Shown piece by piece: positions 1 to 64,000 of a stretch of 64,000 nt of DNA. Every line of letters begins with the position of its first letter. Position 1 is the first letter of the stretch. This DNA comes from Auricularia sp. M13 (Eukaryota > Basidiomycota > Agaricomycetes > Auriculariales > Auriculariaceae), in the NCBI GenBank assembly GCA_037042915.1, contig CM073194.1:2232001-2296000 (forward strand), in the 5' to 3' direction. The notes beneath the pieces were generated by a model. It was not told the origin of the DNA. It made no database searches and saw only the letters and a list, made by a program, of their open reading frames with translations. A program made the position numbers and the translations under genes.

Positions 1-2083
1 ACGGCCGACGCGGCACTGGCAGCGTCTTCAGCAGGCCATATGGCTTCTGCGTATTATCCTTCGTCGTTCGGCATATCGGACACGTTTCAACGTAAGCTTT
101 GATATCTTTTATCATCTCTTTCCACCACACCTGATCGCGCATATACGCCAGGGTCTTGTGAGCGCCCAGATGCGCCAATATCGAGTGCGCTTGTTCGATC
201 ATAGCCTCGCGCAGTTTCCTACCTCGGACAACTATGTTCGGTACGCACAAGAGATCCTCATTTCCGCTTGTCATGAAAATGATTTGCTTGTCCCCAGATC
301 CTTCCACTCGGAAGTTCCTGTAATGCTCGGGATGCTGCAGGATCTCCGAAAAGAATTTGTCTTCAGCGTATCTCCCGGCTATGTCATGCGGCAACGACAG
401 GCCAGGGTTTGTGTCCATCACGATTCCGGTGAGTCCGCGTCTCCCTCCATCTGTTGGCTGCTCATTCGGACTCGATTCCTCACTACGCAGCTCTCCTCGA
501 CCGCCCTCCTTTGACCGGCCATCCTCGTGGCGCTCAGACGCATGCGCAACGTGCTGTGGCGCGGGATCTGATGCGAACTCTTTCAGAGTTTCGCCCATGT
601 CGGATTTGGACTCATCGAAGGCAAGCTCATCATGTCCACTGCTAACGTGAGATCTCTTATCCCTCGTTGTGCTCGAATCTCGTCTCGACTGTGGTACCTT
701 TCCAGCAAGTCGTCTAGAACGTCGAGGTACGCTCTCGTCCATTGAACTCTCATCGGCATCCGATTCTTCCACAGATTCGGTTTCCGAGCTGGACCGCGGC
801 ATCTCCTTTGTTGCTCTGCGCAGCCTAAGTTCCTTAATAGTTGGCGCTTTCTCACCGCGCAGGCGTGCCGAACGCCGCGGCGGTAAGTCGCTCTCATTGT
901 CTGAGTCTGCATCCGTCTCACGCCCTCCAGCTAATGCGCTTGGCAGCACGACTGTCCTACCGACAAAAACGGGGGCCGAGATCGATTTGCCCTCAATCTC
1001 GTCACTCTCCGAATCGTCCGAGTGATCCTGTACGTATTCGCTCTGCGCGCGCACCGTACCCGGTTGCTCATCGCTGTATAATCGCGATAACCCGTCCGCT
1101 AACACGTTATCCTTCCCAGGTATGTACGTTATTTCATAATCAAACTCGCTGAGCAAATGCAACCAGCGCGCTTGCCGCGCGCTCAAATCCTTCTGCGTCA
1201 TGAAGTGTTGAAGCGTACGATGATCAGTGCATATCCTGAAACGCGCGCCATGTAGTAAGCCTCTAAATCGCTTCAGCGACTCAACGATAGCTAATAATTC
1301 GCGTTCGTGCACTGGATAATTCTGTTGCGCGCTATTGAACTTTCCCGACCAAAACGTGATCGTCCGCGCAGTAGCCACGTCTTCGCCTTGTGAAATGTAA
1401 CCGCTCGCTCCCATCAATGAAGCATCGGTTATCAGGTTTATAGGACCACTCTTCAGCGAATAATCAATAGCATGACGGCGCTTCTCTCGGTGAGCATGAA
1501 CGATCTCTTTAATCTGCTCAAATGCGCGCTGCTCTGTGAATCCCCACCGCCAAGTTTTCGTAGATCCCACCAAGTGAGTGAGAACTCCCATCGGGATTCT
1601 AATTCCCTTGCAATCTGATGCTAGAAAACCTACCGCGCCAAGAAAGCTCATGAGAAGCCCCTTGTTCGTCGGTGTCGGCCATGCCGTGACTGTAGTCACC
1701 TTCGTAGGATCCATTTTGATTCCCTCCGAATCAATTACATGTCCCAGTATGCTCAGCTCTTCTGCAAATAACTGCATCTTGTCCGGATTCAAGTAAAACT
1801 TCTCCCGGCGGAGAACATCCAGAATGAGTCTGAGATGCTTCAAATGGTCTTCCGCCGTATCTGAGTACACGATGATATCGTCAAGGTATACATCCATAAA
1901 CACACCAATGTAAGGTGCGAAGATATGATTCATAAGCGTCTGATACGTCGCAGGACCGTTGCAGTCCCCAATCTGAAGTACCTGACTGACCATCGTGCCG
2001 TCCGGCGTATTGAATAACGTCCGCGGTACGTGCTCTGGCACTATACGTATTTGCTCATAGGCGTCTTTGCCGTCAATGAGACT
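1..2083 (-). CDS. Element A pol, second part: RT palm, RNase H and start of integrase (partial)
   Basis: This is the same minus-strand frame as the protease/RT stretch at 2084-3418, continuing after an in-frame TGA at 2084-2086. I read it open down to position 1. The RT catalytic motif YLDD is encoded near 1884-1897. RNase H follows with ITDASLMGASGY, a HERELLAIVESL helix and CTDHRTLQHF. An acidic/basic linker near 560-1070 is low in complexity. The integrase HHCC zinc domain then begins (AHSILAHLGAHKTL and CPICRTTK), and the catalytic core is cut by the window edge. The residue at the stop is probably Arg in the ancestral frame (CGA to TGA), because the related element B reads FRSLIDGKDAYEQIR there. 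Confidence 0.85.
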
Positions 2084-3418
2084 TCAATAGGGCTTTCTCA
2101 CGACGTTCCGTAGGATCGCCTCAATGTCCGGCAAAGGCGCTGCGACCTTCTTGGTATTGGCATTCCTCGCTCGACAGTCTATCACTGTCCGGATTTTCAT
2201 TACCTCATCTTTGCTCTTTGGCTTGGGGATAATGAGCATCGGAGAGCAATTCCCGCCAGCCGCCAATTGCCAACGACCGTTCTCAAGGTACGCCATTTTC
2301 TTCTCATTCCACTGCGCTCGCATCGCGTCCGGACACCGGGATGCTCGATAAGGATAAACCTTATTCTCATCGATCAATGGTATTTCGTGGTTTATCGCTC
2401 TCAATGGTGGCAATGGCTCCTTGACCGCGGTCTTGAACAAATCCGACGCCTCTTGAAAGACCTTCTCACGAAGGTCCTCAATTCTCCGGCTTTGTACTTC
2501 AGCTCTGGCCAAGCTGAGTACAACCATACCGGGTCCCTTCAGTTCCTTTGCCTCATTAGAACCAATATACACGCGTGTCGGATTCAACCCGATCAGCACC
2601 TCGTGTTCCCACATGAATTTCGTACCAAGTATAAGATCGTAAGTATCGACGTTTGCAACTTCGAACACACGCTCTTCATCAATATCTTGATACTGGAATC
2701 GTGCAAAGGTCTCAACGTTGACCTTTGAACGCGATCCTGTTATGGCCAATTGCAACGTCAGCGGCTCTTCCTTCTCACGAAGCTTAAGTTTCAACTGATC
2801 AGCCAACGTTGTACTTATGAAATCGGTCAATGACCCTGAATCAATTAAAGCACGTGCAGAATGGCCATTGATCAAGACATTAACGATGGCAGGCATAGGA
2901 AAGACATTACGATCGTTACGGATGCGCATACCACCTCGCGTTACAGCATTCACGGTCTCTGTGCCTGGCTTAAACTTCCTGGCAAGCTTCTCCGCCTTCG
3001 ACGGCCTGGAGGACGTCACCCTCGACGGCTTGGACGGTGCCGATCGGGACAGTCCAACCGTCGTTGGAGTCGACGTCGGCGCGCGTGCTGCGGACATCTT
3101 GCTCATCGTCGCTCTCGCACTCAGATACAGAAGTCCACCTGTCGTAGACCGTGACGAACTCGATGTCGCCCTCGCCTTCGCGCGGGAACGCGATACCTGT
3201 TGCCTTTGCTCTATGCATGCATCAGCACTCTGCGCCCGACACGCATCAATGGTAGACTCACGTGAACTTGTGACGTCTGCCGACCTTGATTGGTTTGTCG
3301 GTAAGAATGCTGTGGTAGTGTACCTCCATATCGTCGTGCTTGAATGGCTCGACCTTGACGCCGAGCGGCCTCGGCAGGTAGTAGTAGTCGTTGGCCGCGT
3401 TGCTGCGTCCCTCGTCAA
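2084..3418 (-). CDS. Element A pol, first part: retropepsin and N-terminal RT, ended by a nonsense codon
   Basis: The aspartic protease active site is ALIDSGSLTDF at about residue 190 (near 2840). An RT N-terminal part follows with KVYPYRASRCPDAMR and KIRTVIDCRARN. The first roughly 140 codons are low-information Ser/Thr/Arg-rich sequence overlapping the C-terminal gag frame, so the real pol start is unclear and a gag-pol frameshift is more likely than independent initiation. The frame ends at TGA 2084-2086 inside RT but resumes directly after it. This copy is therefore probably unable to make full-length Pol without readthrough. Confidence 0.85.
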   Translation of the reverse strand: MTRDAATRPTTTTTCRGRSASRSSHSSTTIWRYTTTAFLPTNQSRSADVTSSRESTIDACRAQSADACIEQRQQVSRSRAKARATSSSSRSTTGGLLYLSARATMSKMSAARAPTSTPTTVGLSRSAPSKPSRVTSSRPSKAEKLARKFKPGTETVNAVTRGGMRIRNDRNVFPMPAIVNVLINGHSARALIDSGSLTDFISTTLADQLKLKLREKEEPLTLQLAITGSRSKVNVETFARFQYQDIDEERVFEVANVDTYDLILGTKFMWEHEVLIGLNPTRVYIGSNEAKELKGPGMVVLSLARAEVQSRRIEDLREKVFQEASDLFKTAVKEPLPPLRAINHEIPLIDENKVYPYRASRCPDAMRAQWNEKKMAYLENGRWQLAAGGNCSPMLIIPKPKSKDEVMKIRTVIDCRARNANTKKVAAPLPDIEAILRNVVRKPY

Positions 3419-6222
3419 GCACCCTCAACCAGTTGCCGTTGAGCCTAGCAAATTCCGCGAGCCACTGCGGATGGATCCGCAACTTGACGAGCTCGCGGGC
3501 GACAGGCCACCAGGGAACGGGACGGTCGGGGTCGGTCCAGCGGTTGAAGTTGCCGACTGGCCACCAGGCGGCGACCTCACGCCCTCCAGGCACACGCAGC
3601 ATGTGCCATTCGTGTGCAGAGAAGGCGTCGGGATCGCTCTGTTTGGGTTCCGGATCGATGAGCGTGGCCTGCCCAGCAAATCGTCAAGACGTGCTTTCCG
3701 GAATATAGCGTTACAATGCGGACATACCAAATGTGCATTGCCTTTGAGGTACTCCTCGGCCCTCACGAGATCTCGCACATAGACGCCCTCGGTGAGCTCG
3801 CGGCGATTGACCACAAAGCTGACGTCAGCGACGAGGTCAAGCACCCAGTACCTGCGGCCGTTACTCTGGACGACCCAGCGCTGGTCCGGGTCCAACCCTG
3901 CCGCGAGCGCATCCTCCCAATTATTGACGAGGTGAAACTCACCATTAATCAGCGTGCGGTCGCGGTCAAGTCGAATCGCTCCTTCGAGCCACGGCAAGCG
4001 CGGTACAGTAGCCTGCACCATCACGTCGCCGTCCTCCTTGGTCAAGAAGAGATTGTCGTATACGAGAGCGCGGACATCGACCCCGAAGTCGTGAAGATCA
4101 AACTGCAGGATGCAGTAGATCGTCTTGGTCATGAGGTCCTCGACACGCCAGGTGCCCGGCACAGGCTGCGGCTCCTTGCCTTCTCCAGGCCCATCGACCT
4201 TGAAGCGCATGTACTCGGGCAAACCCAGCTGACGCGCCGTCTCGGCGCTGTGTAACCGCACGAAACAGTCGCGGATCTTCTCCTTGATAATGCGCGATTC
4301 GGCGAGCTTGTAGTCGACGTCGGAGACGACGAATTCGGGTTCGGCGTTAACCGGAGACATTGCTGCAAGTCGGACAGATGAAAGTCGAACAGATCCTGCG
4401 GGGACGAAGGGCTGCTTTGCTCGCCCTCCCCTCCTTTTATCTGTCCTCTGAGAGTCTCTATCCCGATTTGGAGCTGTGCTCGAAATCCGCGGACCCTTAG
4501 GCTTTGCCTCCCGCAACTTGTAGCAATTATTTGCGTCGTGACCCGTCTCATGACAATTGAAACATAAATTTTTCGCTCTATGCTCGTCGCGTTGGGCCCT
4601 AGTGAGCTTTGCTCCAATTGGAATCGCTGAAGCCACGCTCACGGGCTTCGTTCTCGCTGGTTTTGCAGCAGCGGCTTGTGCTGCTCCTGCACTCGAACCA
4701 GAAGCATTCCCCATGCTCGGTGCCTTTCTCACCGTCTCACTGCGAGCCTGAGAGCTCCTGGTCATCCAATTTCGCCTCGGAAATCGTCTCAGACGCTGCG
4801 TTGAGTACCGCTCGGTCCGTTCCTTCTGTAACTCTTTGACGCGCTCCTGCTCGCGCTTCTCAGCGCGGTCTGCGTAATCTATGAGCGTTTCCAGTGTGTC
4901 CCACTCCACAGAACGGCGCTTCTCACGCCAGAACATGCGGATGTACGAGTCAACGCCATTCCAAAAGATATTCTTGATCTCCCAAGCAGAGACTTCGGGG
5001 AACCTCATCTGCAGATTCTCCAAGTCCTGTACAAATTCCTTCACCGAGCGACCAAATTGCTTTGACTTCATCAGTTTATCACGCAGATTCGCGCGAAAAT
5101 CGCTCGGGAAGCAGTGTTCAAAAAGCGCCATATAAATTTGGTTAACATCCCACCTATCGGGATGTCTCGACACAAAACGCATGTACCACTTAAGTGCTTT
5201 GCCCTTCAGTGTATACATCGTCATCTGAGTGGCTTGTAATCCTTGTATTTGCTTGAGACTTCGCCAGAAGTCCCATTTCGCGATGTACGCGTCAAACAAA
5301 TCCAAATCAATTTCGCCACCGTATGTCGGCACCTCTAGCTTGATATCACGCCAAGGATCATTATGACCAGCTCCATTGCCAGGTGCAGGAGGCGCAGGAC
5401 CAGCAGGAGGAGGTACAGGGGGCCCACCCGCGCCTCCGCTGGGTCCGCCGCCCGCTCCTCCGCCGCCGCCGCCGCCACCATGTCCATTTCTGCCATTGCC
5501 ATTTCCTCCGCCGCCAGACCCGCCTCCAAACGGTCCTCCACCTCCCCCAGCACCTCCTCCGCCATGAGACGAAGAAGGCGGACTGGACGGACGGCATGAC
5601 CCGCTGGGACGTTGATCGTGTGGCGATGCTGCACCTCCTCTCGGTGGGTGTTCTGGCGGTGGACCTCCATCACCTCCTCCCCCTCCACCAATCTCGAGCC
5701 GGGGAGATGGTGGTCGTGGGGGTACCGACGCTCCCGAACGACGGTTAAATTCAGTAAAAGGATTTATGCCGAGTGCGTACTCGTTCTTCGGCGAGTTGCC
5801 ACCGTCAGAACTGCTCACGCTCCCTGCGCGCGATCTTCCTGCATGAATTTTATCAGCAAATAGACTTCCAGGCGGTGGCATCGAGCGGAACCTTGCACTT
5901 GGCGCGCGCGGTTTGATAACTCGCGGATGCGGCTCGTAGCCGCCAGGCAATACGGTCGGTTCACGATCGAAAGGAGTTGGGAACGCGCGCGGCGGCGCAA
6001 ACAGCGGAAACCCGGCGGCAGGCATCGATGCAGCCCGCCCTCCAGCTCCCATTGTGGCCGGTGATGACCACTCAGGCTTCACCGGACTCGGTGACGGCTG
6101 AGGAGCGCCGCTTTCAGCAGGATCGACGCCCTTGCCCTTGTCTTCAGGGCTTTGTCGATTAGAATAACCTGCTGCGGGCTTTCGCGACGTACTGGGCTTT
6201 GTTTCAGTTCGAGTTTCTGTGA
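3258..6222 (-). CDS. Element A gag, C-terminal part (capsid, zinc knuckle), with one frameshift
   Basis: Continues in frame from the N-terminal gag at 14855-16070 once element C and one target duplication are removed. In order: a Gly/Pro-rich linker (5330-5730), a retrotransposon-gag capsid region (LKWYMRFVSRHPDRWDVNQ, FRANLRDKLMKSKQFGRSV) near 5000-5300, and a CCHC knuckle CFNCHETGHDANNC near 4525-4565. A conserved tail domain of unknown role follows. At 3672-3674 one G appears to be missing from a GGGG run. The protein-like frame then shifts and continues through HMLRVPGGREVAAWWPVGNF to a stop at 3258, while the original frame runs on to 3425 with low-information sequence. Confidence 0.8.
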
Positions 6223-6664
6223 CTGTGTGTTACGCCCGTGCCCCGGTCCGCGGACCTCACGTGCTCTCGGCATCACTCGGCGTCATTCTACGTCACTCGG
6301 CCAACTCGGTCAACTCGGTCAAGCTCCCGAATACCCGGCTTATCTCCCCTCGTGTTCATATGCTCGGGATATGTTCTCCTCATCGTCCTCTACCTCTAGA
6401 CCTCTCCCTCACTTCTCTAGCTTCTCTCCTTACTCGCATACATCCACATAACTCGCCTTGTCCCTACTGTATCGATAGTGTTCATATCCGGTTCGCTCCA
6501 CTCGTCTTAGTCATTCGCCTCTCGTCATTCGCCCGATTCCCCGATACCTTACCCACTCGCTCTTACTCATCCTATCGGCCGATGACGACGATCTCTATTG
6601 ATCTGAGGCCCCCTCTCCTTCGTCTCTAGGATACACTCCGAGTACATCGGATCATCTCCCCAGG

Positions 6665-6671
6665 TATAAAA
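6665..6671 (+). promoter_or_regulatory. TATA box of element C LTR promoter
   Basis: TATAAAA in the sequence CAGGTATAAAAGACC. The same box is at 14566-14572 in the 3' LTR. The 11-nt self-primer begins 34 bp downstream of its first T, the usual TATA-to-start distance. Confidence 0.75.
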
Positions 6672-6698
6672 GACCCTCGACTTTGTATCTAGCTCCCC

Positions 6699-6709
6699 AG
6701 TTACGAAAT
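6699..6709 (+). promoter_or_regulatory. Predicted transcript 5' end / self-primer of element C
   Basis: AGTTACGAAAT is the exact reverse complement of ATTTCGTAACT at 6956-6966, two bases past the 5' LTR. In Tf1-type elements the first 11 nt of the RNA fold back onto such a site and prime minus-strand DNA synthesis instead of a tRNA. The match is exactly 11 nt: both neighbouring base pairs fail. Confidence 0.7.
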
Positions 6710-6955
6710 CGACATAGTCGTGCCCCTCGCACACTCCATCTCTCTCTCTCTTGACTTCGCCTCTGGGTTCTCCCTTCGCCTGACTTACTCGTCTGAGTCC
6801 TCTGCTGCTCGCGGTCCCTTCGGTCGTGCTACTCGACGTAGCCGGTGTGCTCAATAACGCACCGAAGGCTCTAGTTGTTCGTTCGAGTGTTCTCTGCGCC
6901 CGGACGTTCGACTATCCTTGCAACCAAACCCCCAAGGCACAGCAGGCTTAACAGT

Positions 6956-6983
6956 ATTTCGTAACTCGAGCTCCGCTCGAGTT
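6956..6983 (+). promoter_or_regulatory. Primer-binding site (self-priming) overlapping a 9-bp hairpin
   Basis: The site ATTTCGTAACT (6956-6966) lies two bases after the LTR and does not start with TGG as tRNA-primed sites do. It overlaps a perfect inverted repeat, AACTCGAGC / GCTCGAGTT with loop TCC (6963-6983). The hairpin could compete with, or present, the priming duplex. Confidence 0.7.
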
Positions 6984-7140
6984 GTATGGCCTTTGGGACT
7001 CGACAGAATCTCAGAAGAAACCAGGAAGAACCTCATCCTCTACTCGACTCCCCGACGCTATCCTTCGCGAAGCCCGTCGTCAGGCTCGTCTTCGCGACCA
7101 ACAACCTCCTCAGCCGGCTACGCCTTCGCCATCAGTCTCG

Positions 7141-8455
7141 ATGTCGGGCACTAGCCGCTCGGATCATCTCGGCACTCGCAACCGCCGAACGATGATGACG
7201 AAATCCTCTCGCAACACACTCTCTCCGGCTCGCTTCACACCTCGCGTTTCTCGCCGGCCCAGTCCACACTACGCGCGGACCCGAGCGGTTCCTACCCTCC
7301 CTCAAGTCATACGACGCGATCGCCCTCGCATCCCTCGACTCACTCGCTCGGCTCTCGACACCCTCTCGCGCTCGTTCCGTACACCGGCTCTCGCTCGACT
7401 CCTCGTTTTGCAGCACTCCTCGTCGTTCCGCGGCTTCTTCCCATCCGGCACCCCTAACACGCCCCGGCGTGGCGGCGGGGGTGGCGGAGGAGGCGGCGGA
7501 GGTGGCGGCGGTGGAGGCGGAGGCGGCGGAGGCGGCGGTGGCGGTGGTGGTCATCGAGGTGCTCCCTCGCCCTCGTCGCACCACTCGCACCACTCGCACC
7601 ACTCGCACGGCTCGCACCCTCCGAACCCTCCTCCCGGAGGTGGCGGCGGTGGGGGCGGTGGTGGCGGTAACGATCCTCCTGGTCCCCCGGGACCTCCCTT
7701 CGACCCTCCGTCGGACGGCTACGACTCAGACGTCGATCGCGAACGACAATTCCACGATCAACACGACAACGTCCCTCGTGTCTACTTCGTCGACCGCGAT
7801 AGCGGCTCTCGCATCGACGCCGCCAAACCCGACAAATTCGACGGCGAAAACGCCAACAAACTTCGCGGATTCCTCATCGACTGCGAAACCTACTTCCTCG
7901 CCAACCCTCGGAAGTACCAGACGTCCCGCGAGAAGATTCTCTTCACCGCGACCTATCTCTCGGGTCGGGCGAAGGAATGGTGGGGCGGCTACGTTCCTCT
8001 AGTCCCGAATCCGCCTCCCGGTTACGAGTTCCTCGAAGACTGGAACGAATTCAAGAACGAACTCACGATCACCTTCGGCGTCACGAACGAACGCGAACAC
8101 GCCGAAGTCAAAATTCGACGACTGCAAATGGCCGACAACGGCAAGGTCGCCGCTACAAGCTCCAGTTCGACGAATACGCCAAACTGCTCGGCTGGGACGA
8201 CGCTGCACTCGCCTCGCAATTCTATCGCGGACTCCCTCGCCGCATCAAATCTGTCTTCGCTGCTCAAGTAGCTCAACGCCCGGCTTCTCTGACGCCACTC
8301 GCTGCGCTCGCTCTTAGCATCGACGCCAACTACTGGATCGATAAGGACGAGCAAGCTCTCGAGCACGCGAACGAACCCCGCAAAGCGCAGAAGACCACCT
8401 CGACCGCGACGCCTCAATCGGGTTCCCGATCGAACACTAAGTCCAACGCGCGCTC

Positions 8456-8486
<31 letters not shown>

Positions 8487-8810
8487 TCGAACAACCACTC
8501 GAACTCGAGGGGTCAGTCCTCGACCTCGGCCCGCTCGTCTTCGAAGACCACGACCAAATCGAAGGACGACGTCGCGAAGAACCTCAACTCCAACGGCAAG
8601 CTCAACGACGCCGAACGACGCCGTCGCCTCGATAACAACCTCTGCCTCTACTGTGGCCATGCCGGCCACACCGCGTCCGAGTGCCGCAAGGCCGCTCACA
8701 ATCGCGAGTCGAAGGGTCGCGCCGCTAAGGCTCAACCCGCGACTTCCTCGACGCCGGCTCCCGCTCCCTCGGGCGCCGCCGCTTCTGCCCCGGCGGAAGC
8801 GAAAAACTAA
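7141..8810 (+). CDS. Element C gag, with one frameshift
   Basis: ATG at 7141 (MSGTSRSDHLG); the frame is open further upstream but without ATG. In order: a basic arm, two long glycine tracts (about 7471-7550 and 7639-7668), His/Ser repeats, a capsid region (KFDGENANKLRGFLIDCETYF; AKEWWGGYVP; FLEDWNEFKNELTITFG) and a CCHC zinc knuckle CLYCGHAGHTASEC near 8642-8683. The first frame stops at 8271. The true continuation is in another frame, and the switch fits one missing C at 8150-8151. TAA at 8808-8810; pol starts 47 nt later in the -1 frame. Confidence 0.85.
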
Positions 8811-8857
8811 CGGGCAGTTCCCCACGGGCATCTAGGGCCAACTGCGTCAAGCCCAAG

Positions 8858-11800
8858 ATGCCTTACACTCGGTTGAACGCTGCCGCGCTCACCGATCAAG
8901 ACGCTCTCATCGTCGTCCTTTCCTCCGACGCTGTCCCATCCTTTCGCACACTCGTCGACTCCGGCTCCGAAGATCAGTTCCTCGATACTCAGTTCGCCGA
9001 GAGTCTTCGACTCCCTCAAAAGTCTCTCGATCAACCGCTTCGCCTTCGGCTCTTCGACGGCTCCTATCGCGGTGTTATCTCCAAATACGTGTCGCTTCCC
9101 GTCCGCTTCCCTTGCGGAACTTCGATGATCATCAACTTCCTCCTCACCACTCTAGATCCGACTTGCTCTGCAGTGTTGGGATACCGCTGGTTGGCCCGCT
9201 ACAATCCTAGGATTGACTGGTTCCATCACCGCATCTCTTTCCCCACTCGTGTCTCGCCCTCGGATCCCTCGGGTTTCGTCCCTGGGTTCTCGCTCGACTC
9301 GGATCCTCCGACTCCGTCGTCACCTCCTCCCGCGCCACGTACTCTGCCTCCAGAACCGCCGATGGACGAAACCGCCCTTCGCGCGGCCGCTGCTCGCGTC
9401 GACATCAAGATCATCGGCGCCGCAGCCTTCGACACCTCTCGTCGACTTCGCGGCTCGATGGTCTCGGCCATCTACATTCGAGATCCATCGGTGCCCGCTC
9501 GCTCTGCGTCTGCCAACCCGGCCTCGGAAACCGGCGAAGGCATCCCCGAGTGTTATCACGAGTTCCTCGACGTCTTCTCAAAGGAGGCCTCGAATCGACT
9601 CCCTGAACATCGGCCGTACGATCTCAAGATCGACATGGAAGAAGGCAAGCCTCTCCCATCCGGTCCGATCTACTCGCTCTCCGAGCCCGAGCAACTCGCG
9701 CTTCGGGAGTACATTCAGGATAACCTCAGCAAAGGACACATTCGCTCTTCGTCGTCCCCGGGTGGCGCCCTGGTTCTCTTCGTCAAGAAGGCCGACGGTT
9801 CTCTTCGCCTATGCGTCGATTATCGTGGGCTCAACAAGATCACTCGGAAGGACAAGTACCCGCTTCCGCTCATCTCGTCCACGCTCGACCGCCTTCGCAC
9901 CGCCAAGAAGTTCACCAAGCTCGATCTTCGTGTCGGATACAGCAACGTTCGCATCGCGGCCGGCGACGAGTGGAAGACTGCCTTTCGAACGCGCTACGGC
10001 ACCTACGAGTATCTCGTCATGCCTTTCGGTCTCACGAACGCTCCAGCCGCTTTCCAGCGCTTCATGAACGACATCTTCTCCGACCTCCTCGACGTCACGG
10101 TCACCGTCTACCTCGACGACATCCTCATCTACTCGGCCGATCCCTCGAAGCATGAGGAACACGTTCGAGAGGTCCTTCGACGGCTACGGGAGAATGACCT
10201 CTTCTGTAAGCCCGAGAAGTGCGAGTTCCATGCTGACACCATCGAGTACCTCGGGTACATCATCAGCCCCGAGGGCATCAGCATGGACCCGAAGAAGATT
10301 GCCACCCTCCTCGAGTGGCCCGTTCCTCGCAACGTTCGCGACATCCAGTCGTTCCTCGGCTTCGCGAACTTCTATCGACGATTCATCTACGACTACTCCG
10401 ATATCGTCGTCCCGCTCACTCGTCTCACTCGAAAGACCGCAACGTGGAACTTCACTCCGCAATGCCTCGCTGCGTTCAACGAGCTCAAGAAGGCGTTCAC
10501 TTGCGCTCCGTCCTTCACCACTTCGATCCCGCTCTCCCTCGCGTCGTCGAGACTGACGCTTCCGACTACGCGATCGCGGCGATCTTCTCGCACGTCCTCC
10601 CGGACGGCTCTGTTCACCCCGTCGCTTTCCATTCGCGCACGCTCACTCCCACCGAGCTCAACTACGACACGCACGACAAGGAGCTACTCGCGATATTCGA
10701 GGCGTTCGAACTATGGCGACACTACCTCGAAGGGGCCGAGACCCCAATAGACGTCGTCACGGACCACAAGAACCTCGAGTATTTCTCTACCACGAAGATG
10801 CTCACTCGTCGGCAAGCTCGCTGGTCCGAGTACCTTTCTACCTTCAACCTCCTCATTCGCTTTCGACCCGGTCGACTCGGCGGCAAACCCGATGCTCTCA
10901 CTCGCCGCCACGACGTCTATCTCAAAAGGGGGGATGGTGGCTACGCCAGCGCAAACCCGCAGAACTTCCGACCCGTTTTTACTTCGGAACAGTTCGCCGC
11001 TTCCCTTCGCGCGACGTATGCTGAAGAGACTTTCCTTCGCGCAGCCACGATCATGGACACTCAGTCCATTCGGGATGACATTCGCGCCTCGTACGACTCG
11101 GACGAACTCGCTCTCGACATTCGCTCGAAACTCGGCACCGATGACGCGATCAACTGGTCGGCCTCGGACGATGGATTCTTGCTGTTCAAGGGCAGGATCT
11201 ACGTACCGAACGCTCTCGATTGTCGCCTTCGTATCCTTCGCGAAAAGCACGATCACCCGCTCGCTGGCCATCCGGGTCAGAACAAGACACTCAAGATGGT
11301 CGCCCGCGAGTACTACTGGCCCGACCTGCGCGACTCGATTCGTACCTACGTCCAGGCCTGCGTCACCTGTGGGCGCAGCAAACCTCGACGACACAAGCCG
11401 TACGGTCGACTTCAACCGCTCCCGATTCCGCTTCGCAACTGGGACTCGATCTCGATGGACTTCATCGAACAGCTCCCTGAGTCCAACGGTTACACCGCGA
11501 TCCTCGTCATTATTGATCGCCTCTCGAAGCAGGGTATCTTCGTCCCGACCAAGGGCAAGATCACCTCCGAAGAACTCGCGCGTCTCTTCCTCATCCACGT
11601 CTTTGCCAAACATGGCGCTCCCTCGCACGTCTCTACCGACCGCGGCTCCGAATTCGTCTCCCGCTTCTTTCGCGCACTCGGCTCGCTCCTCAACATGACC
11701 ATGCACTTCACCTCGGGTCACCACCCGGAGGCGAACGGTCAAGTCGAACGCACGAACCAGACGCTCGAGCAGTACCTCCGTCTCTACTGCAACTACGAGC

Positions 11801-12570
11801 AGGACAACTGGTCCGAGCTACTCCCTCTCGCCGAATTCACGTACAACAACACCCCGAACGACTCGACTGGTGTCTCGCCTTTCTTCGCCAACAAGGGTTT
11901 TCACCCGAACATCTCCGTCTACCCCGAGCGCGACGTTGCCTCTGCTCGCGCCCGCGACTTCGCTGTCGACATCCACGAACTGCAGGACGTCCTGAAGGAG
12001 CAGATCGCTGCCGCTCAGAAACGTTACACTGCATCTGCGAATGCTCGACGCACTCCCCCGCCTGACTTCAAGGTCGGCGACATGGCCTACGTCCTCTCGG
12101 AACACATCAAGACGACACAGCCCACCCGCAAACTCGCCGATCGCTACTTAGGCCCGTTCCCGATCGTCGATCAACCTAGCTCGCAATCGTTCACCCTCAG
12201 CCTACCCGACTACCTCGCTCGCGTACACCCGGTCTTTCACGTCTCGCAACTCGAACCCCACCCTCGAGAAGCGTTCCCCGGTCAACGTCAAGAACCTCCT
12301 CCGCCCGTCGTCGTCGACGGCGAGCAAGAGTACGAGCTCGAAGTACTCAGCGTACGCATCGACAATCGCCATCGTCACTCGCGCCTTCGTTTTCGCATTC
12401 GCTGGATCGGTCACATCGGCACTCCCGACGACCCCGAGACCACCGAGATGGGCTCCGAAAATCTCGAACACGCGCAGGAAGCAGTTCAAGACTTCTATGC
12501 TGCAAATCCCAGCGCTCCCGGCAGTTATCAAGAATTCCAGCAGATCCTCAAGAAATTCGAAAACATCTAA
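8858..12570 (+). CDS. Element C pol: protease, RT, RNase H, integrase, chromodomain-like tail, with one frameshift
   Basis: ATG at 8858. Retropepsin TLVDSGSEDQFLD near residue 31; RT with [20 protein letters not shown] and catalytic YLDD at 10109-10120; RNase H with VVETDASDYAIAAIF, DKELLAIFEAFE and VVTDHKNLEYF; integrase zinc domain HDHPLAGHPGQNKT...CVTCGRSK. The DDE core has SMDFIEQLP, VSTDRGSEF and HHPEANGQVERTNQTLE. A GPFPIV...VHPVFHVSQL C-terminal domain comes next, then a weak chromodomain-like segment (LRFRIRWIGH). The frame switches near 10508-10514, consistent with one missing base at the start of RNase H, so this copy would give a truncated RT. Stop TAA 12568-12570. Confidence 0.92.
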
Positions 12571-12691
12571 GCACTCGTTTTTTCACTCGCTATTTCTTCG
12601 CTCACTCGCTTTTCACCCGATTCCAAGAAACAGTCATTTATTACATTTTTGGGCGACTTTGGTCGCACCCGCTACTACTCTATCCTATCGC

Positions 12692-13931
12692 CTACTCGTC
12701 CGCGTCCTCGGTCGCTTCCTCGACCGCTTCCTCCTCCTCCTCCTCGGACTCCTCCTCGACCTCCTCCTCGGCCTCCTCTTCCTCCTCGCTCGAAAACGGA
12801 TTGTCGATCGACTCGTCGATCGACTGGCCGAACTGCTGCGCTTGCCACTGCAGCATCCGGTACAACATCCGCTCGATGTTGTGCACCGAATTGTTCGTCC
12901 ACAGGGCGTGGTTCTCCACGACCCTGCGGTGCTCGGCCGTCTTCGCGCGATCCTCGGCCGCCCGCGTCCCCAGCGTCGTCCCCTCGACGATCCGCACCTT
13001 CTTGGGGCGCTCGGGCGACGCACTCGGCGACGCCGCCCTCTTCTCGCCGCGCGGCACGAAGGGCTTGCCCGAGTGCGTGCACTTGCCGCGGCTCTGGTTG
13101 CACGCGGTGCAAGTGTTCGAGCGGTGTGCTCGAACGCACGGACCGCCGCGCTTGACGCAAGCCTCGCACTGCTCGATGTCAGCCCCGGCGAGCAAAACAC
13201 GAACAATCGAAGACTTACTGGGCTCGGGAACCGCGCCCCGTATGGCACCTCCGGCCACCTGTCCGTGAACTTGCCGCCGGCGCGCGGCTTGGGCTTGGGC
13301 CTGGGCTTCGTGGCCGGCACCACCGGGCTCGCGATCTCCTCGACCTCGTCGTCGTCCTCGAGCGTCTCGCCCGCCCCGAGCGACGGCGAGCGAGCGACCA
13401 CGACCGGCGCGGGCTTCGGCGCGACCTTGCGCGGCGCCTGAGTCGTCTTCGCGCTCTCGACCTGCAAAATAAGCGCACCTTAGCAACGTCCCGCAACCGC
13501 GGAAGCTCGACCCATACCTCCAACGCCCGCCTCTTCTTCGGCGGCGACTCGGTCTCCCTCGCGTCCTTCGCCGGCGCCTTCGTGCTCGTGGTCGGCGCCT
13601 TCGCCGGCGACGCCTGGCTCTTCGTCGCCTTGGCGCCCGCGTCCGCCGCGATCCTGGCCACGCGCTCGGCCAGCATCCCGAAGCGTCGCTGCGCCGCCAG
13701 GCGCAGCTCAGCCTTCGCCTGGCGCCTGCGCGCGCTGAACGCCTCGATCGCGTCGAGGTCCTCCTCGTCGAAGGCCTCTTGCTGTAGGCCGCCGAGCGTC
13801 CGCTTCGCGTCCTCGTGCGCTGCGATCAGCGCCTCCATCGTCGGGTCGTCCTCGAGCGACCTCATGACGGCGCCGACGGTCTTGCGGTCGTACGCGGCGG
13901 CGACGTCCTCGAGCGACTCGTATCGCGGCAT
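12692..13931 (-). CDS. Antisense, intron-containing accessory gene of element C (Cys-rich, acidic tail)
   Basis: Three exons on the minus strand: 13931-13518, 13461-13219, 13168-12692. Introns are 56 bp (GTATGG...TTGCAG, branch TTGCTAAG) and 50 bp (GTAAGT...GAGCAG, branch CTGAC), both phase 0; total 377 codons plus stop. ATG context is CACCATGCC. The protein has a helical, charged N-terminus (MPRYESLEDVAAAYDRKTVG), a Lys/Pro/Ala-rich linker with a likely nuclear signal PPKKRRALE, and a cysteine cluster CEACVKRGGPC...CTACNQSRGKC resembling fungal Zn-binding Cys clusters. It ends in a Glu-rich tail. Each exon is protein-like only in its own frame, and the frames join exactly at the splice sites. 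Function unknown. It lies wholly inside the element, 121 bp from the pol stop and converging on it. Confidence 0.78.
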
Positions 13932-13988
13932 GGTGGGCGGCGGGCAGAAGACAAGAGTGGTTCGACGATTCAACTCCCGACCCAACCA

Positions 13989-13995
13989 CTTTTAA
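13989..13995 (-). promoter_or_regulatory. TATA-like box of the element C antisense gene
   Basis: TTAAAAG on the minus strand about 58 bp upstream of the antisense ATG, followed by a pyrimidine-rich stretch (minus strand CTCTTGTCTTCTGCCC) that suits a fungal transcription start. It lies between the gene and the 3' LTR. Confidence 0.4.
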
Positions 13996-14115
13996 TCTGC
14001 GCCCGACCCGTTCCGACCCGACCCGATCTTTTGGCCCCATTCGGACTCGAGTGCGTGCTATCTCATTTTTCGTATTCACCTTGCGTTGCTGCAGTCCTTC
14101 GTGGGCTCAGGACGT

Positions 14116-14125
14116 AAAGGGGGGA
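14116..14125 (+). promoter_or_regulatory. Polypurine tract of element C
   Basis: AAAGGGGGGA, ending three bases before the 3' LTR; the expected plus-strand DNA primer. Confidence 0.75.
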
Positions 14126-14128
14126 TAC

Positions 14129-14854
14129 TGTTACGCCCGTGCCCCGGTCCGCGGACCTCACGTGCTCTCGGCATCACTCGGCGTCATTCTACGTCACTCG
14201 GCCAACTCGGTCAACTCGGTCAAGCTCCCGAATACCCGGCTTATCTCCCCTCGTGTTCATATGCTCGGGATATGTTCTCCTCATCGTCCTCTACCTCTAG
14301 ACCTCTCCCTCACTTCTCTAGCTTCTCTCCTTACTCGCATACATCCACATAACTCGCCTTGTCCCTACTGTATCGATAGTGTTCATATCCGGTTCGCTCC
14401 ACTCGTCTTAGTCATTCGCCTCTCGTCATTCGCCCGATTCCCCGATACCTTACCCACTCGCTCTTACTCATCCTATCGGCCGATGACGACGATCTCTATT
14501 GATCTGAGGCCCCCTCTCCTTCGTCTCTAGGATACACTCCGAGTACATCGGATCATCTCCCCAGGTATAAAAGACCCTCGACTTTGTATCTAGCTCCCCA
14601 GTTACGAAATCGACATAGTCGTGCCCCTCGCACACTCCATCTCTCTCTCTCTCGACTTCGCCTCTGGGTTCTCCCTTCGCCCGACTTACTCGTCTGAGTC
14701 CTCTGCTGCTCGCGGTCCCTTCGGTCGTGCTACTCGACGTAGCCGGTGTGCTCAATAACGCACCGAAGGCTCTAGTTGTTCGTTCGAGTGTTCTCTGCGC
14801 CCGGACGTTCGACTATCCTTGCAACCAAACCCCCAAGGCACAGCAGGCTTAACA
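14129..14854 (+). repeat. 3' LTR of element C
   Basis: 726 bp, same ends as the 5' LTR (TGTTACGC...TTAACA), nearly identical to it, and followed by the target duplication CTGTG at 14855-14859. Confidence 0.95.
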
Positions 14855-16070
14855 CTGTGGCAGAATGCACAGTCAGTCCAGTGCGTGCTATCACTTCGGG
14901 AGTCGATACACGCTCACCGCGATAATCTTGCCAGTGTCCGTTGTAATAAACTAATATCTGTCGACCAGCTGTGCTGATCGACGACGGGGTTGGAGGTGGC
15001 GAGGCGACGAAAGTATCGTCCTCGTCCGAACTGTAACCTGCAGAATAACCGTCAGATTCAACCTCTGACATCGTAGCGTCAGAGGGTTCCTCGGGGCTCT
15101 CATAGCCGCGGAACTCAGCGGCAAACTCGCCGCTCACTGGCGTTATTTGGGGCAGCACGGGCGGATGCCTGTCTACCGGTGTGCGTGGAGGTGAGAAGAT
15201 CTCATCCTCGCCATCCTGTTCTTCAGGAACGTTGTATAACTGCAGCACACTAAATCTATTAGCAGTATTAGCAGCTGACTCTGGAGGCCACGGGCTATCT
15301 ACACGAGCACGCGCGACGCGCGCGGGCGTCGTCCATTCGGAGCCGTCCAACCGAGCGTCTGCCAACGACTGCTCAGTGTACCAGCCCTCCTCATCGGGCT
15401 GCACCACTGGCGCTTGGTCTCGCTGCGTAGGAATATCAGCGTATGACGCATAGCCACCGTCTGACTCATCGTCATGGATGGATTCGGCCTCGCGAGCGCT
15501 GCGACCAGCATCAGTATACGTTATCTGCGTTGACGGCGAGGAGTCGAACTCAACTCGAACCGCCTCGGGGGAGCCAGGCTCTACCTCCGTAACCACAGGG
15601 GAGCTCCGCTCTACCCTGGTATCGCGCGAGGAGTCTAACTCGACTCGCGTATCTGACGCCTCAGCGGTGGAGCGCGGCTCAACACCAGCGGTATGCTCAC
15701 CTGCCATAGTCGCGCCCTCCAGATCGTTATCGGACACCGCGGGCGACCGAAACGCAGGTGGTGCCGAGACAGTCCGTGGAAAAAATCGACCACTTTGGTC
15801 GCGAGGTTGTCGAGCAGCGCGTGCACGGCGACCCGATCTTCCGCGCGAGCGATTAGCAATCTTGCGCTGCCGTTGAGTAAGAAGATCCTCATCGTCCATA
15901 CTTTCATAACCGTCGCGGCGAGTCGTTAAGTCGTCAGAAGCGGAAGCTGGAAGCGGAACGCTAGCAGCGTCCTCGCTTCGCTCGGCCATTTGCAACTGGT
16001 TGAGCGGGGTTGGAGTGGCACCGATAGCCAAAGACGCGCCTGAGTTGCCGGGGTTCGACACTCCGTGCAT
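14855..16070 (-). CDS. Element A gag, N-terminal part, cut by insertion of element C
   Basis: ATG at 16070; about 405 codons up to the insertion point. The sequence is acidic and Ser/Pro-rich without a recognised domain, typical of the long N-terminal arm of these fungal Gag proteins. At 14855 the frame enters the 3' LTR of element C, where it would read on a short way to an artificial stop. Codon phase at the junction (codon split at 14855/6222) matches the downstream gag frame exactly, which shows that the two pieces were one gene. The 5'-most ATG of the transcript at 16149 is in another frame. Confidence 0.8.
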
Positions 16071-16223
16071 TGTGTGGACGGGTGGTTGAGCGCCGACGGG
16101 TGCATCTGGCGTCGGTGTAAGAGAGAGAAGGGTTGTCGGAGTTAACCATGTCGTCCGGAGGTTGATCAGGCCTCGGGCTAATGGTTAGTGTAATTCAGAG
16201 AAATTGTAAAGACACTCAAAAAA

Positions 16224-16670
16224 TGTAAGGGTTAGCTACCACTAAGCCTTGCGGAAGAGGTCCTTCGCTTACGAGAGCGCTGCTCGCTCGAGTCTTGAGT
16301 GGCAACGTAAGTCTCTGTAGAAAAGAACCTTGGGCGGACTCTGCTCGCAGAGCCCGCCTTAAGTACATCCCGGAATACATTGAGTCATGGTCCATGTAGA
16401 CGGGACCGAGAACATAGCCTGGCAAAAGCACAGGCGGGCAAAAGCGCAGCGACCCCGGCAGGAGACCCTCGGCCTCCCGCGCCTATCTCCGTGAGCGAGG
16501 GAGGCGGTGCGCGGCCTCTGCACCACGCGCTCCGCCGTCCGCGGGCGTCGCCGTCGGCGAGGAGACCCGAACGCCGGCACCACGGCCGTCGCGAGGGCCT
16601 CCGAGCCCGCATTCTTGCATTTACCCTCTTCTATGAGCAGCTGCCTTTGCTATTCCTCAACACATTTTGT
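16224..16670 (-). repeat. Probable 5' LTR of element A (outer end unresolved)
   Basis: Begins with TGTAAGGG in plus-strand coordinates, directly after a run TTTTTTGAG (minus strand) that is also found next to the 5' LTR of element B (TTTTTGAG). This is the likely primer-binding region. A stretch near 16350-16380 resembles the TATA region of the element B LTR (minus-strand ATGTACTTAAGG versus ATGTATATAAAGG). No partner LTR is in the window, so length and outer end are guesses. Confidence 0.45.
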
Positions 16671-16899
16671 GACCGAACCAACCGCTTGCCGGCCACGAGC
16701 ACAGTGTGTGGCACGCATTCCACACACCCTGCATCTGGCACTGAGGCATGTCCTCCCAGCGCAAGTGCCTGGTTGTAATGGGGGCGCCCTGTTAGACTTC
16801 TCACCCATCTGCAACGGACTATTTAGATACCAATCTGTGTAAAGCCCGCATAGGCAACGCCCCATGGGCTATATATGATTCAAAAAAAAAAAAAAAAAA

Positions 16900-18789
16900 G
16901 CTCTCCGTTCTCCATTCCGATCATCCGCGCATCCCGCCTGGCTGCCATCAACGTTCGAGCGAGCAAGAATCAACCGCTGTGTCATGTGTGTCGCACATTA
17001 TCCATAGACAGGCGGGGCGTACTTAGACTTGGACCCCTGGGCCGTCTGTCATGATCATGATCAATCAGCTGCTGAGGTAAGTATTCTACAGCAGCGCACA
17101 AGGCAAGGGGGGCAGCCGGCAAAATCCGGTACATCACGTTACTATGGATGGGTCCTCCGAGCTTGCGCTGCAGAGGTTGCGGACCCCAGGCTCCGGCGGA
17201 GTCGGAGGCCAGTCCGGTGCGTTGTAGACCCAGTGGACTACATGTTTGCATGCTGATATTGACTGAGAGCTGTAATCCAACACTTCATGAAGTTTTGAGG
17301 CTCTCTATGTGCAGCAAATGTGCAGCAACCAAGCAGTAACTTGACAATAACACTTGCTCGCCCTGACAGCACTGATCGGATCTATCAAAAGCGGAACACG
17401 CGGAAGTATATCCTCGGTCTTCGGAAGCATATCCGCGGATATATGATGGATACCCTCAGCCTCTGCAGCTTGCAGAGGTTACCGACCCCATGCCGTCATT
17501 TTGCTTCCGGCCCCCCCTTGGCACAAGGTCGCATCGAGGCTCCCGCTCGCGCGCACTAGGTCTGGTGCTGAGTTGGACGTGGCAATTCCAGATAAAGCTG
17601 TCTCCACCCAGATGCCAGAGTTCTTGAGCACCACTCTTAGTCTAGTTTAAAGCCATTTGCAATCAAATGCCCGAATGCACTCTCGCAACACGCGACTGCT
17701 TAGCCCGGCGGCGCGACTGCTCCCGTACTCCCAGTTCACTGGGCAGCAGCACGCTCGTCGGTATTGCGGTCTTCGTCGGGTCCCTCCTCCCCCGCTGTTT
17801 CATTTCGCCGTCCCGTGGCCCTCGCATCTTGTCTGGGCGCCCAAACTCCTTGCGCCCGGCCCCGCGGCCCTTTCGTCGGCGCGTCCTAGCGGTCTCTCCG
17901 CTCGGCGAGTACCTCGGTCTCTTCCCAGGAGAAGGGCAATACGACGGGATGTTTCTGGTTTGGTTGGGCTCTATTTATCCCGGGTTTCCTGTCTCGCCGA
18001 GGACGCCCCGGCGGTCTCTCTCGGCCTGATCTGTGGCGCCTGCGTGGCAACCGGTCGGTGGCGCAATTGGTCCGCGGACCCCCTCGGCCTTGCTTCCGTA
18101 GTATATATACCTGGGCCGTCGCCCCTCTTGTACCTTAGGTTTGGTCTGGTCTATCATACCGCTTATCCGCGCCTCCCTCTCCCCACTCATCCCTTCCCCT
18201 CGAGCGTCGTCTCGGAGAGTGATATAGCAGTCACCGTGACAGTCGGAGGAAAAGTACTGACCGGTGACTGTCCATTAGGAAGGAAACGCGGCGATTTGGC
18301 TGGAGTCCGAGCCATCAAATGGCAAGAGTCTGAGTGTAAAACGACTCTGTCGTACTGTACCTTTTCCTCCCCAGAGGTCCGTTGCAGGAGTTATTATCGA
18401 CGGCGGATACTTCGGCTGGCGCGGGATGATGGTTCAGAAGGCGGAAGTAGAATACAGTAACGGTCGTGCCGAGACTCGTACACAACAGCTGAGTATTGTA
18501 CCGGGACATGGCTGCCCCTGTACGGACGAGCCTTGAGGATGGAAAAAGAGGCGCTGCAGGTATACAGTGGATGGATTATGCTCCGGCGTCTGAAGCTGAC
18601 GGCGTCCAAGGGAGGGGCAGTTCGTTGTTCACTTTCGTGCGCGACGATGCAGCTAGTCAGCCCGTTGAAAGCGCAGCAGACGTATGCGCATCTTGTATGG
18701 GACAATGGTCCTGTACCGCCGCGGCGGTGGCGGCGGCGATCGGTGACAGTGATCGTAACTGTATGCTGGCCAGAGATGAACTTGACGGT
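16900..18789. other. Stretch without a recognisable gene
   Basis: Between element A and the LINE. It begins just after an 18-base A run (16882-16899). Open frames here (the longest about 267 codons, 17657-18460) have no domain and no convincing composition. A TATATATA stretch is at about 18099-18107. The final 1 kb was continuous with the region upstream of the carrier gene before the LINE inserted. Confidence 0.6.
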
Positions 18790-19376
18790 GAGATAAACAT
18801 TACGGGGGGCTTCTTTTCCTTTTCCCATGACGGTGGCAAATTTGTGCCACCGTATGCCGCCCATGGGGGTACCGTCTTCGACGAGCTCGCCTAGTGCTGC
18901 CTCGCACGAGGTGCTGGAAAGACTGATTCCAGCCCCGGTACAACGTCTGCCCCGCGGCTCGGGCAGTACGTTCAGCGACGAGCCGGCTGTGGTCCGACTG
19001 TCGCCAATTAGTCCGTCCATAGTTGTAGACAGGATTATAGGCTCAACCAATTATTGTAGGAATGATTCGTACACGCTCCAGGACCAGGGATGTCCGCCGA
19101 CTTTTGTGAAGACCGCGTTGAACGTACTAAACGTGCATAACCACGCTGTAACTGTGAACAGTAACCGCATTAGCGGCACCTCTGTTGTACCGGGCCTCGT
19201 GACCGAGCAGCACAGACGAGCACGCGAGAACGACCCCACAGGCAACCAGAAGCCCAAGCCAGTCACCGTCATCGTTGACGAGCAGTCCACTGTACCGTCT
19301 TGCATTGTCCGTGATCGTAACGCGAGTGGTCGGGTGGCACCGGACCACCCTCTTTGTCCTCAACCGTTCATAATAC

Positions 19377-20978
19377 ATGAGCATGGCGCGCGCACGCCAC
19401 GACTCCCTCCGTTCCCCTCATTTTCTACCGCCACATGGCCTCTCCAGACAGCGAACCCGACCATATGCAGTTCGGCGACGACGCTCAGCAGCCAAACCCG
19501 AACCCGCAGGGCCAGCAGCAGCCCCAGCGCCTGCAAACGCTCGAGCCCGCCCAGCAACCCGCGCCGCTCAACAGGGACGTTCCCCGACTCCGGCGCAGGC
19601 AGCCCGTAAGGCAGCCAGCAAGAGAAAGCGCGATACCAGCGCTGACGACGACGCAGACCGCGTCGAGCAAATCCGCGCTCTCGTCTTACGGGCCAATAAC
19701 GAGCACCTTACTACCGCCGTTGTGCCCTTCGAGGAGAGGCCCAAAGCCGCCAATCACACCAACTTCCATGTTGCTTTCTGGAGCGGCAATACGGCGCCGT
19801 GCGTCGTCAACGCCCTGCCGAATTTCGCCGTCCAGCCCCGCGGTGTCACGCTCGAGGACGCGCTGGCTTTCAACAAGAGCGCTCCTCACTGGCTCAACAT
19901 CCTCCGAGCAGCTCAAGGCAACCCGCTGGCGACGACTGGCTACGCGTGCCTTCTGCAACTCACGGACCAAGTCGTCACAAAGGAGAACGTCGGCGAGATT
20001 CGCGCAGACCTCCAGGAAGCGGCCATCCGCACATGCCACATGCCTTCCATCATCGTCATCGCGCCGACCTTCTCCGACGACGCGCGTGACGGCCATCCGC
20101 TGTATAGCCCGACCGCCTTCCTCGCTACGAACATTTCGCTTGAGGCAGTGCACACGTTCTGCGCCAAGTACGCATTCAACGTCAGCTGGGAGGAACGCCG
20201 CAAAGGCATTTCCTTCAATGTCCTCGGGCCTGACATCGCTCCACCCACGCTCATCGGCACCTTCGAGAACCTGCGCAACCTCCCGCCCATCACGCCCGAG
20301 CTGGAGAAGATCTTCCTCGCCAAGATCCGCGCCCACGTTGTCTCGCGTTTCCCAGGCATCGAGGACTTCTTGCGGAGCAACAACGCGGAGGTTTGGGGCG
20401 GCGGCCAGGTCGAGCCATGGTGGGCGCAGCTGCTGTACGAAGCCATACGCATCAAGGTCTGGCAATCGACGGGTCGCGACGGCAAACCCGAGGCGCAAAT
20501 CACCGTTTACGTCCTTGGAGTCTTCGCGGGCAAGTTCTTACACACTGTCTGGGAGGAGAAGCTCCTCGGCGGCGCCGTCGACATGGGCGAGTTTGGCATC
20601 TTCAAGCGCACCGCGACCGAGCACAAGAGCAAGTGTCTCATATGCCGCGACCGCGAGCACCATGCACGCATCTGCACGGTGTGGAACCACCCCGCGTGGC
20701 CCGAGGAGTTGCGGGTACGTCGCCAAGAGCAGATTAAGGCTGACAAAGAGACCCGCGCGGGCAGCGGCTCGAGTGCGCGCGGCGGGCGTGGAGGCTCGCG
20801 CGGTGCAGCCCCTCTGGGCCGCGGCGCCCCGATCTACTACGCGCAGCCTCCGCCTCCCCCGCCGCCAACCGTTTACTACGCGCCTGCGTATGGCTACGGG
20901 TACGACGCACCCCCGCAGCGTGGACGTGGAGGTGGACGCGGCCGCGGCCGTGGACGCGGAGGAAGGGCAGGCTGGTGA
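19377..20978 (+). CDS. LINE ORF1 protein (RNA-binding, CCHC and RGG-rich)
   Basis: 533 codons from ATG 19377. A basic, Ala/Pro-rich N-terminus leads to a central domain with no strong match that I recognise (NFHVAFWSGNTAPCVVNAL; PSIIVIAPTFSDDARDGHPL). Then comes a CCHC knuckle CLICRDREHHARIC near 20638-20679 and a C-terminal GRG/RGG-rich tail ending GRGGRAGW. This layout fits a LINE ORF1 nucleic-acid chaperone. An alternative start is ATG 19435 in the next frame (MASPDSEPDHMQFGDD), whose acidic, Gln-rich sequence also looks coding. If that is the real N-terminus, a further one-base shift near 19570 would join it to the ORF1 frame. Confidence 0.8.
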   Translation: MSMARARHDSLRSPHFLPPHGLSRQRTRPYAVRRRRSAAKPEPAGPAAAPAPANARARPATRAAQQGRSPTPAQAARKAASKRKRDTSADDDADRVEQIRALVLRANNEHLTTAVVPFEERPKAANHTNFHVAFWSGNTAPCVVNALPNFAVQPRGVTLEDALAFNKSAPHWLNILRAAQGNPLATTGYACLLQLTDQVVTKENVGEIRADLQEAAIRTCHMPSIIVIAPTFSDDARDGHPLYSPTAFLATNISLEAVHTFCAKYAFNVSWEERRKGISFNVLGPDIAPPTLIGTFENLRNLPPITPELEKIFLAKIRAHVVSRFPGIEDFLRSNNAEVWGGGQVEPWWAQLLYEAIRIKVWQSTGRDGKPEAQITVYVLGVFAGKFLHTVWEEKLLGGAVDMGEFGIFKRTATEHKSKCLICRDREHHARICTVWNHPAWPEELRVRRQEQIKADKETRAGSGSSARGGRGGSRGAAPLGRGAPIYYAQPPPPPPPTVYYAPAYGYGYDAPPQRGRGGGRGRGRGRGGRAGW

Positions 20979-21021
20979 ACGATCCCGCGACGAATTTCCT
21001 TCTTCCCAGAATACCGATCAC

Positions 21022-24000
21022 ATGTACAACGAAGAGCGCGCCGACGCTAGAACCGAGCATAGAGCCTCACGTAATGCTTCCCCAGTCCCCCGCCCTCATG
21101 TAGCTTCTCCAATTAATGATGACAGCTTTTTCTTTGATGACCCACGCCCGAACAATCCGCAAGGACAGGATGAATCTGAGATTGATAATACTATACTAGC
21201 ACACCATCAGCAGCAATCTAGGACGATGAATGACCCTCCCCCAGAACCGCCGCCGCCGCCTGACCCCGCCCGGCGCCAGTCTCGCAGACGTGATCGTGTC
21301 CGAGCCCTCCCGCGACGAGGCCATGATGCGCATGCTCCATACCTGAGACTACAGATGTCTAAGTCAGTCTCTGGCCTCAAAACGAAGGCGCACCTTCGTG
21401 TCAGCAGTCAGAATATGCGCGGTAGGAGTCATGAGGGCCGTGACCTCAGTAAATGGTGGGACCTAGAGGGTCAAATGCGAGATCAGAAGCTGGGTATTAT
21501 CGCTGTTCAGGAAACTCACCTTACCGAGAACATGATCGAAAGAGTTAATCGCGAACACCGTGATCTTAAGCTCTTCTGTTCAGGGGATCCTGACGAACCA
21601 ACAAAGCGCTCCGGAGTTGGTGTGGTCTTGAATAAACGCCTTGTTCGCACGCAGGACGCGAAGATGTGGACGATAGTGCCTGGGAGAGCGATCGTAGTCA
21701 GCATAGACTGGCATAGAGGTCAGCGCCTCGCGGTACTCGCAGTATATGCCCCTAACGATGCAGCTGAAAACCGGACCTTCTGGACTGAGATAAGAGAAAG
21801 TCTCCAGAGAAGGACTGACGTACCGAGGCCTCATTGTATGCTGGGAGACTTCAACATGGTTGAATCTGCGAGCGACCGCATCCCAGCGCGCCTGCTGGAT
21901 GCGGACATGTCAGCGGAATTTCAGGAGCTAACAGCGTACCTGCGCATGCTAGACGGATGGAAGGAAATTAACCCACGCCGTTTCGCCCATACATTCCGCG
22001 ACGCTAATGCCGAGAAATATGCACGCTTGGATCGAATATACGTCACAGAACGAGTATTCATCGCGAGTCGAAACTGGAAAATCGGCATCCGCGGCATGTG
22101 CTCTGGAGCGGACCACCTACCTGTCTGTGTGGATTTGGTCAACCCTGCCATGCCATTTGTTGGAGAAGGGAGATGGTCGATGGGTCTCAAGCATCTACGC
22201 ATCAAAAAATTCGTCAACGAGGTGATTGAGAGAGGGAAAGAGTTGGAGAAGGCCGCAGAGGAGCTAGAATCGGCACCTTGCAACCCTGACCACAATATCC
22301 AACACATTTGGGCTGCATGGAAGAGCGAGATTGGGGAGCGTGCGAGGTACTACGCGAGACTGCAAGGGCAAAAAAACGAGCGAGCCCTAAAAGCCCTGGA
22401 AAAAGACCGACAGTCAGCTCTCCAAGGTGTAGCAGATGGCGAGTACCCCCGCGAAGACCTACCGTTCGAAGTCCTCGCACTGGATGATCGGATAGAGCAG
22501 TTAAGCAAGAGGCAGCGGAAGAGACGTCGCGAAAATGCACGTGCGAAGAGGAGGCTGTACCATGAGACGAATAGTGGGGAGTGGTTCAGGTTGGGCAAGG
22601 ACGAGAAACGAGCGGAAGTGATTCCGCACCTCAGAGATACGAGACCACTGAGCGAACGCCTCGACGCCCGACGTCGAGTGAGATCCCAATCAACGACCCC
22701 GTCGCTTGACGAGCCAGCAGAAAATACGCAGCCGCACCAAGATGATGAGAACGCTGCGCGCGATGAGTATGTCTCAAGAACCGAGGAAATGGTTGATGTT
22801 GTACGCTCACATCACGAAAACTTGCAGAAGCAAGACATTCACCCGGATGCGCAGGAGCGAGAGGAAAAATAGCAGCTGTATTGAACTTCGTCAAACGTCG
22901 CGTGAACGCGGAGCAGAACGGGTTAGACAGGCTACTCACGGAGGAGGCGGTACGACAAACCCTGAGGAGTGCGCCAAATGGGAAAGCTGCAGGATTAGAC
23001 GGTCTGATACACGAACTCTGGAAGGAACTGGAGGCGGAATACCAGGCATCTGGAGGATCAGGCTTTAATGTCGTGCGTGTACTCACAAAGCTGTTCAGAG
23101 ACATCCAGGAACACGGGCTTGTCGAAAACTCGACCTTCGCGGATGGTTGGCTCTGCCCTCTGTACAAGAAAGGGGATAGGGGAGATATTGCTAACTATAG
23201 ACCTATCACGCTGCTCAATACAGATTATAAGCTCCTGACGAAGACACTCACGAGCCAGCTGGGCGCCATTGCGCCGTCCATGATCAGCAAAGCGCAGAGT
23301 GGCTTTGTTCAAGGCCGCCAAATCACTGATACGACGAAGCTAGTCCGTCTCATGGTCAGCTACGGGGAGAAGACTGGGAATAATGGAGCCATCTACTCAC
23401 TGGACCAAGAGAAAGCCTATGACAAGGTCATGCATGACTACCTTTTTCGAGTCCTGCGATCTTTTGGTCTGCCCGAGCTCTTTGTAAATACGGTTGAGAA
23501 TTTGTACAAAAATGCACATACCAAAGCTATGCTTAACGGAGTTTTGAGCGAGTCGTTCCGCGTAACTAGGGAGTATGGCAGGGCGATCCGCTCAGCTGCC
23601 TACTGTTTGACTTCGCAATTGAGCCGCTATCATGCATGCTCCGGGAGTCCGGAGACCTGGGAGGTTTCCGCCTCCCAGGGATGAGCGAGGCCCTGATAGC
23701 GACGCTCTTCGCGGATGACACAACTGTATATATGTCAGAGAACGATGATTTTGAGAGCCTCGACCGCATCCTACGCACCTGGTGTATTGCCGCGGGTGCG
23801 AAGTTCAATGTCGCCAAAACGGAGTGCATTCCAATCGGTACAAGGGAATTTCGAGAGCGATTCAGACGGGAGAGACGAGCGTTCCCGGAGCACAGGCGCT
23901 TGCCCGATACGGTACGCATAGCCAGTGACGGCGAGACAGTTCGGATTCTAGGCGCGTGGGCCGGCAATGATGCCAAGGACGACGACACCTGGGAAAAGGT

Positions 24001-26395
24001 CTTCAAAAAAACGTCAGATAGGCTGATGCGATGGGACGAGAAACACCCCACCGCTGAGGGCAGACGCCATCTCATTCAAGCCTTTGTAGGCGGAGGTACG
24101 CAATATTTGACAGCAGCGCAAGGCATGCCGCCGGACATTCTGAAAAGATTTGTCAAACTCGAATTAGATTTCTTCTGGGAATACAAAAAGCATACCATAA
24201 ATGCCGAATCATTATATCTCCCGAGAGATCAAGGCGGCGCGGGCATACTCGATCTCGAGACGCGGAATGAAGCCATTTATCTGGTATGGGCGCGCGAGTA
24301 CTTGAAGCCGCCGGCAGAACGACCGACCTGGGCGTTTGTCGCGGACGAGATCTTCAGGCATTCCCTCTCGTTATCTTGGCAAGACCGGGTAAATGATGAC
24401 ACTCACATCCTGGTAAACCCATTCCTGCAGTCCTGGAACCCGATGGATCGGAAGCGGCATACTGAACGGGCGGACCGTCGAGGAAACGAGCAGGCGGGTC
24501 TCCCGCTCGAGCTGGAAATGATGTGGAAAGCTGCAAAAACCCACGGCGTCAGATTGGAAGCGACGTTCATAAGCGAGGAGGCCCGAAGGCTCGTACCGGC
24601 TTGGTATAATATTGAACACGACACATCTTTCCGCCAACATCACTCGGGCGAAGTGGTGGAATGCCTGCGGAAGCGCCATCGAGTGGTCACCATACAGGAT
24701 GCCATATACTGCTATGAGAATGACGACGAGTTTGGCCAATACGGGCCAGCTCACGTCAGGGATGCAATGTGCGAGTGCCTTCACTGCGAGTACCAGAAGA
24801 CTTTGGGATGTCAGCACCCCTATCGCTGCCAGGAAATGGCACTAGACCTCGTGCAGTCCCAACGCGAGAAATGGCGACCAGATTGGGGAAACGTGGACCG
24901 ATCGAACCATTTGAACGAGGCGGAGATCGCGACAAACGAACAAGCTGCGCGTTTCCAGCAACCCGTGACTTTCGATGCGTCTGTGCCTGAATATGAGCGT
25001 CCTGAACAGTACGCGCGCGTGTTCACTACAGAACTAAGCGTACTTCCAGATGCCCCGGTCCCGGACAACGGATATGCGCCTGGAACGCACGAGCATGTGC
25101 CGCCCCCGTCTGAGGAGATAACGATGACTTGCTGCGGGAAAGTCAGAGCACCGCGAAGTCACAGAGCGAGAGCCGCGTACGCTGTACACTGTGACAACCT
25201 GGGCATAGACGAGGTCCGACGGGTAGGCGAAGGAGACCCGCAAACGCGAGAGCGAGCTGCTACCATGGCAGTGTTGGACGCCGCGCGCCGCGCGCCCAAA
25301 GACCGCCCCATCCTGATCAAAACAAACGCGGTCAGGACGGTCACACGCCTAACAAATGCCAAGCAAAAACTCGAACTGACCGGCTGGGTTCTGTGCGGCG
25401 AGGACGCGGATGTATATAGAGCAACGGTAGCGATGTTGAGGAGCAGATCGGCGAGAACGAGAATCCAGTACGTATGCACGGAGGACTGTGATGCTAGCTA
25501 TGAGCACGCCATGGCGAGAGCAGAAGATGCTCTGGAAAGCGGGGACGCGCCACGGGCACCGATCTTGCTGGCCCCAGCCAGATTCGACGCGCCAGGAATG
25601 CCGCTGGCGAGCGTGACGCAAACACTTGCAACTCGCGTTATAAGGAGGGCCAAGTCAATCAGAACTGAGGCACGCACTCGCACGCAGGAAAATCTGAACC
25701 GCACCAGAGACGAGATGGCTCATCTGCTGAAGTATAGACTGCCTGACGCCAAGATCTGGCGGTCAGTCCAACACAGGGATTTCAGTAAAGAAGTGCGTAC
25801 CTTCCTATGGCGCGCCATGCATGACGGACACCGCTGCGGACAATTCCTCGCAAATTGGGGCAGAGAGTGGGTCGAGAAATCCAAGTGCAAGGTGTGCGCT
25901 GATAGGCCGACTGAATCAATCGAGCACATCCTGCTGAAATGTGCCGACCCCGCGGCCAAGCAAATCTGGAGCCTCGCGGAAGATCTGTGGTCGGCGACAA
26001 AGCGGCCATGGCCGCGGCTCTCGATGGGTTTAGTTCTTGGATGCGGAGCAGCGCGATTTACCGATAAGGATGCAAGAGGAAGAGACCGGGAAGCTATCGG
26101 TGCCTCCCGGCTATTCAGAATAATCTTATCGGAATCTGCGCGCCTCATTTGGACGCTCCGGTGCACACGCGTCATCGAACACGGGGATGACCCCAACTGG
26201 CAGCACCCCCATGCATACGTAGAATCGGAATGGTACCGGATTATCAACGACCGCCTGACCTCAGACAGACTACTTACGAATCGGAAAATTTACGGTAGAA
26301 GAGCTATGAAGAAACATATTGTACTGGCAACTTGGACCTGCCTTCTCGATCCAGGCACGGTTCCCGATGACTGGATCGAATCCCCGGGGTTTTAG
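21022..26395 (+). pseudogene. LINE ORF2: AP endonuclease, reverse transcriptase, RNase H-like, zf-RVT; two frameshifts
   Basis: First in-frame ATG 21022. Endonuclease motifs: SSQNMRG, IIAVQETHL, CMLGDFNMVES, YARLDRIYV, CSGADHLPV (21400-22130). The frame stops at 22870-22872 just after a run of five A (22865-22869); six would restore it. RT follows (PNGKAAGLDGL, NYRPITLLNTDYK, QSGFVQGRQI, YSLDQEKAYDKV). A second switch at 23569-23571 fits one missing G just before GDPLSCLLFDFA. The catalytic FADD is near 23709-23720. The RNase H-like part lacks key acidic residues. The C-terminus has a zf-RVT motif FLWRAMHDGHRCG...CKVCADRPTESIEHILLKC. Stop TAG 26393-26395. Confidence 0.88.
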
Positions 26396-26651
26396 TGGGT
26401 AAACAACGCCGTTAGTAGCATTGGAGTCCCACACTACCTCAACTTGAGGCGTGCGTAATGCATTTCCCCGGGAGGTGCCCTTATTGTACATATCGCGGTC
26501 TAGTACTGCGAACCTCGCCGGAGTCTCTGTAAAGGGACTCTACTTGCTTTCCCCTGGGAAGGCTTGACTCAGCACAACACGCATCTCATGCGGCAGGTTG
26601 TGTTGCAGGGCACCAAAAAAAAAAAAAAAAAAAAAGAGATAAACATTACGG

Positions 26652-26953
26652 TAATATTTCCTGTCATTCCGGGTAGAAAACAAGCAGGATGCAAGGACAA
26701 GGCTGCTGGAATACGTGTGCGGCGAGGAAGAGAGCAAAAGAGGGAAGCGCGCGGAGCTCCGGCACGGCGTCGCACGTTGGTTCCGTGCCGGGGCGGCGGC
26801 GCGCGGGATGCGTCATCCGCGTTCGGCCGCCCGAAAATTTCCATCCATCGGGACGGCGTGACTGTCCGCCTCGTCCCTCGCCTCTCCCTGCAGCGCCCCG
26901 TCGACAGCGGCCGTGTAATGCGCCGACGCAGAAAGTAGAAGCCTTCCAACACG
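26652..26953 (+). promoter_or_regulatory. Upstream region of the carrier gene, shortened by the LINE
   Basis: About 300 bp between the LINE target site and the carrier ATG. No clear TATA box is seen. Original upstream sequence now lies at 18789 and lower coordinates. Confidence 0.35.
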
Positions 26954-27994
26954 ATGCGCGAGTACCCTTTCTATCTAGGCGGTCAGTCCTTGTCCTTCTC
27001 CCTGTCTACTGACTGACTGAATGACCGGTCAGGCGTTGCGTCTGCCATGGCCGCCAGCATCACCCAGTACGTACACCGGCACACTCCATGACGGCGCTAA
27101 CGGCCCGCGCAGCCCGCTGGACCTGACGAAGGTGCGGATGCAAGCCGCGCACGACGCCTCGATGCTGCACTCCATGGCGACCACCCTGCGCACCGCCGGC
27201 GTGCGCGGCCTCTGGGACGGCATCACCGGCACGCTCCTCCGCCAGATGTCGTACTCGCTCGTGCGCTTCGCCGCCTACGAGGACCTCAAATCGCGCTTCG
27301 CCGCCCCGCCCAGCACGCCGCAGCTCGCGCTGGCCGGCGCGCTCGCCGGCGCCGCGGGCGGCCTCGTGGGCAACCCCGCGGACGTCATCCTCGTGCGCAT
27401 GCAGGGCGACGCCGCGCGCCCGCCGGAGCAGCGTTATGCTTATCGCAACTGCTTCGACGGCCTCTGGAAGATCGTCCGCGACGAGGGCCCCGCCGCGCTT
27501 GCAAGGGGATGGGCGCCGAATGTCGTCAGGGCTGCCTTGATGAATGCCAGCCAGCTCGGCTCGTATGATGTCGTCAAGGCCGCGCTGCTCAATGCGGGCA
27601 TGCGCGACGATGTGAGGTGCCATGCTGCTGCTAGCTTTGCCGCGGGCACGATTGCGACGACGGTGTGCTCGCCTGCGGACGTCATCAAGGTGCGTGCTTT
27701 TCATCCTTCGGATGTTGCCTCTGCTTACTTATGTTGCGTTGTGCAGAGCCGCATCATGAACGCGTCGGGCTCGACCGTACGTCGCGCGTCTGACAGCCTT
27801 TCCTTTGCAATGCTGACGCTTGAGTTCTGCAGTCCCCGCTCCGCGCCATCGGCCACGCGCTGGCGACCGAGGGCCCGCGCTTCGTCTTCCGCGGCTGGCT
27901 GCCGGCCTGGACGCGTCTCCAGCCGACGACCATCCTCACCTTCGTCTTCCTCGAGCGCCTCCGCGCCGCCGTCGACGCCGCCCGCGACATCTAA
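26954..27994 (+). CDS. DIC1: Mitochondrial dicarboxylate carrier
   Basis: Inner-membrane solute carrier expected to exchange dicarboxylates for phosphate. Five exons: 26954-26981, 27033-27066, 27113-27689, 27747-27776, 27833-27994, giving 276 codons plus stop. Introns are 51, 46, 57 and 56 bp with GT-AG ends and CTGAC or GCTAAC branch points. Starting at the tiny first exon (MREYPFYLGG) gives the standard carrier N-terminus. The three repeats carry the signature PxD/ExxK/R: HPLDLTKVRMQ, NPADVILVRMQ and SPADVIKSRIM. The C-terminal PRFVFRGWLPAWTRLQPTT segment is typical of DIC-type carriers. The DIC subfamily call rests on these motifs from memory; another dicarboxylate or oxaloacetate carrier is possible. 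Confidence 0.85.
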
Positions 27995-28248
27995 TCCGTC
28001 GAGGCCCACGACGGCTCTTCTGTCGATGTCTGATCCGTGAACGCCGCCAGCGACTGCCCTCCGACGCGGATACCCTCCCACCGTGCGCTGCCCACCGTTC
28101 CGTGTCCCGCTCCAGCCTCATTTGTCCATACGCAATTGATTATCTGTTCCCGTTCCGTATTTCCCATCCCAGTCCCCATCCCCATCCCGGTTCCAGCTCC
28201 ACTGCCACCGTTAGAGTAGATGCTTCCCGCTTACGCTGCCGCTTTCGT

Positions 28249-28268
28249 AGAGAGAGAGAGAGAGAGAG
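28249..28268. repeat. (AG)10 microsatellite
   Basis: Ten perfect AG units, about 255 bp downstream of the carrier stop codon. Confidence 0.9.
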
Positions 28269-28269
28269 G

Positions 28270-31080
28270 ACTCGCGCACTCACCGGCACTCACCGTACAT
28301 ACACCCACACCCGCAGCCACCGTAGATTCGTAGATTCGTACATACACCATGATGCCAGCTATAGACTAATCCTTCATATTGACTGTCCGTAGGTGAGTGC
28401 ACTGCGTGGGTGCCCGTGTTAGGGAATCTTCTTTCTGAGGTTATAGTAGGTGCGATGTTGTCAATGCGGTATTGTGTCTATGGCGTCTCAGGCTGTGGAT
28501 TGTAAGGCTGAGAGGGGCGATTGGTTCTGCGACTCGAGATGTGATTCAGTCAGACTTTGCGCGGAATGGTGCCGCGTTGCTTAGGGATTTGCGCGGCAGA
28601 CTCGTGACGAGTGGGGGGAGGTCGTTCAGCGTGGAAGTGGTCGTGATGCCACGGCTCCTACATAGCACAAATGATAATGAGATGGTTCAACGCTCTTCTG
28701 TCGGATATCTTGGACGTCGACTGGAACAGAGATGCAGTACCAGTGGGCGCAGAGTCTGACTCTGACTCGGTAGAATCAATTGACTCGGACTCAGTGTTTC
28801 GTGTGCCTCTGAATCAGGCTGTGATGGTCTAACTTTCTGTGACATTTTATTGGGTCGGACTAGTACTGTTCCGAGTCTAAGTCCGAGTCTGATGCGGTGC
28901 GGTGGGTTGGGTTGGGATTTGGTCAATGCGAAGTGTGTATGGATCGTGTGGATGGAAACGTAGGAGTGCTCAGCGGTACACTCATCCTCATTCTCAGGCA
29001 GGTCGGCATTCCAGCTGTACGCGCCAATTGCAATCGGGAACACTGCTGGCAATGGTCGACTGCGGATCGAGTCCCCATGTATGAGTCTGAGTCTGGATCT
29101 GCACAGTGGGGAGGGGGGTGGGAGAGATATGGCAGACGATGAACTTGAAGCCGTGTTACTCTAGGTGAGAACAAACAGCGTGCGACTCGGACCCCCGCGT
29201 ATCCCCAGACCGCGTTGGACGGTGCACCAACTTGAAGCTGTGCTCCGTGCTCCGTGCGCCGTGCGCCGATGAATACATACGTCTAGAGTGGCGGGGACAT
29301 GCCTCTTGTTCTTCCGGCAGCGTCCTTGAATACGCGGCGTGCGCCACTGGCAGGTTCCGCCTACTAAGTGACAGCCCTCTGGAGTCCGAGTCGGACGACC
29401 GTGACCGGTTCGATCTTCGCTTGTACTGTATGTACAAGTACTAACAGCAGAATCTGCGCCGTCGTCGGACAGAGAGGGAATTCTGAAATCGTATGCGGCT
29501 GAAGCGGGTGCCAGGGCGCCCGCCCAGAGCTCACGGCCTCCGATCCCTATATGTTGGAAAAATGGTTGCCGGCCGCAGAGCCAGTGGTCGGTGTCATCGG
29601 AGAGCTATTACATACATAGTTAAAGCTCCGCTCCGTCCTCTCACCTTGACCACTCGCTCGGCACCGGGCAGAGATTGCGCACTCAACTCATGGCCGAGCC
29701 GCTGCTCGCATACATATCCAGACGCTCGTCAACCCTGCGCTCGCAGTGGGCCCGTGCTGCCGGCAGTTGTGGCGCAGGCGGAGGACGATACGAGCAGTTG
29801 TGGCGCAGGCATACGAGCGCACGGGGCGACAAAATGGAAAATGGATGAACTGCATACCGATACTGGACCCGCTTCGAGTCGGTATATTCTTCCACGGCGG
29901 ACTCGGGCCGGGGCAGGTGTTGTCGAGCTGTGTCTTTTCGCCACCGATTCACTGGCTCTCTGACTGGGTCCACGATATGGAGCCGCTGGTACGAGTCTCG
30001 ATGCTCAGAGTCTGACCAAGAGCGTCAGTCCGCGTTGTGGCCACCAGAACGAGTGCATGACCCGCGGCTGCATTGAAACTTGAAAGTCTGCACGTGCGTT
30101 TTCCGTCTGGAGCTGGCGCGATACCTCGTATTACATTCACGGGTCACGGGCTGCATCCATCGAATTGCGATGCCTGTTATTCTACTAGTAGATCTGCGAC
30201 CTGCGACCTGCTTGCGACGATGCAGGGCGTCTTGTGCCACTTGTCCCGATGCTCTGAGTCTGACGTCCACCTCACGCCCCGTCCTCCGCACACGCTTGCA
30301 GAGCTAAAGACTGCACGTGGATCGCGTTTTCCGTCTGGAGCTGCCAGTGGGAGCAGGCACAAACGCGTGTGGAATTGCAATACCGTCGACAGTATTACGG
30401 GCCCCGGGAGGCGCGCACTGTCTGTTATTCTAGATCTGCTTGCGGAACTTGTCCCGCTGCAGGGGCCCTCTGGATCTCTTGCCGATCTCCATGGAACGCG
30501 CATTCAAATCCGTGGCTGCGTGTTCGAGTGTTATGGGTCCCTGGAAGAGTACGAGTGCTGGTGACGGTCGCGCCGGAGGGACGCTGCAGGGCCGGGAATG
30601 AGCTGGAACTCTAGAAGGTCAGCACGCCTGCTTGATCGTACCGCGGCGCGCACTCATCTCATATCTGCTAGGACTGTTCGTCTCTTCGTGGTCCGGATGT
30701 GCCACAGTGGCTGAGAGCTCTACGTCAATTTGCTCGCGCTCCGCGAAACCGACTTGCTCGGCGCCGCTAATGTTACTGTAAATCTAGCGTGCCATCTCGA
30801 AGCATCCAGGTGGACTGCTCATCGCAAACAGTGCGACAATATTGCATGCGTTTCCTCGCTCGTTGGCGCTTGCTGTCCACTGGCAGGACGCAGGCAGCAG
30901 GATCTCGCCGTCTGGTCATTTCGCATGTTTATCAGACTTTGCGCCGCGTTACTATTTCCGGTGCCCGTCTACGGCACAGGTTGGTCTTCAGGACGCTTGA
31001 AATTGACATGCACGACGCCTGAGTCTTCACTCGATCACTGTTGGCGGCTTTCGACATTCCTTTCTTATTAAACTGTTACA
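28270..31080. other. Gene-poor stretch with decayed repeats
   Basis: No frame here is convincing. Short GAGTC/GACTC-rich clusters occur near 28750-28890 and 29080-29100. From about 30165 two units resemble each other and the copy at 32160-32530. Confidence 0.5.
30165..30640 (+). repeat. Two decayed copies of a dispersed repeat
   Basis: Copy 1 near 30165-30245 and copy 2 near 30405-30640 share CTGTTATTCTA(G), GATCTGC and GCAGGG with each other. Copy 2 shares long stretches with 32160-32530, such as ATTCAAATCCGTGGCTGCG and GGAGGGACGCTGC. Possibly relics of a duplicated gene; no intact frame remains. Confidence 0.5.
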
Positions 31081-31106
31081 ATGGCACTGCGCGCACGGGA
31101 GACAGA

Positions 31107-31939
31107 TCAGTCCTGCATGTCCGGCTTGGGCTCTCCACACTCCCTGAGGAACGTGGATTCGTCCGGGAGATTGTCCAGAGGGAAGCTCGCCATGAGCTTG
31201 GGCCGGTTGCCGCGTCCCGATTGAATGGCCGCCAAGTGGTCGAAGCGCGTGCTCTGCTCTGGCTCCCCAGGCAGCTCTGAATCCCCCCATTCTCCGCGCC
31301 AGCACTCCAGGGCGCGCGCGTCGAGGTCGAGCACCCAGGACCACTCGCAGAGGCCGTCCGTGATGAATCCGAGGTCGTTCATGACGGGGATCTTCTCGCT
31401 CGCGCCGGCGACCAGCTTGAGGATCTGGGCGCCAGAGTCGCGCGACAGCGAGGGGCAGACGATGTTGTACGCCTGCTGCTGGGCCGAGAGCCTGTTGATG
31501 TCCATCTTGGCCGGCTTGCATTTAGCCTGCGCTTCCTTGAAGATGGCGATAAGCTTGCGCTCGGTCTCCGAGGGCTCGTGCTCCCATAGAACTCCTCATC
31601 GCGGAAGCATTCGAGGAGTCTCGGGTCCATCGTGGCCTCGAGGTCCGTGCGCACCTTTTCCGCCTCGCGTTGACGCTTCTCCAGGGCCTGTCGCTTTTTC
31701 TCCAAGAACATCTTCTCCATCTCGTCCATCTGATCGTAGATGTCTTTGAGCTCTTCCTTGGTGGGCTTGTACACCATCCCAGCATCGAGGGCCGCCGCGA
31801 GTTTCGCGATCAGCTCGGGATCGCGCGCGAACTCGAGGACGTGAAGGCCTTCCCCGGAGGGATAGCCGTCCCACTGGCCGTACTGCGCGATGACGTATTT
31901 GCCCTTGTAGTAGACGATGACGAGGTGCCGGGTGCCCAT
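31107..31939 (-). CDS. Conserved protein of unknown function (family with two relics in the window), one frameshift
   Basis: ATG 31939, MGTRHLVIVYYKGKYVIAQ; the first frame runs to 31379 and the protein-like continuation (MDINRLSAQQQAYNIVC...DMQD) is in another frame down to 31107. The switch fits one missing G at 31583-31585 (minus-strand GGG for GGGG). Seen in the protein: a globular N-terminus with QYGQWDGYPSGEG, a long charged helix (EELKDIYDQMDEMEKMFLEKK), a C-terminal domain with CEWSWVLDLDARALECWRGEW and the tail FPLDNLPDESTFLRECG. I know no function. Diverged fragments at 44548-44847 and 55378-55640 match the middle and the end. If the shift is a consensus error the gene is intact at about 277 codons. 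Confidence 0.65.
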
Positions 31940-32159
31940 GGTGAACGCGTCGTAGATTAACTTATGAGCGTCGAGAATCGAGACAGATCAGCGGAGCCTG
32001 GAACGTCTGCACAGCCATTCTGCAGCCGTGCAAGTCCGCGTGCCACGACTATCGTGCTTCGAGATGACACTGTAGATTTCCGGCACCGAAAAGAAGGCTC
32101 GGACTCATCGTGAGACGCCCCCGCGCTCGCGCGATCCCCGCAAACTTCCGCTTCGCGCC

Positions 32160-32530
32160 CAGCACTCGCTCGATGCTCGATGCGTGCCCTGCCTGTTATT
32201 CTGCGACCTGCTCGCAGAACCTGTCACGATTCAGGGCGTCTTCGAAAAATTGCTATCCTCTGGACGGCTCTCCTCAATCTCCACATACGGACGGACTCGG
32301 AGGACAAGTTCCCCGCGCACGGGCCGAGGAAACACCCATTCAAATCCGTGGCTGCGTGTTCGAGTGCTATGGTGCGTTCATCGAGTCCTTGGAAGAGTAA
32401 GAGCTGCAGGTGACGGTCACACCGGAGGGACGCTGCGCCTCTGCGTGGTGGTGGTTCAGTACGAGTGTCAGTCGAACGGGCTCGAGCTCCAGCCGGTCAG
32501 TACGCCTGCTTGATTGTACCCTGACAGGCA
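32160..32530 (+). repeat. Third copy of the dispersed repeat seen at 30.2-30.6 kb
   Basis: Shares ATTCAAATCCGTGGCTGCG, TTGGAAGAGTA and GCCTGCTTGATTGTACC-like stretches with 30405-30650. No intact reading frame. Confidence 0.55.
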
Positions 32531-32617
32531 TAGACTACTTATTCATCTCCTCGTGGGCCGGCTGAAGGGGCTGATCGACGACTTGCTGACTGACTCAACG
32601 TTCGTGGGCCAGCTCTC

Positions 32618-33063
32618 TGTAAGCTACGGGAACCGTAGGGTAATTAGTAGCTTGCAGAATCCGAGTCTTTTGCTTTCAGAAGAGCAGGAAAAGCTCAAGT
32701 CGTGAGTTGCTCAAATACTCCGATTGCAAAAGAGCCTCCCCTCCATGGGCCACTCTGAAATCCTTTATATACATGCATTCCGAGTCACTTCCGAGTCACT
32801 AAGGCTAAGGCAGATGAGACGCGTGGCCATCGAGACGCGTGGCCACCGGCTGAGTCTTGGCAGTCATTCCTGGGCGAAATGTGAGTCAGTCAATGACTCC
32901 AGAGAGTCGGGTGCATGCTATTCAGGATTCTCAGGTGAATTACAAGGTGGGGCAACGTAATGTAAGTAAATTAAAATGCGTATACCTTGTCTGCCGCAGC
33001 GGGACGAGCCCGGCCGCGAACAGAGCTGACGCGGAGGGGTGAGTCGCGCGTGCGTGCATGACA
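32618..33063 (-). repeat. 3' LTR of element B
   Basis: 446 bp, plus-strand ends TGTAAGC...CATGACA, identical base for base (by eye) to the LTR at 43883-44328. The minus-strand sequence just before it (plus 33064-33080) contains GGGAGGG, a plausible polypurine tract. Confidence 0.95.
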
Positions 33064-33104
33064 CACGCCCTCCCGGCCAGCAGTGCTGGACGAATAGCCC
33101 AGAC

Positions 33105-36100
33105 TTAGTTCAGAGCGTCCTGCTGCGACGCTTCCGAACCCTCGATGCCCAGGCCAGCGATCCCCTGCTCCAGGGAGCTTGCGGCCTCGGGTTCATCACC
33201 GATCATGTCATAGTCTCCATCCTCATCTCCCTCGTGGTCTTTCGACCAATCGTTCACCGGAGCCTGGGCAGGTGATGAAGTAACCGCGGTCGAGGAGCCC
33301 GAGGCCGCGCCGTTGAGCGCCGGGCTGAAGGCGTATCCGTGGAAGGTCTGGGCGAACGCTGGTGTTGCGAACGCTGGGTTCACCGCCGGCGCTGGCGTGG
33401 ATTCGCGCATGAGGACGTCATCCGCACGCGCAGCCGCATTGCTGCCGCTGCGACGAGTGAAGTGCGGGGGCGGGCGACGCGGACGCGCATACACGCGCCG
33501 ATTGCCGCCTGTGATCTGTGAGGAAGCAAGCAATGCAAGCAGGAGGACTAGTGTAGCCGGAGTCCGGTTCGCGAACCTCCGAACCCCCGAACCGAACCCG
33601 AACCGAACCGAGGTTCGGGCTGGTTCAGGTTCAGGTTCAGTGCCAAGCCGAACCTCGTCCGAACCGTGTTCAAACCGAACCGAACCTGCGAACCTCCTGC
33701 TATATAAAGCTCAGACATCTCAACTTTTGTTGGCTTAGAGACCATCTTTGCCCCAGTTCTGCTTATGTAACATGTATATCAGCTCTACGAAGGTGTCTAT
33801 CAAACCTTAGGCATTGTTGGCAAGGAGTTGAGGAGGCAATCAGATGACATAATACATTCCCACAATGTGATATGCAAGCTTGCAGCTCTAAAATCAGGCT
33901 CTGCAAGACCTTATAACATTAACAGAGAATCATAATCATGAATTATGATCAACCACCATCCATATGTGCTTCGTACTAGTATTTAAAGTATCTATTTATG
34001 ATTATATAGTGTGTTCAAGGTTCGAACCCCGAACCGAACCCGAACCGAACCCCAGGTTCGGGTTTGATGGTTCGGGACCAGGTTCGGTTCGAGGTTCGGA
34101 AAAATTGCCGCCGAACCGCACCGAACCGAACATCGGCTACACTAAGGAGGACGCGCGTACCGCGACGCCCGAGATTGCCAGTGCGACGAAAGTACCAATC
34201 GCGAGGCGCTGCAGTTTGAGCCGAGCGCGCGGTAGCCTGAACCTGAGTGGTGTGCAGACGAGCCACCGTCGCATCATGATCCAGGATGATCTTGAGCGCA
34301 GCGACTGGGATATTCAACTTGTCATTGTCGCGGACGTGCTGCATTTCGGCCGCGTGCGCCTCTTCGAGTAGTTTGACGCGCTCCGTCGCCTGAGTGCGGC
34401 GGACAAAGTCCTGCTCGATGGCTGCGTTGCCTTGAGCAGCCGAGACCGCATGCGGATTGTACGCATGGAATTCCTCGTACGACGGCGGCGCGTGACCGGG
34501 GAAGTCGGCGCGACGGGTCATAGCGCGACGAATGCCGTCCGCCCAGGCGCAGCAGACGATAAAGGCAAGGTCGTCGAACGACGGTGGTTTGTTGTAGACC
34601 ATGCCGGGTGCTGGAAGGCGAACTCCTAACGAAATGCGCCAGAAGAAACGCCCTTTTATAGCAGGATTCAGAGGAGAGAGACGCTGCCGTGCCGAGACAG
34701 GGCGCAGACGCGCAATACCGACGCGCGCCGTCTGGGCATCGCTGCCGGTTCCCACGGGTTGCTTCAGGGCCCCGAACTTCCTGTGCGGGTCATACCCCAT
34801 TAGGTCACAGTAATCCAGAAATGCTGGATCGCCTTGCACAGCCTCGAGGGATTCCTCGGTGATATGTTTGTCCGACCATTTGGCATAGAACATATATGAG
34901 TCACCGGTCTTCTTGAAACCAACAATTTCCTCAATCTGTCGTGCTGCGCGGTCTAGAGGCACTGTCGTCACTGCCTGCCAGCTGCGGGATGGAAATCTTG
35001 AGTCATCGTTCTCAATCCACGGCCGCAGCAATTCCGCGTGAAACGCGGGGTGAATCTTGCGTTTCACCATTTCGCGGGGCAAGTCAAGTTCATATGTAGC
35101 TCCAGGTACAATTACCCTGAGCACAGCAAAGGGACCGATGTATTTCGGTATGAATTTCCGGCGCAGCATCTTCGGGAGCGCTAGGTTCTTCGTGCTGAGA
35201 TAGACCTTGTCGCCTACCGCGAAGTTAGCCTCACGCCGATGTTTGTTGGCTTGCACCGTCTGATCAACGCAGGCGGCGATGATTGCATCATGAGCTGCCA
35301 TGATCGTCTCCCTCATGGTTTCAGCGAACTTTTGAACGCCGGGATAAGCCGGTGGTTTGTCCCATGTAACTGCGTGCGGATTATATCCATAATTCATGAA
35401 GAAGGGACTGAATCCAGTTGTGGCTGAAGTAGCCGAGTTCAGCGCGAATTCGATGGCGGGCAGTTTGCCTGCCCAGTCCTTCTGGTCGTCGCCGATACAC
35501 TGGCGAATCAGTTGTCCGATTGTACGATTTGCGCGCTCAGTCATTCCATCCGTTTGGGGGTGGTAGGCGGTCGACATTCTCAGCTTTGTGCCCGTAAGTT
35601 CATGTAACTTTTTCCAAAACGGGTTGGTAAACAGTACATCTCTGTCGCTGACGATGGAATCGGGCATGCCATGGAGCCGATATACCGAGTGGAACAGTAC
35701 TTCGGCCATGTCCAACGCCGTGTAGTTTGTCCTAGCAGGCACTAGGTGGACCATGGACGTAAAGTGGTCGATTATAGTACAAATTCGGTCATACCGACCG
35801 TGACGCGCTTGCGAGACCGGCAATGGACCAACAAAATCTATTCCGATCATTTCCCATGGTCGAGTAGGTACGGGCAGCGTTTGCAGGAGCCCCATTGGTG
35901 CCTGGGTATTGTCTTTGGTGGTACGGCACGTATGACACGACTCTATGTAGTCCTTGACATCCTTGACCATACTTTTCCACCAAACCTCTTCCCTGAGGTA
36001 TGTCAAGGTCTTGAAAGTCCCTAGGTGAGCCAGAATGCTGTGTGCTTGTTCGATTAAGACTTCCCTGAGTCGCTGTCCGACGACCTGAACATCGGGGATG

Positions 36101-36669
36101 CAAAGTAATCGGCGATTGGTTGAACTATGCACGGTAAACACGAGCTCCTCGCCCTCCCGCCCGTCTACTTCAAAGTTCTTGAACTGAGACGGGCTGGCTA
36201 ACACCTTGGCAAAGAAGGGATCGTCGCCGTACATGCCGCGCACCGCGTTCTGGACGTCAATGCTCGGCCGCTGCTGCGAAATGATTGCCGCAAGGCCAGA
36301 TGATCCGTCTGCGGCCTCTCCGGCCGTTGCAGTACTAGTTTCTGCAAGTTTTCCATCTGAGGGAATTTGGCGGTTCAACGGACTGGAAGTAATGCTGTCG
36401 TTGTCGCTGGGGAACTCAGCCGACTCAGCCTCGCTATTCAGATCTGTCGCAACCGGTATTTGACGACTCTGCCGTAGCCGGATGTCCCGAACCGGCGGTC
36501 CCTTCTCCCGCGGTCGGGCTGATCGACGCGGGAGCCCGCGCCAGATCCTCGTCCTCTGATCCAAGGGCGCGGCGCGGCAGTAGCGCTGACAATAGTACGG
36601 CGCGACCAACAAATACAGGTGCCGAGATAGGCACAGTCTGGTCCTCGTCCTCGCTGGACGAGTCGTCAA
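33105..36669 (-). CDS. Element B pol, integrase part with chromodomain, interrupted by a MITE
   Basis: Integrase zinc domain AHSILAHLGTFKTLTYLREE...CHTCRTTKDN (near 35930-36060). DDE core with GIDFVGPLP, IVSDRDVLFTNPFW and AYHPQTDGMTERANRT. Then a MVKRKIHPAFHAELLRPW C-terminal domain and a clear chromodomain IEEIVGFKKTGDSYMFYAKW near 34850-34945. At 34144 the frame enters the MITE and picks up an artificial tail ending at 34015. Removing the MITE and one 8-bp duplication lets the frame continue into 33105-33540 (ITGGNRRVYARPRRPPP...DYDMIGDE) to a stop at 33105, 41 bp from the LTR. This frame is offset from the RT-RNase H frame, with the switch between about 36440 and 36600. Confidence 0.88.
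33549..34144. mobile_element. hAT-like MITE 1 inside element B
   Basis: 596 bp, flanked by the 8-bp duplication AGGAGGAC (33541-33548 and 34145-34152). Terminal inverted repeats begin TAGTGTAGCCG on both sides. The subterminal regions are packed with GGTTCGG/CCGAACC repeats (33560-33700 and 34018-34135). The interior is AT-rich without a reading frame. An 8-bp duplication and repeated subterminal motifs are hAT features. Confidence 0.85.
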
Positions 36670-39373
36670 CCTCCGTTATGAATTCCGAGGCTGTCCGAAC
36701 GGTGCCTGGCTCGTCTTCCTGATATAGACGCGAAAGTCCGTCGGCGAGAACATTATCCACTCCCGGAATGTATTCTATTGTAAAGTCGAATTCATTTAGC
36801 ACGTGCAACCATCTCATTTGTCTCTGAGACAATTCTTTCTGTTTCATGAAGTGAATTAGAGCTTTATGGTCTGTGCATATGCGAAACTTCACGCCGTGTA
36901 GCATCGGGCGGAAGCGTTTCAAAGACTCGACTATGGCGAGAAGCTCGCGTTCGTGGATGGGGTAATTTTGCTGCGCACTGTTCAACTTAGCGCTCCAAAA
37001 AGTGATGACGCGAGCCGTACGAAGATCGGTGCCTTGACTCAAATAGCCGCTTGCTCCCGTTAGGGACGCGTCGGTAATGAGATTCACCGGGCCAGCGGAC
37101 ATTGAATAATCAATCGCGTGCCGGCGCCGATCCCGGTGTTCCTGCACGATACTCTTGACCAGTTCAAATGCCCGCTGATGGGTGTCCTTCCACACGAAAG
37201 GTTTCGTGGTCCCGATGAGCGACGAAAGCGTTCCCATGGGAACGCGTATTCCCTGGCAGTCATTGGCGAGAAAGCCAACCGCACCAATGAACGACATCAA
37301 CATTCCTTTGGACGTTGGCGTTGGCCACGATATGACTTTGTCGACTTTGTTGGGGTCCATCTTGATGCCGTCTTGGTCTATGACATGCCCCAGGATAATC
37401 AACTCATCGGCAAATAATTGCATCTTACTCGGATTTAGGAAGAACTTCTCCTTCCGGAGTACATCAAATACTAATAGTAAGTGCTGCTCGTGTTCCTCTA
37501 TGGAGTCAGAGTACACAATAATATCATCTAGGTACACATCCATGAACACTCCGATGTAGGCTGCGAAAATATGGTTCATCAAAGTTTGGTATGTTGCCGG
37601 GGCATTGCAGTCGCCGATTTGCATCACCAAGCTTTCCAGGGTACCGTCCGGGGTGTTGAACATAGTCCGGGATACGTGCTCAGGTTTTACTCGTATTTGT
37701 TCATATGCGTCCTTCCCATCGATCAGACTACGGAACTGATGCTTTACCACGTTCCGCAGTATTTCCTCGATATCCGGCAGTGGCGCGGCAACTTTGACTG
37801 TGTTCTCGTTTCGTCTACGAGTATCTATTACGGTGCGTATTTTAACCTGTCCGTCCGGCGTCTTCGGTTTCGGAATGATGAGCAACGGACAACAGGTACC
37901 CCCCGCAGAATATCTCCAGCGCCCAGTGTTCAAATAATCCAGCTTCTTTTTGATCCACAAGGGCCTCAGTGCTTCCGGGCACCGTGATGGACGGTACGGA
38001 TATATCATATTCTCGTCCTTCAGCGGTATCTCATGGTTCAATGCTCGTAGAGGCGGAAGAGGAGTGTTTGCCGCTTCTTGGAATAGGTCGGCCGCGGCTT
38101 TGAATACGCGGGCACGAACCTGATCTATTCTGTCCATTTCTATGCGCGCTGCCGCGGACTGCAGGACGAGCATGGTCTTGCCCTCCAAGGGCTTTGACGT
38201 GGTACTGCCGATCAGGACTCGCGTGGGGTTGAGTCCAATCAGGACGGAATGCTGCCAGATGAACGGCGTGCCAAGTACGATGTCATAAGAATCTACATTG
38301 GCAACGTCCCAGGTGCGTGGTTCATCAATCTCCTGATATTGGAATCGAGTCTCGCATTCCACGTTTACCTTGGATCTAGAGCCAACAATCGCGAGCTGCA
38401 AGTCCAACGGCTGTGCCTTTGGTCGACATTTTACCCTCAGTTGATCGGCGAGGGTGGTCGACATGAAATCCGTAAGCGAACCCGAGTCTATTAGCGCGTT
38501 ACATCGCTGACCATTGATGAACACAAACACAGTGACGGGCATGGGAAACAGTCGCTCATCCTTTTTCACGCGCATTCCACCCTTCGGTAAACGGTTAACG
38601 GTACGTTCACTAATCGGAACTGTCGGTTTCGAGCCCGAGCTGACGTCCGCGGAATTCTGCTTGACTGACGATACGCGCGCCACGGCGCAGATCAGCGCGG
38701 GCGTGCACTCGACGGAGGCGAGGCTCGCGTCTGGGATGGCGTGGCAGTGCGACAATGATGGCGTCGCCGTCTGAGACGTAGCTGACCTCGCTGGACGAGA
38801 GTAGCGAGTCCGAGCTGAACAGCTCACTCGCGCGTTCCGAGCTTCCAACGTCAGGCCGCATGGCGACGCGCCCAGGAGGTCCCGCAAACGAGATGCTGGA
38901 CAGAGAGCTGGGGGATGAGGGCGGCAGGAGTCCTGGCATATCGGTGTAGGTGACCACCGACTCGTTGTCCTGCTCGACGGGAGGAGGCGCACTCGGGCGC
39001 TCAGGGACAGGATCGGCAGGGCCATAGTCCCCTGAGATGTCCTCCATGAGCGCCGCGCGTTCGCTGGCGCTGCCCACCTCGACGGACTCGCCGGACGAAT
39101 CGTTCCCCGAGTCTGAGGCGAAGTGGAAGAGTCGCTCGTAACTGGCATGATCTGGGTACGTAGCGCTGAGCTCCTCCCGAGTGCACGTCTGACGCGCAGG
39201 TTCGGCCTCGTGATCATCTGGGTCGGCGGCATTGCGAGAGAAGACGCGCGCGCGTCGGTACTCGAGGTACTCAAGCCACGCGCCACGACGTGTGACAGCA
39301 GCGATGGATGGTTCAAAGGGGAGCTGCCAGTCGATATTCGCGTCGGCGGGGAAGCTGATACAGCGCGTGTCAT
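36434..39373 (-). CDS. Element B pol, protease-RT-RNase H part
   Basis: Convincing protein starts near 38640: TVNRLPKGGMRVKKDERLFP, retropepsin ALIDSGSLTDFMSTTLADQL, RT with KIRTVIDTRRRNENT and MDVYLDDIIVYSDS. RNase H follows with NLITDASLTGASGYLSQG, HERELLAIVESLKRF and CTDHKALIHF. The roughly 240 codons upstream in this frame (39373-38650) are low-information and overlap a better-looking frame (38610-39383). The frame closes at TAG 36434, beyond RNase H, while integrase is in the next frame: either one extra base or a two-base loss in this copy. Confidence 0.88.
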   Translation of the reverse strand: MTRAVSASPPTRISTGSSPLNHPSLLSHVVARGLSTSSTDARASSLAMPPTQMITRPNLRVRRALGRSSALRTQIMPVTSDSSTSPQTRGTIRPASPSRWAAPANARRSWRTSQGTMALPILSLSARVRLLPSSRTTSRWSPTPICQDSCRPHPPALCPASRLRDLLGASPCGLTLEARNARVSCSARTRYSRPARSATSQTATPSLSHCHAIPDASLASVECTPALICAVARVSSVKQNSADVSSGSKPTVPISERTVNRLPKGGMRVKKDERLFPMPVTVFVFINGQRCNALIDSGSLTDFMSTTLADQLRVKCRPKAQPLDLQLAIVGSRSKVNVECETRFQYQEIDEPRTWDVANVDSYDIVLGTPFIWQHSVLIGLNPTRVLIGSTTSKPLEGKTMLVLQSAAARIEMDRIDQVRARVFKAAADLFQEAANTPLPPLRALNHEIPLKDENMIYPYRPSRCPEALRPLWIKKKLDYLNTGRWRYSAGGTCCPLLIIPKPKTPDGQVKIRTVIDTRRRNENTVKVAAPLPDIEEILRNVVKHQFRSLIDGKDAYEQIRVKPEHVSRTMFNTPDGTLESLVMQIGDCNAPATYQTLMNHIFAAYIGVFMDVYLDDIIVYSDSIEEHEQHLLLVFDVLRKEKFFLNPSKMQLFADELIILGHVIDQDGIKMDPNKVDKVISWPTPTSKGMLMSFIGAVGFLANDCQGIRVPMGTLSSLIGTTKPFVWKDTHQRAFELVKSIVQEHRDRRRHAIDYSMSAGPVNLITDASLTGASGYLSQGTDLRTARVITFWSAKLNSAQQNYPIHERELLAIVESLKRFRPMLHGVKFRICTDHKALIHFMKQKELSQRQMRWLHVLNEFDFTIEYIPGVDNVLADGLSRLYQEDEPGTVRTASEFITEVDDSSSEDEDQTVPISAPVFVGRAVLLSALLPRRALGSEDEDLARAPASISPTAGEGTAGSGHPATAESSNTGCDRSE

Positions 39374-39383
39374 GCCTTCCCAT
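38610..39383 (-). CDS. Element B gag C-terminal extension, overlapping the pol frame
   Basis: 257 codons, MGRHDTRCISFPADANIDW, in a frame shifted relative to gag core, starting just past its stop. Acidic and Ser-rich, it contains WLEYLEYRRARVFSRNAADP, at the place where element A has its Gag tail domain. Composition is more protein-like than the overlapping pol frame. It may be the real Gag C-terminus, reached in the ancestor without the break at 39392, with protease-pol following by frameshift. Confidence 0.55.
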   Translation of the reverse strand: MGRHDTRCISFPADANIDWQLPFEPSIAAVTRRGAWLEYLEYRRARVFSRNAADPDDHEAEPARQTCTREELSATYPDHASYERLFHFASDSGNDSSGESVEVGSASERAALMEDISGDYGPADPVPERPSAPPPVEQDNESVVTYTDMPGLLPPSSPSSLSSISFAGPPGRVAMRPDVGSSERASELFSSDSLLSSSEVSYVSDGDAIIVALPRHPRREPRLRRVHARADLRRGARIVSQAEFRGRQLGLETDSSD

Positions 39384-39391
39384 CTAGGCCG

Positions 39392-42300
39392 TTAGTCAGC
39401 GGATTTTTCGTGCGAGTGCGAGTATCGCACCAGAGTTCCCGGCCGCGGCGAAAGCTCTGCCCGGCGTAGCGTCTCCGCCAGAGTAACTCCATCGGTGAGC
39501 TCGGCGACGGAGAGTTCGTAACAGGTGCCGTAGAGCTGATCGCGCACCCAGAACTCGTCTCCGTTGGTCTGCAAGAGCCACCGGTCCTCGTCGCTTCCCC
39601 CACAGTCGACGAGATCGCCCACCGTGCGCGCGACGGCCCAGGCGGGTCCGACCTTGGTGAGAGCACCGAAGATTGCTTCTACGAGCGGCGGCGGACGTCC
39701 GCTGAGGCTGAAGACACACCCCAGGTCACGTTCACCGACGCCGAGATGCGCAGCGACGACGCGACCCACGTCCACGCCCAACGGGCTGAAAGCCGAGATT
39801 GGGAACACCATCTCGGCCTTTCTGACCTCGTCAAAGGCGACGAGGTACTCGGGCATAATGTCCGGGGCGTCGCCGTCGCCTCCCGCGAAGACGTGGAAGC
39901 GATGGTCGGGCGCGATTCCGTTGCGGACGGCAGTGTTAGGGTTGAACCAGTGGGTGAGGGCGCCCTTGAGCTGCGCGCGACGGATTTCGATGCCGCGTGC
40001 CTCTGGCGCAGCGAGGTAGACGGCAACGCGGACGAAGTTGGTGAGTGCATCCCGATTGAACGAAGTGCTCATAACGCGCACAGCTGCTGACGGCAACGCC
40101 TTCATGGGTCTCCTGACCTTTGGTTTAAGTATCCTCGGGTTATCATGCGGTGTGGGAGCGTTCTCAGTCGGCGTGATCGCCGCAGCACGCACTCCTGACC
40201 GTCCGGCGAGATTTTTCTTCCCACAGCTGCTCGACTCATGTCCGACTTCGTGACAGGTATAGCAGCGCCTCTGAGCGCGATGTTCCGCCGCCTGCTGCCT
40301 GGTGAGCCGTGCTCCCACGGGCAAGGCACTGATATTCACGGCCGGTCGGTCACGTCTCATTTTCGCTCCAGTGGGTCTCGACGCAGCCGCCGTTGCCGCA
40401 TGCGTGCCAGGTGGCGTACTCTTCCTTTGTTCCCCTGCAGCGCCATCTCGCGCAGAAACCCCGTGAGCTGTCCAGGGCCTCGTTCCATGTGCAGGTCGGT
40501 GGCTTCTATTCAGGGTCGCGCGCCGACGTTCCATGCGTCGCCGCTCCTGTTCCCGCCGCTCAACCCGATACGCATAATATACCAGATTATCAAGAGAAGT
40601 ATATTCTTGACTGAGGCCTTTGTCCATCCAGTACATTTTGATATAGTCATCGACCCCGTCCCAAAATATACGCTTGACAGTCGCCGCATCAATGTCCGAG
40701 TAACGAATGGCGAGATTCTCCAAATCCTTAGCGTAATCCTTGACAGGGCGGCCTTTCTGGGTCGCGGACATGAGTTTTCGCGCAGATCCTCGCGGAAACC
40801 AGCAGGGAAGCAGTATTCATATAATTCCTGGTAAATTCGTTTGATCGTCCATCCTTCAAGCTGCATGGCGACATGACTATTATACCATATACTGGCTTTC
40901 CCCTTCAGAGCATGCTGAAAGACTTCTACAGCATCTTCGCCTTTGAGATCATAGGCGCGGGCATACGAATCCCATTTTCCGATGAACGCTTCGAAGGTAT
41001 CATACTCCTCGGCACCATTGTATGTAGGCATAGGAATCTTGAGATCCCGCAGAATCTTCTGCTTACGTAGCTTGGCAGCCACCTTCTTCTTCTTCTTTCT
41101 GCGGCGCCGCTTCCGCCGGCGGTGACTGGAACTGTCCGAGTTGCCATCTGAGGAACTGGAACTTGAGCTATCCGACGAATCCGACGAGCTCGAAGTGCTG
41201 GAGTCATTATCCGAACTGTCTGAGCTCTCAGAGTCGTCAGATGAGGAAGAGCTATCACTGCTACTAGAGTCCTCGGAGCTGGGGTCGTCGCTGCTTTCCT
41301 CTCGGGGATGGTAATGTGTATTGCCAAGACGTCGCGATAACAGACCTCCGGGCGGCGGTGCAGACACCGCACGGTCTTTGCGATTGCGCGGCGGTGCTGG
41401 GTCAGCTGGTTTGGGAATTACAAGGTCTTTGCGCTGCAAACGACCCTGAGACTTCTTGCCGGACTTCCTATCCTGGACATCAAGTGTTATTCCCGGAGGA
41501 TCCGGTCGTCGGACCTTGTGGCGGTGCGTACTCCGCCCCTTGTCTTTGTTCCCCTTTCGTCCGTCATGGGAACTCTCGGCGGGAGGTTGTCCCCCCGCGC
41601 CTGCCACTGCACGCTCCGGCGCTGGTCCTGTCGGTCCGGCACGGACAGTGGTGGCCGGCGAGGGCAGGTCACGCGCACGCTCATCTGGTTTCATGCGCAC
41701 CTCACTGTCCGCTCGACGCACGGACGCAGCAGGCGTCTTCTTGGGCTCTGGCCGCTGAAGCAGCGACAGGTTATCGAGATATGACTCAGGCTGTGCAGTA
41801 TGATACCTGGTCTGCGTACGCCTGGGACCCGTTTTGTGGCTTGTGACTGGACGTCCCCAACCATCGAACAATTTGCCATAATGAGGATCAAACACGACGT
41901 ATTCTTTCTTTCTGGCATCGGGCACATCGGTGGTCTCGGGGATGCCCTCCGTGGAACTTGCTGACTGACTGGCAACTTCGTTGCGCCACATATCGATTCT
42001 CGAGGTGTTCTCTTCGGAGCGAACTGTCCGAGTGTACTCTCGGCCTGGGCTATAGTAGACCGTGGAAGGCACCATCTCGTCAGGATGTTTCTCCGGATTA
42101 GGATGACCCTGTGGCGCGTTCTGGTGATCAGTTCTAACTGAAGCACGCGGCTCCGCAACTCCAACGGATTCTAGCACAGCAGATCTGCTCGCAGCAAGTC
42201 CCCTGTGGCTGATCCTATCTTGGGAATCAGTCACGGTTTGCACAGTCGCTCTGGGGACTGCGCGGCGGGACTGAGCACTGCCTTTCTAACTGGCGTCCTG

Positions 42301-43825
42301 CTGCGCGGATGGGACTCGAGCCGACGACGCTCGCGCGTCCTCAGTAGGGTTCTGTGTACAATGCCACGTTTTAAACACGGGTTAAAAAACAGTGTTTAAA
42401 ACATTGTTTTAAAACAGACGTCCGAAAATTGGCTGTTTAAAAACAAAATACAGTTCAGTTGCAGGACCTCTGAGACATGTGTTGGAGGCATGGATTTTGT
42501 CTTTGTGCCATTACCCGCTATATCCTAGCAGCCTCCATTGCTGGTAGCATATGAGTTAGCTGCATCTCGCATCTCACACAGGTGATCAGTGAAAGATTCA
42601 TTCAACTGCAGGAGCTGTCTCAGTGCTGTAAGTAACTAATTAGCAAGATCTCACAAGAGAACAGCATTCTTCCAGTGCCCAGACCTGAGAGTGTTGCTAA
42701 ACATCTAGTATAGAAAGTGGCTCATTCTGACCTATATTCTCACAGATAGAAGTTTACAACATTACATCGAGCATTAAAGTTTCAAGTACCATGCATTGCA
42801 AATCATACCTGGCAGGTATCTGTGATATCCTAGGGTATGAGGAGGTATACCTGGGCAAATTTGACTGGAAGGTTTTCTTTTTCTAAGCTTGTCTCGATGT
42901 TTCTAATGCATTACATAAGCTGTGTTTTAAACACTGTTTTAAACACCTGTTAAATAACGGGTTGGTTAAAAAACATGTTGAGAATAGCTCGGGCATTTTA
43001 CACAGAACCCTAGTCCTCAGTTCGAGCTGCCGATTCGCGTCGTGACTCGTACCCGATGTTTGGTGGCATAGGACTCGGCGGCAATGCATATTGCGCCGGA
43101 CTCGGCGGGACAGAGCCTGCGCGGCTCGGTTCCCATGTCACGCGCGAGACAGGTGAGGACTGCAGCGCGTTCTTGATTTGGCCAAATTCGGCGATCACGG
43201 CCGTGCTGGGCGATTTGGGGAATCGTCTGCCTAGAGCAGGGCTGTACATAACGGACGGAGGGTTGCTGTACCTCGCTGAAGCACCCTGGTCAGAGTATCT
43301 ATCATCAGGAACCCGGAACGGGCTTCCCTCCGTGGCAAACGCCCGGGGATCAGGCCTGCGAGTCGAATCTAGACTCGCGCCCTCCGCTCTGAACAGGCAG
43401 GTGCCACTAAACGATGCGGACTTGTTCTCCGGCTCATCTGGTGAGCGGGGAAAGTGGTGCGACTGGGACTCCTCCTTCCATGCAAGGGGAGTCCTAGTGA
43501 CGTAGTATCCCTCGGCATCGCGCTCAAGTCGCGACGGCACTGCCGAGGGAGGACGGAACTGCGGTACGGGGTGAACGGGTGTGTAGCCCGTCTCCGTACG
43601 CGCAATCTGAGTGAGTCGGTCGGGCGTCTCTTCCGTCCATCCTCCTGGGAGCGTATGACTTACCTCTTCGCTTTCCTTGAGGATGGCTGAAGTAGACATC
43701 GGTCGACTGTAGGAACGTACAGTGCCACGACGGGTTACAGTCGGTGTGATCTCACCCTGTCGTAGCGGGATTTCTCGGGTAAAATGAGTCTTCTTCCTTG
43801 GATGGCCTATCCCGGAAGAGCTCAT
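39392..43825 (-). pseudogene. Element B gag, broken by a MITE, a nonsense codon and a one-base deletion
   Basis: N-terminal arm 43825-43013 (MSSSGIGHPRKKTHFT), then MITE 2, then 42336 downward. Frame phase across the MITE is preserved, but TAG at 42288-42286 interrupts it (CAG to TAG would explain it). Next come a Ser/Asp-rich stretch and a Lys/Arg-rich stretch (HRRRKRRRRKKKKK, near 41080-41130). The capsid region follows: YNGAEEYDTFEAFIGKWDSY; KGKASIWYNSHV; YEYCFPAGFREDLRE. At 40775-40778 one A is missing from a run and the frame moves to MSATQKGRPVKDYAKDLENL. The zinc knuckle CYTCHEVGHESSSC is near 40220-40260. Stop at 39392-39394. Confidence 0.82.
42345..43012. mobile_element. hAT-like MITE 2 inside element B
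   Basis: 668 bp, flanked by the 8-bp duplication GTCCTCAG (42337-42344 and 43013-43020). Terminal inverted repeats TAGGGTTCTGTGTA plus AATGCC with one mismatch. Subterminal GTTTTAAACA-type repeats occur at both ends (42370-42415 and 42920-42975). The interior is AT-rich and non-coding. Unrelated in sequence to MITE 1. Confidence 0.87.
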
Positions 43826-43882
43826 GATGTCCGAGGAGAATTAGTTAGTTGTATTTAGAAGTATCAAATGAACTCAAAAAGT

Positions 43883-44328
43883 TGTAAGCTACGGGAACCG
43901 TAGGGTAATTAGTAGCTTGCAGAATCCGAGTCTTTTGCTTTCAGAAGAGCAGGAAAAGCTCAAGTCGTGAGTTGCTCAAATACTCCGATTGCAAAAGAGC
44001 CTCCCCTCCATGGGCCACTCTGAAATCCTTTATATACATGCATTCCGAGTCACTTCCGAGTCACTAAGGCTAAGGCAGATGAGACGCGTGGCCATCGAGA
44101 CGCGTGGCCACCGGCTGAGTCTTGGCAGTCATTCCTGGGCGAAATGTGAGTCAGTCAATGACTCCAGAGAGTCGGGTGCATGCTATTCAGGATTCTCAGG
44201 TGAATTACAAGGTGGGGCAACGTAATGTAAGTAAATTAAAATGCGTATACCTTGTCTGCCGCAGCGGGACGAGCCCGGCCGCGAACAGAGCTGACGCGGA
44301 GGGGTGAGTCGCGCGTGCGTGCATGACA
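43883..44328 (-). repeat. 5' LTR of element B
   Basis: 446 bp, identical to the 3' LTR. On the minus strand the TATA box TATATAAA lies at 44036-44029. The sequence just inside (minus-strand ACTTTTTGAGTTC) does not begin with TGG. I found no Tf1-like self-complementary start, so the primer is unknown. Confidence 0.95.
44029..44036 (-). promoter_or_regulatory. TATA box of element B LTR promoter
   Basis: TATATAAAGG on the minus strand, about 150 bp from the inner end of the LTR. The same box is present in the 3' LTR near 32763-32772. Confidence 0.7.
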
Positions 44329-44547
44329 CTCTCATTCTCTACTGGCAGATGATACACATATGCTGACGGGACGACCCGCCTTTACAGCGATATTCCGTCG
44401 GGAAACTGGATGTACGAGCCGCAGGCACGTAGTCCCAGCTGCTTTTTCTCCTTCTGTGCTGACCTGCTGACAGTCGACAGTGCTCTGCTTCGATTTGCGC
44501 GCGATCGAGTGCTAGGTAGCCGGACGGGACCGCCGCACTCGACGCCG

Positions 44548-44847
44548 GGATGGTGTACGAGCCTTCGCAGGAGGAGCTAGACGAGATCAACAAGAAGATT
44601 GACGACATGGAGAGAATGTTCGTGCAGAATCCGCTTTGGGGCGCCTACCCCATTTTTACGACCGGGCAGCAGCCCATCGACATCGTCTGCCATCCTCATA
44701 CTCGTCGCCGAAGCTACTGAGCCATTGCCCATCCAGAAGCAACTGAGCTTCATCGCCAAAAGCATCTTCTGTGAATGGGCATACGTCCTTGACCTCGACC
44801 TTTGCGTGATCGAGTGCTGGAGAGGCGGAATTGCCTTGCGCAGATAA
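44548..44847 (+). pseudogene. Relic of the 31.1-31.9 kb gene family (middle part)
   Basis: Reads DAGMVYEPSQEELDEINKK then, after a frame break near 44700, ILILVAEATEPLPIQKQLSF and FCEWAYVLDLDLCVIECWRG. These match DAGMVYKPTKEEL and CEWSWVLDLDARALECWRG of the gene at 31107-31939. No complete frame; opposite strand to that gene. Confidence 0.7.
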
Positions 44848-44974
44848 CCAAGTAGGTGCAGGACACATCATCGGCGCAAGCTGTATGATAGGTATCTCGG
44901 TTTCTGCAATATGGCATAGTAGATTGACTGGTTACACGGTGACCTAGTGACTATCATTTGCCAAAAAACTTGTC

Positions 44975-46276
44975 CTAGAACCATTCCTGATCGACAGCGG
45001 AGTTATCAGTCCAATATTCGTACTCCAGCTCGACCTCGCCAGACGGAGAACGGCGCGGATACCACGTACGCCACACCGCCACATCGACCATATGCGTCGT
45101 CAGAAATGAAATGATATCGAGCCAGTGCAAAGTGTGAGCGATCACGCCCGCCTGGGCCACCAAAACTGGGTCCCACATTTGAAAGGTAAGGCTTGGATGT
45201 CTCTGAGAGTAAAGACCGAGATCGAGGTTCAGGCGGAGCACGCGAAGATGATGCAGCGGCGAAAGGGTGTTAGCAATCGCGTCCTGCGAAGGGTTCGTCA
45301 GAGTTGGCCTTCGACACGTAGGTCAAAATAGGACACACGATGTGCAGATCAACTTCATGGCACGGCGACCGCATGAAAGAAGTATCATCGGCGCGGTATT
45401 GGTGTAGTTCAAAGAACGTCAAGTTTGGACATGACTTGGCGATGAGCGACAAGAGCTGCATCTCCGCGCCATCCTCGCGGACAACGATCTCCAAACGGCA
45501 CAGGCCAGCACCGCCGAGTGCAAGAGTTTGAATGATCCGCAGCGCAGCCTGGCAGGCTAGAATGGGCTCGGAGACGTCATTTCCGTCGACCAGCCGTCTT
45601 CGATAGTAGCGCGGTTGGTCGCGCAACGATAGCTCGGTGAGCTCTCCGGACAAGTGCGAAAATATTCCTTCGTTAGGCAGGACATCGGTGATCGTGAGTC
45701 TCTGCAAACTGACGTCAGGCGTTGGACCCCACGCAGAATCCACCGGATGGATGACCTGCGACGGTACGATTGCATCATTGCAAGAGCGAGAATGCGCAAG
45801 CGCAGCATGACAGAGAATAAGCGGTAGAAAGGAACATCAGTTTTGGGCGCTCCGCCCCAGATTACAAGCTTGCGCAGGTGCGGCCACGCGGTTGCTGCGA
45901 GGAATGACAGACGACAAGACTCGCCGGGTATTCGGAGGAGCTGGAGTTGCGGCACGAGCTGAGCGATTCCAGAAACTGCATTTCGGCTGCGATTTCGCCA
46001 ACGGTGACCTTCGTTAGGTCTCTCCAGCCTTGCGACACGTCCAGCGCCTGAAGGCTTGTGGCAGTCAGGGGGGACATCACACCCCGGAACTGGAAGTTCC
46101 TCGTCATGAATGTTGTCAAAGTGGGCGACAAAAGCGCAAATTTGACGTTGCATTCCGGCAATTCCGAAGCCTCCGAAGGTTGCCAAAAGATTGTGCGAAG
46201 GCGAGTCATGCTGCGCAGCATGCCGTGGTAGTCGAACCTCAGATTGTCCAAGTCACATAAAGTAATCCAGAGCATG
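44975..46276 (-). pseudogene. F-box/LRR-like protein gene, second exon, with frameshifts
   Basis: Minus-strand frames in succession: 46275-45862 (LWITLCDLDNLRFDYHGML), a shift near 45961, then QLVPQLQLLRIPGESCRLSF and AWPHLRKLVIWGGAPKTDVPF. A shift near 45778 follows, then VSLQRLTITDVLPNEGIFSHL...SCPNLTFFELHQY to 45270, and a further shift to 45241-44975. Repeated L-x-x-L-x-L spacing and 'SCPNLTFFEL' suggest the leucine-rich part of a mushroom F-box-like protein. The exon starts at 46276, after an acceptor GCAG. The upstream exon is at 54948-55177, separated by element D. Confidence 0.6.
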
Positions 46277-46284
46277 CTGCATAG

Positions 46285-46850
46285 TGTATGGCTCGATTCG
46301 CAGCCAACCTGCGAATCGAGTCCATACTAACGCTGAAGCGTTGGTACACCCGGAATCAGCCGGAGTGCGCGCACCAGCGCTTGAGCTCGTAGCCGCTAGC
46401 GCACGCTATCACGCGCATGCCTAGCAAATCCGTGATATTCTATTCGCGTCCAAGGGCTGACGAAGCGGTCCAGAGCGCTCGGAGCCGCTGCTTAGCTCCG
46501 TCGCTATAGCCGTTGCCAGACGCGGCCTCCGGATTGTACTCAATAACGGAACCGCTCCTCTTGTATCCTAGAGACCACAGTGACTCGGTATGACTCGTAT
46601 TAGATGCCGCACATGTATATAAGGCAAGGGAAAGCGACGAGAATGAGCAGAAGAGAGATTTCCCCCGAGCATCAGATTCACGAGCGGCTAGCGAGCCGAC
46701 TCCTCGTGTGTTTCAGACTTCGTTCTCATCATCCAGACGCGTCGATTGGCATCTTAAGATAGCATACGGCGGCCGAGTGTGAGAAATCGAGCAAGAGCGG
46801 TTCTATTTTGTCTCCCTGTCTCTCAGCATACGGACTTGCAAGCTCATACA
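46285..46850 (+). repeat. 5' LTR of element D
   Basis: 566 bp, TGTATGG...TCATACA. The first 43 bases form a long hairpin (46286-46327). TATA box TATATAA at 46616-46622. Confidence 0.94.
46616..46622 (+). promoter_or_regulatory. TATA box of element D LTR promoter
   Basis: TATATAAGG preceded by ACATG. The same box is in the 3' LTR near 54669. Confidence 0.7.
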
Positions 46851-46852
46851 TC

Positions 46853-46870
46853 TGGTGACCACCCGCTAGG
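46853..46870 (+). promoter_or_regulatory. Primer-binding site of element D (tRNA type)
   Basis: TGGTGACCACCCGCTAGG, two bases after the LTR. It starts with TGG, the complement of a tRNA CCA end, so this element is probably tRNA-primed, unlike element C. The tRNA was not identified. Confidence 0.6.
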
Positions 46871-47266
46871 GACATAGGCAAACTACCGCCGCCAAGTCCC
46901 CCCGGAGACGCTCTGGCAGAGAGAAAACGAGTTCCATTTCATCTCAGGCCAAAAGCACAGTCTCTCCGACCTCTTCCGCGTCGCAGAGGACAGACAGAAG
47001 CAAGACCGCTCCCAGTCGACGAAAACGCGACCGCGGGTCCGTCTCAGCAGCAAGAAGACGAGCCAGAATCTCCATTAACATCGTTAGCGGACGACGATCC
47101 ATTACTCGGCGAATTCGACGAGCATTGGGCGCAGCAGCTGTACCAGATCCACGACCGATCGGTTGAGCGCGCAAATCAGATCCTCGAGCAAGGAGGTGTA
47201 TTCCGCAGATCAGTATCAATTCCACAAAGACCAATTTCACCACCGAGACCTTCAACGCCAGCCACG

Positions 47267-47851
47267 ATGGCCGCCGTACCGATGCTCACGCCAAATGATC
47301 CAAAAGCGCCGAAGTTCAGCGGAAATGACTGCACGCTCGTACAATTCCTGGATGATTACGCGCGCATGGCAGATGCAGCGCTGCTCTCTCCTTACCAAAA
47401 ATGCTACAAACTCGCGGGGTATCTGTCTACCGAAGTACGCGAGGATCTCGAGCAGTATGAGGAATACAGCAGCCTTACGGAGGCGGGCGCAACGGCGGAT
47501 TCCTGGACAAAGTTGGTGGACCGCTTCTTCAAGGATTATCCCAACGCGAAGAGAGCGCGTGAAATTACGCGCGACGACTATAACAGCTTCGTAGCACGCA
47601 GTGAGACACGCGAAATCAGAACCGAAGAGGAATTGAACGCGTTCACGCGCGAGTTCAGGCGCTACACGACGCAACTCATTAAAAACAATCTGTTAGCCAA
47701 GCCAGACGTAGCGACAACGTTCTACCGCCTACTGCTGAAAGACATCGGCCATGACCTCACCTTGGCACTGAAACTGCAGAAGCCGAACTCTGACGATTTC
47801 GAGCTGGAAGAGATCGTCGACAGTGCGCGACGGCTCATCAAGAAAAGGTGA
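47267..47851 (+). CDS. Element D gag (capsid part)
   Basis: 194 codons from the first ATG: MAAVPMLTPNDPKAPKFSGN, then LVQFLDDYARMADAALLSPY and a capsid-like helical domain to DSARRLIKKR. The same frame is open for about 400 bp upstream (from about 46858) without any ATG yet reads as protein (LLGEFDEHWAQQLYQIHDRS). The real Gag may be longer. Ends at TGA 47849-47851; the frame resumes directly and joins the next ORF. Confidence 0.85.
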   Translation: MAAVPMLTPNDPKAPKFSGNDCTLVQFLDDYARMADAALLSPYQKCYKLAGYLSTEVREDLEQYEEYSSLTEAGATADSWTKLVDRFFKDYPNAKRAREITRDDYNSFVARSETREIRTEEELNAFTREFRRYTTQLIKNNLLAKPDVATTFYRLLLKDIGHDLTLALKLQKPNSDDFELEEIVDSARRLIKKR

Positions 47852-47890
47852 AATAACACAGGCATAGGGCTAGTCTTCGACCCTATAGTC

Positions 47891-49477
47891 ATGACCGCCA
47901 GCGTAGCCACCAGCAATCCCGCGCCCTTAGCTCAGATCATCAAACAAGAGGAACCGTTGTCAGCCAAGTACCAGGCACTCATGTCGCGGATTGAAGCATT
48001 GGAGAAAGAGCGCGATAATCTCTTGGGCAAAAAGAAAGCCTATACTGCGAACACGTCCCCCGGGGCGCAGCGGTCAAACGCGGCCAACGGTATCATATGT
48101 TACTATTGTCCAAAGGATGGGCACACCATGGGCCAATGCCCGCTGCTCGAGGAAGATCTCAGGAAAGGTCGATGCAAGCGGGACGAGAACAATCGTGTCG
48201 TATTCCCGGATGGATCACGCATTCCTTCAGGACCCGGCCGCAAGATGAGCGAGGCTGTAGCTGAGTGGAATAAGACCAAAGAAGAAGCAGCAGCCGTCCA
48301 CTCGGTCTCGGCGATGCTCGTCGAAGTCAGCGAGGAACTGGTTCAAGAAACCGCGCCAACACCGTACGCGCCTGTGTTCACAACGAGGGAAGCCGAAGAG
48401 TCGTGGTGGGCGTTCATGATGGACCAGGCAGCAGCGTATCAACAAGCGGCGGCAGGACGGCCAGGGTTGCGAAGCCAGAACAAGAAACCGAGTAGCGAGG
48501 TCCGAGAGAATCGCGATGGTGGCGAGAAACGTGACGCGCCTCCGCACATCGGCAAGGCGCCCGTGTCAAAAGAATTCGAACCTCGCGCAGCTCCAGCTCG
48601 ACGCGGGGAATCAGGGAAAATGGAGCCCGTACGGGCTGAGCAAGCCACAGATACCAAGGCGCAGTCAGCACCACAGGTGCCTGATCAGCGAGAGATCAGG
48701 GAAGGTACCGCTCGCGCGGCACCACACGCAGAAGCCGCACAGCCGGCGCGCCCGCAGTTCCGCGTGCAGGCGCCAGTCGAGCGGGACGGAATCGCCAACA
48801 AAATCGCTGAGCGCGCGATGGATGCGCAGGTCATCTGCACATTGGAAGAATTGGCCGCGATAGCACCGGAGCTCCAGCGTTACGTTCGAATGAAGGTCAC
48901 GCCGAAGCGTGTGAACGCGGGAAGCATGGAACAGGTCGAAAACGGAGTTGACGTCTGGAAGTATCGAGTCGTGGACGAACCTGAAGGCGGGTGGACTCCG
49001 GACACGGTTACAGCAAAAGTGTCGATGCCGCTCAGGTATCTGGACTGCCGGATCGGCAAGTTCGAGGTCGAGGGCGTGCTGGATGGAGGAGCACAGATTG
49101 TCATCATCTCGAAACGACTTTGGGTCGACCTGGAGCGTCCGATCGACAAGAATTTTCCCAGGATCACGTTGGAGGCGGCAAACAACTCGAAGGAGAAGAC
49201 GATTGGCCTATGTGCAAATCTGGAAGTAACGATTTTCGACATTACTTTTTACTTACAGGCGCACGTCGTGGAAGAAGCTCCGTTTGATCTGCTGCTCGGG
49301 CGTCCGTTTCTGTCTCTGGCGAAGGCCAAAGAGGAAGCCACAACTGACGGCGGGTCATTCATCACGTTGCATGATCCAAATTCGGACATTGCCCTTCGAG
49401 CACCTACAAAAGCACGAGCGAATCGTCGAGTAGGGCAGGCGGAGAAAGATGTAGCGAACCTTCAATCGCATTTTTGA
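47891..49477 (+). CDS. Element D zinc knuckle and protease
   Basis: Same frame as gag, separated only by the TGA at 47849-47851 and 13 sense codons. Coiled-coil stretch YQALMSRIEALEKERDNLLG, knuckle CYYCPKDGHTMGQC near 48098-48139, Glu/Ala-rich linker, then retropepsin EGVLDGGAQIVIISKRLW near 49073. A flap-to-helix part follows, DLLLGRPFLSLAKA. The active site reads D-G-G instead of D-S/T-G. Stop TGA 49475-49477 overlaps the pol ATG. Confidence 0.85.
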   Translation: MTASVATSNPAPLAQIIKQEEPLSAKYQALMSRIEALEKERDNLLGKKKAYTANTSPGAQRSNAANGIICYYCPKDGHTMGQCPLLEEDLRKGRCKRDENNRVVFPDGSRIPSGPGRKMSEAVAEWNKTKEEAAAVHSVSAMLVEVSEELVQETAPTPYAPVFTTREAEESWWAFMMDQAAAYQQAAAGRPGLRSQNKKPSSEVRENRDGGEKRDAPPHIGKAPVSKEFEPRAAPARRGESGKMEPVRAEQATDTKAQSAPQVPDQREIREGTARAAPHAEAAQPARPQFRVQAPVERDGIANKIAERAMDAQVICTLEELAAIAPELQRYVRMKVTPKRVNAGSMEQVENGVDVWKYRVVDEPEGGWTPDTVTAKVSMPLRYLDCRIGKFEVEGVLDGGAQIVIISKRLWVDLERPIDKNFPRITLEAANNSKEKTIGLCANLEVTIFDITFYLQAHVVEEAPFDLLLGRPFLSLAKAKEEATTDGGSFITLHDPNSDIALRAPTKARANRRVGQAEKDVANLQSHF

Positions 49478-52400
49478 TGTGGGAAGGGTCTGAACACTCA
49501 CCAACGGAATACCATTCGGCAGAGGCCCTTCCCGCATCAGTAGCCGCGACCATCAATTACAAGTGCCCCGCGGAGGGGGAGGAGGATGAGACCAAGGACA
49601 AGAACATGGCTGTTTTCAGTTTGAATCATGTACCCACGAACGACGAGATGAACACGCACCTGCGCCCAGCGCATTCGATTTACGAGCCGAGGACCGAGCG
49701 AGCCTCAATTGAGACAAGAGACCAAGCCGCGCGAGCGCTGCAGGATCAAGTAGAGCAGTTGCGACTGCTTTCTGCTGATCAGCAGGACGAGCTCATGCGC
49801 GAAAATACGGTCTGCCACGAGAAGGCAGCGACATACGATCAGTTTCTAGCTTGTCCAGCGGGACTAGCGGAATGGAATGCAGAAAAATTAGAAAAAGAAT
49901 GCGAGACGGATGATGAGTCGATAGAATTCAACGACGATGACTATATGCTATTCTACGTACGACCGGAGGATCGCGAGGAGGCGCGCTCCACCGGGGAGGT
50001 GTACGTGCAGGCTTACAGTGCTGGGCAAGTCGAACGAGCTGCAGCATCGTCAAGCCCTTGGATGCCGATTCCGGGCGAAGGGCCAATACGGATTCCGCCA
50101 GGTCCACGACCCAAGACTGGGCGTCCGACGAAGAAGTATAAGCCAGTGGCCATGAAGGTCAAGCCCACGTCGGAACGCTTACCCGAGGACTATCGCATGG
50201 TGAGAGAGCGACCCGCGGACTGCATGGAAGGACTCCCAGTGCTACCTCGGAATCCGCCGGAGTGGGTCTCGACGACCGAGCATCTGTCGGAGGAATGTAT
50301 GAGGGGGTTCAAGCTAGATGATAACGACTTCATCTTACCTGAAGAGGTCAAGCTTTTCAAATACATCATCGAGAGGCATCAAGCCGTGTTCGCCTGGGAA
50401 GAGAGTGAGCGACGACGGTTCAAAGAAACGTACTTCAAGCCGATAAAGTACCCCGTCGTGCCGCACGAACCATGGGCGGACAAGCACCATCCAATACCAC
50501 CAGGTGTACGGGACGAGCTGATCGAACTGCTCAAAAAGAAGATAGCAGCAGGAGTGTACGAACCGTCAAGTTCTTCCTATCGCTCTGGCTGGTTTTGCGT
50601 CATGAAGAAAGACGGGAAGTCCCTACGAATTGTGCACGACCTGCAGCGGCTCAATTCTGTGACAATTCGGGACGCGGGAACTCTACCTACACCAGACGAT
50701 TTCTCAGAATCTTGCGCGGGAAGAACGGTCATAGGCGCGCTTGACCAGTTCTCGTCGTACGATTTGCAGCTGGTAGACGCGGCCTCGAGGGACTACACGA
50801 CTTTCCAGACGCCGCTGGGGCCATACCGGCTGGTCTCATTACCTATGGGATGGACCAACTCAGTATCGATCCAGCACGGCAATCTCACCTTTATTCTTCA
50901 GCCAGAAATGCCCGAACACTGCGCGGCTTTCGTAGATGACATCTTCCCGCTCGGGCCGCGATCATTCTACTTAGATGGCGAAGGACGACATGAAACAATA
51001 CCCGGGAATACTGGAATCAGACGGTTTATCTGGGAATATGCAGAAACCCTCAACATGGTCATACAGCGACTGGATCACTCGGGCGCGTCAGTATCGGGCA
51101 AGAAAGCGCAGATAGCGGTACCGGCAACGGTGGTAACGGGGTATACGGTGTCATACGAGGGACGTACGCCGCTGCAAGAGAACGTCCAGCGAATCCTGGA
51201 CTGGCCGATGTGCGAAAACGTTCGCGACGTGCGAGGCTTTCTGGGAACAGCGGGCCTGTCACGACTTTGGATTAAGGATTTTGCGCAGAAGGCGAAGCCG
51301 CTCACCAATTTGGTCAAGAAAGAGACCGAGTTTGTGTTCGACGACGCGTGTCACATGGCTATGTATATCTTGAAGCTCGCGGTAGCCACTGCGCCGTGTC
51401 TCAGGCCAATCGATTATCGTTCCGGCCGCATAGTGATTCTGGCGGTCGATTCATCAGTAATCGGCGTCGGCTGCGTACTACTGCAACTGGGTGAAAAGAA
51501 AGAACAGTTCCCCGCACGATATCATAGCATTACCTGGAATGACAGAGAAGGACGGTACTCTCAGGCGAAACTCGAGCTATACGGCTTGTGGCGGGCTCTA
51601 CGAGCAATGCGATTATGGCTGTTCCAAGCACCTCAGCTCGTTGTGGAAGTCGATGCGAAGTACATCAAAGGGATGCTGAATAACCCGGACGTTCAGCCAA
51701 ATGCGACGATCAACCGGTGGATTGCAGGCATACTGCTTTTCCACTTCAAGCTGCGGCACGTACCTGGCGAACGGCACTCCGGCGCGGATGGCCTTTCTCG
51801 GTGCCGCGCGTCACCAAACGATCCCCAGGAGGAGGACAATGCTGAAGAATGGCTCGACCGTTATCTTGGGCTCTGGGTAGCGGGTATGCTGCAGCGCGTT
51901 GGTCAGACCCTGACGCCGGTGTCAAGCAATGGAGAACGAATCACGTACCCGCGAATCGAGTCCCCTCGCTTTGGCGCGCACCGCAAGTGCCCCACGACAG
52001 GTGTATTCGCGACGACTATGGCGACAAAGGACAATCGAGAAGTCCTCATAGATCCCCGAAAAGTGGTGATTGTTCCGCCGCGTGACGCGGGGCTGCTGGC
52101 CAAGGACGACGAACTGAGAGCAATTAGAGAGTATTTGACGGACTTCACTGCGCCAGACGTACCCGATAAAAAGCTTGTGGAATTCGTGCAAAAGACGAGG
52201 CGCTACTTTATCTTCGATGGGAAACTCATGAGGCGCGATGACCGGCATCAGCACCGAGTGGTGATCCTTGATCAGCGCCAGCGGGTACGAATACTGAGGG
52301 AAGCGCACGATGACCTGGGGCACAAAGGGCCATTCCCCACCCGTACTTTGATCAGAGAAAGGTTCTGGTGGCCAGGACTGGACGCGGATGTGCGGTGGTG

Positions 52401-53550
52401 GTGCGCCACTTGTCAACTCTGCCAGGAGAGACAGCGGACGACCATACGCATTCCGCCGGTGGTGGCACGAATAGCCACTCTGTTCCAGAAAGTCTACATC
52501 GATACCATGTTCATGCCAGTGTCAAACAAGAAGAAAGCGATAGTCCACGCACGATGCTCGCTGTCGTCTTATCCGGATTGCGTCTTGGCGCATGAAACGG
52601 GGGAAGCGATCGGCCGATTTATCCTTGAAGACATACTCTGCAGGTGGGGATATATCTCCGAGATCGTCTCAGACAACGGAACCCCATACGTAGCGGCCCT
52701 GGGTTGGTTAGCGAAGAAATACGGCATACGACATATTCGCATTTCTGGCTACAACTCACAGGCGAATGGTGCGATTGAAGCCAAACACTACAGCGTCAGG
52801 GAACCGATAGTCAAACTCTGCGACGACGATATATACAAGTGGCCGGAAGTGGCTCACCTGATCTTCTGGGCTGAACGAGTGACGGTGAGGCGGGCGACAG
52901 GCATGTCTCCTTATTATATGGTGCATGGCGTCGACCCGGTACTGCCGTTCGACCTCGCCGAAACAACATTCATCTCCCCGGCACTCCAGCCAGGGATCAC
53001 GATGGAAGAGTTGATTGCAATTCGCGCTCGCCAGCTAGAGCGGCGGCCGGAAGACCTCGCAGCCGCGCGCGAACGGGTTTACGCTGCACGCTTTGCGTCG
53101 CTACGGCAGTTCTGTGAGAAATACAAGAATTCAATCAAGAACTACGACTTCAAACCAGGGGAGTTGGTCATGGTGAAGAATACCGTCGCGGAAGCCGAGA
53201 TCGGGTGGAGGAAGTATGAAGACAAATACTTCGGTCCTCAGGTCGTCATTGCGCGGCACCACGGGGGATCCTATGTACTGGCAGAATTGGATGGATCCAT
53301 AGCGATGAGACGTTGCGCGGCGTTCAGAGTCGTGCCGTACTATCCGCGGCTGGCGGAGATATTCGATATACGCGGTATATTGGATGAAGGGTGCCAGCGC
53401 CTTCAGAAGATGGAGGAAGACGACATACAAGAAGGCCCGAAAGAAATGGATGACGAAGAAGCAAGTGACGGGGGATCAGGCGGAGAAGGCGCCGCAAACG
53501 AGTGGTACGAGGGCATCGACGACGTGGGGGAGGTGCCAGCGCGCGCCTAG
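49477..53550 (+). CDS. Element D pol: RT, RNase H, integrase (intact)
   Basis: 1357 codons from ATG 49477 without break. An N-terminal region of about 330 residues of unknown role leads to RT (SGWFCVMKKDGKSLRIVHDL; ALDQFSSYDLQLVDAASRDY; FQTPLGPYRLVSLPMGWTNS), with catalytic FVDD at 50929-50940. RNase H follows (ILAVDSSVIGVGCVLL, YSQAKLELYGLWRAL, VEVDAKYIKGML), then the integrase zinc domain HDDLGHKGPFPTRT...CQLCQ. The DDE core has VYIDTMFMP, IVSDNGTPY and YNSQANGAIEAKH. C-terminal GPQVVIARHHGGSYVLAEL; no chromodomain seen. Acidic tail. Stop TAG 53548-53550 shares CTAG with the antisense gene's stop. Confidence 0.95.
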   Translation: MWEGSEHSPTEYHSAEALPASVAATINYKCPAEGEEDETKDKNMAVFSLNHVPTNDEMNTHLRPAHSIYEPRTERASIETRDQAARALQDQVEQLRLLSADQQDELMRENTVCHEKAATYDQFLACPAGLAEWNAEKLEKECETDDESIEFNDDDYMLFYVRPEDREEARSTGEVYVQAYSAGQVERAAASSSPWMPIPGEGPIRIPPGPRPKTGRPTKKYKPVAMKVKPTSERLPEDYRMVRERPADCMEGLPVLPRNPPEWVSTTEHLSEECMRGFKLDDNDFILPEEVKLFKYIIERHQAVFAWEESERRRFKETYFKPIKYPVVPHEPWADKHHPIPPGVRDELIELLKKKIAAGVYEPSSSSYRSGWFCVMKKDGKSLRIVHDLQRLNSVTIRDAGTLPTPDDFSESCAGRTVIGALDQFSSYDLQLVDAASRDYTTFQTPLGPYRLVSLPMGWTNSVSIQHGNLTFILQPEMPEHCAAFVDDIFPLGPRSFYLDGEGRHETIPGNTGIRRFIWEYAETLNMVIQRLDHSGASVSGKKAQIAVPATVVTGYTVSYEGRTPLQENVQRILDWPMCENVRDVRGFLGTAGLSRLWIKDFAQKAKPLTNLVKKETEFVFDDACHMAMYILKLAVATAPCLRPIDYRSGRIVILAVDSSVIGVGCVLLQLGEKKEQFPARYHSITWNDREGRYSQAKLELYGLWRALRAMRLWLFQAPQLVVEVDAKYIKGMLNNPDVQPNATINRWIAGILLFHFKLRHVPGERHSGADGLSRCRASPNDPQEEDNAEEWLDRYLGLWVAGMLQRVGQTLTPVSSNGERITYPRIESPRFGAHRKCPTTGVFATTMATKDNREVLIDPRKVVIVPPRDAGLLAKDDELRAIREYLTDFTAPDVPDKKLVEFVQKTRRYFIFDGKLMRRDDRHQHRVVILDQRQRVRILREAHDDLGHKGPFPTRTLIRERFWWPGLDADVRWWCATCQLCQERQRTTIRIPPVVARIATLFQKVYIDTMFMPVSNKKKAIVHARCSLSSYPDCVLAHETGEAIGRFILEDILCRWGYISEIVSDNGTPYVAALGWLAKKYGIRHIRISGYNSQANGAIEAKHYSVREPIVKLCDDDIYKWPEVAHLIFWAERVTVRRATGMSPYYMVHGVDPVLPFDLAETTFISPALQPGITMEELIAIRARQLERRPEDLAAARERVYAARFASLRQFCEKYKNSIKNYDFKPGELVMVKNTVAEAEIGWRKYEDKYFGPQVVIARHHGGSYVLAELDGSIAMRRCAAFRVVPYYPRLAEIFDIRGILDEGCQRLQKMEEDDIQEGPKEMDDEEASDGGSGGEGAANEWYEGIDDVGEVPARA

Positions 53551-54208
53551 GAGTAGTGAGTGAGCCGCTCGGTGCTCTGCTCGACGAGATCGTATAACGC
53601 CTCGGCGAGGTGGATGAGCTGCCCGAGGGGATCGAGAAGGTCGCGGCCGCGCAAGTCGTGGATGAACTGCTCGCGAGCGGAGGGGACGTCACTGGCCAGG
53701 TTGCCGGACTGCTCGTCGATATAGGAGCCGCTCTCGAAGAGCGACGAGGCGCGAACGCGCGACTGATAGGCGCGGTGCTGGGCACCCTTCAGAATCTTGT
53801 ACGCGGTCGGGCACTCGCTGCATGCGCCGATCAGAGCCTGTGGGAATAGAAAAGAACAGATTGAGCTGGATCCAATCACGGAAAAAGGAGCGAGCGGGCG
53901 TACCAGAACAATATCAACGTCGTGAATATAGTCATAGAGAACCTGACCCTCGGGAGCCGCGATGTCGGGATGATAGCGAGGCTCGGCGCGCAGGACCTGG
54001 CGCGCGAGGTGCTCGATCGCCTCGATTACTGAAAATCCGTCCTGGATACGAGGGAAGAGTTCCCAGGCGCCGTATGGCCCGCGCAGGCTTGACGACGAAT
54101 GAACCTTCCGCACAGCAAGCGCGATCTCGTACAATTGCGCCTACGAAATTGTCGGCGCATCGTCGCTGGCGCTGAGAAATCACTCACGGTGAGCGAAGAG
54201 AAGGCCAT
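53547..54208 (-). CDS. Antisense, intron-containing accessory gene of element D
   Basis: Three minus-strand exons: 54208-54188, 54140-53904, 53837-53547; 182 codons plus stop. Introns of 47 bp (GTGAGT...TCGTAG) and 66 bp (GTACGC...CCACAG), both phase 0. The second intron is open and a multiple of three, so only the splice signals reveal it. The protein starts MAFSSLTAQLYEIALAVRKV and contains EAIEHLARQVLRAEPRYHPD, GACSECPTAYKILKGAQHRA and LGQLIHLAEALYDLVEQSTE, so it is probably mostly helical. No family recognised and no clear similarity to the element C antisense protein. It has its own TATA and CCAAT boxes before the 3' LTR and converges on pol with overlapping stop codons. Confidence 0.78.
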
Positions 54209-54287
54209 GTCAAACGGCTAGCAAGTTGTCAATGTTTGGGAAAAGGATGGATGTGTCAAGATGCTGGTTTCGAGCCGGCAACTGCGT

Positions 54288-54304
54288 CTTTATAGGGCGA
54301 TTGG
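54288..54304 (-). promoter_or_regulatory. TATA and CCAAT boxes of the element D antisense gene
   Basis: On the minus strand CCAAT (54304-54300) is followed at once by CGCC and TATAAAG (54294-54288), 80 bp upstream of the ATG. Pyrimidine-rich sequence CCATCCTTTTCCC lies between. All of it lies between the gene and the 3' LTR, so it does not depend on LTR sequence. Confidence 0.6.
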
Positions 54305-54338
54305 CCAGGGACGGCCAATTTTTCAAGTGCCCCGCGGG

Positions 54339-54903
54339 TGTATGGCTCGATTCGCAGCCAACCTGCGAATCGAGTCCATACTAACGCTGAAGCGTTGGTA
54401 CACCCGGAATCAGCCGGAGTGCGCGCACCAGCGCTTGAGCTCGTAGCCGCTAGCGCACGCTATCACGCGCATGCCTAGCAAATCCGTGATATTCTATTCG
54501 CGTCCAAGGGCTGACGAAGCGGTCCAGAGCGCTCGGAGCCGCTGCTTAGCTCCGTCGCTATAGCCGTTGCCAGACGCGGCCTCCGGATTGTACTCAATAA
54601 CGGAACCGCTCCTCTTGTATCCTAGAGACCACAGTGACTCGGTATGACTCGTATTAGATGCCGCACATGTATATAAGGCAAGGGAAAGTGACGAGATGAG
54701 CAGAAGAGAGATTTCCCCCGAGCATCGGATTCACGAGCGGCTAGCGAGCCGACTCCTCGTGTGTTTCAGACTTCGTTCTCATCATCCAGACGCGTCGATT
54801 GGCATCTTAAGATAGCATACGGCGGCCGAGTGTGAGAAATCGAGCAAGAGCGGTTCTATTTTGTCTCCCTGTCTCTCAGCATACGGACTTGCAAGCTCAT
54901 ACA
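54339..54903 (+). repeat. 3' LTR of element D
   Basis: 565 bp, same ends as the 5' LTR. Differences seen: GACGAGATGAG for GACGAGAATGAG, T for C just before it, and CATCGG for CATCAG. The base stretch just upstream (CCCCGCGGG) is a poor polypurine tract. Confidence 0.94.
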
Positions 54904-54947
54904 ATAGCTGGGTAAGCTTTTAGAGAAATAAAGGTTCACTTCCTTAC

Positions 54948-55177
54948 CATGTGTAAGACAGGATGGCGCGGGGCGGCAAGATGGCTTCTGAAAGCTTGAT
55001 ACGAGAAAACATTACCGGGCAGCACACGGCCCTGATGGACCGCGATACCCGGGATAGTGCGCCTAGCGGATGGCGTTGTCCATCATATGCTCTCCAGTCG
55101 ACCGCCGAGCTTTCCTCCAAGCGTGACGCACTGATGGTATGTTGACACAAGTCGGTTTCAGCTACACAGTCTCGCAC
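54948..55177 (-). pseudogene. F-box-like exon, upstream part of the gene split by element D
   Basis: Minus-strand frame with LGALSRVSRSIRAVCCPVMF near 55040-55090, close in pattern to the second half of an F-box (L..VS..fr....P.lF). It ends at donor GTAAGG (54947). Removing element D gives a 48-bp intron ending CTATGCAG and joins in frame to 46276. The start codon is not resolved. Confidence 0.5.
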
Positions 55178-55377
55178 GAGGCACAGTACGTCGCACGGTA
55201 GACCATCAAGCCTGTCTTAATCAGTAATGGCTTGCATGCACTTCGAGGGACATACGTAGGGCTTCCTGACACCATATTTCTCTTGCCGGGATTCAGATCT
55301 GGTCGAAGAGGTTCCAGGCTCCGATCACCGCTCCGCATCCGGAATCTGTACTTACCGGCTATCCGAAATGATCCGCA

Positions 55378-55640
55378 ATGGTGACCTCTGCCCATGGCGG
55401 ACTGCGTGAGACCAGGAATATCGCAACTGGAGAGCCCGTGAACTCGGGAGCCTTGGACCTGTGGGTGGATCGGCGAACTTCAACAGAATGTAGCGCGAGG
55501 CCGGAGAACAAGACGTGTTTTGACCACTTGGAGGCCATTCACTCAGGGAGCGCAGGAAGCCGACATTGATAGCCAGCTTTGCTCTGGATGATCTTCCTGA
55601 CGAGCGCACATTTTTTAAGCACTGTGGGATGATATTCAAA
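55378..55640 (+). pseudogene. Relic of the 31.1-31.9 kb gene family (C-terminal part)
   Basis: FDHLEAIHSGS (near 55517-55550), followed in another frame by LIASFALDDLPDERTFFKHC and a stop near 55645. These match FDHLAAIQSGR and LMASFPLDNLPDESTFLREC of the gene at 31107-31939. One frame break within the relic. Confidence 0.65.
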
Positions 55641-56299
55641 GACTAAAATCGGGCGCGCACTTTGTAAATTACGTAGTGTGACCTAAGTTCAACAATTGTA
55701 CGGCACCTCCGAGGGCACAGAATGCGGGCCATCCTCCAATTCAGAGCCCAAAACACCGCAGAAGTGCTGATGGTCGTTGGCTAGCATGGTCCCAGTATCT
55801 CAGCCGCTCCACAGATAAAGCCATGAAAAAGCTCTGGCAAAACTCTGACGATGTGACCGTAATGATCACGCGTAGGCAATAGCAATACACGGCCAAAGCC
55901 CAGCACGCGGCAAAGCTATAGATTTTGCTCAGCCTGGCGGTCGGCGACGGAGTGAGTAAAAAGTGAAAATCGGAGCTCAAATATGCGACGGCTGTTCTTT
56001 CCGTCCCGCGCAGCATCGCTATGCACTTTGGACCCCGGCCCGCTCGGAGAGAGGTCGGTGTCGCGCAGGCCCTGCACTTCTGCAGATGAAGTCCCGCGCA
56101 GCACAGATTCGATTGTTTGGAATTCCGTCAGGCTTCCAAAACCTCACATCAAGGAAAGACGCACTCGGCGTTGTCAAAACTGTATCAGTCCACCGGGTCC
56201 GGCGCGGGATTATTAACTGGGCGCCGCCACGAATGCAGGTCCAGCTCTAGTACCACGCACAGCATTGTTCTCAGCGGGGTCCCGTCTGCTCACTCCTCC

Positions 56300-57290
56300 A
56301 TGGCTTCGGCTGTCGATGTAGCAGATACGACGCCAGCGCATGAAATCTCACTCCTCAACGAGTACAACACATCTTCCCAGCTTGGCGTGTTGTTTTCCTC
56401 GACTTTATTCGGCGTCATCTGCGTTCAGGTCTACCTCTACCACTCGTCAAAACGTGTCGATTCCGTTTGGGTGCGAGCTCTGGTGCGCTTCTACGTTTCA
56501 TTCATCTGCTTTTGTGACCTACTGTTGCTTACCCAGGTGGTCTGGGTCTTGTGCGCAATCTGTTCGTGGCGCAGCTGCTTTCATGTCTCACATATCGCGC
56601 AGTGCGGGGGAGCTGGCGCACACCGTCCTTCTCTGGGTCTACTTCATTACAACCGGGAACCGTAGCCGATCCAACCCTCTGGAGATTCTCGCCCTCACGC
56701 CCGCGCTCGCTTTTGTGTACTTCACGTCTGGAATTCCGGGCACGACCGTACAGGTACCGTGTGCGAGCACATTGCTCCCTTATCTCTATCTCATCTCAGA
56801 AAGGCGTATTACGCCTCGAGGCTGTACCTGCTCTCAGGGAGCCTGCTTCTAGCGCTTTTCTCCTGGGTCGGGTCTGCTGCGCGGCTCGCGCTGACAATTG
56901 TCGGAGCCGTCGACTCATTCCGCGCGTTATCGATCATCGACTACATGCAGCGCTACGGGTGGTGCATGAAAGGCATCTTCGGTGTTAGCGTCATTGTTGA
57001 CGTGTGGAATACCATCGCGGTATGCGCCATCTTCACTCGCCGGCGTAGCGGTCAGCAGCATGAGTGCGTCTGCCGCTGATGGGCTACATCTATTGCGCTG
57101 ACTTGGTTGGAACAGGATGGCGCACGTCATCGACAAGCTCAGCATGTGGGCCGTCGAAACAGGGCTGATCACAAGGTACGGTGTGCTCCAACACCCGCGA
57201 CGCTTCTGGTCTGACTGATACGTTGCCACAGCGTTTTGGCCGGTGTTATGTTGATCGTCGTACGCCCCTGCTGTGTCCATGGCACAATCT
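56300..57290 (+). CDS. DUF6534-like multi-pass membrane protein (3' end uncertain)
   Basis: Exons I support: 56300-56482, 56537-56550 (a 14-nt micro-exon), 56603-56753, and 56804 to about 57050. Introns of 54, 52 and 50 bp. Hydrophobic segments: LGVLFSSTLFGVICVQVYLY, AHTVLLWVYFITT, LALTPALAFVYF, LSGSLLLALFSWVGSAARLA and GIFGVSVIVDVWNTIAVCAI. The pattern of a first helix ending in QVYLY, 'GTTVQAYYASRLYLLSG' and the following helices is that of the DUF6534 family common in mushrooms (from memory). Further fragments (MAHVIDKLSMWAVETGLITS at 57120-57178, then VLAGVMLIVV after a 56-bp intron) belong to the same protein. I could not join them without a frame problem, so the end may be decayed. Function unknown. 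Confidence 0.6.
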
Positions 57291-57299
57291 GATGCTGAG

Positions 57300-58040
57300 A
57301 CTCTCGGTGCCTCTAGACACTTCTGAACAGATACAGTCAGCCTTCGGCCACACAGTCCTACCGATCATAGCGCCAATCGATCTCACTTCTCTTTGAAGCT
57401 ATCATTCCAGCTCTTGCACATATATATCCGAACAGTGAGCCTCTGCGTGCGCGATCAGCGTGCAATACTCACTCGATAGCCAGTGTTCTCACTGTCGTTA
57501 CTCATGACGTACGTGGGCTTCGCTTTCAGTTGACGAAAGACCGAGACCAAGTCCATTATCATAGCCTCAACGCTCGCGATGGGATGTGGAAAACACTGCT
57601 GAGAACTCGTCGTATAAGCGGAGGTCCAATCCCCGAACGCGTCGACAGCTCACGCGCTTTTTGGGTATGTCGGGCGATGAATGTACGCTGTCTGAGCTTG
57701 ATCACTCTATAGGGACGGGCTAAGCAGGTAGACTGCGAGAAAAACAAGGCGCGTCGTGCGGAGGTGAGAGATATATGTTGAAGTAGGTAGCCTGGCTCTA
57801 GTAGCTGATTATATGTACACGCAACAACTCCGTGGGGTAAACGTTGCTGCACTCCTTGTCGAATCTCCTGCACTTCGAGCCCAAGCCTTCAATCAGCGCC
57901 AAGGACGCTGTATGGACATCGTGATTCGCTGATTTTGAGGACACACACCCTCATTCTATAGATCCAGCAGCAGAGAGGAACCTATCATGCGCCTGAAATT
58001 GCAATGGTACCGGGGGATTCCGGTGAACCGGATACCGCAC
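57300..58040. other. Stretch without a recognisable gene
   Basis: After the membrane protein gene; I see no convincing frame, RNA gene or repeat border here. Confidence 0.5.
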
Positions 58041-58044
58041 TTTG

Positions 58045-58420
58045 TGCCAGTAATCCGCTTCAGCGGAACCCGCAGAAGTGGTCATTCACAGCTGCGGACC
58101 GCTCTCTAGCGAATTGTATCTAGGCCCGTATATCGTCAATATGCACCGGTTTAAACCGCTAAGAACCGCTAGAATCCGCTGAGAAGCGCTGACTGCACGT
58201 CGGAGCAGCATTGAGACCAGACCGCTGACCAGTGTTGAGAATCCGCTTAACAGCGCTGAGAATCCGCTGAGAATGTGACAGCGGTGTGCATTGCCATCGT
58301 ATGACAAGCAAACGTTCATCCGCTTGGGTCCGCTCGAAACCGCTTCATTCCGCTGACATCAGGCGCCAGCACCAGCTTCGACACGGCGGATACCCGTATC
58401 AAAACCTTTCCGCTAGAGAT
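58045..58420. repeat. Cluster of CCGCT-containing repeats
   Basis: More than a dozen copies of CCGCT, often as AATCCGCTGAGAA or AAACCGCT, in about 370 bp. Looks like subterminal repeats of a DNA transposon relic, but I could not confirm matching ends or a target duplication. Confidence 0.55.
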
Positions 58421-58819
58421 TGATGCGCACGCCTGGTGTAAGGAATCAGCACCATTGTGGGGACGAGCACTGACGCTGGTTTACAGACTCACCGAAGAGT
58501 CCGTTGAACGAGTGCTTAGTTCCCGTGTACCGTCAGAACCTGTTTGATACCTGAACGCAAATGATGTCGGGATGGGTCAAGAACGAGAAAGCGAGGCTAG
58601 GTCATCCGCGCGAAGTTGGGCGGAACCGGCCGACCGGCGCCGATCAGCGGATCGGCCGCATTAGGACTCAGATAGTGATTATCACACCACCGCTGCGGCG
58701 GAGTGCGTTCGCCGCGACAGCATGTACTCTCACTGTCCAGAACGTTCGGGATTTGGAAACACAGCACAAATAATCGCATTAGTATGGCGATTAATTTCGA
58801 ATTAGTGGTGAAACGCGTA

Positions 58820-58840
58820 GTTGCGCCAAGGTGGCGCAAC
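58820..58840. repeat. Perfect 9-bp inverted repeat
   Basis: GTTGCGCCA and TGGCGCAAC around a 3-base loop AGG, in otherwise AT-rich non-coding DNA. Confidence 0.6.
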
Positions 58841-58899
58841 GTCCACAGCAGGATAATTTCTAGTATAAATTCCGGTCTAGCATGTACCTAGTTTTCCTC

Positions 58900-59306
58900 A
58901 GTCTTTAGTACCATACGGAACAACGTCTTGAAGCTCCAACTCTCTGTAAAGCGATCACAACTATCAGTGAGTGCTCCGTTCTTTCTATTGGTCATAGATA
59001 CACTTCGCACTCGAGCTCATAGTTTGAGAACCTTACACCTGGCATAAGCTGTAGGTCAGTCACAATGATATTATGCAGGCATCGGCGCGAATCAAGGTAC
59101 TAAGTAGTGTACATGTAAGAGCAGGATCGAGATTACATGTCAAGTGGATTTGATGGCATGACAGTTGGGAGAGCAGGCAGGATTCCGAAATAGTCATAGA
59201 AGGTCTGAGCGTAGAAGCTCCATACTTCGCGTTCGACAGCCAAGAAATCCTCAGTAGTCAGACCGCGGGTCGCCGAGTAGCGCCTGAGGTTCTGTACTTC
59301 TCTGCA
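58900..59306. other. Stretch without a recognisable gene
   Basis: Downstream of the 895-codon gene. It may hold that gene's 3' untranslated region; nothing else seen. Confidence 0.4.
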
Positions 59307-62104
59307 TCACGGCCACGAACGGACGATCTTCCAGAAGAAGTATATCGACCATTGCCGGGCTTTAGGGTTCGGATCTGTCTGTGCTGGGCACGATCTGCCC
59401 GAAGGTACAAACCCATCCTGCCCACCCCAGACTTTAAGCCACAGGCCCTCGCGCTGTTCCTTGACTTCTGGGGTCCACAACTTGAGCGATGTCAGGACAT
59501 AGGTGTCGAGGTCGCGGAGCTGAAATCTGAAGGTCGTTTCCTGCAGCTCCCATGCGATGAATGCACGAATATCAGGTCGTGTGAGGTCCTCCTGGGACAA
59601 TGTGTGCCCACGCAGGACGATGTTCTTGACGTTTTGCCCATTGGGTAGCTCAGGCTCGTATCCATAAACTGGATCAGGGTCGGGCCTAGTGGTAATGTGT
59701 GTCGTGGGTGCGGCTGGGATTGCACAGTCCATCCCACCACCACTCTGCACATCATGTGAACCGACGACTACAACCTGCGATGGAGTCCGTGTCAGCGTTC
59801 ACCATATTCACATTTCACAGTCCGCAACCTACCTTGGCCAGCCGGGTGCTCGCAAGCCACATTGCCCGCGATGGCACTGCAAGACCCTCGGCATCATCTG
59901 GTGATAGAAACCATCGAAGTGCGCCTTCATTTAGGAGAATTTCCGCATCCTCAACCACCCCCACCTCCTCACTAACGCGAGACGCGGCTCTGAACAGCAG
60001 CACACGACACTTCTCGTAGTCCCAAAATTCATCCCAGCATTCGGTTGGCTTCGTGAGAACTGAAGACTCGGCACTGACGACACGGTACATCTTGCGGTCT
60101 TCATCCTCATAGAATAGCTCCCCGCGCGCTACGGCCTTCTCCCAGTCTGCTGGTTGGGCGTATTCCCGGGCAGTATTAACCACAAGGTCTTCGCCCATCT
60201 CTGGGCGACGTGTATAAGGCCCCGTTGGTGGAATATCGTCCGGTGAAGGAACGCCAGAACTCAGCAGCGTGTCGTTCGAACGGCGTACAGTCTGTGTCGC
60301 GCTTGCCTCCTGGAGCAGAGATTCATTTTTCGTCCGCGCCGCACGGTGGGCTCCAATCCATTGAGCAAGAGGTTTCGGCATGTGATACTTGTCATCCAGA
60401 ATCTTGCGCCATGTGCCCGCAGGCAAACCGCAAAATCCCTCCCGCAAGATGCGCCTGATCCAGAAATCGCGTAGTGCAACCCAGGAGCGCAAGACAAAGA
60501 TTATCCTCTTCTCGTGCTTCACAAGGAAGTGCAGCGGTGGTAACGTATACTGCAATGGCTTCTCAAACCGTTCTTGCGGTACGGGGTAGAGGGCATCTGG
60601 TGCGGCAAGCCGCCATTCGCGCACCACTGAGCGATCTACATCAGCTGGCACATGCGCAATCCAATTGGGCACACGGGGCACCCAATGTGGCAGTTCCTCG
60701 GTCTTTATGCCAGGGTCCGTATTCCAAGTCCTCGGCCTCCAGGCTGGCGGTGCATCAGGATGGCGATGCGACCGACTCTCGACTAAGACGCTTTCAGCAA
60801 CGGCGAATTGCACAGACTTAACTGAGGGCTGACCATTAACACGGGCTTGCTCTTGCAGAAGATAGCGGGGAACATTTGACCCTGCGAATGAAGTCGCCGG
60901 CGAACGGCCTCGGCGTCGAGATTCAGCCGGCGCAGACGTTGGCTGAGGTTCGCGCGATGGACGTGGAGGGGAGCAGGATCGTTGACGTCCTGGCCTAATT
61001 GCTGGAGACTGGGTACGCCGAGCTCGTGAACGTGCGGGTGGTGCTTCCGGGCGCGGTGTATGCTGGCGCGGTTCATCGCCATCGATGGTCGGAGGTAATG
61101 CAGCATCCCAGTCCCGCCCCATGTAGTCCGTGCCATCGCTTGCTAGAAAATAGACGGGGCGAGTTTCAACCCATTGTGAATGAGGCGCAGCTTGCTGAAC
61201 ATTGCCCCGATTCATTCCAGCTGGTAGCGTCCATGCAAGCTGCCAAACTGGTACACCCAAGCGAGTCAATAGCTGAACCATAGCCTGATTGCTCGTGAAG
61301 ACGCCGACGAAGTTGAATATGCGGTCCGAGACAAAGTTGAGGTCGCCGACATGGTACTGGACGTCCAAGCGGAAGAGCCTGTAGGCGCGCAACTCGGCGA
61401 TTCCACGCTGTACTCGGGCAACGAGAGATGCCGACTCGTGGAACTGGGCTGTAAGGGCGCGAAGGTCGGCAAGGATGCGAATACATTCGTTCACCGTCGC
61501 ATGCGGCACAAGTATCGTTGTCCGAGCTTGCCGCATTAATGGCAGAACGATACCATGCAGTTCGAAAAAGCAGTCCTCCAGGCGGCTAATGACATCGTGT
61601 GAAATGCGTCCAAATGGAGCGCTCTCAGAGATGGCCTCCCAGTCCTGGTTCTGAAATACATAGCCTACGATGTCCTTGCTGTGCAGGTCGCGGTGCAGCT
61701 CAACCTTCTCGATCCACGCCATGTGCGGTGCCGTGGCATTCCACATCTGTGGATATAGCATGGGGTCGTGTGGACCCATGCGGTAGTCGATACATAGGCG
61801 GGGGTGATGGTTTGGCGGAAGCTCCGGCACAGGGTCGCGTTCGAGGAAACTATAAATGTATTGGCTCTCGTACGAGCCATAAACCACACGCTGAATGGCG
61901 CAGGGCCACCGCTCGCGATCCGTCCGCAGGCGTGAGGCTGGTACCATCGCAGGGCGGGCCTGGTTTCTATCTCCTCGCTTGTGGTGAAAGCCGGCACCGT
62001 TCGAGCCTGCAGCACTGGGCTTCTGCACGTATATTTTCAGTATACAAACATAATTCACAAAAAATGCGATGTACCTTGGCACTTTGCCCGACGTCCTCTG
62101 CCAT
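59307..62104 (-). CDS. Large protein of unknown function (895 codons, three exons)
   Basis: Exons 62104-62075, 62022-59833 and 59774-59307 on the minus strand; introns 52 bp (GTACAT...GTGCAG) and 58 bp (GTAGGT...TCGCAG), phase 0. The first exon is short (MAEDVGQSAK) and its start is my choice: the frame upstream has no earlier ATG. Seen in the protein: N-terminal SRLRTDRERWPCAIQRVVYG, a helical block with HDVISRLEDCFFELHGIVLP, then NFVGVFTSNQAMVQLLTRLG followed by VPVWQL. A Ser/Arg/Pro-rich linker (PARSRARRTQSPAIRPGRQR) leads to a second folded part with HFLVKHEKRIIFVLRSWVAL and RRILREGFCGLPAGTWRKIL. The 'FT...G.PVW' signature recalls a large mushroom-restricted family whose function I do not know. 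No frameshift. Confidence 0.75.
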
Positions 62105-62331
62105 ATCGATGTCTACCTCAGCAGAGGCCTGCAATATCACAGAATCAGTATCATGTTCCAGCTTCCGGGACAAGATACCATTTCAGCAGCAGGGCGATAC
62201 ACCAGTAGCAGCAATGCAGTACCACCTGCTCTCCAATGAAAGCAGGCAGTAGGGACTGACGAGCCTGGGTCTGCTGTGGCTGGGTTCCAGTGTTGGTGAC
62301 GCGGCCTCGCAGTCACCAGTGTTCACAGTTA

Positions 62332-62640
62332 ACGATTGCACACCCTCGAATGAGGGCAAGCTAGGGCTCACGCCGCACACGAATGTGTGCACCGTACTGG
62401 GGTGATGATGCGAAGCTGAAGTGCCGCGCAACTGGCGCGTGCGACGTGGGAACCAGACAGCACAAAGTCCATTGCGGAGTACAAAACGTACTTGATGCAA
62501 CTGGCCAGCTGAACTCAATTTGTGGGCTGTAGATACTATATCTGTAAAGTGTATGTAGCGTGTATGGTGTAGTTGTTTCAGTGTGATTCAGTTATTCTCT
62601 AAGTCCTGGGTTCGAACCCGGGTGTGTTGTACTTTTTCGT
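62332..62640. repeat. Dispersed repeat, copy 1
   Basis: Shares ACACCCTCGAATGAGG, GAATGTGTG-type and AAGTCC..TGCGGAGT stretches, plus a GTTCGAA motif near the end, with 63602-63847. Diverged. Confidence 0.55.
62549..62627 (+). other. tRNA-like Pol III promoter boxes (possible SINE or tRNA relic)
   Basis: An A-box match TGGTGTAGTTG near 62558-62568 and a B-box match GGTTCGAACCC near 62609-62619, about 50 bp apart as in tRNA genes. Acceptor and anticodon stems do not pair, so this is not a functional tRNA. Confidence 0.35.
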
Positions 62641-62649
62641 ACTGACAGC

Positions 62650-63600
62650 AGTCACATCCCTGTGACCGTTACATTTGCGCGAGGCCTCGCGCCAAAACTC
62701 CGGAAGCTTTTTTACATTATTGGTTGAGCACCTGAAATTGTGTTCTTCAATTATCAATTTATCCCAATTTCCGTTTGTTCATTCCAGCCGAGTTATCTAC
62801 AGGTGCCTGTTGTCCGCCCAATGTACGGGCACACTGTATGTACATGCCAATGGTTTGCTGGGACACAGCGTGATCTAGCACACGCACGCAAACACCTCCT
62901 GCCGCGGCGCCTGGCGCACCATAAGCAGTGTTTGCACGCCAAGCTGCGCGGCCTCCTTGAGCGCGCCCCGGCGTGATGGTGTTGGGCGCCGCCGCCTTAA
63001 AGCCACATGCACGCGCGTGTGTGCATGTGTCCATCTGCATTCAACTGTGCTCACCGCGCATAGGCAGGGCCGAGGCTGGGATCAGCGAGCCTCTGCGCAA
63101 CGGTGCTGAGCGCCTCTGACTCGAACCCGCACACGAACGCCGAGGCCAGTGCGTGTACAGGGTTGCTCACCGCGTGGCACACTGTCCATGTGGCCGCGGC
63201 CATGAGTTGCTCATGCAGCGGTCAGATAGGCATGCACACGGGGCGGCTGTGGGAGGCCAAAGAACTGGCCGTGCTGCACGCCAGTCAACGACCCAGACGC
63301 CCAGCATGCCCGTTATCATGCACACCGCAGCGCTCGAGCCGGCAGCGTTGACCATGGCGCACGGCATGAGGCTCAGTGTCTCGAGTGCTGCTGTGTCGAG
63401 TGTCGGCATGCGCCAGCTCTGCCGCGAGAACGGGTCCAGCTCAGCCTCCATCTGTACAGCACACGTTAGCTGTCAACAAACCTGTTATCGAACTGTACAC
63501 TCACCGAGCTCGCTTACTGGCTTAGCTAGCAGCACGGTCGCCATCGATGAGCCCTGGGTTTTGGCCGTCCGCGCACTTGGTCGCGATGTCCACAAAGGTT
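62650..63600. other. Stretch without a confident gene
   Basis: Minus-strand fragments such as NPVHALASAFVCGFESEALS (near 63050-63180) look mildly protein-like and are followed by GTGAGC, so a decayed or multi-exon gene is possible. I could not assemble a model. Confidence 0.3.
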
Positions 63601-63601
63601 C

Positions 63602-63847
63602 ACGATTACACACCCTCGAATGAGGATATGATGTTGCATGCGACACACACAAATGTGTGTGCCGCCCGTCGTCGATGCCATGTGCTCTGCCGCCTGCGTG
63701 ACTCGGTGTCATGGGCAGGCGTGAAGTCCGGTGCGGAGTCCGAAACTGACTTGGCCATTGCACTCCACCCTCCACCATCGTTCGGCACACCCTCCGGTGC
63801 AGGGCTCATTCGAACCCTGTGCCGCTGTTCCTCATATATTTTTCGAT
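63602..63847. repeat. Dispersed repeat, copy 2
   Basis: Diverged copy of 62332-62640; ends with ATTCGAACCCTG and a T run. Confidence 0.5.
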
Positions 63848-63848
63848 A

Positions 63849-63897
63849 GCCCATTTAATTGGGCATATCTCGACCGCTTTCATTCGAAAGCGGTCGA
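63849..63897. repeat. Two adjacent perfect hairpins
   Basis: Hairpin 1: GCCCA/TGGGC around TTTAAT (63849-63864). Hairpin 2: 12-bp stem TCGACCGCTTTC/GAAAGCGGTCGA with loop ATTC (63870-63897). They lie directly after dispersed repeat copy 2. Confidence 0.7.
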
Positions 63898-64000
63898 TCG
63901 TTCGCGTCGGTGCGCGCACTCGTCCTCTCGCGCCACAGCGTCCAACGCGGTGCAATCCAACCTCACTACGGCTGCAGGCATTCGCCCGCGGTTCCACTGA

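Follow-up and report, generated by a model that had tools for sequence, protein, structure and literature searches.

Does an open frame that runs against pol at the 3′ end of a fungal retrotransposon represent a gene, and, if so, what could it do for the element that carries it? The question is raised by element D, a long terminal repeat (LTR) element in the window (the whole 64,000-nucleotide stretch of Auricularia sp. M13 DNA analysed here). The original prediction, made from a single copy, described a spliced antisense accessory gene with its own promoter and with a stop codon shared with pol.

Element D occupies positions 46285-54903 of the window on the plus strand. Its 5′ LTR (46285..46850) and 3′ LTR (54339..54903) are 99.5% identical and are flanked by the 4-bp target repeat ATAG at 46281-46284 and 54904-54907. 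The gag part (46859..47851) ends with an in-frame TGA (47849-47851), the remaining gag and the aspartic protease follow at 47852..49477 with a CX2CX4HX4C knuckle at 48098-48139, and pol extends over 49375..53550, with its stop at 53548-53550 and Pfam matches for RNase H and the integrase zinc-binding domain (all on the plus strand). The TG..CA LTR ends, the target repeat, the protease, RNase H and integrase together identify D as a Ty3/gypsy LTR retrotransposon. Pfam called no reverse transcriptase domain in the pol of D at E 0.1, and PF00078 was present in many pol homologues among the matches listed in the protein-set search described below. The gag of D and that of the related copy C1 have one in-frame stop each, at different positions (47849-47851 in the window; 2415-2417 in L007). 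Two further LTR-like direct repeat pairs are present in the window (6228-6953/14129-14854, 99.7%; 32618-33064/43883-44329, 100%).

On the minus strand, the predicted three exons and two phase-0 introns were all found where they had been placed: a small first exon of 21 nt (54208-54188), a first intron of 47 nt (54187-54141, GTGAGT...TAG), an exon of 237 nt (53904..54140), an intron of 66 nt (53838..53903, GTACGC...CAG) and a last exon of 291 nt (53547..53837), which splice into a frame of 182 codons plus TAG. The CTAG at 53547-53550 does double as the stop of pol on the plus strand and of the antisense frame on the minus strand. An open frame alone is no better than chance, because 42 frames of at least 100 aa, counted from stop to stop, overlap the 18-kb stretch examined; the evidence beyond chance for a putative antisense gene is comparative.

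Intact relatives and the window copy

DNA and protein searches of the genome (52 Mb, 14 contigs) identified three other copies of the same group (group I), here termed C5a (L006), C1 (L007) and C5b (L018). Intact antisense genes of four exons are predicted on the minus strand of C5a, at 9287-8929, 8861-8636, 8588-8352 and 8296-8006 of L006 (370 aa), and of C5b, at 8936-8635, 8578-8365, 8322-8083 and 8028-7738 of L018 (348 aa). These models rank first in the spliced-path search, tied with alternative acceptors, among 4 open spliced paths for C5a and 100 for C5b. The antisense gene of C1 has the same four-exon layout with a single frameshift near the C terminus, and the intron phases are 2, 0 and 0 in all three copies; besides the frameshift, which lies in exon 4, C1 differs from C5a by 3-nt length differences in exons 1 and 2. 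Over most of its length, C1, a full element with 99.8% identical LTRs, is 76% identical to D. As its antisense gene is frameshifted despite such similar LTRs, an individual copy may do without the gene or rely on supply in trans. The LTR pair of C5a is 99.7% identical, and the C5a and C5b elements contain long insertions inside pol without similarity to D.

Alignment with these copies alters the reading of the window gene. Its last exon, second intron and middle exon are homologous to exon 4, the phase-0 intron 3 and exon 3 of the intact relatives, respectively. The segment upstream of them (54141..54208, minus strand) is a remnant, in which the ATG (54208-54206) and the first codons of the true exon 1 are fused to the end of the true intron 2; the predicted first exon and first intron are both part of it. 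Since the distance from the ATG to exon 3 is 68 nt in the window versus 699 nt in C5a and 692 nt in C1, about 625-630 bp are missing from the window, namely most of exon 1 including a CCHC-like motif, intron 1, exon 2 and most of intron 2. The alignment of C1 with D jumps from 54143 to 54192 of the window, while C1 continues for about 675 bp in between, and the extra DNA at this point, also found in C5a and C5b, holds the missing front of the gene. The first window intron takes its donor from within what was exon 1 and its acceptor from intron 2. The upstream exons are present in C5b and in the more distant families, and a deletion in the window lineage would therefore be the simplest reading.

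The first exon and first donor of the original prediction would be products of this deletion, and the 182-aa product is not supported as the normal protein, the intact relatives having 348 and 370 residues; any window product would be limited to the C-terminal region, with the front half and its motif gone. The 66-nt window intron stays open if retained, whereas its homologue in C5a measures 55 nt, so that retention there would shift the frame. In the three relatives, 23-36 nt separate the stop of pol from that of the antisense gene, and by this comparison the shared CTAG is private to the window copy. On these comparative grounds, the window copy is a truncated member of a real, conserved antisense gene family.

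The wider family and constraint on its proteins

The 3 kb downstream of pol were read in 11 more distant elements, and in nine of them an antisense gene was found at the corresponding place. The pol stretches beside the gene in these nine are 50-62% identical to that of D, and the genes form three subtypes, namely MST (L042 and L049; intron phases 1, 2, 0), MDP (L043, L044, L045 and L052; last introns in phases 2, 0, 0) and METP (L046, L048 and L051; last introns likewise 2, 0, 0). In L047, whose pol is 56% identical, neither a family match nor the palindrome described below was found; L050 has no palindrome either and carries a different antisense frame. Thirteen loci were read in all: nine give complete GT-AG models, two require a GC-AG donor, one is frameshifted and one, the window copy, is truncated, i.e. 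the frame has not been broken at random in the other copies. The two loci with non-standard donors (L045 and L052) were left out of the complete models, as the path search gave none with the required peptides; in both, GCGAGT in place of a GT donor was seen by eye, which suggests a GC-AG last intron. The model for L044 is ambiguous at intron 1, where the donor is a weak GTGCAC, and its top-scored version loses the last cysteine.

Genome-wide, the family comprises at least 17 loci (at least 4 in group I, 5 METP, 5 MDP and 3 MST), of which 16 lie opposite a listed pol and one, the MST locus C11:1064072, is without a listed pol in that orientation. This distribution supports the proposal of an element-borne antisense accessory gene with introns on the antisense strand. 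A further candidate at C11:2117451 (L020; protein match with E 0.6) was dropped, as it has no DNA similarity to D. Profile comparison linked four of the six subtype pairs clearly (MST-METP, E 1.4e-14; MDP-MST, 1.8e-8; MDP-METP, 5.1e-8; MST-group I, 9.4e-8), and the matches of MDP to group I (E 0.0012, probability 19.2%) and of METP to group I (E 0.002, probability 13.8%; 0.025 with the roles swapped) were weak. Sixty column shuffles reached the score of none of the six pairs, and a pooled MST and MDP set agrees.

Substitution patterns, estimated as dN/dS by a simple counting method, point to constraint on the protein. For exons 3 and 4, dN/dS was 0.12 between the window and C5a, 0.09 between the window and C1 and 0.05 between C5a and C1; for exons 1 and 2 it was 0.17 between C5a and C1, and within the other subtypes it ranged from 0.10 to 0.17 (five pairs). 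For comparison, pol and gag gave 0.042 and 0.059 between the window and C1. The C5b pairs are near saturation, with exon 3 values of 0.20 (window) and 0.25 (C5a) and a saturated C1 pair, and with exon 4 values of about 0.52 (window) and 0.47 (C5a), also near saturation; constraint on the last exon is much weaker at this distance. Mismatches in exon 3 between the window and C5a number 9, 9 and 42 by codon position. In the five alternative frames of the exons, pN/pS exceeded 1 in 12 of 15 tests, and the three lower values (0.32, 0.34 and 0.68) belong to a single sense-strand frame with three to seven stops per copy. Indels are confined to introns, with gap-free exons, in four aligned pairs (L042/L049 and three METP pairs). 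The exons of L042 and L049 are 68-81% identical and their introns 46-53%, with 30 gap columns, and in the METP pairs introns are 69-96% and exons 87-97% identical, most introns being about as similar as the exons. These patterns indicate that purifying selection acts on the antisense protein, with dN/dS of 0.05-0.17 in unsaturated pairs. The tight tail-to-tail packing of pol and antisense gene had been read as a sign of long co-evolution and not of chance capture; the selection values and the 17 loci favour the co-evolution, and the sharing of the stop, peculiar to one copy, lends it no support.

A CX2C...H...C motif near the front of the intact proteins was found in eight of ten aligned sequences, the two without it being the window copy, owing to the deletion, and the top-scored L044 model. 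The spacing CX2CX4HX4C is exact only in METP (L046, L048 and L051); it differs in the other subtypes, and the motif has no match to the Pfam zf-CCHC family. The C-terminal region has a common Y.D motif and a charged end (DRRT, DKRS, DRST, ERLT or ERRK). The antisense protein gave no Pfam match above the cut-off, the sub-threshold matches being in our reading chance, and a PDB search gave no match. In a set of 5.8 billion proteins, no relative was detected at E ≤10, either with the truncated query or with a three-protein alignment scored on the 8000 candidates sharing most words; pol gave 1149 matches at E 1e-20 in the same set. Because many entries of this set are metagenomic and probably unspliced predictions, the missing protein relatives are weak evidence. 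The named pol relatives among the matches listed come from Rhodofomes, Pleurotus, Leucocoprinus and Candolleomyces, all of which are Agaricomycetes. In IMG/VR, 39 pattern matches included no relative of the antisense profile, and pol had no pattern match; in GTDB contigs, seven pattern matches for pol included no relative.

The palindrome and promoter-like motifs

A TATAA at 54290-54294 (minus strand), 86 nt upstream of the ATG, and a CCAAT at 54300-54304 both lie outside the 3′ LTR (first position 54339), as had been predicted. A TATA motif 65-95 nt upstream of the ATG was also found throughout group I (TATAA in three of four copies, i.e. the window, C5a and C5b; TTAATAAAAA in C1) and in both MST genes. 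METP genes have ATAAAA at -31/-32 (3/3), and no TATA was found in MDP by the patterns searched (0/4 genes examined). A promoter of its own outside the LTR is possible in D and its close relatives, as judged from sequence motifs only. The CCAAT is part of an arm of a conserved palindrome, TGGCC-GTCCCT-GGCCA, at 54302..54317 (minus strand). The palindrome varies by paired changes; CCAAT is not supported as a conserved box, and its conserved pairing with TATA was rejected.

The palindrome, in the form TGGCC-GTCCNN-GGCCA, occurs on the antisense strand at the internal side of the 3′ LTR at all 13 loci read, with TGGTC...GACCA in C5a. Pairing is kept in 54 of 54 cells across nine palindrome sequences, and seven cells are changed on both sides. 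The covariation score was reached by none of 500 shuffles, with only two of the six pairs varying and with two of five covariation measures unremarkable (double-change pairs, 50/500; further pair types, 363/500). A strict pattern has 10 occurrences in the genome, all at antisense genes, and none for the reversed control; a degenerate pattern has 20 occurrences versus 2 for the control, one at each of the 17 antisense genes and three elsewhere. A still laxer pattern gave one stray match inside L040.

The remaining three occurrences differ in their surroundings. No match of note was found near the palindrome of L053. Those of L054 and L055 adjoin LTR-like DNA, with no family gene within 3 kb (best pol match, E 0.005), and these two loci, which are about 90-98% alike in aligned blocks, are possibly non-autonomous derivatives. 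A gene-free palindrome at two loci weakens the idea of a pure promoter element. Overall, a promoter or autoregulatory site is the favoured interpretation, and a replication or packaging site would also be compatible.

Proposed role, alternatives and known systems

The genome comparison demonstrates a gene family, its predicted exon–intron layout, its position, the purifying selection and the association with the palindrome. Our preferred reading of these, to which we assign a probability of roughly 0.62, is that the window holds a decayed copy, and that the Ty3-type lineage carries an antisense spliced gene for a nucleic-acid-binding protein regulating its own element in trans. The gene would be transcribed toward pol from a promoter beside the 3′ LTR, and the spliceosome would remove its introns. 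These need not be lost on transposition, because the reverse-transcribed sense RNA would read them as CT...AC. The protein may bind nucleic acid via the CCHC-like motif and may target either the transcription or the genomic RNA of its own element, with the palindrome as a candidate cis site. A bolder version holds that one antisense module has been kept across families with pol stretches 50-62% identical, composed of a multi-exon zinc-knuckle gene and a co-varying 5′ palindrome recognised by its own protein; we offer it tentatively and regard it as rather doubtful. If it were true, antisense placement would let a reverse-transcribing element keep spliceosomal introns, and nuclear splicing of the antisense mRNA could separate expression of the regulator from the genomic RNA.

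The protein could instead act as another nucleocapsid-like chaperone that is packaged together with the element RNA, or assist the nuclear export of that RNA, and not regulate transcription. Its CCHC-like motifs resemble the CX2CX4HX4C of Gag (48098-48139) in style; however, Pfam finds no Gag or capsid similarity, a protein made from an antisense transcript would not be coupled to Gag, and we consider such a role unlikely. Alternatively, the 182-codon window version might be a functional short form, e.g. a dominant-negative regulator, given LTRs that are 99.5% identical and no damage to the frame, the splice sites or the TATA/palindrome region. After a recent deletion the frame would still be intact in any case, the genome searches turned up only this one copy of the short form, and a functional short form seems very unlikely. 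Still less probable is that the antisense RNA, and not the protein, matters, with transcription into pol leading to double-stranded RNA and silencing of the element. The tail-to-tail layout would fit, and such silencing is discussed for the plant antisense frames known as aORF-3R in the excerpted text of a review (PMC7264820). It is the amino acids that are under selection, however (dN/dS 0.05-0.17 in unsaturated pairs; 42 of 60 mismatches in third positions in exon 3 between the window and C5a), and the RNA is disfavoured as the whole story. Recent capture of a host gene by one element, as introns of the spliceosomal type might suggest, is scarcely credible for a family that spans elements with pol stretches 50-62% identical to that of D and has 16 of its 17 loci in a common position opposite a listed pol, the seventeenth having the element's palindrome.

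Some known systems resemble this gene family in part. Like aORF-3R, the family has coding sequence antisense to the element between pol and the 3′ LTR and is conserved across copies, here with selection on the protein. Examples in plants include maize Grande gene23, rice RIRE2, the antisense TRP28 genes of Silene Retand elements and PvRetro13, and an upstream promoter and nuclear localisation have been reported for the Grande gene (PMC7264820, PMC11963269). The excerpts of these sources do not describe introns or a zinc knuckle for the plant genes, which are likewise antisense between pol and the 3′ LTR of LTR retrotransposons and have no sequence relation that we found to the window family. 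The TRP28 domain (PF04195) had no Pfam match in the antisense proteins.

Botrytis belongs to a different fungal phylum from the host of the window. The Boty element of Botrytis cinerea is described, in the excerpted text, as having an additional antisense gene, brtn (PMC7264820, PMC8365987). The likeness, an additional antisense gene in a fungal LTR retrotransposon, is one of description only. HBZ of HTLV-1 is a bZIP protein. Its gene is likewise antisense and regulatory and sits at the 3′ end of a retroelement, and it differs from the window gene in having an unrelated protein and host and an antisense promoter that, according to the excerpted text, lies inside the 3′ LTR (PMC7264820). In Mytilus chilensis, MchSLE-1 has an antisense mRNA with an ORF possibly expressed as a fusion protein, and the excerpt describes no conserved spliced gene family (PMC10974842). 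Among the titles and abstract openings listed by the literature searches, none describes such a spliced family in mushroom-forming fungi, and as far as we searched the family is of a known kind, an antisense accessory gene, in an undescribed variant with predicted introns.

Where there was a guess from a single copy, the comparison gives a gene family that is conserved and under selection, with intact members whose splice junctions are predicted, and the role of LTR-retrotransposon antisense genes can now be tested in a fungus. A further suggestion is that introns can persist for long periods in LTR elements; gene finders may annotate such antisense genes as orphan host genes. A different antisense frame, without a Pfam match, is found in sister elements (L050, C3:2862000-2864999), whose C-terminal pol stretches are roughly 37-50% identical to that of D; a 158-residue query of this frame identified 13 loci, 12 of them opposite a listed pol.
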